A stretch of 64,000 nt of DNA from Antedon bifida (Eukaryota > Echinodermata > Crinoidea > Comatulida > Antedonidae): assembly GCA_963402885.1 (NCBI GenBank), contig OY727095.1:25487001-25551000 (forward strand), in the 5' to 3' direction. Under the pieces are notes generated by a model. It did not search any database. It saw nothing but the letters and a program-made list of their open reading frames with translations, and was not told the origin of the DNA. A program made the translations under genes and the position numbers. Shown here in pieces: positions 1 through 64,000 of the stretch. How positions within the stretch are numbered: the first letter of the stretch is position 1; each line of letters opens with the position of its first letter.

Positions 1-830
1 AGCATTTAAGTAAATCGAAGACGTAGGCCTACGTTCCACCATTTGGCCATAGAAAACATGATCGTACATCGTTTTGGCGTGCCTCGTTTTTGTCCATGAT
101 TTGCGTTTTTAAAAAAGGGGAATCCCCCGGTCAGCGAAAACACGTAGCAGTTGTAGATATCGAAATAGCTACCAAACAAAGGCGCAGGGAGGCGCAGCTA
201 CGAATTGGTTTCAGATGTTGTCGCCTAATCAAATGGATATGCATACACTGAAAAAAATCTACGCGTGATTCAACCATATAGTTAACATTAATATTTTATA
301 CCTCAATGATTCAACCAAACAATCTAATTACTACACCTATAATAGTTCATGTCCTCGCATATCGGACATGATTGAATTTTGACGCACGAACGAACATAGT
401 TTAGTTTAGTTATAATGGGAAAGTTTAGGCTATGCCTTTTTAAACCCCATATCAACTACATCATCGTTATTGGGCCTACAATGTGTTCCTATTTATTATC
501 CAAATGTTCTTGTAATAAGTAATAATGATTGCTTATCATTCTTATTTTTGTTGCTAAATGTATCATTGTCTAAATATTAATATTCATTAAAAGTCAGAAT
601 TATTCATAGGTAAAAAAAATGTGAAGAAATATCAATCCCCTTCCTTTGCACTTTTTGCGTTCCATACTTTAATGGGGCCGAGTTGACCGATTATTTTTTG
701 GCCGAGTTGACGTGAGGCGGAGTTGACTTGGGGCCGAGTTGACGTGGGGCTGAGTTGACTTGGGGCCGAGTTGACCTGGGGCCGACTTGACTTTGGCCGA
801 GACGGTTTAGGGCCGACTTGGATCGAAATC
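1..830 (+). mobile_element. Long-TIR DNA element, copy A (5' part outside window)
   Basis: Homologous to 6140-6962, ending in the same subterminal block of GGCCGAGTTGAC-type repeats (about 670-820) and the same terminal GATCGAAATC. The other end lies before the window. No transposase is encoded; the 291-bp minus-strand open frame here is just the repeat block read through. Confidence 0.75.
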
Positions 831-992
831 ATATTTTCAATATCACACTGAATTAATCGACTCTCTATGGATCGGTGGGATTTACTCTTTCGTTGGTAAC
901 GTACGTCATCATCAAATGACAAAGGCGCGATTGATTTGCTAGGCGCAATTCATTGCTAGCTGCTTTGATCGTATAATACATTCAAGAAGGCT

Positions 993-1507
993 ATGATTGT
1001 TTTACTGTTTGCTAGCGTGCTATGAAGTTTTATTTCCGGCCAACTAGGTGTCTTACTGATGAGTAGGCCTAGTTTTATTTCATGAGGGACTTTCCCCTGA
1101 CGATTGTATTGAATGCAAAAAATGTTATTTATCGCGTATGTTTACCAGCGGAAAAAGTAGGCTACGATCGTTTTACTGTTTGCTAACGCGCTATGACGTG
1201 TCGTTTCCGGCCAACTACAGTTGTCCTACCGATGAGTAGGCATATTTTTTTTTCATTGGTGACTTCCACTTGACGTTCGTACTCGTAGTGAACGCAAAAA
1301 ATGTTTCTTATCGCGTATGTTTACCGGCGGAAAAGTAAGTTACGATCGTGCTGTTTGCTAGCGCGCTATGAAGTGTCCTTTCCGGTCAACTAGAGTTGTC
1401 CTACTGATGAGTAGGCCTAGTTTTATTTCATCGGGGACTTCTCCCTGACGTTCGTATTGAATGCAAAAACATTTTCTTATCGCGTATGTTTACTGGCGGA
1501 AAAAGTA
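993..1507. repeat. Three tandem copies of a ~175-bp unit
   Basis: Units start near 993, 1165 and 1345 with GATYGT...CTGTTTGCTA and end with TTTACYRGCGGAAAA. They share TTTCCGG, a short hairpin CCTAC-TGATGA-GTAGG and TCTTATCGCGTATG-type words, with about 10-15% divergence by eye. A more distant relative of part of the unit occurs near 37316-37400. The array stops exactly where the element at 1508 begins. Confidence 0.7.
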
Positions 1508-2601
1508 GGTCGCTTTGAGCCAAACTTTTATTACGAGAAACAAACTTGAAAGTTCCTGGAATAATTTTGAATTAAGTTGCAATTTAAACACAAACTAAAA
1601 ATACGTTTCTGGTAAAATTTCAATTACTAACCAATATACAAAATTAAGCAATTAACTAAAAATCACTCGCTTATGATTTGTCAAACCATATTGTTAAAAA
1701 TAATTCCATCATTTCATAGTTTATAGAATAAAACTGAAAAACACATTTGTTTTAACTTGTTATCGTTTTCCTGTTTGTCGAACCTGGTCGAACTTACTCA
1801 ACGAGAATGTTTCAAAACATTAACCACAGCAGACAAAACACTTTACTGCGTATATTCGATAGACAACGATATCTTCATTGACGTTGACAACGAAACTGAT
1901 TTGTTATCCATTTTAGTTTATGTCTTACAATGTAAAGATGTGTTGAAAATAATTCTTATATATAATTATTGTCTGATGGCTTTAAGTTCAAACAACATGG
2001 AGATTTCATGTTCTTTTAAATCGGTTGTTGGCGGAGCTTGTGGATTCGATAGAAAAGACCGCAAACAGAGCACTGAAGTCTTACCTTTACAAGCATGCCA
2101 GAAGGAAATCGCTGCACACAGATCCACGTTTAGGTTTACGGGCATCGATAGTCAGGTAGACCTAATTCTTAGTCGAGCAGGCATGTTTACCTTGCCCGCT
2201 GATATTCATAGTTGGACTGTTTGTGCCTTGCATCGATCGGAACTTGGCTTAGGTTGGTCTCGAAGAAATAACAACAGATGTAGTGCCACCTGATCTCTCT
2301 AATCACATCCAAAGCAATGGGAAAGGGACCCAAGTGCGATAGGGGTATTAGTAAAGATTCGCAACTAATATTAAAGAAAACAGGGACTTTCCTGCAAGTT
2401 GGTTCAGTTAAATATTAATTTTTATATTTTTAGAGTTATAATGTTGAGCTCAGATAGTAATTGCTTAATTTCATCATGGGTTAGTCGTAAAATTTGACTA
2501 GAAATTTATTTTTAGTTTGTGTTTATATTAAAAACGTAATTCCAAATTATTCAGGACCTTTCAGTTTGTTTCTCGTAGTAAAAGTTTGGCTCAAAGCGAC
2601 T
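1508..2601 (+). mobile_element. DNA element with ~125-bp inverted repeats
   Basis: The left end (1508-1635) and right end (2477-2601) are inverted copies, with termini RGTCGCTTTGAGCCAAAC and shared inner words (ACGAGAAACAAACT, ACACAAACTAAAAAT). Both ends are flanked by TA, which would fit a Tc1/mariner-type target duplication, but two bases are weak evidence. It carries one small gene-like ORF and no recognisable transposase. Confidence 0.65.
1757..2293 (+). pseudogene. Unknown element-borne ORF with W-x-C-x2-HR...LG...C pattern
   Basis: 178-residue open frame inside the inverted-repeat element. N-terminal half: IFIDVDNETDLLSILVYVL. C-terminal half: HSWTVCALHRSELGLGWS followed by an Arg/Asn-rich stretch and a Cys. 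The natural continuation (VPPDLSNH) sits in a different frame immediately downstream, so the copy is probably frameshifted near 2280 and may be a single exon of a longer gene. The C-x2-HR...LG...W...C pattern reminds me of uncharacterised proteins repeated in invertebrate genomes; I cannot assign a function. Confidence 0.45.
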
Positions 2602-3380
2602 TAGATAGCTAAATAGAGAATAGGTACATCTGATTGATCTTGCCGACAGATAAAATTTTGAATTTCTTACAACTTTGTGGCACTGGCTCGGAGCGCAAAA
2701 TAATTTCCCCATTTTTTTTTTTACTTGATTCATAAATATTAGTATCTATACTTAATTAGATTAATGATTTTTTTATTTTAAAAAAATGTGTTGCACATGA
2801 AAAAAACGCATTTGTTTTTACCCTACTTTTTAAGAGTTTTATATATAATGCTAATTAGTAATTAATTAGTAAAAATCTTAGAATTTATTCAAATTTTTTG
2901 AAACTTTACTAAATTATTGTCAAGATGTTAGTTAACGTAAGGATAAAATATTAAAACGCTAGGTTGTTACGTTTGGTTTCCAGAGGCTGTTAAAGGCCAG
3001 GTGCGGGCAAAAAATTTCTATTGATCATACATTCCAATAATTATCGATCTATAGTTTCCCCTATGTTTCATAATTTTTGGGATTTTATTTGTGTTACACG
3101 AGCTTGTTGAAAATAAGCACTTTCTTATCAGTGGGGGGATAGTTCAAATTACACAGTAAAATCTCTATTCTTTTGTACACAAATTTTGTAAATAGATAGA
3201 CATTTTAAAAAGCTATGAAAACTAAACGGTATGGTAAAAAATGTTATCAGATGACTAAATATAGGTAATATAACTTGAATTTTACATTTCTGGTATTTTT
3301 TATTCAACTTCAGATATTTATTTTCATGCTATAGCAAAAATTATCCACCGTATATCCACCATCTTTTTTCACCTTCTAGG
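2602..3380. other. Non-coding AT-rich stretch
   Basis: No gene, RNA or clear repeat seen; only short chance frames. Confidence 0.5.
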
Positions 3381-3384
3381 GAGT

Positions 3385-3600
3385 CACCAGACATGTTATT
3401 ACATTAGGTTAACTACCTAACTACTGAAAAAAAGTCTTCCTGGTTTTTATGGCAGAATATTGCCAAATTTTGTATTTTACCATATTAAGGGAAATTCATG
3501 TTTTTTCGTCTTGATTTCTGTTACAAATATTTGATTTATGTACAATTAACCAGATAATATATTTAAAATTCATGCCTGTACCTGAGCTTTAAAATTAATG
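3385..3600 (+). repeat. Dispersed repeat, also inverted near 38740-38905
   Basis: The stretch from GACATGTTATTACATTAGG through the CTACTGAAAAAA and TTTTATGGCA/TTGCCAAATTTT words recurs inverted in a Notch intron, with AT-rich divergence further in. Family not identified. Confidence 0.5.
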
Positions 3601-3899
3601 TAAATTATACACCAAAAATTGGCAGAAAAATTTTTCGTTTATCTCGAAAATTAAGCGATATTTTACCAAACAAACTACACATCACGAAATTACGAATGTC
3701 TTTTTGGTGACAAGCACTCTTAATCTCTTTACTTTTTATTGTCTTTTCTTTTTCAAAGGCGATGATCTGGAGTATCTGTGCAATCGTAGCTACAACGTTC
3801 CGTTGGGCTCTTTTTTCAGGCTGGCGGATTACTTACAATGTAACGTTAATACTGTATTTGTAATTATCTATTTTGTTATCAAACAGGTTAAACGTCAAG

Positions 3900-4091
3900 G
3901 GTGCGCTTTCCATTGGATGCTGTGTGGAAGCACATTCAAGCAATTGGCTTACAACGAGCGTACCTACACAAAGACAGAACACATACTCTGCTCAGGGAGT
4001 TGATGGCCTTGCCCTTTCTGCCAGCTCAGAAAATTGGTGACGTATTTGATGGTTTGCGAGAACGCGCTCAGACAAGAAAGTTGCACGAGGT
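3900..4091 (+). pseudogene. MULE-type transposase fragment
   Basis: Open frame with FPLDAVWKHIQAIGLQRAYL and MALPFLPAQKIGDVFDGL, which resembles the C-terminal part of Mutator-like/FLYWCH-associated transposases. It ends at a good splice donor (GAG|GTATGT at 4088). An in-frame TAA lies just upstream near 3888, so only this fragment remains open. Recognition is from motif memory. Confidence 0.4.
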
Positions 4092-4113
4092 ATGTCAATT
4101 TTTAATTCACTAA

Positions 4114-5859
4114 AATCAGAGTGGCAAATTCTGGCATAATTATTCTTTCTGGGATAATTTGGCCGAATTTGTACTAGCCTAATCATTGTATTCTGATCTA
4201 TGATGGGCATAGGTGGTTGAGACGGGTCAGAAAAGGATTCCCAGGTAGGATATTACCCTCTATATACCTGCTGTGTACGGGTACTACGTACGTGGAGTGT
4301 TGACAAAGTGCGAGGCAAGCGAGACACACCAAATATTTGTGCGAGACATCATTTTATCATTTCCAAAAGTGTGAGGCATATAGTTTACAATTTCAAAAAG
4401 GTGCGAGGCATATTTTAACGTGCTATTATGCTATAGGCATAATAATTATTTATATTTTTATAAATAGGCCTAGCGTATCTAAACAGATTCGTGTATACAC
4501 TCATCATGTTGCTTATTTTTATGTAACGATTGTTTTTTTCATTTAAAAATCTGTTGGCATTTCGAGCGTGTTCACTTTACAATTAATGTCTCTCGAACAT
4601 AGCAGACTGAAAATGATATTTTGGCACAACCCCGCACTGCGATCCGGTAGACCACAGAGATGGAAAATCCCTCTTTACTATTTAGTATAAGGTAGCGGAA
4701 TGATTCTGCCCTGAGAGGATTCGGCCTTGTGGCGATTCCCCTCCTATAGCACGTGGTTTCAGTAGCAACGCACATACTTCTCTCTGAGCGGCGTGCCAAA
4801 GACATTTTTGGCATTCCATTCTCTAGGAAATCAACACGTGTACCTCTCTCGCAAATAAAGTGAACAGCGATGTTCAGGACAAGTTCAATAACTGGCGGTA
4901 AATAAAAGGTAACTGACATGCCGATCAAATAACATGCCGCAAAGAAAAAAAATTGCGAGAGAATTCTGGATCTAATCGTAATACTAGGCCTAAAATTAAA
5001 CTTTAGCTAAATGCTTAGCCCTAACCTAGAGGCCTATGTAGAAAACAATTTTGATATAAGGCTAAAAAAAAAAAATAGTTTGTTTGCCCTACACGCCCGC
5101 CCCTAAATCGCCGAAATCTAGGGGCGGAGTTTCTAAAAAAGTTTTTTGAATTTTTTTTTAATGAATTTCGATATAGGCTTAGTTTTAGAGCTAAAGCTAA
5201 AGAGGCCGTATGCGCCAGGCCTAAGCCTAGGTAGTAGCAGTTAGTACTAGGCCTATTAGTATTAGTAGGCCAAATACCCAGTAGGCCTATACTATTGTTA
5301 CTAAGAAAATATACACATTTATCGTTTAAATATCCACAAACAAAGCATAACACATTAATATAACAATTTCCGTTTTGAACTCCAATGTTTTATTTACCTA
5401 CGAACGACGTTGTGCCTACTTTGCATTGCCAATTGATTGTATTGAGCGAACATAGAGAAAAGCGCCGTTGCGTATCTTTTTAACGAAAATAGTCGAGTCA
5501 ACTACGCCCTCTATCTATTTTATGTTGAAATTTCAACGCTTGTTTTTAGAATCTAGAGATAAGACAAAAGAGATTTTACCGCAAAATTAAATGTGTGGTT
5601 TTATTTTTATCTATGACGCTTGGTTGCCCGGTAAATTAAGTATTGTTTTTATGATATGAATTAGTATAAAATACATATTATTTATAGGATACAATATTAA
5701 ATTTCATTAACATTGTATTTGTTTTACCAAAAACAAGTTAAATATAGAAATATTATTAAACTATCCTTCGTGAAAACACGTAAACAACAACACGCCCGGT
5801 AGCGCCCGGTTGACGAAGCGAACTGTTTATTAGGCAGTTTTTACTAAATAAATTGCATG
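4114..5859. other. Non-coding stretch with minor repeats
   Basis: No gene seen. Near 4300-4415 the phrase GTGYGAGRCA recurs four times. Around 5210-5290 AGGCCTA words are dense. The minus-strand frames of 118 and 110 codons (4572-4928, 5021-5353) show no recognisable domain and are treated as chance. Confidence 0.4.
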
Positions 5860-5867
5860 AAACGAAC

Positions 5868-6962
5868 GGGTCAAGTCGGCCCCAAACCGTCTCGGCCAAA
5901 GTCAAGTCGGCCCCACGTCAAGTCGGCCCCAAGTCAACTCGGCCTCACGTCAACTCAGCCAAAAACTAATCGGTCAACTCGGCCACAATAAAGTATGGAA
6001 CGCAAAAAGTGCTTAATATTCTTATGATTAAATTACTATCCACGCTTTAAAAAAAATGAAGAAATAAGAAAAATACTCATATAAAAAATGATCTCATTGC
6101 CGATATGAATAGAAGTACCCGCGTGTTACAAAAACATGTGCAAGTACCACATTTTAGTAAATCGAAGACGTAGGTCTACGTTCCACCATTTGGCCATAGA
6201 AAAAATGATCGTACATATCGTTTTTGTCCATGATTTGCGTTTAAAAAAAAGGGGTCAGCGAAAACACGTAGCAGTTGTAGATATCGAAATAGCTGCCAAA
6301 GGCGCAGGGAGGCGCAGCTACGAATTGGTTTCAGATATTGTCGCTTAATCAAACGCATACACTGAAGAAATCTACGCGTGATTCAACCATGGAGTCAACA
6401 TTATTTCAAATCAAATGATTCAACCAAATAATCTTATTACACCTAATGAATGTCCTCGCATATCGGACAGGTTTATTGAAGTTTGACGCACGAACGAACA
6501 CACGCGCTTATGTACGTGCATCATCATTATTAGGCCTACAATTTGTTCCTATTTATTATCCAAATGTTCATTGTAATCATTAATAATACTTTAATAGTAT
6601 GAATGCTTATTAATCAATTGTTTGTTATGCGCAATTTGAACAATTTTCGCAATTTGAAATTTTATTAAATGTAAATAAAGGAAAGTTGGTGAAATCATTC
6701 TTATTTTTTTTTGCTAAACGTATTGTCTAAATATTAATATTCATTAAAAGTCAGAATTATTCATAGGTAAAAAAATGTGAAGAAATATTATTTTATTAAT
6801 CCCCTTCCTTTACACTTTTTGCGTTCCATACTTTACCGGGGCCGAGTTGACCGATTATTTTTTGGCAGAGTGGACGTGAGGCCGAGTTGACTTGAGGCCG
6901 AGTTAACTTGGGGCCGACTTGACTTTGGCCGAGACGGTTTAGGGCCGACTTGGATCGAAATC
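5868..6962. mobile_element. Long-TIR DNA element, copy B, complete with 8-bp TSD
   Basis: Direct repeats AAACGAAC at 5860-5867 and 6963-6970 bracket a 1,095-bp element whose ends (about 5868-6010 and 6820-6962) are inverted copies built of CAAGTCGGCCCC-type units. The shared terminal block contains AAACCGTCTCGGCCAAAGTC. No coding capacity. An 8-bp duplication would suit hAT, P or Merlin superfamilies; I cannot choose among them. Confidence 0.8.
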
Positions 6963-7224
6963 AAACGAACAATTAAATATCCAAACAGCATTTAACATGA
7001 TGTTGGCATGTAGTTGATAAAATTTTTTATCATGAAAATACTACCGGTGGTCCAGGCTTAGATTAGTGTAACCGTCACAAAAAGTTGTATACATCCTCAC
7101 TTATGGCGGCGCCCTACCACATGGACAATATTACTGTTACAGGGAAAATCGCGGATTACTCATTCTTGTGATATATATTCTTTGCTATAACCTATAGCCT
7201 CATTATATGAGTATGTTTGTGTAG

Positions 7225-7700
7225 GAAAGCGGTGCCAGGCTGGGGCCAGCTGCATGTGTGCGCTGATTTCTGTGACTCAGCCCTGGGGCTACTGTCTAAA
7301 TCATAGTATTTGAGGGCCCCTTTATTATTTAATAAAAAAAAAATAGGCCTAAATAGGCCATTTGGAATAAGAATAAAACCCTCATATATAGTAAATATGG
7401 ACGAATGAACTAGATGCAACACAATTTCCAACATTGAATTATAATTCCTTTACTTCTAATTTGGCTATCAACATATCGGATTAACTACTACTGTATGTTG
7501 TATAATGAAATAATATTTGAGATTGAGTGCATGTTTTAAACGCTTTATGTAACATCCACCAACCACAGAACTTGCTCTATTACTACAGTATCGTTATTAA
7601 ACTTTTGGATTCAACATTGCTAGGTCTAGCCCCGGGGCTGAGTCACAGAATCAGCGCACACATCCATGCAGCCTGGCACCGCCAACAGGCATTCTCTAAA
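7225..7700. repeat. Foldback repeat with ~75-bp arms
   Basis: About 7225-7300 and 7628-7700 are inverted copies sharing GGTGCCAGGCTG, GTGTGCGCTGAT and TGTGACTCAGCCC, separated by about 330 bp. The short open frames across it are not genes. Confidence 0.65.
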
Positions 7701-7861
7701 AAAAAAATGAAAAAAAATCCAAAGTCCTTATACGATGACGTCACACACGTACCAGCACCTCATTGGCTGATTAAGATGTAATGCAATTTTACCGTACCTT
7801 TAGCAAACGGAAGTTAGGATACGGTACCGTATCTTTAGCCACGGCGTAAATTTAATTAAGT

Positions 7862-8117
7862 GGGGCGACTTTGCGATGGGGGCGACTTTGCGATGGGGGG
7901 GGGGGGTGCGACTTTGCGATGGGGACGACTTTGCGATGGGGGCGACTTTGCGATGGGGGGGGGGGGCGACTTTGCGATGGGGGGGGGGGGCGACTTTGCG
8001 ATGGGGGGGGGGGGGGGGCGACTTTGCGATGGGGGGGGCGACTTTGCGATGGGGGGGCGACTTTGCGATGGGGGCCGACTTTGCGATGGGGGCGACTTTG
8101 CGATGGGGGCGACTTGA
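7862..8117. repeat. G-run minisatellite, 12 units
   Basis: Twelve copies of GCGACTTTGCGATG separated by G tracts of about 4 to 16 bases, ending in a partial unit GCGACTTGAC. Unit length varies only through the G tract. The long Gly/Pro-rich open frames on both strands result from the repeat. The plus strand has very high G-quadruplex potential. Confidence 0.9.
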
Positions 8118-8488
8118 CTAGCATCCCATAAGCCCTACCTAGGCCTTATACCCTAGCCAGGCCTATAAGAGGCTAGGCTAGCCTAAGCCTAGGCCCTAGC
8201 CTAGGCCTAGCTAGGGGGCCTGGGCCTAGTATTATTAAAAATAAAACTTACCAAAAATCCATGAAAACTTTAAATTAGGGTGGGCCTGGGCCTAGCCTAT
8301 TTGAATTACTGTAACTTTGAACGTAAAATCGGAAATTGAATCCTGAATGGGGTTAATTTCAATGAAATTCTACGTGGTTGATAGGCCTACGCCGCCTCTC
8401 TCTCTCCTAGTATAAAGGATGTGCCAGGCATAAACAAATACCCACGGTTTTATCACTGAAAAGTGGCTTAGGCTAGTTTTTAGTCGCG
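8118..8488. other. AGGCCTA-rich non-coding stretch
   Basis: Positions 8120-8240 are almost wholly overlapping AGGCCTAG/CTAGGCCT words. The rest shows no gene. Confidence 0.5.
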
Positions 8489-8513
8489 TTTTTGCACGCG
8501 ACTCTAGAGTCTA
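8489..8513. repeat. Fragment of the AGTCGCGT hairpin repeat family
   Basis: Begins around TAGTCGCG and continues to ACGCGACTCTA. It matches the hairpin that starts larger copies near 24850, 39034 and 42208, and abuts the long-TIR element at 8517. Confidence 0.5.
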
Positions 8514-8516
8514 CGG

Positions 8517-9440
8517 GATTTCGATCGTCGGCCCTAAACCGTCTCGGCCAAAGTCAAGTCGGCCCCAAGTCAAGTCGGCCCCAAGTCAAGTCGGCCCCAA
8601 GTCAAGTCGGCCCCAAGTCAAGTCGGCCCCAAGTCAAGTCGGCCCCAAGTCAAGTCGGCCCCAAGTCAAGTCGGCCCCAAGTCAAGTCGGCCCCAAGTCA
8701 AGTCGGCCCCAAGTCAACTCGGCCCCAAGTCAACTCGGCCTCAAGTCAACTCGGCCTCAAGTCAACTCGGCCTCACGTCAACTCGGCCAAAAAATAATCG
8801 GTCAACTCGGCCCCGTTAAAGTATGGAATGGAAAAGGTGCAAAGGAAGGGGATTGATAAAATAATATTTCTTCATATTTTTTTACCTGAATTATTCTGAC
8901 TTTTAATGAATATTAATATTTAGACAATAATACATTCAGCAAAAAAAATAAGAAGGATTTCACCAACTTTCCTTTATTTACGTTTAATAAAATTGCACAA
9001 ATTGTTCAAATTGCGCAAACAATTGATTAATAAGCTAGCATTCATACTATTATTAATGATTACAATATGAACATTTGGATAAAATAGGAACACATTGTAG
9101 GCCCAATAATGATGATGCACGTACGTGGGCGCGTATGTTCGTTCGTGTGTCAAAATTCAATAAAAATGTCCGATATGCGACGACATTTATTAGGTGCGTA
9201 ATAAGATTGTTTGGTTGAATCATTGAGGTATTAAATAATGCTAACTCCATGGTTGAATCACGCGTAGATTTCTTCAGTGTATGTATGTTATTAGGCGACA
9301 ACATCTTAAACCAATTCGTAGCTGCGCCTCCCTGCACCTTTAGCAGCTATTTCGATATCTACAACTGCTACGTGTTTTCGCTGACCGGGGGATTCCCCTT
9401 TTTTAAAAACGCAAATCATGGACAAAAACGTCTATTAGAC
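8517..9440 (-). mobile_element. Long-TIR DNA element, copy C (truncated)
   Basis: Reverse-oriented relative of 6225-6962, starting with terminal GATTTCGATC and ending abruptly inside the element (after TGGACAAAAACG). Its terminal repeat is expanded: about fifteen 16-bp units of CAAGTCGGCCCCAAGT type at 8543-8800. The second terminus is missing and no target duplication is visible. Confidence 0.75.
8543..8800. repeat. 16-bp minisatellite in the TIR of copy C
   Basis: About ten perfect units of AAGTCAAGTCGGCCCC followed by about five variants with AACTCGGCC. The same units occur in the other copies in lower number. Confidence 0.85.
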
Positions 9441-9455
9441 TAGGCTATGAATGAG

Positions 9456-12400
9456 GTAGGTGCCACCCGGAGAGGTAGAAATTCTCATATGACTTTTCTA
9501 GACCAGTTTTTTCTGGGGAATCCAAATATATTGGGTAACCTGATAACTTTCTCGTGAGGGCGCTTTTTTCAAAATGGCCGCCAGTTACAGTAGACTATGA
9601 TATCTTGGCAACCACTGGTCATAGAGAGTTAATTATGGTGTCAAATTGTTCGGAATGTACATGTTCCTATTTGATGTAATAGCACATTTTGTCCGAAAAT
9701 GGCCGGAAATACCTCTATTGACCTTTGATATCATATCTCCGTAACTACTCGACACAGAAAGTTGTAATATCCAGAATATAGATGTTTATATTCAAACTAA
9801 TAGAACATTATCTGTAAAAATGACCGGAAATAACGTTACTGCCCTTTGACCCAAAATGCAAGACATTTCTTCTATCATCTGATCACATTTAGTAATATCT
9901 TGTCAATTAATTCATTTTGTGGTAGGTGCCATTCTCATATTGTTTTTTTAGACCAGTTTTTTATATGGAATCTGAATTTGAGGTAAATAGATCGTACCCC
10001 GAGAATATTTGTGTGAGAGCACTTTTTCCAAAATGGCTGTCAAAATTAAATTCAAAGCATATATAGGTATTAATATTATGCATGGAGAACATTGAGTCTC
10101 TGTATCCTGGAAATCGCAAGCTCATTGAAGATAAGGGATTGTCAGTGCAAGGCCAGAGTAATTATGCATTGCGAACTGCAGTAGACCAACGTGGAGAACA
10201 GACGATTAACAGAGATTCTAAATTTGCAGGTGGTATAAAATCTTTCTCTTCAGACGACAAGTCAATTCTGAAATGGTCACTTAACCGTGCACATCAAGCA
10301 GAAAATACTGCTTATTTACGTACCTACTCCAATAGTGAGCCTGATGGACATGTATAAAAGCAAGTACGACCTTCACGTATCATCTCATCTGAAGACAAGG
10401 TGCAGAAATTGATTCATGTTTTGACAACAGAATATGTCAACCCATTTGACCCCATTTTAAATAGAGATGAATTGTACAATCTTAGTTCTGGAGCGCCAGT
10501 GAACAAAAATATTGCGGACGTAATATTTAAAGTCCTGTCAAATGGCAAGTCAGTCCATGAAAGCTTTGTAAAGGAAAGGCTTGAGTCAACTAAAGTGAAA
10601 TTCCATGACAAGCGCAACAAGCTCACTTTATTTTCGAATAGTGGGAAGAAACTCGAAATCAAGGCAAATGGGAAAGTAAAAGTAATAGAAGCTAATCGGG
10701 ATGTTTTAGGAAAGCTTCTTGCCACCTTAACAAAGCATGGTAGAATAATTGACTTTAAGAAAGCCTTTGAGTATCCACTTACCCCTGTCCCGCTAAGCCT
10801 GGCTAATACAGATGGGACAAGACAAACAACTCAGAAAAGTGTCCTAATGGAAATTTTCATCGAAAAAAGTTCAACAGATGTTATGGATCCTGGTCGAGCA
10901 CTGCCAGCAAAGGCTACTATCATTGCCTATGTTGTTGACTTGATGGCATTAATCAGAACATTTACATTTTATCCTGATACGCACGAGGATCTTGCAGCAA
11001 AGGTTTTCAACAGCATCCCTAAAGGATACAAGCGTGTTGATATTGTTGCCGATGCATACTTGCCAAAAAGCATTAAGTCTGTTGAGAGAAACAGACGCGG
11101 TATTGCACCAAAAGTAATTGTAAGCTCAACAATATCAAAGTTGCCCCATGATTTCAACAATTTCCTTGCCAACGGCGAGAACAAGACCAGATTGATTGAG
11201 CTTATTCGCTGTGTACTAGTGTCAAAGAAAGAAAGCATTCTAACAGATATGAGGAGTGATGTTATTTACTTTTCATCGTACAAAGAATGCATCTACATTA
11301 CTAACAGAGATGTTGTATTGGTTCCGGAGCTTAATAGTAGCCAAGAAGAAGCCGACACGAAAGTCATCCTGCATGCAAAGCATGCTTTAACAAATAACAA
11401 TCAAGGCGTAGCAATAATTCGTTCCCATTCTGGAGACATTGATATTCCAGTCATTGCACTATCTCATTTCATAGATAATGGGCAGAGGGTAATTATTGAT
11501 ACAAACACTGGGAAATACCGAAAGATACTGAAATTGAGCGACATTGATTTAACAAAAGCGCAGAAATCATCCCTTATTGGATTCCATGCTTTCACAGGTA
11601 ACGATTATAACTCCGCTTTCTTTCGGAAAGGAAAACGTACCTGCTGGAAGCTTCTGGAATCAAAAGAAAAATTTGTTGACACATTCTGCAACCTTGGAGT
11701 GTCAGATGTGTCATCAAAAGAGTTGTATGAGGAACTTGAAGAGTATGTTTCACTATTGTATGGAGTGAAGGGGAAAAGTGTAAATCAAGCAAGATATGAT
11801 ATCTTCAACAGAAAGTTTTCCAGACACAACAAGATTACAGATATATCATTACTGCCACCATGTCAGCAGACCCTTGAGTTTCATATACTTAGAGCAAACT
11901 TCATTGCTAAAGAATGGCAATCAGCAGACGTCAATGATTTTATCAACAACAGTACACACAATGGATGGAATGAACAAATGGAGCCTAAATGGATTGAGAC
12001 AGTGATGCCTGCGGATGTCCATGAACTGTTTACACATAATGAATATGAAGACTTTTCAGATTGCAGTGATGTGAGCGATCTTGAAGATTATTACACGACA
12101 TACAGACTGAAACACTAAAGGGAAGCATGTATGTAGTAAAAGAATTAAATTCTTGGCCTTGTTATGGCTTATTTATCTCATATATTCGGATTGCACATGA
12201 AAAACCTGTCCAGAAAATAATATGAGAATGTCAACCTCCAATTGGCACAAAATGAATTAATTGATATTATTAAACATGATCAGATGATATAAGAAATGTC
12301 TTGCATTTTGGGTCAAAGGTCAGTAACGTTATTTCCGGTCATTTTTACAGATAATGTTCTATTAGTTTGAATATAGACATCTATATTCTGGACAGTTTGA

Positions 12401-12545
12401 CACCAATTACAACTTTCTGTGTCGAGTAGTAACGGAGATATGATATCTGTTAGATATTGGGTCAAAGGTCAATAGAGGTATTTCCGGCCTATTGGGGCGG
12501 GTAAATTGTGTTACTTTCAAAATGGCCGCCATGACGCTACTCAAA
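9456..12545 (+). mobile_element. Element with inverted arms around a FEN-like nuclease gene
   Basis: About 9690-9945 and 12235-12495 are inverted copies sharing GACCGGAAATAACGTTACTG, TTTGACCCAAAATGCAAGAC, CTACTCGACACAGAAAG and CTATTGACCTTTGA. They flank one gene (10082-12118). In the left arm, blocks near 9456-9600 and 9920-10045 are direct repeats of each other (GGTAGGTGCC, TAGACCAGTTTTTT). TTTCAAAATGGCCGCC occurs near both outer edges in the same orientation. The exact termini and the target duplication were not found, so the outer limits are approximate. Confidence 0.6.
10082..12118 (+). pseudogene. PIN/FEN-like nuclease gene of the element, one in-frame stop
   Basis: Reading frame of about 678 codons from ATG 10082 to TAA 12116-12118, broken once by TAA at 10355-10357. 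The two parts (91 and 572 codons) are in the same frame. Counting from Met 10400, FEN-family acidic positions appear in order: D180 (VVDLMALIR), D218 (VADAYLPKS...R..R), E317/D319 (SQEEADT), D346/D348 (HSGDIDI) and D402 in TGNDYNSAFFRKGK, the helix-turn-helix signature. This matches the seven metal ligands of 5' nucleases by spacing and motif. The N-terminal half (NPFDPIL, NLSSGAPV, KWSLNRA) is a conserved region of uncharacterised invertebrate proteins. Function is inferred. It is intronless. Confidence 0.6.
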
Positions 12546-12703
12546 ACAACTTTCCAAGATAGAAATATTATTATATATACTATACTATATAATATAATCA
12601 TAGATAAATATAGAGGGTTCTATATATTATAGGCAAATACGATTAAATCATTGTTTTGCCCATACCCGGTATAACCGTGTATACGTATTTCAACGACATC
12701 TGT
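12546..12703. other. AT-rich spacer
   Basis: TATA-type low-complexity sequence between two mobile elements; nothing else seen. Confidence 0.5.
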
Positions 12704-12706
12704 TAA

Positions 12707-14469
12707 AGGCTGGTTTCCTGTCGACGTAAGAAGCAGTTTTTCTAACGTCAGTTACGATTGTTACGTCAATTTTACGTAAGAAACCAACATTTGACAGGAA
12801 ACCGCTTACGACAATATTTTGGTGAAATCGACGTAAACGCAAGAAAAATAGACGATCGACAGGAAACCGGGGTATCGAATCTCCGTCTGATACGTCGATT
12901 TATTGCGAATTTACAGGAAACCGGGATTTTATTGCTTGCGATCACTTGCGTTGCGTTATTAACGATTCTTACGTAAAGTTGACTTGGAGTCAACTTTACG
13001 TAAGCGTAAGAGTCGTAAGCGCAAGATATACAATGGAAAAGGATAGGTCTATTTTTAATAGATACGAAAATACGAATTTCATTAATAAAAGCAGCTTTTT
13101 TACACCACCTCTTTACCAAAAAAGGATAAAAATTACCCCTATATTAAAAACGTACAATAATAAAGTTCTTTCTATCCACACTTTTCTTTATTTTATTGAC
13201 ATATCCTCCTTCCGGTAATTAAGTTCATTAACTATTCTTTTATTAGGAGAAATGATTCGATGTTTTTAAAAAATTTAAACCGACACTATTTGCTCCATCT
13301 GAGTTTTTCTAATCAATGTTTTTGTTGTTTGTGTTGTTATAAAAAGCATGCTATTAGACTCTGATGCAGTAGATGTAATATTAAATACAGAAGGTAAGAT
13401 ATTTAATAACAATTATTAATAATAATAAAGTTATTAAATAATATTGCCATTCAATATCCCTCCACACTTAATAATAAGAAGCATACAGTAACTACTTGTT
13501 AAATAAATTTATTTACAAATACATTCTGCACAATACTATTTTATGGATTAGGCCATTTATATAAATTCTCAAAAATAATAGATGCATACACCATGGCATA
13601 CAGAATATATAATACCGAAAATCAAACCTTTGACTAAATACTAATTACTTACTTATTAACTAAATACTATTTTAAAAAGCAAACACAAACAATTTTACTG
13701 ATTACCCTAAGTGATATAGGCCCTACAGTAACTTTCTTTGCATACACTGTGTCACACAATATATATGATACAGGAAATTAAACCTTTAAATAAATCTAAA
13801 AAGTTGAATACTAAAACTATAAACATATTTTTAAACTCTGAAACTGTGGTACACTGTACTGTAATTTCTCTCTTTCAGATGGGGCTGAATTAAGGACACA
13901 AGTTGATTCAATCTTTCTGGTGTCATTCTTGTATATCTATTTAATAAAGCAAAACAATTACCGGAAGGAGGATATGTCAATAAAATAAAAAAAAGTGTGG
14001 ATAGAAAGAACTTTATTATTGTACGTTTTTAATATAGGGGTAATTTTTATCCTTTTTTGGTAAAGAGGTGGTGTAAAAAAGCTGCTTTTATTAATGAAAT
14101 TCGTATTTTCGTATCTATTAAAAATAGACCTATCCTTTTCCATTGTATATCTTGCGCTTACGACTCTTACGCTTACGTAAAGTTGACTCCAAGTCAACTT
14201 TACGTAAGAATCGTTAATAACGCAACGCAAGTGATCGCAAGCAATAAAATCCCGGTTTCCTGTAAATTCGCGATAAATCGACGTATCAGACGGAGATTCG
14301 ATACCCCGGTTTCCTGTCGATCGTCTATTTTTCTTGCGTTTACGTCGATTTCACCAAAATATTGTCGTAAGCGGTTTCCTGTCAAATGTTGGTTTCTTAC
14401 GTAAAATTGACGTAACAATCGTAACTGACGTTAGAAAAACTGACTCTTACGTCGACAGGAAACCAGCCT
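12707..14469. mobile_element. Harbinger-like giant palindrome with 3-bp TSD
   Basis: TAA at 12704-12706 and 14470-14472 brackets an element with termini AGGCTGGTTTCCTGTCGACG. Two 514-bp arms (12707-13220 and 13956-14469) are near-identical inverted copies around a 735-bp loop. The arms hold repeated ACAGGAAACC words in both orientations, likely transposase-binding sites, and a perfect small palindrome of TTACGTAAAGTTGACT (about 12972-13004). The loop carries, on the minus strand (about 13876-13940), a short TRMTPERLNQLVSLIQPHL segment resembling the N-terminus of Harbinger transposases. A 3-bp TAA duplication fits PIF/Harbinger. The twin open frames in the arms are not genes. Confidence 0.75.
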
Positions 14470-14578
14470 TAATGTTTGTTACGATTGTTGCGTTTGTTAC
14501 GTCTCTTCCGTTAAGTTGAACAAAAATGAACGTCGTTTTGATCGTTCTGAACCGCAGGCTCACGAGCCGATAACGACC

Positions 14579-14721
14579 TGTAGTGTCGTGTTTGGCACAC
14601 CATAGTTAGTTGTGTCGCGTTTGGCACACCATAGGTTGTTGTTGCTAGTAATAAAGCAAAGAATAGTAACTCTCCCAAAAATACGTGTCTTATTCATTCG
14701 TATTTATTGCACAACATTACA
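14579..14721 (+). repeat. 5' LTR
   Basis: 143 bp, TG...CA ends. It contains a direct repeat of GTTTGGCACACCATAG and an AATAAA. It differs from the 3' LTR only at one G/A near its end. Confidence 0.95.
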
Positions 14722-14733
14722 TTGGCGACGACG

Positions 14734-17409
14734 ATGGCGACGTTCACGATACCCGCACCAATGCCTCTAGACATGGATTCAGGCAACATGGCTGAAAGTT
14801 GGCGTCGATTTGCGCAAAGATTTGATAATTTCGAAACAGCGACAGGCGTCAACGCGAAGCCCGAGGCAACACGAGTCGCCACACTCCTGTCGGTAATCGG
14901 ACAGCGAGCCCTGGAAACATACAACACGTTTACGTGGGACGCCGAAACTGACAAAACAAAGATCGGCCCAGTCTTAGCACAGTTCAAGAAATTCTGTGAT
15001 GGGAAGCGCAATATCACGTATGAACGATATATTTTCAACTGCAGGGTTCAAAAAGAAGGTGAGAAATTTGATTCCTTTGTTACCTCGCTGAAAAGTCTAG
15101 CAGAGACATGCGAGTTTGGTACCTTGAAAGATAGCCTCATTCTTGATAGGATTGTAATAGGAATCAATAAGCCAAGCCTTAAACAACGCCTACTGCGTAC
15201 AGAAAATCTAACATTAGACACAGCAATATCCAAAATACGAGCAGAAACGGCAGCAGCCGAACATGCAAACAATCTCAAAGCCTGTATGGAAAGACTGAGA
15301 GATAAAAACCTTACCTTAAATAAAGCTAAGTGCGAATTCTTCAAACGCAGCGTTGAATTCTACGGACACATATTTAGTGATACCGGAGTATCACCAGATC
15401 CTAAAAAGATTGTCTCACTCCAAAAGGCTGCAGCACCGACTTCTAAAGAACAAACGCGATCGCTCCTAGGCATGACACAATACGTTGCTAGATTCATTCC
15501 AAACTATGCTACCATAACAACACCGCTCAGAAAACTCACTCACAAAAACACGCCATGGTTCTGGGGTGAAGAAGAACAGCAGGCATTCGACAAACTAAAG
15601 AAAACGCTAACCAGCTCGCACGTCATGGCCTACTTTGATCCAGAAAAGAAATCAACAGTCATAACTGACGCGAGTCCAAGTGGACTCGGGGCCATACTGA
15701 GCCAAAACGGTCAACCGCTAGCATACGCGAGTCGCGCGCTTACAAGTGTCGAAACTAGGTACTCTCAAATAGAGCGTGAAGCACTAGGAGTCATATGGGG
15801 AATCCAACACTTCCACTTGTACTTATGTGGCAGCGAGTTCGATGTAGTGACCGATCACAAACCGCTTCTTACGCTATTCAATAATCCCGCATCGAAACCA
15901 CCACCACGTATCGAAAGATGGATATTAAAAATCCAAGCCTACGACTACACCCTGAAGTACCAACCAGGCAATACAAATCCGGCTGACTATATGTCAAGAC
16001 ACAGCCTTACAATGAGCAACAAGACGAAACTGGACATCGCAGCAGAAGAACATGTCAATCTTGTAACAAACAACGCAATCCCTAAATCACTTACTCTGGA
16101 ACAAGTTCGACGTGAAACGGCAAATGATGGTCTCATACAAACATGCATTAAGGCCATCACTCGCAACAAATGGCACGAGGCTCTAAAAAATCAAGATGAC
16201 CTCCATTCCGATCTCCAGTGCATGCACAAAGTTCGCAATCAGCTAACATTCGACCAAAAAAACAACATACTCCTACGTGATCACCGCATAGTCATACCCA
16301 AGGCACTTAGAAACACAGTAATAGACATCGCCCATGAAGGACATCAGGGCATAGTAAAGACGAAGCAACTCCTCCGAGAAAAAATATGGTTTCCCGGAAT
16401 AGACCGCATGGTCGAATCAAAAGTAAAACACTGCATACCATGTCAAGCGACGGTGACTGAAAAGAACCACAATGAACCGCTTCAGATGTCGAAACTTCCT
16501 AACGGACCATGGGAGGAAATTAGTATTGACTTTAAAGACCTCCCTACTGGCGAGCATCTTCTAGTGATTCTCGATGACTATAGCAGATTCATCACAGTGG
16601 AAGTTGTTAAATCAACATCAGCAAAGACAGTTATTCCCAAGATAGACACAGTATTCGCTAATTTTGGAATACCCAGTATAATTCGCACCGACAATGGACC
16701 ACCATTCAACAGTCACGAGTTTTCTCAATTCACGAAGTACCTTGGCACTCATCACCGCAAAATAACTCCACTATGGCCGCAAGCAAACGGAGAGGTGGAA
16801 AGAGTAATGCGTAATCTGAAAAAGGTCTACAAAACCGCAGTGGCCGAAGGTGTTAACTATAAACAATCACTCAATCAATACCTCAGAAATTACAGAGCCA
16901 CCCCACACAACACCACAGGCAAACCTCCAGCATCTCTGATTTTTAGACATACCTTCAAAGTAAGACTCCCAGAAATAATCAAACAATCAAGCATCAATCA
17001 GAATGCAGTCAGAGACAAAGATAACGCTCAAAAATCAAAAATGAAGGACTACGCAGAAAGACGAAAGAAACCTCGAAAGAAACAAATCGAAGTTGGTGAC
17101 ATGGTCCTCGTAAAAGAAAGCGGCATACTAACATCAACGAAAACACCATATAAAACTAAACCATACAAGGTAACTAAAACAAACGGAACAATGATTACCG
17201 CAATGCGAGGACGGCACGGGATCACTCGAAACTCATCATTCTTCAAACTTCTCAACAATCATGTCGCAAACACAAATACAGACAGCGAAGACGACTATCT
17301 CACAGATGATGATTCTCCCGGAAAACATCCCATAACAACAAATAATGCAAGGCGCAATCCTCAAAGAGTTCGACAGCCACCAGTTTATCTCAAAGACTAT
17401 GTTCCATAA
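14734..17409 (+). CDS. Gag-RNaseH-integrase polyprotein with deleted PR and RT core
   Basis: 891 residues from ATG 14734 (an earlier in-frame ATG at 14707 lies in the LTR). Residues 1-180 are gag-like (WRRFAQRFDNFE, EKFDSFVTSLK). At about 180-185 the frame passes directly into the RT thumb (MERLRDKNLTLNKAKCEF), so the zinc knuckle, protease and the RT palm with its catalytic aspartates are absent. Then RNase H (TDAS D312, D374), the integrase zinc motif (H534, H537, C567, C570) and the DD35E core (D599, D653, E689) follow, with a basic C-terminus. The frame has stayed open across the deletion, so mobilisation would need RT supplied by another copy. Described as found; not autonomous. Confidence 0.93.
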   Translation: MATFTIPAPMPLDMDSGNMAESWRRFAQRFDNFETATGVNAKPEATRVATLLSVIGQRALETYNTFTWDAETDKTKIGPVLAQFKKFCDGKRNITYERYIFNCRVQKEGEKFDSFVTSLKSLAETCEFGTLKDSLILDRIVIGINKPSLKQRLLRTENLTLDTAISKIRAETAAAEHANNLKACMERLRDKNLTLNKAKCEFFKRSVEFYGHIFSDTGVSPDPKKIVSLQKAAAPTSKEQTRSLLGMTQYVARFIPNYATITTPLRKLTHKNTPWFWGEEEQQAFDKLKKTLTSSHVMAYFDPEKKSTVITDASPSGLGAILSQNGQPLAYASRALTSVETRYSQIEREALGVIWGIQHFHLYLCGSEFDVVTDHKPLLTLFNNPASKPPPRIERWILKIQAYDYTLKYQPGNTNPADYMSRHSLTMSNKTKLDIAAEEHVNLVTNNAIPKSLTLEQVRRETANDGLIQTCIKAITRNKWHEALKNQDDLHSDLQCMHKVRNQLTFDQKNNILLRDHRIVIPKALRNTVIDIAHEGHQGIVKTKQLLREKIWFPGIDRMVESKVKHCIPCQATVTEKNHNEPLQMSKLPNGPWEEISIDFKDLPTGEHLLVILDDYSRFITVEVVKSTSAKTVIPKIDTVFANFGIPSIIRTDNGPPFNSHEFSQFTKYLGTHHRKITPLWPQANGEVERVMRNLKKVYKTAVAEGVNYKQSLNQYLRNYRATPHNTTGKPPASLIFRHTFKVRLPEIIKQSSINQNAVRDKDNAQKSKMKDYAERRKKPRKKQIEVGDMVLVKESGILTSTKTPYKTKPYKVTKTNGTMITAMRGRHGITRNSSFFKLLNNHVANTNTDSEDDYLTDDDSPGKHPITTNNARRNPQRVRQPPVYLKDYVP

Positions 17410-17595
17410 GTTAATCGTAACTCTGATAGTATTAATAATGATCAGCACTGATAATTACAAATCTGAACTCATAATAACATTTCTATAACACCGCAGATTG
17501 TCAATGCTTGGCAACCGAATTGTTTAAAGTTATTGTTTTTAAAGTTATTGTGTTTAAAGTTTATTTTTCTAGTTTTTATGTAAAAGATGGAGGGA

Positions 17596-17738
17596 TGTAG
17601 TGTCGTGTTTGGCACACCATAGTTAGTTGTGTCGCGTTTGGCACACCATAGGTTGTTGTTGCTAGTAATAAAGCAAAGAATAGTAACTCTCCCAAAAATA
17701 CGTGTCTTATTCATTCGTATTTATTACACAACATTACA
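17596..17738 (+). repeat. 3' LTR
   Basis: 143 bp, same as the 5' LTR except for A in place of G in TTATTACACAAC. Followed by the CGACC target duplication. Confidence 0.95.
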
Positions 17739-17743
17739 CGACC

Positions 17744-18889
17744 CTTACGTAAAGTTGACTTTTTTAACTTCAAGCGCTTACGGTCGTCTTATGATCGTTA
17801 CGTAAAGTTGAAATTTTTTTCTTACGCTTCCGTGTTTGCTCGATCGATGGTTGCCCATGTCAGGCAATTGTTTTTCAGGTAGGCAGCCTAGGCTTAGAAA
17901 GGCATACATGCTGTGTGGCATATACTGTACATAGGCCTAGCTACATAAAACATGCCTAGGCCTAGGCCTACATCATAACCACTACTATTTTACTGTAATA
18001 TAGGCAAGAGGCCTGTACTAAAAATGTCCTAGACCGTAGCCTTCTTGTAGGCCTAGCCTAGGCCTACTTTAGTAATACTAGGCCTAGGCTAGCCTACTAC
18101 TAAAAGCCTTTTTTAGGCCTACCTACTATATAGCCTAGGCCCCTAGTACTTAGTAGTAGTAGGCCTCCTATACTAGCCTACAGGCTAGGCCCTACAAGTA
18201 CTAGGCCAATTAAGTGGACCACCATCTGTAGGCCTAGGCTAGCTTTGAAATTAGGCATAAATCTCTCATTTTTTTTAGTGTGACTTTATTTTATATAATA
18301 GGCCAAATTTAAAAAAAAAACATTTTAAAATTTTAATGTATTGGATCTACACACTCTACACAATAATTCCAACTTCTAAACTGCAACAAAAATGATCTAC
18401 AGTGAAACTTCTCTTTTACATGCCCTTTGGTTGGAATGTGTTTAAAAACTAAATCTTTGTAACTAAAAATGTTATCTATACTGTACACATAACTATAACT
18501 AATAACAGTAGTTCAGCTGCTTAACAGGAAAATTCTATAAAATTAAAATTTTTAGTCATTAACAAAAAATTAATTAAAAACAAGTGAAAAACACTTTAAA
18601 TATGTTTAATTATTTTTCTTTGATTTAAAATAATTATTGAAAAGCTTCAACACACTAGTTTTAAAATGTTAAATATTTTTACAGAGCAAATTTTAAACAC
18701 AAAATGAGGCCTATAATGATTCCAAAGTAAATACTGCCCAGTACATAGGAAATATCACACTTATTTATTATTAACATTTTTACATGCGAACAGAAAGTCT
18801 GCTTCTAGTACCACTGAAAATAAAACAAAACATTGATATTAACATTGATAATGTATCAACATTAAAAGTGTATGTGTTGCATTTACAAA
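17744..18889. other. Non-coding; AGGCCTA-dense block then AT-rich
   Basis: 17744-17830 has TTACGTAAAGTTGA words like those in the Harbinger-like arms. 17880-18250 is saturated with AGGCCTA/TAGGCCT palindromic words. 18260-18889 is AT-rich with no gene seen. Confidence 0.5.
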
Positions 18890-20167
18890 TTGTTTTGCTT
18901 TATTAAATAGATATACAAGAATGACACCAGAAAGATTGAATCAACTTGTGTCCTTAATTCAGCCCCATCTGAAAGAGAGAAATTACAGTACAGTGTACCA
19001 CAGTTTCAGAGTTTAAAAATATGTTTATAGTTTTAGTATTCAACTTTTTAGATTTATTTAAAGGTTTAATTTCCTGTATCATATATATTGTGTGACACAG
19101 TGTATGCAAAGAAAGTTACTGTAGGGCCTATATCACTTAAGGTAATCAGTAAAAGTGTTTGTGTTTGCTTTTTAAAAATGTATTTAGTTAATAAGTAAGT
19201 AATTAGTATTTAGTTAAAGGTTTGATTTTCGGTATTGTATATTCTGTATGCCATGGTGTATGCATCTATTATTTTTGAGAATTTATATAAATGGCCTAAT
19301 CCATAAAATAGTATTGTGCAGAATGTATTTGTAAATAAATTTATTTAACAAGTATTTACTGTATGCTTCTTATTATTAAGTGTGGAGGGATATTGAATGG
19401 CAATATTATTTAATAACTTTATTATCATTATTATTACTATTATTATTATTAATTGTTATTAAATATCTTACCTTCTGTATATTTAATATTACATCTACTG
19501 CATCAGAGTCTAATAGCATGCTTCTTATAACAACACAAACAACAAAAACATTGATTAGAAAAACTCAGATGGAGCAAATAGTGCCGGTTTAAATTGTTTA
19601 AAAACATCGAATCATTTCTCCTAATAAAAGAATAGTTAATGAACTTAATTACCGGACTTAGGAGAATATGTCAATAAAATAAAGAAAAGTGTGAATAGAA
19701 AGAACTTTAATATAATTGTACGTTTTTAATATAGGGCTAATTTTTATCCTTTTTTGGTAAAGAGGTGTTGTAAAAAAGCTGCTTTTATTAATGAAATTCG
19801 TATTTTTCGTATCTATTAAAAATAGGCCTATCCTTTTCCATTGTATATCTTGCGCTTACGACTCTTACGCTTACGTAAAGTTGACTCCAAGTCAACTTTA
19901 CGTAAGAATCGTTAATAACGCAACGCAAGTGATCGCAAGCAATAAAATCCCGGTTTCCTGTAAATTCGCGATAAATCGACGTATCAGACGGAGATTCGAT
20001 ACCCCGGTTTCCTGTCGATCGTCTATTTTTCTTGCGTTTACGTCGATTTCACCAAAATATTGTCGTAAGCGGTTTCCTGTCAAATGTTGGTTTCTTACGT
20101 AAAATCGACGTAACAATCGTAACTGACGTTAGAAAAACTGCTTCTTACGTCGACAGGAAACCAGCCT
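18890..20167. mobile_element. Second Harbinger-like copy, one arm missing
   Basis: 18890-19646 is the reverse complement of the loop at 13221-13955, and 19647-20167 matches the right arm of the first copy, ending CGACAGGAAACCAGCCT before TTA. The left arm is absent. On the plus strand at 18917-18990 it holds the same TRMTPERLNQLVSLIQPHL fragment of a Harbinger-type transposase N-terminus. The 103-codon frame in the arm is shared with the other arms and is not a gene. Confidence 0.7.
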
Positions 20168-20200
20168 TTAAGCGTATAAACGCAAATACATTCTGTATGA

Positions 20201-20285
20201 TAAGTCGTACGTATGAGATAAGTCGTACGTACGAGATAATAAGTCGTACGTACAAGATATTAAGTCGTACGTACAAGATAGTGGC
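20201..20285. repeat. Short tandem repeat AAGTCGTACGTACRAGATA
   Basis: Four imperfect ~20-22-bp units immediately after the Harbinger-like copy, each with the self-complementary GTCGTACGTAC core. Confidence 0.75.
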
Positions 20286-21533
20286 GGAAATTTTTTTTTA
20301 AACAATGTCAAAATTGTTTTTTCAGAATTATGCCAGATTATGCTAGATTTTCTTACCGACGGGACATTTTGCCGACAGGAAATTTCACCGACAGGTCATT
20401 TCGCCCATCGTGCATTTCGAAAATTGGCCGACCATTTCACAATTAACACTCCTGGCACGGTTTATAATGACGTCCAGTATTTAAGCGAATGCATTTCTTT
20501 CACGAATTAACATCCATCTATCAATCTATGTATTCAGTAGTAAATTATATTCTTTTGTTTGGCGTAATTTGTTGCAAAAAATGATCATTGCCGGTGATGT
20601 TTAAACTAAATGAAAGCTTAATGAGTATACAAAAACATAAAATTAAACTTAAAAAAATAAAATTAAATTAAACTCTTCCTGATCATTGTACTTCTAATTA
20701 CTTTACTCAGAGCCTATCACCTGAAGATTGAGGAGGTATTTTATCTCTCTCCTGAAACAGTCTGTAGTGTTAATAAATATGTTGAATTATTAACCTGAGT
20801 CTTGATTTTTCATTTAAAATTAAACTTAAACATGTGTTCTATAATCGATGCCATGTTATTATTGTGTACCATGCCCTACATCAAATCAAACATGTTGTTT
20901 TGGGGTTTTTTTGCTGGAATATTGGTTGTTATATTCTGGTACATTACCTGCAATATCAAGGATAGCCCAAATGAGCTTATATTTAAAGCATGATAGAACT
21001 AAGGTAGTGTGTACAGTTGGTAGTCTGTAATAGCTCATTTTATATTTACAGTGTGCTACATCATATAACATTGGTTATCTAAACTATCCAAGGTAGCCAA
21101 CTTTAGGGTACTTGCGGTGCAGCGGATCATTAGTCTGTCATTACCCATTTAGTATTGTATGAACTCAAGTTCATTTGGCATAAATCTTCAGTGGTTCCGT
21201 TACTCACTCATCTATGATATCCCCATTTTTAAACCTTCCATGGGGATTCTGGCTGGCCTATTGTAGTGGAAAAATAATGTCGAATTTGGTATGAGGAGGT
21301 CATGGACATCACATTGTAGTGAAATTAGGTGGTATCTCTCTCTCTCTTTCATCTATTTGGTACCATTTTAAACTCGCTCTACCATCAGAACCATGGAGCT
21401 CTGAATCTTACAGATAATTATGGTTATGCATTAGGGTCTCACTATCTTAACCGATCAGCCTTACGCTCAATTCACTATCACCCCAAGTTGAAAGAATTTT
21501 TGTTAAACGCATAAATATTTGGTACATCATTTC
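20286..21533. other. Intergenic, no gene seen
   Basis: Near 20350-20420 CCGACAGGAMATTT-like phrases recur; otherwise AT-rich with short chance frames only. Confidence 0.4.
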
Positions 21534-21539
21534 TTTATT
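21534..21539 (-). promoter_or_regulatory. Candidate Notch polyadenylation signal
   Basis: AATAAA on the minus strand (TTTATT on plus), 1.4 kb past the Notch stop. It would give a long AT-rich 3' UTR, which is usual for Notch. Other weak signals exist (for example an ATTAAA near 22900), and no transcript evidence is available. Confidence 0.3.
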
Positions 21540-22940
21540 AATGAATACACTGCAACTGTTTCATTATAAAGTGTGCTGAAACAAGTCTCATTAGTCATCC
21601 ATAAAGCAAACTCTAAAATATAATCTAACACTAGAAATTTGAACCTCTTAACTTACATTTTGTCTATATACTTATGAGCATAACATCCTTAAGTGTTGAC
21701 AACCTTACTTTTCTTTTGTTAAAACGTTAAACATGATTAAATTCATATATTATACAAACATGCAAAATGAATAAAAAGCTTCTGCAAAAAAAATAAAAAA
21801 ATAAAACCATCAAAGTTAAAAAACATTATGAATAAAAAAAATAGAAAATATCAAACAACAAGGTATAATTTGAGTCAATATATATATAAATTCTACCCTG
21901 AAGTTGTACACACCAGTAGTGTGTTCTATACAATGCAGTAAATGTTGTTCTATGAAGCAATTATGTTGGCAGATATTAATCAATTTAAAAATATTGGACG
22001 AAACAAGCTACTGCTACTGTACAGTGCTAACATTGTTTAAACATAGAATCTCGATATCTATCTTACACCTGTAAAAACTAAAGCGTCTTTAAATTACCAT
22101 TCAAAATAATGACCTACAGTATAAACCCAATCACTATTTGATTCTAATGGTATAGGTATTCAAAATACATTGTGACTAATATTAGCATCCTTTGTTGTAC
22201 TGTATTCCTTTTTACAAAAATGTTCATATAGTACTATCCAATACCTACACAATTTACATTTAAAAATGTGCTTTTTCCAGTATCTTGCACCATTTAGTTT
22301 ACAAACAAAAGTCAAAAATCCCTTAGGTGTGGAATAAAATCAGTAATTAAAAACCGGACATCTCAAGCCTAAAATTCTCAATAAAACCTGTTCTGAATTG
22401 ATACAATGCAGATGTACCTCCTAATAATAACCTACTATACCCTTAGACAATTATTAATGTATGTGTATGAAAATATAATTGTATTTTTATACTTTACAAG
22501 ACAAGTTGCAAATATCAAAATGGCATATATGGATCATTTTGCATTGCTCTTACAAACAAAATTATATTTAAATATAAAATTATATTTGAGATAATTGTGA
22601 GTGTGAAAGACAAATAATTTGGCCCTCTTTTGACACAAAATATTACCTTATTATTGAAGTTGCAAACAGTAACAATTTACCTCAGCATCAGCCTCAAAAC
22701 AATTTGCCATCAGCTTGTCCTATAGCTGGTTGCAATCAGCCTCAATTTTTTCTACCAATGTATCTTTCTAATAGCAATGATGCCGGAATGTTTTACAAAT
22801 TAATTTGGAATGGATTTCTTTCTCATTACACCTGGTGTTTATACTTGCATAGTATCTTACATTCAATTATGTTGCAGGACTAAGAAGAAAAGACATCCTT
22901 TAATTTACAATCAAGTTTCCACCATCTATACAAAGTAATG
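21540..22940 (-). other. Probable Notch 3' UTR
   Basis: AT-rich stretch between the Notch stop and the candidate polyadenylation signal. Only short chance open frames, no recognised repeat family and no coding signal. Interpreted as 3' UTR by position only. Confidence 0.4.
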
Positions 22941-24200
22941 CTAGATATACAGTGAACGAAAAATTTGTTCATTCGCATGTGGTAATTGTCCATTTATTAA
23001 TTTGGTGGCACCTGGCGGGCTTGAAATGCCTTCTGACCACGAATCTGAATGAGCTGAGTGCGGTGACGAGCTTGACCATTTTCCAGGTGAGTCTGGCGAG
23101 GGGGTTAAACAATTCTCTGCAAAGAGGTACGCATTTGTGCTTTCATTACTAGGAGGACCTGTTGAGAGCGGAGGTGTAGCATTACTATGATGCGAAGGAG
23201 GAGTTGGATACTTGGCAACATGATGCATAACATTCATATTTGACATTGATTGATGTTGATGTGCAGAACTATAGGAATGTTTGCGGGGGTGAAGATCTTT
23301 GACCACCATCATTCCAACATGATTATCGTGAGCATCAGACATACTTGACACTGCGTACAAAGAACCCGGGCTCTGGTGCAATTGGTGTGACATCATATTT
23401 TGTATGGATACTGAAGGATTACAGTATACACTACCTTTGGTCGGTGACCTCATAACCATGTGCGGTTGCTGCATCTTGGGCTCAGATACCATCGGTGTTG
23501 CCACCATTGGTTGTGGCATCTGTTGTACAGTCAAGCTTTGTTGGAGATGGTTTAACCCATCATGAACCCATGTTACGTCGCTGCTCATATTCGACATGTT
23601 TGCATGGTGAGATGATCCATTCATGTGTGCCATATCGGTGTACAAGTGAGGTGGTAGTTGCATGAGGGCAGTGCTAGCTGGTACAACACCTTCTTCAAGT
23701 GCAAGCCCATGTGGCAACATATTTTGCCCATTTGAGTATGGAGGTGGAGTTCTTTCATAATGTGTTTGTGGTGAGTCAAGAGAATGTACAGGTGACATTC
23801 CAACACTGGTATCTGTTGAAGACCGCTTTTTTCTCTGCTTTGGCTTCCTCTCCTTACCATTCTCAGACAAAGGAGATTTTGTACTATAATCATGTATAGA
23901 ACTTGATTTTGACCTTCCTTTCTTTTTTGAGTGCTTGCCCATGTGATGCATATAACTCAAATCATAATCATCTTTACCAACAGGGCTTAAGCCACCATTC
24001 ATATTCAAAGTACCTGGGCTAGGAACAACTTTATAAGAATCTAATAATTCAACAATATCAGTCATGTAACTCTCTTGTGCAATATCACGTGCTGATCTAT
24101 CCATGTGATCTGTAATCTCTCGGTTGACATGGTGATCTAGCAAACATTTTACCACTTCTACAGAATGTTCCTTGGCAGCTATTAACAATGGGGTTTGATC
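22941..24200 (-). CDS. Notch: Notch terminal exon: ankyrin 6-7, tail, PEST
   Basis: 1,260 bp including the TAG stop. It encodes ankyrin 6-7 ([34 protein letters not shown]), a Lys/Ser-rich segment with likely nuclear-localisation clusters ([18 protein letters not shown]), a Met/His/Gln-rich tail, and the C-terminal degron region [18 protein letters not shown]. The last part is strongly conserved in Notch proteins; phosphorylated TPSP recruits Fbw7 (family knowledge). The protein ends FRSLYI. Confidence 0.96.
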   Translation of the reverse strand, partial: DQTPLLIAAKEHSVEVVKCLLDHHVNREITDHMDRSARDIAQESYMTDIVELLDSYKVVPSPGTLNMNGGLSPVGKDDYDLSYMHHMGKHSKKKGRSKSSSIHDYSTKSPLSENGKERKPKQRKKRSSTDTSVGMSPVHSLDSPQTHYERTPPPYSNGQNMLPHGLALEEGVVPASTALMQLPPHLYTDMAHMNGSSHHANMSNMSSDVTWVHDGLNHLQQSLTVQQMPQPMVATPMVSEPKMQQPHMVMRSPTKGSVYCNPSVSIQNMMSHQLHQSPGSLYAVSSMSDAHDNHVGMMVVKDLHPRKHSYSSAHQHQSMSNMNVMHHVAKYPTPPSHHSNATPPLSTGPPSNESTNAYLFAENCLTPSPDSPGKWSSSSPHSAHSDSWSEGISSPPGATKLINGQLPHANEQIFRSLYI

Positions 24201-27200
24201 CTGAAATTAAAGGGCAATTATAAAATCAAATTAATTTTTCATTTAAATAGTACCATAATATTTCAAAAGTTTCACACTACTGTAGATTTGAATCAAGAAA
24301 ACGGAACATTCATTAGTAAACATTTTAACTTGAATTTTAAGCGTTAAAGTTAGTATTTTCTTTGACTTTGTAGGCCTACATTTATTCAACTTTTTAAAAA
24401 CTAATAGCAATAACTTTCCCATTTTGTGGGAAGTGTACTTTGAATACCCCTGTCGCTATATAACAAGGCAGAGCTATTATTAGCTAAAAATGAAATTTGA
24501 AAAAAATAATTTATTTTCTTGTTTTCTTTTACTTTTTTTTAAAAGCCGTTTTTGAAATTCTTAAATCGGGATGGTTTTGACATCGTAAATTTCCTGGCAG
24601 GTATGATTACACCATGCAGGATCGAAAATGTGTTTGTATGTAATGGAATTGTCTTTCCAACAAATGTTCGGCTCGATTAGATAAATACATTCATTGACCG
24701 GCGGTAGAAGCACATGGTTAAAGGGTCTTACACAACTGTTCCGGTACGGTTCCGGAAAATCCAATCGAACGTCAATGTTTCGTTTTTGCCGCATAGCCAC
24801 ATCATGAAAACAAAACATTTGCATCCATGTTTTTCTATCCTATAGTTTTTAGTCGCGTGGACGCGACTCTATAGTTCACTATGTCGGTCGGTCTGTCGGT
24901 CCGGTATCACTATGCGTTTTATCGCTTTCTGACCTTATCTTGATATCAGTTTAATCTAGCTAAGTCAATTTTTCACAGTATATTCCTTATGGCCAGGAAT
25001 CGATGTGGTTATGTTTTCACAGTGCGCAATAAAAAATTACGCGGTCTACGCACGATTTAACGAAATCACGTTTGTAATCATATTTTCACAACCATGAATC
25101 ACAATTAAATAAAATTTGGTACTCATAAATTTCAGGGCATAAATCATCATATGGCAATACAATTACGTGCGTAGCGCATGTAACGCATGCGTACGCGCGC
25201 TTAAAATTTTCAAAAATTTATTTTCGATGAAATAAGAGTACGTTTCAGGCAATTTTAAGCGTTTACAAAATTGCCATGAGTGCACAGATTTTTGCGCGCG
25301 CACTGCGCGTTAAATGTTATTCCGCACTCTTTTTGCCCGATTTCTGTTTTCTTGACTTACTTTTCAACTCGAAATTACGTTATACGAGCACGTCAAAAGT
25401 AAATAAATCAATAACGCATTTTGTCATGTCTGTGACACAAAAATATGATATTATTATTTGGACTGCTTGTTTTTTCTGGTTACATTAGAACCATTATCTA
25501 ATTGTCTTTTGAAAATGTTGACTATTATATAATATTTTAGAAATAATAACACTGTTTCTGTTATTTTGTAATGGACGTGACATTTTATATTACAATATTT
25601 TAATAATTAATTTTTTTGCCAAAAATACATTTTTTTTATTAAATTGTAAAGCATTTGATAGAATTCGAATGGAAGAATAAACTGTTTTGCAAAATGACCT
25701 TATACTCTGCAACAATTATGATACATATATTCTCTATACATCAGCAAATGCTGATAATTGTACATTTAGGTGGAGATTCTCTTGCAATTAAGGAGTGTCT
25801 CTCCATTTTTTATTTTTGTAAACATTATTCAAGAGTGTCCAAATTCATTAAATTAAATTATATTCAATCTAATGGATTATAATGTTTGAAAAATAACTTG
25901 TGTGATTATTGACCTTTGAATACTTTGCATGAAGCCTATTGATGGATTGGGGATGGGTATTGATTGTAACACTTTGGTACTGTATGAAGAGCCCACATCG
26001 TAAATATGTACAGGAAAGTGTGCCTTCTCCTTATGAACCTATAAAGTTTTTCCGAATAATGCCATATGGGATCCTTATGTCTGTTCTCTGTGGGCAATAC
26101 CAGCTCTGTATATGGAAATGGGTCAAACATTTGGTCCCATATAGTCTGGCCCATACAGGAAAAAGCCTGGATTTGCCCGAATGATCTTTTTTGGATCTCT
26201 ATATGGTACACTACATACGGCCCTTATTAGAAATGATTATGGTGTATAGATTGAAACTATTGCCTATCAAATTTTTCTGAAAGACATTTTACTGTATAGT
26301 ATAGCATTAGCCGTCATCGACAAATTATTCCAAACCACACGACACATTCAGTAAAATAGAAAGTCTCATTGACCATCTTCCTAATTAACGAACCTCGTGA
26401 ATATTAATAACATACACGCCCACACAACGCGGAACGGCCTAGTACCGGTACTGGACAGAAGTGCATCGTTTAGATGAATGCACATCGATTCAGAATAATT
26501 CTATTTTTGGAATATACATACCATATTTTTTTTGTTCAGTTATTTAGTCTACATAAGCACTATTTGCAGAGGGTAAAATGTTGTACTTCCGGTCATTTTT
26601 TCGTAAAATGTTTCATTAGAGCAAATATAAATATACATTCTGAATAAATCAGTGAAAAAATTAACTCTCTATGACTAGTAGTTTTTGAGATATGGTAACC
26701 CTGTAATTTCACCCTAATTTGTATATTTAAGCTAATTTGAACATCATCGTGAAGAGTGACATCATGGAAAAACGAAGATGTTAAAACAAAAGAACAAAAT
26801 GGATTAAAACAGACATAGATAGGCCTATATTGTACACAAAAAGCATAACAATTAGTACTAAAAATTGATGATAATAATGATAATTTATAATATTAAAATA
26901 ACAAATAAAACACTGTAATTTACAATATAATGATTAATCATGGGATGCGCGGACCGATTTTATCCCGGACGGACCAGTTTTGGTGGCCAAAATTGGTCTG
27001 GCCTGACAGGTTTTGGCAGCGATAAATGGTCCCCCGGACCGATTTTGGTGTGACAGGTATCAAGATTGAGAACAAGTCAAGCACGTAGATATGTGGTTTT
27101 TTTTGTCTTCCCTCTTCACATAGTAAATTTTGGGTATTCCCCTACTCCATATTATATATACGACAGCACATATTTTCTAATTTTGCACTATTTCGTGATA

Positions 27201-30200
27201 ACATACCAAAAAACGGGATCAGATAATAATAGATGCGCTTGCCAAGACAGGGCTGTGAAACGGCCGATAAACTAGTATAGGGAGCGCAAAAAATACATGA
27301 GTTTATCAAGCTGTGGAAACGGCCAATAAATACTGTGTAGTCGAAAGCAAAATACATGTGGTCCATTAAATACAGTAGTATGTCTTCAAGCTTGAGCGGT
27401 ATTTTCTATTCGTAAACATGTTGTTTCTTTTTGCCTTTTTCAGACACAGTAAGTCTGGCAGCTCGAGCGAACGTGAAGTGTCATTTTTGTAAACAATGAA
27501 TGAAATACGGTACGATCCTATCGACATCCCTTTTTATTAGACGATCAACTGAACGTAGTCCTAGGCCAAGTCTAGTTTTTACTTAAATATTGATTGATGA
27601 CTGTAGCTAGTTCGCCAGTGGAATAATTAATTATTGCATTTTGCCTGGATTTCCCATTTAATCATCTCAGATTATAATTTTGGGTAGTTTGTATGTATCT
27701 GCATATCTCATTTCAGTAGGCTAATTGAACCAAATTTGTGTAGAAATATGGACATTTTAGTGCTTGAGAACTTTTATATTATACACTTTAATATCAAATG
27801 TACTAAACGACTTCCTGGTTTTTGCCTCTGTCCTGGCTGACCTTAAACTTGGCTGCGTGCCAGTCACTATAAATAGCAGTCAGTGTTTTGGCTATCCGTT
27901 CAAAGTAGGACCACCGGCCGGCAAGATTTTGTCACCATTAAAATATTATTTCATGTTAAAAAAATTCCATGTCGAGTATCTGTCGTCTATTCTATGTTGT
28001 TGAGTCGTATGTATATTTTTTAGGTGGGGTTGGAAAGAAAACTGTACATAGAAAAAATTTATAAATTATCGATCAATGTTTAGGATAGAAAGTAACAATC
28101 CCAAACCACCACTACAATAGGTAGGTTTGGAAGCCGTTGGATACCGGAACATTTCATGCTAAACTATGTGCGCGTTGGGGGCGGAGCTATTGGGAAACGG
28201 AATAAACACAAATTTTCAGGGAACAACAGAAAACGCATCTCTGTGGTTTGGAATAATTTGTCGATGACGCCTTAATAGTATAGCAAACTCAGTTAATTGG
28301 AATTTATTTTTTTGACTAATTAGGATCAGTGCTTTCGTGTAAATATTTCTTTAAACTAAGATATAATATAAATGTTACCAAACAACCACCGCACTTGAAT
28401 ATAAATATCTATTATAAACAATTTGCGCTTAGTTCCAACTCTCTATGCCATGTCGTTATTTAGATGAGAAAAACACAATTACAGAAAAATGGGTGTTTCA
28501 GTATTGCAAGTATAAACAATTTGACATCAAAATTGGCTCACTTGGGAACAATTTGCTCCTAGTTTTAATTCTCTCCGACTTACTGGCGAAACGAGGTCAA
28601 ATGACAACATTGCTGAAACAGCCGTTGAAATAAAATATTGTAAGTATTTTTCACTAATTTACCAAGGTATTTTAAATTTTTGTTTTTTCTCAAAATACTA
28701 TACATTTTGTTTTTATTTCTATGTGCTTGTGTTAATTTGATACATTTAAATAACAATGAATTTCTTGGAAAATCATTTCAGGTCCATTTTAATGTACTAT
28801 ACCATGATAGATTTACGGCAGGATGATACGTTTTGTTGTGCTTATATGTTGACACTTGACATGTGGTTTATTTCATTTAATTTTTCTTTATTCCGGGCTT
28901 CATAGAATAAACGGTACATAATATACAAAAGTCACTCAACAATCTGACAGTTTTAATTTATGTTAACTTAAGCTTAAAAAAAATAATAGCTAATTCATTG
29001 TTGGTTCATCTAGAAAATTGTCATTAACACATGTGGGTTTAAGCTTAACTTGATTCTTTGAATGGTTGAGTGACCACACTAAAAAACTTACTGATTGAAC
29101 TTTTTGAGATATTCAGTACACAAAATCTTTACAGAAAGGAATAAAGAAATAAACTAGACATGAAACTCGTCACTTTGACGAGTTAGTTATCCGCACGACA
29201 AACGCCACATGCGCGTCATACGTTGGAATATTGCACACAGAAAAAGATTATGGCATTATGACCTGAACTGAAGAATATGATGTTATTGCTGAATTCTGTT
29301 ATTTTGTGTCATATATAGTATACACAGTATAATCTGTATACATATCACATACAGTGTAGAATAGGTGAAATTACGGGACCCGCTATTTATTCCAATTTTT
29401 AACATGTTGATGGTCTCAAAATGAAACGCAAAGATAGCAATTTCGGAAGGAAATTATCTCAACAACCACATATTAACGTGTAAAAGAAATTTTAATACGT
29501 GAAATATTGATGCGCGCTCTTTTAAATGTAATGAATTATGATGCAAAATATGAAAATACGACTTTTTTTATTTAACTGGCCATATGATGACGTCAAAACA
29601 TCCGATTGGCAAAATTTTCACATGATTTCGTATCTACAATCCAATAGCTTCCAGAAAACGTTTTAATCGTGATTATCACATTTTATTCTTACGAGCTATA
29701 ACAGATTAAAATTTACTGTAAAGATGAAATTAATGCCCCACGTTATTTAAATTTTTAGGCATGATGACGTCATAAAAATTAAAATATTTTTAACTCATGC
29801 GAAAGATAGTTGATTGAGCTAGACAATATAAAAATCGGGGTGAAAATGGAAAATGGATAAGCAGAGATGCGCTCTATTAAATGTGATGAGCTATGACGAA
29901 AGATACAAAAATCCTAAATTTTATATATTCGCGTGGCCATACGATGACGTCACAATGTCCGGTTAGCCATATTAATGCATGATCCGATATCTACAACTCA
30001 TCAACTTTCAGAATATGTAATAAATATAACTTTCATCGTTTAGTTTAGAAATTACGACTGTTTGAAAAAAGGCATAATTTTGACGAAATTTTGAACTTTT
30101 TCATCAAAAACGCGCGCAAATTGTCCAATTCAACATGTTCGTATGGCGTTATTGAAAGTGGAAAAGGTCTAAATTATTTTCAAAATTACTAGAAAAGGCT

Positions 30201-33200
30201 TGAAAAATATAATTCAAAAGAAAAAAACATGTTTTTCATACTCTGTGCACACCTTACGCGTAAATAATTTTGCGCGCGTGGGAATTGTTGACATGCGCAA
30301 AATGTCATAAAACATGTAAAAAGTTGATTAGAAATTCATTTTGCACATTTTTTAATTTCAAATGCGTGTGTGCGCGTAACGTTGTGTAAAACAAGCAATT
30401 TTTTTTTAAACAGAAAGTTAGCGCATGATATAAATTAAACTTTTGCAAAGTTTCAATTTAAAATATTATTTGGTTTTTGACCTATGTTAAATACGCGAAA
30501 TTCACAAAATCGCGCGTAAGTCACGTTGCGCAATTGTAAACATCCTGAACAGGTTTGCTGCACAACTTCATATGAATGACGATATGTTGAGAAAGTTACG
30601 AAATGTTATGTTTGCAAGTTTTACAGATTCGCGTGACACAAAAATTACAGAAAGAAAGAATAATACAGAAAAAAAAAGATGATGAAACAGGACAATTACA
30701 AGGAGAGGAGTTATCCACTACTATGCGGATAACTAATGATTTATAAAATAACAATAGGTGACAAAAAAGATCACCTAAAAATGATTTAAACTTACCATGT
30801 GGTCTTGAATGTCTCTATTGGCACGATTTTGTAGCAAAATTCGACATGCATGCACATTATTAACAGATGCAGTCCAATGTAAAGCACTCTTTCCATCATT
30901 GTCTGTAAGGTTGACATCCGCATTAGCTTCTATCAGATCCTCTATCATGTTAGAAACGGCTAATCTTGCTGCCATCATCAATGGTGTAACTCCTTTGCTA
31001 GTTTTTGCATCAACATTTGTTGCTCTGTTACTAACCAATAACTGTGAAAAAGTTTATTACATTAATTATATTTCGGTATCTTTTATTCATCAAAAAGTAT
31101 ATACATAAAACAATTCATGGCAGTATAAACTGAATTGCGAACTGAGTAGTTAAATACATTATACAAAATATACAGAATTAAACAAAATGAGCAAAATGAA
31201 GATTAATACAATAGTTAAGTTACGGTACATAGTCAATTAATTAGTAGAAAAATATCTTTAAAAATATATAATGTTTAAATATATAAAAATAAATAAATAG
31301 AGTTTTTATTTTCATTCTTTTTCGTTCATTCATTTAGTAATTTAACCATTGATGGTATAGGGGAGCATTGGAATCGTTTAGTTCTACATTTATATTCTTT
31401 GTATTTAAGTGAGTTTCGCATATTCATGTTATGTGTTTTATTGTTTAGTGGGAACCATTCACTAAATCTATTGTTTTGTACACATTTGTGAGCAAAATTG
31501 GCACAAAGCAGGTCACGGCGGTCTGACAAACGTTCAAAGCCTAACTCAGTCATTGCCGCATCGTATGATGTATAGTTCTCATAGCCTATTATACACCTAC
31601 AAGGTTATACCAAAATGCCAAACTGGGGCGGCGTATTCTAAAACGGGTCTGAAGTAGACCTTAAATACAATGGACAGCTCTTCCTTATTGAAACCACTTA
31701 GCTTAAGAAGTCTCAACATGAATAGTTTTTGGTTCCCCTTCTTAACTATTTCATTTGTATTGCTCTCCCATCTATATCAATCACGACACCTAGTAATTTG
31801 ACTTTATCAGCAAGTGGTAACACAGTACCATTAATTGTGAAATTCCGGCCTGGAAGTAAGCGGCGGCCAAAGAAAACTTGGAATATTTGGCATTTAGCGG
31901 GGTTTAGTTTCAATTTGTTATCGGACGCCCATTGGGAGAGTATATTGATGGAATTTTGAATTATACTATTCTCCCATGGCTTAATTTTTTCCCCTAAGGT
32001 AAGATCGTCAACATACTTCCAGACCGGAATTCCAGCTTCATTTCATCAAGAGCGTTATTAATAACGACCAGGAATATCAGAACAGCAAGTAGGGTTCCTT
32101 GGGGAACACCCCCAGTAAGGATGACCCACTGCGAATATACGTCTTTGTATTTCACTCTTTGGCGTCTGTCAATCAAAAAATCAATTATCCACTTCAACAA
32201 GGAGGCAGGGATATTGAGATCTAATAATTTAGACACTGCTATAGTGTGATCGACCAGGTCAAACGCCTTGCTAAAGTCGGTAAGTACCAGAGTGCAAATA
32301 TTACTTGCCACATCAGTATTGGAAGCAAGAAAATGGTAGATGTGTATTAGGCAGTGGGTTGTGGAGACGCCCTTTTGGTTTCCATATTGCCTAATGTCTA
32401 GTTTTGGTTTGATGGCGTCAATAACTATTTGAGTTACTTTGCGTTCAGCTATTTTAGACAGGGTGGGGGTAAGAGAAATGGGCCTTAACTTTTCTAGCGA
32501 AGGCGGATACGTTTTCGGGACAGGGACAACATTAGCTGCCTTCCACTGGGACGGAACTTTACTCTGTGATATTGAGGCGTTAATGATGTTGGTAACAGGC
32601 TCACTAAATTCTACTGCACATTCCTTCAGAAGAATCTGAGGTATGCTGTCTGGACCACCAGATTTGGCAATAGACACTTTTCTCATCATATATTTCATAT
32701 GGTTCAAATTGGGGGGGGAGGTGGTTCAGGACAGGGTAGGTATGCTGGTAGCATGGACGTATCAATTTTTTATTTGTGATGCTGCGAATCTCCGAATGCC
32801 ATCTCTTAACATTAGTTTCGCGCAAGATTCTAACTTTGCGCTGGGAGTAGCGTTTCTTACATACATTAATTTCCTGGATGATTTTGTTACGGAAATGTTT
32901 CCTTAATGGTTCATTACCTTTAGCAAAAGCAGATTGTCGTTTTTTGATAAGTTTTTTAATAGTATTGTTCATCCATGGCTTATCATTGGGGTGGACATTA
33001 ACATTTTTGGTAGGGAAGATCCTTTCAACAGCACCATTGACTAGTTCATAAAAAAGGTCTGCTTTGGATTGGACATCGGGGGTGCCTAATACAGTGTCCC
33101 AAGAAACATTTTGAATCCATCGACCAAAAGCATTAATCTTGGACTGGGGCATTGGTCTACAAGATTTGTTGATTAAGCTATTGTCGGATTTACACATTTT

Positions 33201-36200
33201 TGGGGACATTATGATTACGTTATGGTCACTATGTCCTATTTGGGATTTGATACAAGGGATATCATACATGTCATTAATGTTCCTCTAGTGGGGGACTTAA
33301 CCACCTGTTTTAACTGATTGCCACATAGAAGGGAATTAAACTTCAATTTGTTCAGGTCGCCACAGATAAGTATACCTGCCTGTGGTTTTGCTGTTCTAAC
33401 AAAGTCCACGCCAGTATGTAGATGAGTCAACATAGTTCCACCCAGTGTTGACTCTTTACCTGATGGTAGGTAGGCATCTGCAACAACTAGGTACGGCACA
33501 TTCCGTGGTAGTCTGTGGTGTTTAATCAGCAACCAGTGAACTTCCAGAGGCTCAGGAACAGTAATATTCTTAATGATCTCTGCACTAAGAGATTCCTTGA
33601 CGTATGTAACAATACCACCACCAACTTGGTCCACTCTGTTTGTGGTGAACACGAAATAACCGCCTACATTAAAACACTCTGGTGGTGTGTCATTCCGGAT
33701 CCATGATTCAGTAACAAAACAGATGTCAGGCGAATTTTCATTGAGAAGTATACAGAATTCGTCATGCTTATTTAAAATTGAGCGGGCATTAGTAACAAGA
33801 ATTTTTGGGATGAAGATATCAACAACACTATCATTACTCGGGCAACTAGTTGAATCAGTGCTTGTTAGATGTGTCACAGTGTCCAAGACAGGTTCGGCAA
33901 CTGGTGCGCTCACAGTCGACATCCTAGACGCTCTACCTGCTCGACTTCCTCTTCTGGTGACTTTAACTAATCTCAGCTGTTTTGCAGAGGCCCAACAAGT
34001 AGGATGCATGCGTAAGATACCACCCGAGTTAACAGGGCTACGCCACTCCGTGTTGTATGAGCGGTTAATTGCAATAAGATCTTCAGCCGAGTATATAAGA
34101 ACCATCACAGCAACTATGCCTAGCACCACACGCAAAATAAATACAGTACTTGATCATCTACTCACAGTAGTCGTTTGAACAATGGGCGCGTTAGGCCAGC
34201 ATACCAATAACAATGACAGTCGCGGTAACAATAGTCAGCGGGGCAAAAGCACAAATAGAATCGTAATGTGTTCACTGGTCAGGCTAGCACTGCCATCAAA
34301 AATCGAATATGTATTACAGGCTAAAAAGAACGAAATCGCTCTTGTTGATAAGCAAGCCAAAACATACAAGTGTAGACACATATAGAATCACAAAAAAATC
34401 ACAAAGTTGTGTTGTTAATAAAGGAAAAATTTGGAAAAGTTTGAGCCAATTCGTGCAGCACTGGCGCTCGATCAATGGTTACGGCTCAATTATGAATTAA
34501 TTGGTCAGTTCAAATGCTATATCTATCCAGCTTAAAACAATTAAAATGTACTTGAAATGGATTGATAAAATAATTCTTTTGCTTTAGATGGTTATTTTTA
34601 ACATGATTTTTTGCAATTGTGATTTTGCAAATTCTTTTGTTTTCAGATTACTATATGGATGAAGCTAGATGGTATCTGAACAACATGACTAATTGAACTA
34701 CAGTACAGGCTCCATATTTAGATTTCACCTGGATTTAGTGAGCTTCTGCATTGGTAGACAAAGGAAACAGTAAATTATATGCATATAATCCCATTATATA
34801 ATTTTGTATAAGATATCTGCATCTAAGAGACACTACTATAAGATAGAGTTCAACATTTAAAAGTTAAAGACCCTGATAGCCGGAGTGTCCAACTAATCTT
34901 TTATAATGGTCAGAAACAATGGGTTTTCCACGATTCGTTGTCCAATTAAAATTTTAGATAAACTTTATATAGGACAAATATACGGTGGCCTATAAGTGTC
35001 ACAGCAACTTTCAAATAATATCACGGCAAATTAAAAATAAAACATCACAGCAATTTAACAAAAATACCACGGCAACTTAAAAATGAAACACCACGGCAAA
35101 TTAGTATTGAAACACCACAGCAAATTTCAACTACGATGCAGGTGTTCTCTCCTTGGTAAAACGTATACTCTCCCAAACAGACCACCCCCTCCATAAGGAA
35201 TACACTTTTCTTCCATCTAATATTCGTATCTGTCTGCCTCGAAGCCGTACTAAACGCTATAATAAATCATTTGTCCCTTGTCTATTGTCACCTATAACAA
35301 ATTTGTCCAGCGCTAACTCATGGAGAGAACACCTGGATCGTAGACTTTTTGATATTTTATATAGTGATTTTATATTGATTGTTTTTTGTATGTGTATTTT
35401 TATTATCTCTGCAGTGGATATAAGAGGAATTTCTGATGTATTTTTATATTGGACCAAATAAAGAATAATAATAATAATAATAACTAGAATTTAATTCGTC
35501 ACTTTGACGAATTATAGGTGATCATTTTTATCATTTTACCGAAATTAATTTTTTAAAAACATGTACGTACGTTAACATACGATCGGAAAATGTTGATGTA
35601 TGCCATCCTATTATACACTTATAGTGCTGAGTTGTGCCTATTATATGCCATATACAAGATGTACAGTATATACTGTATATCTATACAGTGTAGCATAGGT
35701 GAAATTACAGGACACACATCATGTTCTAATTTTTTGGTATGATGGAATTATCAAAATAAACTCGAAGATGACAATTTCGAAAGATAATGAATTGAGCAAA
35801 TAAATATAATAATTGGAAGAAAATTTGGCACGTAGAAGCGCAATACGCGCTCTTTGAAATTGAATGTATAACTTTTACGAAAGAGATGAAAAAACTTTTT
35901 AACTTCAACTGGCCGTATGATAACGTCACAACATCCGATAGGCTTATTTTTTATATGAATACATATCTACATTTCACTAGCTCTCATAATAAGTTATAAA
36001 CATCAAGGTCAACTTTAATTCAGAAGAGCTGTAAGGTATTCAAATTTACCTTGTAGGTGAAATTACGTAACCACCGTTATTTAAATTTTAAGACGTGATG
36101 ACGTCATCCAAATGAATATCTTGGTAATTCATAAGTAACATAATTGGTTAAGGTAGAATATTTCAAAAATTAAAAGAAAATCGATCACAGATAAGCGAGT

Positions 36201-39200
36201 TGCACTCTGTTGAATATAGTGTTCTATGACAAAAGGGAAAAAACCATATTTTAAAAATTCATGTGGCCATATAATGACGTCATACCATTTTGTACGTCTA
36301 ATGTGTATAAACATTTATATCTACAACTCATTGGCTTCCATAATAAGTTAAACAAATTTGGGGTCACCTTCCATTCTGAAGAGTTATATTCATTTTAAAA
36401 AGGCCTTATTTTTTACCATTTTTAGCACTTTTGTACAATTAATGTGCTCATTTTGTCATTTTTAACCTGCTCGTATAGCACTATTTTAAGACGAAATGGA
36501 CTCAAATTTGGTGAATGTACTAAGGAAGATGAGTAGAATGCAATTTGTACAAAAAATTGGTATTTTTTACGCTTTCTATGTACGCACGCGCAAAAACATG
36601 TTTTTGGGCAGTAATTTTTTAAAACACGCAAATGGCCTAATTCATGCTCTAAATTGATCAAAACGTAATTTTGAGCTTTTTAAATTTTTAACGCGCGATT
36701 TCACGCGCATGACCCTACGTGCGCGTGCATTTTTATTTGCTAATATTTTTACCCTTGACCTGAAGTTTACGTGTAGTGAATTTTACTAATATGTGATAAC
36801 GAATTATGGAGATATGATTGATAATGTGATTTCACAAAATCGCGTATAAATGACGTCACGGATGAGTGATAACGCTGAAAAGCTTATTAGGACTAAGTTA
36901 CAGCATTTGAAAGACATTGTGAAATTTTGGTAATCATTGACATTTAACTTTTTGAGATATTTGTTACACAAAAAGTGTACAGAAAGAAGTACAATAACAA
37001 TAGGTGATCATTTCATTCTAAATGATCACCTAATTACAGAATACCATGGCGGAAGCGAGTTACCACGGCGGAAGTGAAACCTTTGGAATCTTCGATTTTT
37101 TCTGAGGTAAGTAATTATTTGTGCATTGAAGTAAATATTATTATATTAAATATCGCCCTCTATTGATGGGTGTTTCTAAAGCTAAGACCATACAGAGAGA
37201 AATTCTTACATTCTAGTTGCCAGAGAGTGAAGTACGGATTCCCTTTCTCGGGTTGCGAATCTATCTTGTGGGGTTAGGAACCACATTAGGCCCACTGATA
37301 TTTATTCATTACGTCCGTTTGCTGTTTTCTAGTGCGCTATGCAGTATCATTTCCGGCAAATTTTACATGAGCGAGTACCATTCCGGCTTCCGGTGTCATT
37401 TAACAAAATTATATAACACTTATTATTGTTCAGTTTTTTTAAAACATTATTACAAAGAATTCATATTACGTTTCTGTATGAATTTTCCAGGAATTTAAGG
37501 ATGCGTACGAACCCTGCAATTGTGATTTTAATAAAAATGGAATGAAATGTGCAAGATATGTATTCACTTTGATTCTTCCTGATTTATTTAAAAGATAAGC
37601 ATCCTCAAGCCTTTTTTTATTAGGTGTTTTTAGTTCATCTTTTTAAACTTTGCTAACCCAAGACCTAGCTTGAGGCACTAATGCAGAAACTTCTCAAACA
37701 CGTCCACCAAGCCTGTGTGTACATGATCTGTGGACAATGTCAGTAAGGTGCTCACCGCTCACCGTTGTCGCTTGTGACTTAAAATAACTCTGTTTATAAC
37801 TGTCCCCTTCATTATCAAACAACATGGTAGGGTAGGTATTCAAGACAGAGTCTTAGGGAATGGATTTGAATTGTGTGAAGCATAATATTAACATAATCTA
37901 TAGATTTATAAATCTTTTCACTTACTCTGAACAGATCATATGAATCAGCAGCCACAGCTGTATGTAGTGGAGTTCTCCCATTATTTTCTTCTGCATTTAC
38001 GTGTGCACCTCTGTCTATAAGAATCTTTGCTGCTCCAGGACACATGAACCGGGCTGCAAAATGAAGTGCAGTTTCACCAGTTTTGTCCGTCTTCGCATTA
38101 ACATTTGCTCCTTGGAGAACAAGATTTTCAATAAGTGCATATGAGTGATCATTTTTCCCCTCTGGATCCCGATCACTGCTTATTACTGCCAACATTAATG
38201 GAGTCTTTCCACCTAAAAACAATATAAATATATATTAAGATTGTTACTTTTACAATTTTCGCCAGCAATAAATAATTCTAGGATCTAACCAGACCCCTGA
38301 CAGGGACAGACGTTCCTATGCAATTGATTGATACATTTTTTGTGGTATTTATCAAGTTTTTAAAGCTGTTAGAACTACCATTTAATAAAATAATTTATTG
38401 AAATTGCCAATGTTGATTTAATATATAAAAATTAATAAAAAATGTAATTTTATATACAATTATTATTTAGAAAACTATTATTCAGGCATTCGCAAAGCGG
38501 TCAACAGAGGGCATAATTTGTTTACATCATTCGCATGGCTAAAAAATCATCGTTTTCAGCAATGTTTTAGTCAGAGTGTCAAAGGTTTTGCATTATTGCA
38601 AAATTATCCCTAGAACTACTACCCCAAAATCTCTCTGAAAAGAAAGTTTGAAATAAAAGGTTTATTTATGCTTATAAAATACATAACAAAGCTGATAAAT
38701 ATAAGTGGGTTGAATCGGGCTTAATTTATTTTGCATGAAGATGTATAGAAATCCAGAAACATCCAGTTTACCAACTGCAAATTGTACATAAACCATGATG
38801 CAAAATTTTAAAAAATATAAAATTTGGCAAAATAATGCTATAAAAACCAAACCTTTTTTCAGTAGTTATAGGTAGTTTAACCTAATGTAATAACATGTCT
38901 TTTCTCGCACATATTAGTATATTGTTAATCAATTATCTTTCTTATGGGCTAACACATTTTTCATTTTGATAAAATCATCATATCTAAAAATGTAAATAAC
39001 GAAGGTTGTATAACTTCATCCATTCTCTAATTTAGTTGCGTGCAACGCGACTCTACAGCTAACTATGTCGGTCGGTTGATCGGTCGGTAAACTTAAGCAT
39101 GCGACTGAAGCCATGTATATGGCCTTGTTTAATCTGACAAGTGATCGAGTTGCGAGCAAGAAGTGATTTTGTCTTGCCAACTCCAAACTCGTATGCAATT

Positions 39201-42200
39201 CAAAAATTCAAAATGTGAATTTGTTTTATATTTACATATCATTAAATGTGTTTTTATGTATAAAAAGTACAAACTTGTTTATTTTTATAAAAATGAAATG
39301 TGAAAAATTATAATACGAATTCACAGCCAAACTTGGAAAATTATATTGCCCATGCGAGAGAAAAGTTTACACATTCCTATCCCGAAATAAAGACCGAAGG
39401 TTAACGTAAACAGTAAATTTTAATGTGGGTATGGTACAGTATAAAATTTGGTCTTGAATGTTTTAAAAGAAATCCTTCCTTACTCAGACCATCAGTATGA
39501 ACATGCACATGTTAGAACTTGAAACTTCAGCTAGGCATACATACATCAAACATACTTTAAATTCAAAAAGCAAGGGTTATGGTAAACCAAACTTTTTAGG
39601 AGGCCCAAGGGTGGTCGGTTTTTGGAGATTCCATGGTATTGTATCAGCAATGATAGTAGTAATAAGTAAGATTAATTTTTTTTTTTTGACGATAATGTCT
39701 CTTCAACTTTACCTGGACCTCGAACATCAACATCTTCTGCACAATCTTCATCTTGTGGTGGTGTGAGGCAACCATCTTGATAACCACCATTTGCAATTAT
39801 ATGCTGCGGCTTCCACTCACGCTGGTCTAACTCATCATCTGACAATCTGGTCTGTCCCGAGAATGGCGAGTATGGTTCAATCTAAAATATAAATGTGAGT
39901 ATTTTTCTATTATGTAAGCTAGACCCATTTTCCATTGTGTGACAGCCAAAAAGTCTTGCACAAAGAAATAAAATAGGAAAACTTAAATGGAACTTTACAA
40001 ACATTAAATTAATTTTTAGGTAGAATACCTTTCTTCGCTTATTATGTTGTGCATTGTCTCCAAGATGTCTTGTTAAGTGATCGCCATTCTCATCTACTTC
40101 AATGCATGCGCTTGTATCATTACTGATACTGTCGGATGATAATGAACCTTCGCGTCCAACTGGCATCTGTCTTGGAGTTTCCTCGTGTGCCCGTTTCTTT
40201 GATTCAGAAATTTTGAAATTGTCTGGGAACCAAGTCATACTTGTGCGGAACTTGCGTTTGTTCACGACAACATAAAGCAATCCAAAAAGCAGGATGATGA
40301 CAACAGCTGCCGAGATAAGATATGTCTCATTTCCACTAGGATCCACCACATCAATTTCTTCATCTATAAAAGAGCAAAGCAAATTATCAACTAGATTGCA
40401 ACATGCAAAAACAGTACGTTAAAATATATGAACGTCGACAATAATTATGCCATCCTATGACATGAATTAAACATGTTTATAGTGTTGAATTGTACTTATT
40501 TTGTATCATACAGCATTACAGTATTTACAGAATACACAGAATACAGTGTAGCATCTATATATAAATTATGGTTAATTCTGACATAGACGAGCACAATGGA
40601 AAAACTTCGGGACAAATCTCCGCCTTGGTTACCTACCTTATCTATCTTAGATGTACCGCGAAACGTAGATTTGATAACATTAGTTTCCACTATTATGATA
40701 TTGTTCCATATTTCTATCTTAGGAAGATATTATAAAGGGTTTTAACACCAAATTTCTGATTTCATCAGTAGATTTTCAATTCAATTTTAATTCTACGTGG
40801 TCCAAGTAATTTCCGGGTTCACGATGAGTTCACCGTTCACGGGCATTCACCTTGCAACCATTAGTGGCTATAGCCATTTTAGTTTTTTGTTTACATTCGG
40901 ATCGGACCACGCGTGTGAAGGTACATTAGTTAAAAAATAAAAATTATACTGCAAATTAATAAAGATCAAAATAAATATACGCCATAAAGCATCAGAGTAT
41001 ATTGTGGGGAATATAGTACTATAAAATTACATAGGGAGACCTTTTGTTTAAAAATGAGTGTAATCCCGATAGCCGAGTTTTATTGAGTAAGCTGGCAGGA
41101 ATAACTGTGGGCTATCTGTGTCCCGTTAGGACTGGGATACGTCTGCCTATGTTGCAAGCCGTCTAAAACATCTCCCTTCTTGGGCCACTCTGTCGCGGAA
41201 GTTAATTATTTATTTGAATAAACGCCCAAAACGTCCCCAATAAAAAATAACTTTGAATAATAATCAACTCCCCCCCCCCCCCAATCTATCTAATAAACGC
41301 CCATCCACATTTATACACACAATATTGTATTATTTACAATAACACAATTATACATTTGTAGAATTCATCGCACTGTTATCTACAATTTACCAAGCATTTT
41401 CTATTCTTTTTTACCACTTTTCATATCTATTAGATTTTATTTTATTCTAAATGTTACCATATTATTATTAAAATTAAACATATCCCTCGAATAAGCACCT
41501 CCCTCAAATGAACTCAAATGTACACGAAATTGATTGATTTTGCGCATTTTACAATTTCAAATGCTCATGCACGCACAAATTTGTGTGTAACATGCCATTT
41601 TTACTTCATATCACTTTCTATGAATTATAATTTCAGTTTCATGACAGAATATTTGTTGGTTCTAAATTTATGATCAGTTATATTAATTCATAAAATCGCG
41701 AGTAACTTACGCAACGCGGCTCCGACATCGTCAAAAAGCTTGTTTGCACATCTACACTTCAATGTCAATCTTTTTACCAAGTTAAATACAAAGTTATGTT
41801 CACAAGCAATAGGTGATATGCTGCGCACAAAAATCGTGGAAAAATGAACTAGATTTGAACTCTGCGGAATTGCAACATGCACATACGTTAACTATATAAA
41901 CGTCGACAATTATTATGCCATCCTATGACATGAACTAAATTTGTTTACAGTGCTGAATTGTACCTATTTTGTATCATACAGCATATTACAGTATATACAG
42001 AATACACTGTATATGTTATATACAGTGTAGCATAGATGAAATTACGAGACCCATCTTTTAAATCAAATTATTAACACGATGGCATAATCAAATGGACATT
42101 AACTATTTTAGAAGCTAATTATCTAAAGAATTACATTAATAAAAATTTGAAGAATTTTGGGTACGTAAAAGCAAGAAGAGTACAAAAGAGGAAAAAATCA

Positions 42201-45200
42201 TATTTTTACTCGCATGCAACGCGACTCTACAGCTCACTATGTCGGTCGGTCTGTTGGTCGGTAAACACTAACTTGAACACGCGACTGCAGCCATGTTTAT
42301 GGCCTTGTTTATATTCGTGTGGCCATGTGGTGACGTCAGAACATCCGGTAGGTCCAACTTTTACATGAATTGATATCTACAACTCATCAGTTTCGTTAAT
42401 AAATTTGTAAAAATGGAATTGAAATCGTTCCCTCAACATGGGCAGTCCACTTAAGATTGTTTTGCAGGGTTACACCTAGTAGCTTAAATTGAGAGACTGT
42501 TTCTAACTCTGAATCATTAATGCTAATGGGTTGAAAATTTGGGATAATCTTAGAGAAGGCAAAATTCATGGTTTGAATTTACATTTACGCTACTAAGCGG
42601 ATAACTAATTATTATTTTACCATACTAACAATGATAAAATGTTTTTGGGTTTAATTGCTTGTTCCGCAAACTATCGGCCCAGCCAAATTTGGGGCTGCAA
42701 AACAATTTTTAAGGGCTGTGGAGTGGATTGAGAAAAACATGGTTATGAGTTAGGCCTCTGTGGTTTGATCTTGCCAAAAAAAAACATATACCAAACTCAA
42801 CTGATCGCGATGTAACATAAAATCTTGTGCGACACCACGGTGACATGTGTTGTTACAAAGGGGAAAACCCCAGACTGCCCTGAATTTCAGTGGATCATCA
42901 GTGATGTTTCCCCTTATTAAACATTACATATTTTATGTTATAGTTAACCATTTAAAAAGCAACATTCTGATGCATTTGATAATAGGTTTTGGTACTTGTT
43001 TTAAGTACTATAGTGTCTTATCTATAATTAAACAAAAACACACTGCTTACCATCTACTCGTAGAATTGGTAGGGAAAACGAACCAGCTGATGCTAGTGCA
43101 CCTAGAAAGGCTGCAGCCTCTGCTGATGTTTCGAAACAGGTTAATGAAGCCTTTAAACAACCTCTATTATCAAGCCTTATATAAACTTTGGTCCTGAAAA
43201 AAAAAATTATAATTTAGTACTAATTTTTTTTTATGAATTAGTAGATCAATCAAATTAACTTAGTATTCCACTATGCTTTACATACTATGTTCAATAAAAC
43301 ATGAACAGATAAATGTTGTGATCATAAGCTAACTACTACATGAATTTTATTATTTGCCCAGTTTAATTGAAATCAGCCCAATTGTGTAGTCTTTTACTCC
43401 ACAACTCTCACAAAACAGGTACCTTGGCATTTTTATTTAGTAATAAAGTTGCACATACCCAAACTCAACTGCAGTATCAGAATATCTTGTTTTACGTCTA
43501 GAATTGATAAATCTACGTACACGTTGCAAATTCGACCCACTGTTAGCATCAATATCTGATCGCCATTCATATATCATAGGACTGCCATTTTTATCATTTA
43601 AAATGAAAGCGGTCGTACGCAAGATAATACTCAGATTACGTAGAAATGCATGCGATACTACAGGCGTCAGCATAAGTTCGTAATCTATGCTGAGAATAAG
43701 AACAAGTGTATCTTCGACATATACAGGTGGATCAGTATCGCAGTCTAAACCATCCCAGACACATTCAGCTGCTTTGCAACCTTCATCACACATTTTATTC
43801 ATAAATTTGCTTTCACAGTAGGCATCATATACAGTGCTAGAAAGACAATCATATTGTGACATATTAGAATAAACAAGCAGATTTCAAACTAAAGTTAATA
43901 TTGTATCATTTTGATCACCATTCATTATACATAAATTGTAAGTTTATAACCACATTTTTGTTAATTTGAAGTTCATTTATGATTTAACTATGATTTAATA
44001 ATAAAAAATAAATTTTCTGCACTTTGTATTATGAATATTAAGTACGTATTTTACCATGACGTCATAAATTTGCGTTCGTAAAATTGAGAATTTGTAAATT
44101 GAGGGTCTTTACTGCAGTTAAAATATCTTTATTATAAAAGAGAGCATTTGTATGTTTGTTTGTTTTACAATTTTTGGTATTGCACGCATCCATAAACATA
44201 GGAATATATCTTTGCAAATATCTACTAAAACTAATTTGTAAATAGTTTAAATACATACTTGCATTGATGTACTGGTCTTTCACAATCATAACCATCAAAT
44301 ATGCATTCTGCTGTATTGCACTCTGGATTACAGCTATAATCTTGAAAGACGGAATAGCAATAGTCAACTGCACAATCTGCCCACGGATCAACACCCACAG
44401 AACAGTCTGTTCCGTCCCAGTTACAAGCATGATTGTTACACTTGTTCTGAAACATTTCATATACATTTGATAGTATTATTATTCAATAAATTAAAATACA
44501 AATAAAGTTTAAATGTATGCTCATATTGATATAATCATATTTGTTTAATTTACTTACATCACAAATGTCATTGCCACCTAATCCTTCACATTCTGGATCA
44601 GCACACTGGTCATCTGATGGATTTGGCGGACGGGTAACTGCATCAACCTCTCGTCCAATACCACCTGGGAAAGATGGATCATCGACTTCACAACGAATGC
44701 CATTGTGTTCCGACGGGCAATCACATAGAAAATGACCAACCTGATCTTGGCAGATTCCATTATTTTCGCAGGGCATTGACATGCACTCATCTTCGTTGAT
44801 TTCACAGTGAATGCCAGATGTTCCAGTTAAACAGAAACATTTGAAACCGTTGTCTAGATTTTGGCATGTTCCTCCATTCTGGCATGGATCACGGCTACAT
44901 GAAAGCAGTTGAAGATCACAAGACTTGCCATAATAGCCCTAATAAATTGCAACATTTTCAGAATTATACAACCATTCAGTTTAATTGGCTTAATGTTAAT
45001 GTAAATACTATTATTATTGTGGAATTAACCCATTTTGATTTTTATTATTTAACAAAGGATTGGTATTTAGAAAATACAAACAATTTTTTACCTTTGACTT
45101 GATGATCAAATATCTTTAATAGTAAAATCGCTAATTATTAACAATTTCTATAAAATATCAATTTCTTTCAATACTTGTCTTCATTGAAAATGGTCAAAAC

Positions 45201-48200
45201 TTACATATGAGCAGTTGCAGTGAAATCCAGTTAGTGTGACTGAGCATGTTCCATGTAGACATGGGCTTGGAGTACATTTCTGTATCTCAATGTCACATAA
45301 TCGTCCTGTAATGATTAAATTGATTAAGTTATTATTATCAGTGGAAATGTCTGGAGATTTGTTGTTCTGCTACAATCAAACAGACTATTCAAAACAATCA
45401 GCTGTCTTAATGTCAAGTTCCACTAGATATGTTCAGAAAACAGAAATTTTAAAATAGTTATGAAATGGTTTGGGAAAATTGGGGAAAGTGTGAAAATATT
45501 TTTGTGACATAACAAAAAGAAACTTTGTATTACAAAAATATGAATTTAGGAGTAAATCATTGATTGATGCGAAACTATGCTAGTAATTACTTATCTCTTT
45601 GCGATTTTTATTTTTGGATAAGTAAGTTAGAAATAAAATAAATTCATATTATCAACCATAGTTTATGTTAAATTGATTTTAATTTGTTTTTCAAGCCCAT
45701 CTTTCACAAAATTCATAGCCATGCCTATTATGTCTGTGTACACGGAATTATTTTGCATGCATGAGAATCACACGAGTTGTCAAATCTCTTCCCCCTCGAT
45801 CATATCAACCTCTTGTGAGGTGATTATTTTTTTATTACTATATTGTTGAAATGACGAGCGAAATTGATGGAAATTCATCCACATTAAACAGTGGACGGTG
45901 AGCGTGATGTTAACATCGTTTTGAAGATACAGTTTAGGATAATATCCTGGTAACGCAAATACAAAAGCCAGTGTTACTGCACACCGAGCCATATACACTC
46001 TTGAATAAAACAATCCGAACAAAGCCAAACAAATTCTGAACCGCGGACCAAGGTTAGAAAACAAGGAAGGAGAGGCGGTCTCAAAGCCAATGCTCATTAC
46101 CTGTCATTATGGAGGATAACGGAGCAGAGAAATTGCGTAATAAATTGAATGAATTGAAAGCATGTACTCTTTTATCCTAAGGATTATCGTGATGCTAATT
46201 TGATATTTATATCCGAGACTTGGTTTAAGGACACTGCTACTGAATATGACACAAACATTGATGGTTTTTCTTGTGAAAGATTTGACCGAAGACTAGATTC
46301 TGGTAATCCATCAGTGAAGGTGTTTGCCAACAATCTATGGTGTAACAATGTAACAGTTAAATATCGGCAGTTAAAAATACTAGTTACAGTGGTCTATATC
46401 CACTTGAGAACGAATGATGAAAGTAGCTGCATCTGATATTCAAAGTATATTATCAGTAGGTAGGCTTTCCTACCCGAGATGAAAAAATAACTGTTGTTAT
46501 GTCAACATATGGGTACAAATCTTTGCCGAAGGCAGATGTCACACCAATTTAGGTTCCACTGCCAAATTAGGCACCAAACTTAATTTGGCGTCTAAGACAG
46601 CAAATAAGGTACTTAGCAAAATTAAGTAAATTAATTATATTTTCACTTTTTATAATACAGTTTATATAAAGCAAACATACAGTATTGAAGCTAGTAATAA
46701 ACTACAATATGTATTTTGTATTGTTACATCTGCTGTTACATTACCATTACATTAAATTAGAAATATAAAGCAGACATTTTTTTATTTTCGTCGAATATAT
46801 CGAAACAGAAGTGCTTCAGTCATGGTCTGCGAATTATATGATACTCCTGTGCCAAAATCTTTTTACCAGAGAAGTCCCTGTTTTTAGTCGAATCACCGCA
46901 TGTACAGTAGAAACCTAACCTAATAGATTTTGATGCAGTGCAGATTGCCCGTCATGTGGGCTGGCAGTCTGTCCATTAGGGGTACAACATTTCAGCAATA
47001 CCAATGATTTCATATTTTAGATGGATAAATATCTGTAGATTGCTACTGTAGCCTTTGAGGCCTAAATTGCGTTTTCATTTTTCCCTGAAGCCTATATACT
47101 AGGCATTCCAAAATTGAACGCTCTACCTGTCTCTGACTGACTTTAAGACCCAACTGGACATTGACCGTATCGCTATAAAGCTTGCCCACAAACAAATTTA
47201 ATTGCAACTAGCTAGGCCCAAGCAATTTAAACGATATAAGTGTTCTGTATTTTAAAATCTTAACTCAATGATAGTGCAATTTTTAACATTTTTACATATC
47301 TTAATATTGTATTGCTTATTGTATGTATTTTTATCGTGTGTTTGATCTTTGGAATACAAATTTTAATTGCGTATTTGACAATAAATTTGAACTTGAACTT
47401 GGACATGTATATCTAGTAATGCATCATTTGGTGATTGTTAACAGATTACACTATTTTTAAAAATCCAAATATTGGGTCTGGATATAATATATAGAAAAAT
47501 AAACGACTAATGTACTTCTTTATATACTATATATTTAGCCAAATATTTTTCTGAGCAGAGTTTAGTACAATAGACATTTACGAAATATGATGGAGCTGGC
47601 TGCTGTTGATGGAAATAAATTATCACTTTAATCAAAAAGTAATTTGTTTCCTGTTTAAAAATCCTGCTAATGCCTCAAACTCATTGTCGCCATGTACGTC
47701 TATGAATGTGCATTTCTGGAAGTACATTGGTCGACTTAGGCCTAGCTAGCGAATTTAGAACTACTAGGCCTAGCTTACATTGTAGTCTGCGCGAGCGATT
47801 TAATGTGAGGTGTACAAATACTTTCTTTCTTTTACTTGTACAATCTTTGGAAATTTGCGTTTTTCAGACACAACAATATTGTGCAATATCAATATTTTCA
47901 GCAACGTACAAATCGTGTTTGATGTGCTTATTTATTATTTGCGAACCAGACAAGATGGTGATTGGCCTGCTGCCGTGGACACAACCCTGGGTTTTGGAAA
48001 TTAAACTTGCCGATCTCACATATGTGGGTATAGAACATTCATAACAATTATGATAGCGTGTCAGTTGGTCGACCATTTTATGGTTTTATACTGAAATTTA
48101 ATTTGTTTATTTCTTATGCTCTACTAGTTATTCGAATCTAATTTTGTGTGTGTTGTTTACTAACAATAAAAGGATTCATACAAAGTAATTTTTAAAATCC

Positions 48201-51200
48201 TGTCATATCCAATTTAAGTCCTTACCCTCGAAACCGGTCTTACACATACAACGGTAGTCATTGGTTTGTTGGATGCAATCTTTGGTTCCTGTTGAGTTGC
48301 ATGGGTTAGACAAACATTCATTGACATCTCCTTCACATCGTTGACCAACAAATCCTGGAGGACATTCACAATGGAATGTGTTAATCCCATCTATGCATGT
48401 GCCATCATGAAAACATGACGTTGAACCACAGTCGTTCCAGTTATCTTCACAATTGTCACCTAAAGAAGAAACAGTACAGTATTATACAAATATCGTGTGC
48501 CAATATTAGGTATCCCAATGAAAGCACACTTTTGAAATAATCAAAGTAGTATAATATATATATATTATATGTAATGATATATATTCAATTTTAATTGATA
48601 ATTACAAAATTTATATAAGTATGTAATCAATGTATAAGTGTGTTTATAATTAAAATCAATGAGAAAAATGGTTCTAAAATCCTGTCCACACATTGAAAAC
48701 CTTATCATAAAATCCTCATCAATTTTCAAAACATTAACGTTTTGCATATTATTATTAACGCATTTGAACAGAGTAAAAACATTTGGGCACGCTCTCTAAC
48801 ATAGAACAAAAATTCAATATTAAGTATACATATATATATAATAAAAAGATATAATGAACACTAAATACAGAATTTTCCTACCTTAGGGACAAATAGAATA
48901 GTTTTATCACTTATACTATCAAACTTACCAGAAGTGCCTGCTTTGCATGTACATCTGTAGGAACCCACTAAATCATGGCATGTACCTTCATTCATACATG
49001 GATTTTCAGCACAGTCATTAATATTTGTCTCACATCTTGTTCCCATGAATCCATTTAAGCATGTACACAGAAAGCTGTTAATAACATCCTTACACACGCC
49101 TCCATTGAGACATGGGGATGATGAGCACTCATCGTTGTCAGTCTGGCAGTAGCTCCCAGAGAATCCTGGAGCACAGTGACACTGATGGCTTGTGCCAACG
49201 TCTAGACATTGCCCCCCATTCTCACAAAGTTCACTTGCACTTTTTCCTGAAAAAAGTATATTTTGTGTTAAAAGGATTTGAATCTACTATTATAATCGCA
49301 CCGCGGCTTTAGCCAGCTATATTACCAGAGGACTACTCATTCAGAAGCTATATCAAGCAGAAGCTATAGTTCTACGGGTCATGCTCAAATTACAAACCCC
49401 AAGGCACATCTGAGAGAAGAGAGTCTATGAAAACATTTTCTGATAATACAGTATTATCGAGATGCATGTAGACGGTAATCTGTAAAATCTTTTAAAAAAA
49501 ATAATGACTTTGTGCTTGCTGTTAACCTAGGCCGGTATTATAATAATTCACTGTCAAATAATCAAAACTTTATTTTGGCTGTTGATCTCTAGGGTCCAAC
49601 TGGCCATTTATCACTTGTTGACAATTATCTAGGCTTGATGAATTGACCCCCAGACTTGACCTTAGCAATAAAGATAAACTAACATATTAGATATACCCAC
49701 CTTGGTGGTATTATTTGCTTTGAGTGATTTGAATTAAATAAATAAACAAGAAATATTTATTACAAAAAAACGCCGCTCGACATTTTAAAATTAATCATTG
49801 TTCTTTCTTCAGATATATTAAATGATTAATTATTAAAAAGATGACCTTTTTGGTGGGTGTTAGTAATCTGGTTGTATTTCATTAAATAATTGATATTTCT
49901 GCTAATTTTCAACAGCATTTGAAAGAAGACATGTGTACCTTTCCAACAATGTATTATAACAAATATTAATCTACTAATTAAAAAATGGCATTTAAAAATG
50001 GTCAATTTTGAACTTTAATGTGCTGTATGTGTGTGACCTCAACCTGTAGGCATGCAACTGAATACCCTCTAGAGACAACGTGACTTCGTGACAACATATT
50101 TTTTTGTAAGAAATATTTCTTGTTAATTAATGTACATTTATCCAAATATATATCTAAAATGCTTGTAATGAATGATCATGATGACAGTGATAACTCAGTT
50201 ACCTGTTCTATTTGCAGCAAGATTACATGAGATTGTAGGCATGTCACATGTTTGTCCACTCCAACCTGCTGCACAAATGCAGTCAAAGAGAGTATCATTG
50301 TTACTTTTACATGTAGCTCCATTCATGCACAAATTATGGTCTTGACTACACCAGTTTACTCTCTCCTATAAAAAATATTTACAAAATTAGGTTAGTTTTA
50401 AAAAAAATTGAATGGTGGGAATATTATATAACTGATTGAAATATACTGTAGATGAAATTAAGCGACCCATGTTATTCACATGTTTAGACATGACGTCATC
50501 ATCAAAATTAAAATGTTTGTAACTCATGTGAAAAATAATTGATTCAGCAAAAACTTATTAAAATCTGGGAGAAAATGGGGTATGGGTATCAAACAAAATT
50601 ATATCCTCTTGATTCTAATAAATATGTCTGAAATATCATTGTTTTGATTGTAAAATGTTTAAATTTCGGCTTAGAAATAAGTGACAAAAAATATTGATAT
50701 TCCAGTCTCTGTTATGGGTGCGTTTTGTACACAGGTGCGACTTGTACCCCTGAAATATACGGTATGATCAATCTTACAATTTTATAAAAATGTGCATGAG
50801 TTACTCTGACGTCATAACAAAAATTACATATACAACGTCTATATATACAGTCAACTCCGCCTAAGTCCAATTCGCGCAAGTCGAAAAATCGCGAAAGTCG
50901 AATTTTTATGAAAGTCCCAATTCTTTCCTATACATTACTGTGTAATTTTTATTTGTAAGTCGAATTTGTCTAAGTCGAAATTCGTCTAAGTCGACGTCTT
51001 TTTGCGGTCCGAATATACACATTCTTTAGTGATTTATATCGTATAAGTCGAAGTCACAAATCATGTGGCAACAACGCGCTAAAAAAGCCGATGAAACGTA
51101 CGTAATTCGATAAACAAACGACAGAGGAGATAATGTGGGACCATATCGGTTCTCTCAAGCAGGTTGTATAGTATAGGCGGCGTCCTACAACTCTCGCTAG

Positions 51201-54200
51201 TGTATAGTGTATGAGTTGTTTCAGAGATGAGAACTTATCTTACTTATACCCATTTTGTGCTAGACAGATGGCAATAAACAATGGATACCGAACCGAATAA
51301 GAACCGAAATATATTTATTATACGTTTTCGTATTGTTTCGGGCTTAAACCATAAAAGAAAATACAGTTTATCATTGCCGATAAAAGAGGCTTAGCATTTA
51401 TTAGGCCTAGCTAGCTAGCTAAGCAAACTCAATTCAAGAAGGCTCATCGCGCGGGCCGCGATCGCGACAGGGTCTACTAGGCCTAGCCATAGCGCTTTTT
51501 TAGCAAATCTGTAAGTCGCGTAACTCAAATTTTTATACCGGTCCCATTAGATTCGACTTAGGCGGAGTCGACTGTATTAACCAAGTTATAAAATATTCAA
51601 TGTCTACAAGTTTGAAACAAAACCTCAAACAAAATTGGCAGAAAAAAGAATAGTGAAAAAAAAGTAACAGAACAAACCAAAAGTATAAAATAAAATATTC
51701 CTCCTTTCACCTCTTAAAATTGTTTATACCATCATACTTTAACATTCATTATTTGTATATATATATTTCATTTTCGTGTCTTGCAGTGGCAGCTTGGCCA
51801 ATTTACAGTAATAAGAAAGCTGATTGGTTGTACAGTTTTTCGTTTGTGATTTTACCAGTGGACATCAAATTTGACAAGAATGAGTTGAGTGGTTAATTTT
51901 AAAAAATACAATAGATTTGGCAGTTTAAATTCTAGAGAATGTAATTTAAATAAAAACTTTTTTTTGTTTATAAATTATTTCAAAATATCACAAAAAAACA
52001 AAAACAGGACTGACGCAAAAAAACTTACCTGACATCTCTCTCCCCAATAACCACTTTGACAATTACAAGTGTATGAACTAAGGCCATCTAAACATGTACC
52101 ACCATTTTCACATGGGTCTGATAGGCATTCATTGACTGATGTTTGACAGTTTGGACCAACATAACCAGTCTGACACACACAAGTATATGAATTGACACCA
52201 TCATGACAAGATCCACCATATAAACATGAGCTGAAAATATGAATAATATTGTTATATTAAATAAACAGAAAATCTTAATATAATAAAAATGTTATATGAA
52301 ATGCTGTAGTTGAAAAACATGTAATCCATGTCAGCCTACTCCCACGATATCTGTTGGCACTATACTGCCACATTAAAGATATGGGCCTATCTTATTGATA
52401 TTATCACTATAAGGTAATATTTTTAGGTTAAAATAATCACTTTTGCAAAGATACAAATCAGGGTTGGATCCAAGATGTTGGGAAAGGGAAGGGAGGAAAA
52501 ACAGGAGGCATTTTGAGCCAACGTTTTACTAAGCTGGTTGAGAATATTTATATGATCAGATTGATATGTAATGAAGACTAAAAGAACTACAATTCAAGTC
52601 TGTTGCATGTTATGTTCCAGACCGAATTTAGTGTCTAAAATTGTTGGATTAACCTATCCATTCGATTCCGTAAGTCAAGCGTCTTAACTACAAACACTCC
52701 CGTGTTTGGCATCAAAGTTTTAAAGTTTTTAAATATATTTTTCTCAATGGATGTAGAAAAGGTATGGTATGGTCATTAGGTATTTTAGTTTAGATAATAT
52801 TAATGTTAATTGATATCAATCTTCAGATTTTGATTTATATATTTCTTTATTTTTTCGTTTTTTCTAACTATTTGTAATGGATTTTTTCTCTAAAATGGCA
52901 TAAGCTGCATATAGACATGCATCTGAAGTAGAGCATTTCACTTTGAAATTGAGTGACTTACATGCCAATTTTGTGTAGTATTTTGTTACTTTACGTTAAA
53001 TTGTTTACTTTACTAGGCCTGTCAACCCTAAACACTATTTTGTTTCTACTGCAGGCCTACATGCGACGGTATCAAAATTCATGAAACATCATAAAGTATT
53101 GATTTGTTTGGTGAGTGGGTGAAGCTTGTGTGTTGTATATTGGGAATTAGCATTTAAGTTAATGTTTACATGCTCATACAAAAACACCTTAATTTCAGTT
53201 TTTTACCTTGGTGTACAGTCGTCATCATTAGTTTGGCAATAAACGCCACTGAATCCAACTAAACATGTACATGTGAAGCTGTTGACATAATCATTGCATG
53301 TAGCACCATTTTCACACGGGTTACTTGTACACTCATTCTTTTCTTCCTCGCAGTTTTTGCCAACAAAGCCACTGATGCATTCACAGGAGTAATCAGCTGT
53401 ACCATCCATACATGTACCCCCATTTGTACATGGATCTGATGGTTTTAACAAAAATAAAAATTACAGTTAAAATACAAATAATAAATAAGAATTGTGTCAG
53501 TTGAACACAATTCTATTTTGAAACTAGAGAGGGCATAATTTCAGACCTCCAAATTTTTAAAGTAAGAAATTCAATCTACCCTCCCGCCTGCACCCTCTTG
53601 CACAGTTTATATTCTATAGGGTTATTTTTTCTCGGAGCATCCATGTGGTGTTGATTTCAAAATCATATTAGCCCTATCATATTCAGATAATCATGTTTAA
53701 CTTCTCGGTACGGTATACGGTATACACGTTTCGAGTGTTCATTTCTACAAATAAAACAATTTATAAGCCAGTTATATGATGCATGTGTATTATTGTTACT
53801 TCGTTGTGGCCTAGGATCAGTGATTCTACACCATGTCATGCCAGTCTTGACTGGCTTTGTGCTCTTTACATAGTACTTTGGTTATCGGCCAGGTATCATG
53901 GTCACTGTGTTTTTTATGTTTAGCGAGTTGAAGTTCTGATCAATAAAGATCTCATACTACAATCGTTTACTTGTGCATGACAAACGGGAATTTTGAAATT
54001 TTCAAGTAATTTTTTTAAAAGTTAAGACTAGTGAAAAAGGGTGAGAGCTTGATCTTGGGTGAAAAGGTGTGGGAAAAATTACAAGTAGAACAAATAAAGA
54101 GAACAATTAATTTGGTTTGGAAAAGTTAGGAAAATAAAAACCATCTTTTACTAACCTGGAAAGCAATCATCAATATTTTCAGTACAATGAATTCCAGTGT

Positions 54201-57200
54201 AACCTTCTCTACAAAGACATTGGTACAATCCATAGGTATTGTTACAGAATGCACCATTACGACAAGGTGAGTTGACACACTCATTTATGTCTCTATCACA
54301 GTAATTACCTAATAATACAAGAATTTAACCAGATTACTTTACTTACTTACATACAATATCAAACATTATAATTGAATTGCATGAAATTTAAAATGTTTTT
54401 ATTTAATTTTTAATTCCCCTGAGAGTTTAAACTGGTGAAGCAAGGCTTAAAGCTCTCTTGAGTTTATTTTGCTTTCTACATTCTACATCTAGTAGTCATT
54501 ATTTGTTTACTGACAATATATATTCATATGTATGTATCATGAAATAAAATGAGTGAATGTATCAAATAGCCTTTTACTTTTCTTATTCCAAAAAAAAATT
54601 AATCCCATCATAAAAATTCTAATTGTCTACTTTACCTGTAAACCCAGGCCTACAAGAACAGATGTAACCATGTTGCGATTCATATGGATTACAAATGGCT
54701 CCATTACGACAATTATTATCAGTACATGGATCAGTCACGATACTGCATGTCACTCCAGAGTATGGTCCTATACAAGCACACTCAAAACCATCAACTTTAT
54801 CAATACAATTTCCTCCATTATTACAGGGATTCGGTGTGCAATCATCATCATTGATCTCACAGTTGACTCCCGAATAACCAGCAGGGCAGCGACAACAGTA
54901 ATGATCAAGTTCAATATCACTAGTACAAGTTCCACCATGTTGGCATGGGTTTGAAGAGCATTCCTCAATGTCTACCTCGCATTGTGTTCCGCCATATCCA
55001 CTGACGCATAAGCATGAGTATTGTCCAAGGCTATCAACACAAGTACCACCATTACGGCACGGATTACTTTCACATTCATCGCCCTCAGTGCTACATCTTG
55101 GATCTGTAAACCCACGAGCACAGATACACTTGTAGCCATTTATTTGGTCAATGCATGTACCATCATTGACACATGGACTCGAGAAGCATTCATCATTGTT
55201 CATTTCACAACGAATTCCTGAGTATCCTGCAATGCATGTACACATGTAGCCATTGATATTGTCTATGCATGTAGCACCATTCAAGCAGGGATTGCTAGCA
55301 CATTCCACCAAGTTAATTTCACAATTTACACCTGTAAGTATATAAAAAGTAAAACATGTAAACATTAAATGCTAGGAATTTGGTCCCAGGAGTAGAACAG
55401 TTATATATGGTACACTATAAAGGTGGAATTCCAATTGCACAATATTCATTGCCACCTGGATATTATTGCACAATGTTTTGTTTTTACAAAAAGCATGCAA
55501 TATAGTACCTCCAATCGTTACAATAGGAGAAATTAATGCATGGCATGCAATACGAAATCAAATCAAATGGTAAAATGGAAAGATGGATTACACAACATCT
55601 AGCATTATTTGTCATCTAGGCATTGTCTCAATGTTCTTTTATTACAACATCCTAACAAAATAATTGATTCATTTTTTAAGCATGCAAGAAATACTAGCTT
55701 ACCAGTGGTTCCATCTAAACATGAACATCTGTACTCCTTAAGTAAATTTATACATTGACCACCATTAATACAAGGATTACTGTCACATTCATCCACCTCG
55801 ATGTCACATTGAGGACCTTCATACCCGACCTCACAGTTACATGTGTATGAGTAAACACCATCAATGCATTCACCATAGTGACAAGGATGGGTGTTGCATT
55901 CATTTATATCAGTTTGACAGCTATCACCAGTATAACCTAAAAATATCATATTGTCATAATATAGTATTACTATGATAACAACGCATTCTACATTTAGGTA
56001 TTATTTTAATTTTAATAACATTAAAACAACATAACATGGTTGCATAGTGTATCCATGAATGCACTAAATATAATTTACAGGTTATACATTCAATCTTGAC
56101 AGTGAAATTCATTTGCTAAAGTAAAAAACCATGGGTGACAGTTTGAGCACAGCGCACAATCTATCTTGAGCACGCTCTTCATGGGCTTAGGAATGATAGA
56201 AAAAATGTACCCCTACCAACAGAAGTTGCATATGCAGACGACCTCGACTTCATTAGCCTTAAAAAACGCCTATCAAATTTTAATCTAAATGTAAATAAAT
56301 AAACGAAAACAGGGTACACAAAAATAAAAAAAAGGAGAAAACGAAGAATGGAGAAATGTAAAAAAATGGAATATAAGCAGAAGGAAACAATTGGCATCAG
56401 CAGTGCTAAGCAAAATGACAGCGATATGGATGCGTAGATACAAAGCTAAAGAGAAAGTATGAATCAAATTATACAACGTATATGTAAAACTGGTATTGAT
56501 ATACAATTATCTTGTAGGATATAGAGTTTATCTGTGTTGTTTTATACACAAGGACTTTATTTTTCTAGAAAAAAGTAGAGCTATTCTAAAAAATATTAAC
56601 CATGCCTTGTTCAGTGATATCGAGCTCATGCCTCATGGGCGTCGCTTCCGATGCCCGGCATGTAGAACAAACCAAAAAAGGAATTCGTTCTTGCCAGTGG
56701 CCATCCGACTTTTAATTCTTGAACTTTGACTCTTGTTATATTGTACTGTTTTGTGTATTGTGATATATTGTATATTTTGTAAGATCATTTTAATCCAGAC
56801 CTTTTTATTTGAAATGCCCCGTGTGGGATGATTATCAGAGTGTTTATTGATTCTAGACGTAGGTGGCAGCATACACAATTTCGTTATTATCAGATATCTA
56901 AGTTAGTTATATCAAGCGTGTATTATTATATTATCCTGGAAGATGGAAACATTACATCATTTAACGATCTAATCACACTTACAAACAACAGAATTTGGCA
57001 AGAAGATTTTACAAAATCAATCATACCACTAGAAACGAAATTAAACACACGAAGTTGTGGGGAACACAGGACTAAAAGTATCATTTCACAGGTAGACTTA
57101 CATCAATATTCTCAGATTATATTGGAAACGACAAATTTGGTTTTGTTAAAGGCAAAGTACAAGAGATGCTATAGGCATTTTGCATGTGATGAAAAGTCAC

Positions 57201-60200
57201 TAGAACATGGCAATGAACTATACATCTGTTTTGTGGATTATGAAAAGGCTTTTGGTAGGATTAATTGGTAAAAATGATGTATGATGTGATTACAGAAACA
57301 GGTATTTATTGTGGGAGTTATATATGAACCAAGCTGCAGTAATTATGATAGATGGAGAGTTATCAGAACTAGCAAAGATTGGTAGAGGAGTCAGGCAAGG
57401 ATGAATTGTTTCGTCTAATTTATATAATATACGAGGAGTTTCTACTCGCAAAAGCACTAGCAAACTGTACTGAAGGAATGAAAGTCAGAATACAAACAAT
57501 AAGAATTACTGACGACAAGGCAAATACTAATGATGCTCTTCAAATATTAATGGATAGAATAAATTAAGCAGGGAAAAATTATGGAATGAAGATCAATAAT
57601 AGGAAAACTAAAGTCATGTGTGTTACATATATAAATATATTGATGAAGAGTTGATAGAACAGGATAGGAATGGTAAAAGGAAAACTTAAAGATTACATTC
57701 AATTTCTGACCGGGAGATAGCCATCATGGACCTGCCAAATGGCAGATGACAAGGTAGGTAGCATCTCACAGAAAACTTTGGAGAAACTTCACAGCAGAAA
57801 TAAACCGAGCAGCTGAGGCGAAAAAGCCAGAAGACTATTCGGTGGAACAGCGTTAAGTTATTATTCTTGGAAACAATTAACATACTTGTACAACTTGGGA
57901 AAGGAATAATGTTAATTAACATTAAATTCCAAGACATTATTATCTTCCTTACCATTTTTGCAATAACAAATGAATGAATTGGTGGAATCTTCACACGTCC
58001 CTCCATTAAGACATGGCTCCGATAAACATTCATTAACATCATTTTCACAGTTGACTCCTATGAACCCTGATGCACATTGGCATGAATAACTAGCAAGGGA
58101 ATCTATACATTGACCTCCATTCTGGCAGGGCCGGCTGTCACACTCATCTATTTCAGATTCACAGAATTCACCAGCATATCCTAAGAATATAGTCATACAT
58201 ATTATTAACTGTTAGTCAAACAACTAAATTCTTTTTTTAAGTATGAGAAAATCGTCTTTTTAACTTAATTAAAAAATTCTCACATTTACAGATAACACAA
58301 TTTCAATACCATCTGTTTTAAATTTATTTTCTTAAATATAAATGTATGATCGAGTTTATATCGTACATTCATTTTTCATTTTAAAACCGTGTTTTGATCA
58401 CAAATATGTAAAATAGAAACGTAATGTCTAAAAAATTCTATTATTGTAGTAGCAAAATGTACAGCATTAATCTCGAAAAGAAGCCCATCTTGAAAAGAAG
58501 CCCACTCAAAATATTACAAAAATACATCTATTATTTTCTTGATTTCTTGAAAACAAAAAAATAACCTTTACTTATGCAAAAATCATAAATAATTATTTTA
58601 GAACTACAAATTTGACAACTTTTAACACAATTATTTCTGGGTTAACAGTCATTGATGCAGCTTTATATTAATAGTTCTAATACTTTATTTCAAACAATTC
58701 ATTTTTCCTAAAACAGAAATGTGTTTACTTGGGTAAGAGCAAAACCATATTGTGTGCGTTAAACATAATTTAATAACTGTTTTGAGGTTAAAAAAGATTA
58801 TCAGTATGTTCTGAGAAATTAACTTTAGCTACAATTCAAACAAAATTGTTTTGGTTCAATACTAAAGGATAATACTAAATGTATTTCCGTATACTTCAAT
58901 ACAATAACTCAAATTGTGCACTAACATTCAGCTTCTGACTAACTTTTCTAATTATTTTAATACATTTACAAAGGTTACTAGGAACACAAGCTATGTTCTT
59001 TCTAATTTAGTTTCCCTTAAAATAAACTTTGTCACGTACTCTTTCAAATTTGTTGCAATTAATTACAATTTGATGTGTTGTGAGAACATGTAAACAGTAA
59101 AAATATCAAGATCAAAAATAAGTGAATGTTCCATGAATGTTTTCTGGAAAGTATTTCATTACTTTTTTACCCTTGTAATTTTGAAAACTATATTAATTAT
59201 ATGTAAGTATAAACTAAGAGGCAAAGGCACTTTGAGCTTTGACTTACCTCTTAAACAGACACAAAAGAAGTTTCCAATACGGTTTAAGCATGTTCCATGG
59301 TTCACACATGGATTTGATGCACACTCATTGGTATCTTCCTCACAGAATAAACCTTCATAGCCTTCAACACATGAACAGTGGAAAGAGCCAAATGTATTCT
59401 CGCATGTTCCTCCATGTTCACACGGATTTAGATCTGCAAAAATTATTAAATAAGGAGGATAACTTAACTGTAACATTGTATCACTAAGTTCCATGGTTAG
59501 AATATGTTTCATGAGCCTTATTTCTGCTGCATGTCAAAATATTAGTAAGTAAGTAATAAGAGTGGTATTTGAGAGGATGGTGGGGGATTTCGGCTTGGTA
59601 TTTTAATTATCTCTGGGAAGGGGATGGGAGTTTGAGGTGGGGTTGTAGGCCTTTCAACATGACTGAAACTGTACTGGGAATGTACAGTACAGAAAGAAAG
59701 TACTGTAGTTTCGTAGATAGAACGTAGGCTACGTTGTTGGCTTCGTAGGTTCCATTGTTTGGCTTCGTAACCTCAATAAACAACTTTCAATGAGCTACGT
59801 TCTGAACTTCGTAGGGAGTTCGTAACCTATATAAACAACCCTGCGATGTTCTTAGTGAAGTAATTAAGAAGGTGTGAAATTAATGTGTTAAATTTAACTG
59901 GCGGAGGACCAAGTTGTAAATTACTAAAAAATAAATAATATTTTTTAATCGTAATCTTTTCCTTCGTGCGTGTTTACCTACTCAACGGCGAATATAAATT
60001 TCCCACAATGTAAACGTAGAGACACAATCCAACACAGGTGAACCGCAACGAACAGGCCAACTAATAATAATATAGCGAACGTCCAGTCCATCCAGAAACG
60101 ATGCCGAGAAAAAAAAGATCGTAAACAATTCATTCTAAATATAGGATCAGAACGTTCAATCGGTCGCTCAAAAAGACTGCCGACAGAAGACCGTAATTAA

Positions 60201-63200
60201 TACAGACCTAGTTTTTTTTTGGTCACATGGCATGAAACGCGATACTCTCTGCTTTACCGCAATCTTTCACGTGTTTTTTTTAAACTTAGTACAAGAGGGT
60301 GGCTGCCGGTCTGACGACGATTAATAAGATCGTGTACCTGGATTTTGTGTCACATGACATGAAACATAATACTCTCTCTCTGAAACTGCTCACATGTTTT
60401 TTCCACTCCAAATTCTGTTCGGGCTTTTTTCTTTACACATGTCGTAATCATTTTAAAAGGCCTAAGCCAGGCCTATGTTAAATCTTAATATGGAATATAT
60501 ATTTATTTTGCATATATTTTGTTGGGTTAGGTGTCGTTGTTTTTATAATTCGTAGGTATTTCAAGGTAGGATTAAATAATTTTTAGTGTAGGCCGCCGAA
60601 ACAGGCTAGCCTCGACTTTCTCTACGTGAGCTGAGGTCCACCCGGCCCGATGTCGTTTCGTCGGCGGATTTCCGTTCAAATTAGGATAACCGATACGTAG
60701 GGCGGCTACAAAAATTGACGTCTACTATCTTTAGATAGGATTTTAATTAGCAAACAATACATTGTTTGTCTGCATTGTCAATGCTTCTAAAGGCAATAAC
60801 AATGGTGTTTACTAGCCCTACGAACCACCCTACGTAGGCGCGCCTAGATAATTATCATAACAATACATCGTAGGCTGCGAACAATACATCGTAGGAGAGA
60901 ACAATACATCGTAGGAGAGAACAATACATCGTAGGCTACGAACAATACATCGTAGGCTACGAACAATACATCGTAGGTTACAAACAATACATCGTAGGCT
61001 ACGAACAATACATCGTAGGACAGAACAATGACCTACGATCTACCTACGCGTAGGCTACGAAAGGCTACGCGTAGATACGAAGCAGTAATTTCTTTCTGTA
61101 CTGTAATGTACAAATTACGTTTGAAAACCGCCACTGAGGGGTTATGGGTTGGGGTAATGGCTTAACAAAGTACTTAAACCATGCCTATAAGATGCATCGC
61201 CCTTTTATTAAGACACTAAAGTTGAGTTGAATTAAAATTTGCGGTATCAAAATGGGGTAAAAGGCTATCAAATTGACCAGAATTGCAGTAGGAAATAGTT
61301 AAAGTATTTTAATTATCCCTGGGAAGGGGCTGAAAGCTTGGGGTGGGGATGTAGGCCTATCATAATTGTTACTGGAAACGTCTTAAACACATCACCCAGT
61401 ATCTGGGATGTGTTGTTGGGAGGGGGGAGGAGGAGGAGGGGCTGAAATACTGGCGTAATGATGTATAACATAATTAGAATTGTACTAGGAAGAAGGCTGG
61501 GGGATACAGTATCAAAATTAGATATTTTAATTATCCGAATATGACACCTATTCATTTACACAGTTTACAACATACCTAAACGATAGGCCTATCATAGCTA
61601 TGTATGGAAGCTAAAATTTGTCCTGGGAAGAATTTGTTTTTAAAAAAGGAGCATGGGGTGTTATTGAAGATGGGTGAGGTTGGTGAATAGTGAGATACTG
61701 GCGTCGGGTGTTATGTACTGAGAGGGCTTTAAACTAATTCTGAAATCCGCCCTGGAGTGGGTATAATTGCTAGTATATCATAAGCATTAATTATTTGTAT
61801 ACTAATTTGTCATTGTGTCTATATAAATTGAATAGAATAATAAAAAGTTTTTTTATGAAATAGTCTTTCGAAATACTTCTACTTCTTCTTCCTCGAAATA
61901 TTACTGGGTTGTTTAAATAAACTATCCCATTTTTTATAAAAAAAAAAAATATTACGTCTGAACTAGCCTAATCTATATTTTCCCTCAAGAAAAATATAAT
62001 TCCCTTCCGGATGTCAAATGTTATATTTTATTTGCAGCCCTAAAGATAGCTTGTTAGATAATTCTTCTAACCTAAGAGACACTCATTAATATCTTGATCA
62101 CAGGCTCCTCCTTCATAGCCTCTAGGACACACACAGCGTGCTAGACCTGTCAATGGATCAGTTTCACATCGCGATCCAGGGTGGCAAGGACTGCTATGGC
62201 AAGCATCATCAAGATGACACAAGATACCTAAGATAATAAAATAATTTAAATTAAATTAATAATACTTTAAATATATGAATTTTAAGATTAAAAATGTAAA
62301 TAATAATTTCCTAAATAATCCAGGTATTCTCATATACGATGTGCGAGCCCAGGCAGTAATTCTGTATATTTTCTACACTTATATTTCACAAACTTTTAAA
62401 TTTCAACAAAATAAATATGGTAATAAGACCAGTTCTTGTTTTTTAAATTGTAAAAATAAGACCTTTACATTTTAATTGTTCATAGTATGTTCTAATTTTC
62501 AATTTTTTAAAATCACTTTCATAAAAAATATAAGGCTAGTGATTTATAGCTTGTATACAAGGCTTGACATCCATATAAAATAAATTTCGTACCAGTTTTT
62601 CCAGGAGGACATTCACAGACATATGTTCCAACATAATCTTGACATTTAGCGCCTTCTTGGCAATCTGCATCGGCACAATCGTCTATATCAATCTCACAAC
62701 GATTGCCCTCATAGCCATTGACACAGTGACATGCATATGAACCAATTAGATTCATACAAGTTGCGCCATTTTCACAAATGTTCATGTCGCACTCATTAAC
62801 ATCAGTTATACAATAAGTTCCTTTGAGAAAGTAAAACAAAATGTTATAATTGATGACATCATTTAACAGAACAAAGGAATTGCACTAAAGAGTAGACCAA
62901 AACTCTAAGCTGCCAAACTCCTACAGTTGCTAAGGAATATATATTCCAGGTTTAATAAAATTTAATAAAATTTTGTTTAAATGTGATTAGAAATCAAAAT
63001 CTCATTTTGAAAATTATTTCGTAATCACGGTACAACAACAACGTGGGAGTTAAGTCAACATAATCAAATAAACTTAACTTTACCTGTAAAATTGGCTGGG
63101 CAGTGACAGGTATATGAGTTAATCCCATCTATACAAGTTCCACCATTACTACACTGGTGATTCACACAGTCATCGTCATTGGTGTCACAGAAATGACCAG

Positions 63201-63206
63201 AAAATC
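22941..63206 (-). CDS. Notch: Notch receptor, 5'-incomplete, 23 exons
   Basis: Single-pass signalling receptor. Ligand binding outside the cell leads to metalloprotease and gamma-secretase cleavage, and the released intracellular domain acts in the nucleus with CSL and Mastermind (family knowledge). What is seen: 23 exons with GT-AG borders whose phases all join, 6,638 coding bases in total, with no stop before TAG at 22941-22943. Domain order is 30 EGF repeats (EGF7-36 by vertebrate numbering), three LNRs, the heterodimerisation domain, a transmembrane segment, RAM (WFPDNFK), seven ankyrin repeats, a Met/His-rich tail and a PEST/degron. The signal peptide and EGF1-6 are upstream of the window. 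This single span covers the introns too; exons are listed separately. The identity is essentially certain. Exon borders were read by eye and not tested against transcripts. Confidence 0.97.
24850..25490. repeat. AGTCGCGT hairpin repeat, large copy (Notch intron)
   Basis: Begins with hairpin AGTCGCGTggACGCGACT followed by CTATAGTTCACTATGTCGGTCGGTCTG. The following ~600 bp with GCGCGC-rich words (for example near 25190 and 25295) may belong to it, but only the first ~60 bp are confirmed by other copies. Confidence 0.5.
26570..26705 (-). repeat. Diverged arm of the nuclease-bearing element
   Basis: Resembles the reverse complement of 9600-9725: CTTCCGGTCATTTT, TCGTAAAATGT, TTAACTCTCTATGAC and GAGATAT/AAGATAT words appear in the same order. 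It shows that the element family has other members. Confidence 0.5.
26940..27060. repeat. Imperfect GGACCGATTTT/GGACCAGTTTTGG repeats
   Basis: Short GC-richer patch with five variants of the phrase in both orientations. Origin unknown. Confidence 0.35.
28286..29153. other. Notch intron, nothing recognised
   Basis: AT-rich intronic sequence between two mobile elements; no gene or repeat family seen. Confidence 0.5.
29154..30736 (-). mobile_element. Helentron-like non-autonomous element, copy 1
   Basis: Read on the minus strand, the 3' end is hairpin ACTCGTCAaagTGACGAGT, seven bases, then CTAG followed by T. The sub-terminal inverted repeat TTAGTTATCCGCA lies beside the hairpin (29183-29195) and inverted at the 5' end (30724-30736). 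Hairpin plus CTAG end plus asymmetric short inverted repeats matches Helitron2/Helentron structure. No Rep/helicase coding. Contains three TGACGTCA palindromes. Confidence 0.6.
30796..31041 (-). CDS. Notch: Notch exon: ankyrin repeats 4-5
   Basis: 246 bp, phase 0 at both ends. It encodes [13 protein letters not shown] and [17 protein letters not shown], ending NRDIQDHM. It is flanked by the two largest introns of the window (24201-30795 and 31042-37925), both filled with transposons. Confidence 0.94.
31325..34190 (-). pseudogene. LINE retrotransposon (CR1/Jockey-type), broken
   Basis: Minus-strand order: endonuclease ([25 protein letters not shown], then GHSDHN), linker, reverse transcriptase ([35 protein letters not shown] near 32005) and the LINE C-terminal region ([17 protein letters not shown] near 31500). 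At least three frameshifts: near 33275, at the eight-G run near 32710 and near 32030. Family assignment is from motif style. It is intronic in Notch, same strand as the gene. Confidence 0.85.
35150..35483 (+). pseudogene. LINE 3' fragment with (TAA)n tail
   Basis: Frame with [33 protein letters not shown], typical of the extreme C-terminus of LINE reverse transcriptases, followed by a short 3' region and a TAATAATAA microsatellite tail at about 35463-35483. Confidence 0.7.
35484..37034 (-). mobile_element. Helentron-like non-autonomous element, copy 2
   Basis: Minus-strand 3' end: hairpin AATTCGTCAaagTGACGAATT, five bases, CTAG, then T of the TAA microsatellite it inserted beside. Inverted sub-terminal repeat TAGGTGATCATTT beside the hairpin and at about 37022-37034. 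The interior matches copy 1 (GTGTAGCATAGGTGAAATTAC, TGACGTCA sites, AAAATCGCG). Confidence 0.6.
37035..37925. other. Notch intron remainder
   Basis: 37316-37400 is distantly similar to part of the tandem unit at 993-1507 (CTGTTTTCTAGTGCGCTATG, TTTCCGGC). Otherwise nothing recognised. Confidence 0.35.
37926..38212 (-). CDS. Notch: Notch exon: ankyrin repeats 1-3
   Basis: 287 bp, phase 1 to phase 0. Ankyrin words [21 protein letters not shown] and [10 protein letters not shown] mark three repeats. The donor is GTAAGT after DLFR. The ankyrin domain binds CSL and Mastermind in the family. Confidence 0.94.
38740..38905 (-). repeat. Dispersed repeat, inverted relative of 3385-3600
   Basis: Shares GACATGTTATTACATTAGG and CTACTGAAAAAA with the copy near 3385, in a Notch intron. 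Confidence 0.5.
39034..39135. repeat. AGTCGCGT hairpin repeat, short copy
   Basis: Hairpin GTTGCGTGCAACGCGAC, then CTATGTCGGTCGGTTGATCGG, then CATGCGACTGAAGCCATGTA and TATGGCCTTGTTTA. The same order of words occurs at 42208-42312. Confidence 0.65.
39713..39881 (-). CDS. Notch: Notch exon: linker between RAM and ankyrin repeats
   Basis: 169 bp, phase 0 to phase 1. Acidic and Gln-containing linker with the family words REWKPQH, LTPPQ and DVDVRGP that lead into ankyrin repeat 1. Confidence 0.9.
40029..40363 (-). CDS. Notch: Notch exon: transmembrane segment and RAM
   Basis: 335 bp, phase 1 to phase 0. It encodes the juxtamembrane stretch, a hydrophobic span ([18 protein letters not shown]), the stop-transfer NKRKFR, the CSL-binding RAM motif WFPDNFK, and two basic clusters (KKR and KRRK) that suit nuclear import. 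At the expected gamma-secretase site the residue before the conserved Val aligns as Tyr, not Gly. Confidence 0.94.
40391..41840 (-). mobile_element. Helentron-like element, degenerate copy 3
   Basis: The minus-strand 3' end has the shared TCTAGTT terminus at about 40389-40395 and the family words GTCGACAATAATTATGCCATCC and GTATCATACAGCA. The 5' half (41500-41840) matches 30340-30560 (AAAATCGCG, TTGCGCATTTTACAATTTCAAATG). The hairpin is eroded and the middle is unrelated, including a poly-C run at about 41271-41283. Confidence 0.4.
42208..42312. repeat. AGTCGCGT hairpin repeat, nested copy
   Basis: CGCATGCAACGCGACT, then CACTATGTCGGTCGGTCTG, then CACGCGACTGCAGCCATG and TATGGCCTTGTTTAT, colinear with the 39034 copy. 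Nested in Helentron-like copy 4. Confidence 0.65.
42425..42585 (-). pseudogene. LINE reverse-transcriptase fragment
   Basis: On the minus strand it encodes [20 protein letters not shown], typical of the region after the RT palm in CR1-type LINEs. Confidence 0.65.
43051..43193 (-). CDS. Notch: Notch exon: heterodimerisation domain, C-terminal part (NODP)
   Basis: 143 bp, phase 2 to phase 1. It encodes [10 protein letters not shown] and [14 protein letters not shown], which match the NODP region ending shortly before the S2 cleavage site. The acceptor has a long pyrimidine tract. The plus-strand open frame at 42847-43197 is antisense to it and not a gene. Confidence 0.92.
43459..43836 (-). CDS. 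Notch: Notch exon: LNR-C and heterodimerisation domain (NOD)
   Basis: 378 bp, phase 2 to phase 2. It encodes LNR-C ([17 protein letters not shown]) and the NOD half of the heterodimerisation domain. The segment NSRRKTRYS near its end is the likely S1 processing loop: RKTR fits only the minimal furin pattern R-x-x-R, weaker than the RRRR-type site of vertebrates. The exon stops six codons later with a GTATGT donor. Confidence 0.92.
44259..44446 (-). CDS. Notch: Notch exon: LNR-A/B
   Basis: 188 bp, phase 0 to phase 2. It encodes the end of LNR-A ([13 protein letters not shown]), all of LNR-B ([17 protein letters not shown]) and the first cysteine of LNR-C. LNR modules bind calcium and mask the S2 protease site in the resting receptor (family knowledge). 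Confidence 0.93.
44558..44938 (-). CDS. Notch: Notch exon: EGF35-36 and start of LNR-A
   Basis: 381 bp, phase 0 at both ends. It encodes the end of EGF34, EGF35 ([13 protein letters not shown]), EGF36 ([15 protein letters not shown]), a linker rich in Pro and acidic residues, and the first half of LNR-A ([14 protein letters not shown]). The negative regulatory region begins here. Confidence 0.93.
45205..45305 (-). CDS. Notch: Notch exon: EGF34
   Basis: 101 bp, starts phase 1 and ends phase 0 after NCSY. It encodes a single non-calcium-binding repeat ([14 protein letters not shown]). Being short, it is not visible as a long open frame; it was placed from the acceptor TTACAG, the donor GTAAGT and fit to both neighbours. 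Confidence 0.9.
45306..46179. other. Notch intron, first part
   Basis: Nothing recognised. The 105-codon minus-strand frame at 45780-46097 has hydrophobic stretches but no known domain, and may be a LINE remnant next to the endonuclease fragment. Confidence 0.35.
46180..46440 (+). pseudogene. LINE endonuclease fragment
   Basis: Frame with [18 protein letters not shown] and [12 protein letters not shown] followed by VFANNLWC, matching the N-terminal part of an APE-type LINE endonuclease. Confidence 0.65.
46441..48225. other. Notch intron, second part
   Basis: No repeat family or gene recognised. The plus-strand 112-codon frame at 47706-48044 shows no domain. Confidence 0.4.
48226..48459 (-). 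CDS. Notch: Notch exon: EGF32-33
   Basis: 234 bp, phase 1 to phase 1. EGF32 starts NWNDC. EGF33 ([10 protein letters not shown]) has the longer second loop NSTGTKDC, as in vertebrate EGF33. Confidence 0.93.
48929..49246 (-). CDS. Notch: Notch exon: EGF29-31
   Basis: 318 bp, phase 1 to phase 1. It encodes the body of EGF29 (LCENGGQC), EGF30 (DNDEC) and EGF31 (NINDC), ending in KAGTSG. The donor is GTAAG. Confidence 0.93.
49247..50202. other. Notch intron
   Basis: AT-rich, nothing recognised. Confidence 0.5.
50203..50365 (-). CDS. Notch: Notch exon: EGF28 and start of EGF29
   Basis: 163 bp, phase 0 to phase 1. It encodes EGF28 with its family-typical Trp before the first cysteine (RVNWC) and the start of EGF29 ([11 protein letters not shown]), which has the long first loop seen in vertebrate EGF29. 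Confidence 0.92.
50440..50830 (-). mobile_element. Helentron-like family fragment (copy 5)
   Basis: Interior family words (TAGATGAAATTAAGCGACCC, GACATGACGTCATCATCAAAA, TAACTCATGTGAAA) without recognisable ends. Two TGACGTCA palindromes (50491 and 50807). Confidence 0.5.
50848..51574. mobile_element. Pogo/Tigger-type MITE
   Basis: 727 bp, termini CAGTCAACTCCGCCTAAGTC and GACTTAGGCGGAGTCGACTG as inverted repeats, flanked by TA on both sides. The inner sub-terminal GTCGAA/AAGTCG words repeat. This is the classic terminal style of pogo/Tigger (Tc1/mariner group). No transposase remains. Confidence 0.9.
52029..52230 (-). CDS. Notch: Notch exon: EGF26-27
   Basis: 202 bp. Its first base completes a Ser codon (AG|C) and the rest is in phase 0. 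It encodes the body of EGF26 (SSCLYGGSC) and EGF27 (SVNEC...), ending at GERCQ just before EGF28. Confidence 0.92.
52231..53206. other. Notch intron
   Basis: No coding or repeat signal recognised. Confidence 0.5.
53207..53435 (-). CDS. Notch: Notch exon: EGF24-25, start of EGF26
   Basis: 229 bp. It starts by completing an Asp codon and ends in phase 2 (AG|GT) after DDDCTP. It encodes the remainder of EGF24 (DPCTNGGTC), EGF25 (KNEC) and the first loop of EGF26. The shift from phase 1 to phase 2 is matched by the next exon. Confidence 0.92.
53436..54155. other. Notch intron
   Basis: No coding or repeat signal recognised. Confidence 0.5.
54156..54308 (-). CDS. Notch: Notch exon: EGF23 and start of EGF24
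   Basis: 153 bp, phase 1 to phase 1. It encodes EGF23 ([16 protein letters not shown]) and the first residues of EGF24 (NIDDCFP). The intron interrupts EGF24 between its first two cysteines. Confidence 0.92.
54636..55331 (-). CDS. Notch: Notch exon: EGF17-22 in one exon
   Basis: 696 bp, phase 1 to phase 1, encoding six consecutive EGF repeats, the largest extracellular exon here. Repeat starts are NLVEC, NNDEC, EGDEC, DIEEC, NDDDC and VTDPC. The last lacks calcium-binding residues, as vertebrate EGF22 does. EGF20 reads HYCCRC where Y-x-C-x-C is expected, giving seven cysteines. Open frame on the plus strand across this exon (54553-54954) is antisense shadow. Confidence 0.95.
55703..55936 (-). 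CDS. Notch: Notch exon: EGF15-16
   Basis: 234 bp, phase 1 to phase 1. EGF15 has the short loop CHYGEC, one residue shorter than usual, as in vertebrate EGF15. EGF16 ends DGTTG, again as in vertebrates. The donor is GTAAGC. Confidence 0.94.
56180..56780 (+). pseudogene. LINE remnant with YADD box and C-terminus
   Basis: Plus strand: [15 protein letters not shown] near 56215-56262 (RT catalytic box), a degraded stretch ending YVKLVLIYN-like, then [20 protein letters not shown] near 56627-56690 (LINE C-terminus). Multiple stops and frame changes; possibly two insertions side by side. Confidence 0.6.
56950..57640 (+). pseudogene. LINE reverse-transcriptase remnant
   Basis: [20 protein letters not shown] (57210-57270), then IGRGVRQG (57380-57405), then LQILMDRIN and [15 protein letters not shown] (57540-57625) appear in RT order, with stops between them and the YxDD segment missing. 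Confidence 0.65.
57953..58180 (-). CDS. Notch: Notch exon: EGF13-14
   Basis: 228 bp, phase 1 to phase 1. It supplies the last cysteine of EGF12 (GYAGEFC), then EGF13 (EIDEC) and EGF14 (DVNEC), ending in CYCKNG. Both repeats have a calcium-binding consensus and six cysteines. Confidence 0.94.
58181..59247. other. Notch intron
   Basis: AT-rich, nothing recognised. Confidence 0.5.
59248..59433 (-). CDS. Notch: Notch exon: EGF11-12 (ligand-binding)
   Basis: 186 bp. It starts in phase with the previous exon (G|AT = Asp) and ends G|GT. It encodes the rest of EGF11 (NPCEHGGTC) and most of EGF12 ([14 protein letters not shown]). In other Notch proteins these two repeats form the Delta/Serrate-binding core. 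Both keep the C-x4-T-C O-fucose site used by POFUT1 and Fringe in the family. Confidence 0.94.
59686..61107. mobile_element. Non-autonomous DNA element with internal tandem array
   Basis: Inverted termini ACAGTACAGAAAGAAAGTAC and its near-complement at 61084-61104, with possible 5-bp target duplication AATGT (59680-59684 area and 61105-61109). Interior rich in CGTAGG/CCTACG words. A shortened relative lies at about 63255-63500. No coding capacity. Confidence 0.55.
60858..61025. repeat. 21-bp tandem array, 8 units
   Basis: Eight copies of AACAATACATCGTAGG followed by CTACG, AGAG or TTACA variants, inside the preceding element. Confidence 0.85.
61110..62071. other. Notch intron, remainder
   Basis: Contains G-rich short patches (61130, 61315, 61420) but no gene or recognised repeat. 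Confidence 0.4.
62072..62227 (-). CDS. Notch: Notch exon: EGF10
   Basis: 156 bp, phase 1 to phase 1. It encodes the atypical tenth repeat without a calcium-binding N-terminus (CHLDDAC), with the longer loop [12 protein letters not shown], and ends with the start of EGF11 (DQDINECLL). The intron falls inside the first loop of EGF11. This repeat fixes the numbering against vertebrate NOTCH1. Confidence 0.94.
62593..62820 (-). CDS. Notch: Notch exon: EGF8-9
   Basis: 228 bp, phase 1 to phase 1. It encodes two repeats starting DVNEC and DIDDC and ends in PPGKTG, which matches the end of EGF9 in other Notch proteins. EGF8 carries CENGATC, a C-x4-T-C O-fucosylation consensus; EGF9 (CQEGAKC) lacks the Ser/Thr. 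Confidence 0.94.
63084..63206 (-). CDS. Notch: Notch exon: EGF7
   Basis: 123 bp, phase 1 at both ends, acceptor ...TTGTAG and donor GTAA. It encodes a six-cysteine EGF repeat with the calcium-binding start NDDDC and the O-fucose-type motif CSNGGTC. It is the most 5' coding exon in the window. The preceding exon, expected to end in a G that completes a glycine codon, lies beyond 64000 or in the unassigned stretch up to it, where I found no further EGF-coding sequence. Confidence 0.93.
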
Positions 63207-63254
63207 CTACAATGACAAAGAGGTTCCACAAATTTGAATTATTATATGGTTACA

Positions 63255-63500
63255 GTACAGAAAAAACTGAAACTTTACCTACAAGCTGGTTTTATAGGTT
63301 GGTGGCTTCGTACAGTACACTCAATAAACAATCCTAAACAACTCTCAGAGGACCAAGTTGTAAATTATTACTCAAAATATAATAACAATTTTGTTGGTCA
63401 CATGGCATGAAACATAATACTCTCTGTACAGAACTGTACATTAAATTGTTAATGTGCATTGTCCATGCTTCTAACCCTAGGAACCCTACATTTGATTCGC
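63255..63500. repeat. Deleted relative of the 59686-61107 element
   Basis: TTACAGTACAGAAAAAACTG start, CTCAATAAACAA, GAGGACCAAGTTGTAAATTA, GTCACATGGCATGAAAC and CATGCTTCTAA follow in the same order as in the larger element, with the tandem array missing. Confidence 0.6.
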
Positions 63501-64000
63501 AATTGATTTTTTTTTGTAACATATTTATATTATACATACAACTATATGAATGTTTATTATCTCAAATATTATGTTTATTTAAATTTTATAAACACATTTA
63601 ATGTAGTGTTAAATATGTCAACGACCAAACAATTCTACTAGGCCTAGCTAGGCTAAAACGCATAGAAAGGCAACGATACCATTACGCAATGATACCATTA
63701 CACAACTGAAACTGATCTAGGTTAATTCTGGTTTTTTTTTCAATGATTCCACGTCTTGTAGAGTTGTTCCCATTAATTAATCAAAATTATACAAATGATT
63801 TTAAAGCTAATTTAAATGCTTTGTTGGTCTAAATTAGTACGTATATCTCTCCAAAAATGTTACTTCCGTCGTGATACAAGTATACTGTATGTATATTGTT
63901 GTTTAAAATAGCCGGCGCTGTTGGAGTTCAAACGAGTTTGTTACCAGAATAGTCTTTTTTTTCGTACTCGAAAAAATGGTCAATCGTCAAATCAAATGAC
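63501..64000. other. Upstream Notch intron, incomplete
   Basis: AT-rich; no EGF-coding exon recognised before the window ends. Confidence 0.4.

Follow-up and report, generated by a model that had tools for sequence, protein, structure and literature searches.

Structure of the window copy

The window, that is, the whole 64,000-nt stretch of Antedon bifida DNA analysed here, lies on contig C8 and carries a truncated member of a mobile element family, together with a diverged arm fragment of a related element (Table 1). Self-comparison of the window reports inverted arms at 9770-9899 and 12263-12392 (130 nt, 95%), plus adjoining pieces. The first-pass annotation had described ~260-bp arms around a single reading frame. 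Both the arms and the 572-codon frame are present, but neither the extent of the arms nor the completeness of the frame is confirmed. According to the terminus pattern of the family and the alignment to L011, a full-length relative, the element starts at 9436 and not at 9690. The left repeat was delimited by this family-wide pattern and by alignments to L011 and to the arms of another copy, L023. At 12490 the right arm breaks off; pairing is therefore confined to the inner ~260 bp, whereas the arms of L011 measure ~550 bp. The codon at 10400, from which protein residues had been numbered as a Met, is GTG and not ATG. The diverged arm placed at 26570-26705 is confirmed with slightly shifted limits.

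Table 1. Features of the window copy and of a related fragment (window coordinates)
Feature	Position	Strand	Basis or remark
Left terminal inverted repeat	9436..9989	+	Begins TAGACTAGGCTATGAATGAGG; preceding flank ends ...CTAT
Left internal non-coding piece	9990..10083	+	Collinear with L011; deletion junction at its end (TGCAT, 10079-10083)
Transposase gene remnant	10082..12118	+	~Residues 818-1488 of L011 protein
Codon of candidate third catalytic residue of DDE domain (E856 of L011)	10196..10198	+	Arithmetic from alignment
Nonsense codon absent from L011	10355..10357	+	Comparison with L011
572-codon frame, starts GTG	10400..12118	+	Open reading frame list
FEN/EXO1/XPG-like nuclease core	10895..11734	+	Protein alignments and fold similarity
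Ligand codons D180, D218, E317, D319	10937, 11051, 11348, 11354	+	Arithmetic
Ligand codons D346, D348, D402	11435, 11441, 11603	+	Arithmetic
Right terminal inverted repeat, inner part	12217..12490	-	Alignment to L011; outer ~270 bp missing
Diverged solo arm fragment of related element	26583..26706	.	73% over 101 bp, E 2e-10

Two further repeats were seen near the element. A second inverted pair adjoins it (12706-13220 and 13956-14470), with 515-bp arms that are 99.2% identical and contain mirrored short frames; this pair is perhaps another element. Positions 8492-8797 are repetitive DNA, one frame of which reads as SQVGPKSSRPQVKSAP-type repeats.

Full-length relative and decay of the window copy

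L011 (C10:21696399-21703601) spans 7203 bp, has the target duplication TGT and contains a single intronless open frame of 1488 codons starting from ATG. Its arms occupy 1236-1733 and 7921-8438 of the fetched piece and are 91% identical. Among the 31 scored of 301 candidates, it is the only genome match that covers residues 1-1488. The L011 protein combines a candidate DDE transposase domain with a C-terminal nuclease in one frame, and the 572-residue product of the window corresponds to its final part with 95.6% identity.

As for the origin of the difference in length, the alignment follows L011 over 9436-10083 and then, at the common pentamer TGCAT, skips ~3.9 kb to a point within the coding frame, beyond which the window copy keeps to the L011 coding frame as far as the stop at 12118, with a short read-on past the position of L011's own stop. 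Upstream, the 572-codon frame can be followed to 10082 if one nonsense codon is read through, and the window frame represents the last ~45% of the 1488-codon frame. The codons of candidate catalytic residues D440 and D610 (L011 numbering) fall within the deleted part. In the shared coding part the two copies differ by 9 synonymous, 26 non-synonymous (including the terminal stop of L011) and 1 nonsense codon differences, with the changes of both lineages pooled. By a rough estimate, a similar ratio would be expected in the absence of selection. The window copy is dead, and what appeared to be its single gene is a remnant.

Copies, ends and target-site duplications

Searching the genome (315.6 Mb, 27 contigs) with the left arm yielded at least 43 matches, with 40 of 448 candidates scored. 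Of these 43, 34 fall into 16 groups of facing matches separated by 0.2-6.7 kb; the remainder comprises 2 long single matches and 7 short, partial matches. The groups and the long single matches together give the 18 places that were fetched. Every one of the 18 has at least one terminus that begins with TAGACTAGGC or a sequence near it, and 15 have both, one terminus being missing in the window copy (L009, right end), L013 and L025. Of the 15 two-ended members, 14 are flanked by a perfect 3-bp duplication and none by a duplication of 4-10 bp, compared with a chance expectation of 0.35. The exception is L014, whose flanks match over 2 bp only. L012 lies inside a satellite, and its flanks, joined with a single ATA, match a neighbouring element-free unit with 119/120 identities. 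Thus, the duplications and this empty site demonstrate that the arms delimit a mobile unit and that its insertion duplicates 3 bp, and the earlier proposal of a mobile element family is borne out.

The surroundings of L014 contain adjoining pieces (L014:1-1657 and L014:5889-6359) that resemble another nuclease-type paralogue, partly in inverted duplicate: a 24.9% tblastn match lies at 749-1360, and 5889-6359 looks similar to L062 by eye. These pieces are perhaps related to the imperfect duplication of L014.

Derivatives of the family are of several types. Plain internal deletions are found in the window copy, in L010 and in the group L014/L016/L017/L018; the 3' coding part is present as an inverted duplication in L012, L015 and L023, as well as in the group L019-L022 and its variant L024; and L026 consists of arms only. 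Within a derivative group most breakpoints are common, while the duplications differ and the flanks are mutually dissimilar, which indicates that the derivatives multiplied as non-autonomous units, with transposase presumably supplied in trans. An origin of their left arms from the right end was considered and rejected, since the arms are too similar to tell. Two members of one group, L019 (C13:11291907-11295677) and L020 (C8:19801600-19805370), are 100% identical over 3771 bp and have different 3-bp duplications (CAT and TTT, respectively). The simplest reading of this pair is very recent movement, which is probable; duplication of the whole region, or a duplication in the assembly, is unlikely because the flanks differ. 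Self-complementary arms reach 1.27 kb in the inverted-duplication derivatives (L012, L015, L019-L022, L023 and L024), and such copies could yield hairpin transcripts.

These results bear on the possibility of a nuclease-only element, mobilised by the FEN-like enzyme itself and lacking a DDE transposase. The nuclease part is the sole long frame in the window copy, and it is mainly the 3' part that is retained in derivatives with coding sequence, both of which count in favour of this explanation. However, the single full-length member found has the candidate DDE domain upstream in the same frame, and the window copy shows a nonsense codon, a lost terminus and near-neutral codon differences, so an element built on the nuclease alone is very improbable and largely refuted. 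The earlier view of the nuclease as the element's only gene by design is not supported by the comparison with L011. Of the two earlier suggestions, that the nuclease drives mobility or that it is cargo of an element mobilised in trans, mobilisation in trans agrees with a copy of this type. The nuclease itself, however, forms the C-terminal part of the transposase protein and is thus not cargo.

Nuclease and candidate transposase parts

The seven residues listed earlier as metal ligands (D180, D218, E317, D319, D346, D348 and D402) lie where they were claimed and are invariant in five aligned proteins, namely, the window product and four others 27-96% identical to it. In a wider alignment of 9 rows, D180 and D218 are conserved in all 8 covered rows, D319, D346 and D348 in 9/9, and E317 and D402 each in 8/9. 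An 8-row alignment of the core has 12 invariant columns, 6 of which are ligands. The product shows the FEN-family fold that had been suggested for it; its identity to the listed solved members is 10-17%, and single-sequence PDB searches gave no match. In PDB searches by sequence, the trypanothione reductase and ribosomal rows were taken as chance, as were weak Pfam matches to Elong-fact-P_C (0.0032 and 0.002 at best), Alpha_kinase and Pox_EPC_I2-L1. The similarity to the FEN1/EXO1/XPG 5' nuclease superfamily covers the fold, the order of metal ligands and an H3TH-like G-x-D..GKGK segment; in contrast to these enzymes, the predicted nuclease of the window family is the C-terminal part of a transposase protein.

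For the transposase part, the middle of the L011 protein contains candidate D440, D610, GxFH and E856. A search with a DDE profile found no match. At the curated cut-off Pfam gave nothing for the L011 protein, and no helicase appeared among its Pfam matches up to E 10. Residues 195-487 of the paralogue P0002 (the L048 frame), over the DDE region, match Pfam DUF6589 at 9.3e-5, which is below the cut-off of that family; DUF6589 was matched by 2 of the 6 segments tested, a hint that it may be related to these transposases.

The genome also contains paralogues with 20-31% identity to the family, and the motifs of both the DDE and the nuclease parts recur in them. The two parts share one open frame in L011, P0001, P0002, P0003 and L057. 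Identity to the window product in the nuclease region is 25-30% for all of these but L011, so the fusion is old. The resemblance of its fold to host-type FEN1/EXO1 might suggest that the nuclease was captured from the host as cargo, or that a domesticated gene lies between the arms by chance, but given this old fusion and the seemingly neutral differences from L011, such an origin has next to no probability.

A cysteine-rich CXC (tesmin/TSO1, lin-54-like) C-terminal segment was recognized by eye in L047, L048, L055, L057, L058, L060 and L062; Pfam TCR is reported in 4 of 9 rows, PDB lin-54 at E 0.00062, and the window family does not have this segment. No clear element ends were detected in the flanking DNA examined around L047, L048 and L055, and no relative was found in viral contigs scanned with P0002.

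Classification

Within Academ, whose members feature terminal inverted repeats, AcademX encodes a nuclease of the XPG family, annotated as XPG-like in Repbase AcademX. The description of the lineage is reportedly that of Kojima 2020. The L011 family resembles AcademX in its element-encoded nuclease, its 3-bp duplications and its terminal inverted repeats, and its long protein carries candidate DDE residues; the window copy differs by the absence of most of the transposase part. Its duplications differ from the 8 bp of hAT elements (Hermes). They also differ from the 7-8 bp that passages of PMC5199201 give for the P element; for Academ, these passages give 3 bp. According to passages of PMC10045372, duplications are 3 or 4 bp in AcademX and 9 or 10 bp in AcademH, and the difference is related there to the enzymes, a nuclease in AcademX vs. 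a helicase in AcademH. AcademH is placed there in the same superfamily; its helicase and 9-10 bp contrast with the nuclease and 3 bp of the L011 family. Since a nuclease-encoding AcademX is in print in these passages, the statement that no standard transposase superfamily uses this fold finds no support. An extra nuclease on a DDE transposon is also described for KolobokE, KolobokD and KolobokP in passages of PMC9587614, although with other folds (PD-D/ExK, DEDDh and His-Me finger). Passages of PMC10294476 report an amplification of Academ in bivalves.

Membership of AcademX fits in outline, the comparison being with the printed description of Academ (duplication length and domain content). 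For this reason, and given the lack of a curated Pfam match for the L011 protein, one might consider that the family represents an undescribed superfamily of its own, whose DDE domain, FEN-type nuclease and 3-bp duplications only resemble those of AcademX. The divergent same-genome paralogues with the motifs of both parts are what would be expected in an established superfamily, and a separate one is unlikely. It appears that the window element is a dead, non-autonomous deletion derivative of an AcademX-type cut-and-paste DNA transposon, an explanation to which, as a whole, a probability of roughly 0.87 is assigned.

Proposed mechanism and implications

Under the AcademX explanation, the middle part of the full-length protein (D440, D610, GxFH and E856) is most likely a DDE transposase of the P/hAT-like kind, responsible for cleaving the ends and for their joining to the target. 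The role of the FEN/EXO1/XPG-type nuclease at the C terminus is probably to process a 5' strand or flap, by trimming or removal, at the transposon ends or at the gap; alternatively, it could act in post-excision repair or be accessory. The window copy originated by internal deletion at the 5-bp microhomology, as might follow interrupted gap repair, the presumed source of the deletions in the family. It subsequently gained the stop codon and lost the right terminus, with no sign of selection on the protein. A stronger version, in which the FEN-type domain is obligatory, cutting the 5' non-transferred strand or flap and setting the 3-bp stagger together with the DDE domain, is offered tentatively and is somewhat more doubtful than not. 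A link between the extra enzymes of Academ lineages and their duplication lengths is suggested in passages of PMC10045372, and no test of it was found in the literature passages searched.

A supposed mobile element with only a flap nuclease is thus replaced by a known kind of transposon. The identical derivatives on different contigs speak for recent movement. With a full-length frame that is open, short derivatives that are complete and have defined ends, and an empty site in the genome, the family is a usable system for asking what part a nuclease of the FEN/XPG type plays within a DDE transposase protein. If the FEN domain is indeed obligatory, this would represent a two-nuclease, two-fold excision route within a single polypeptide.
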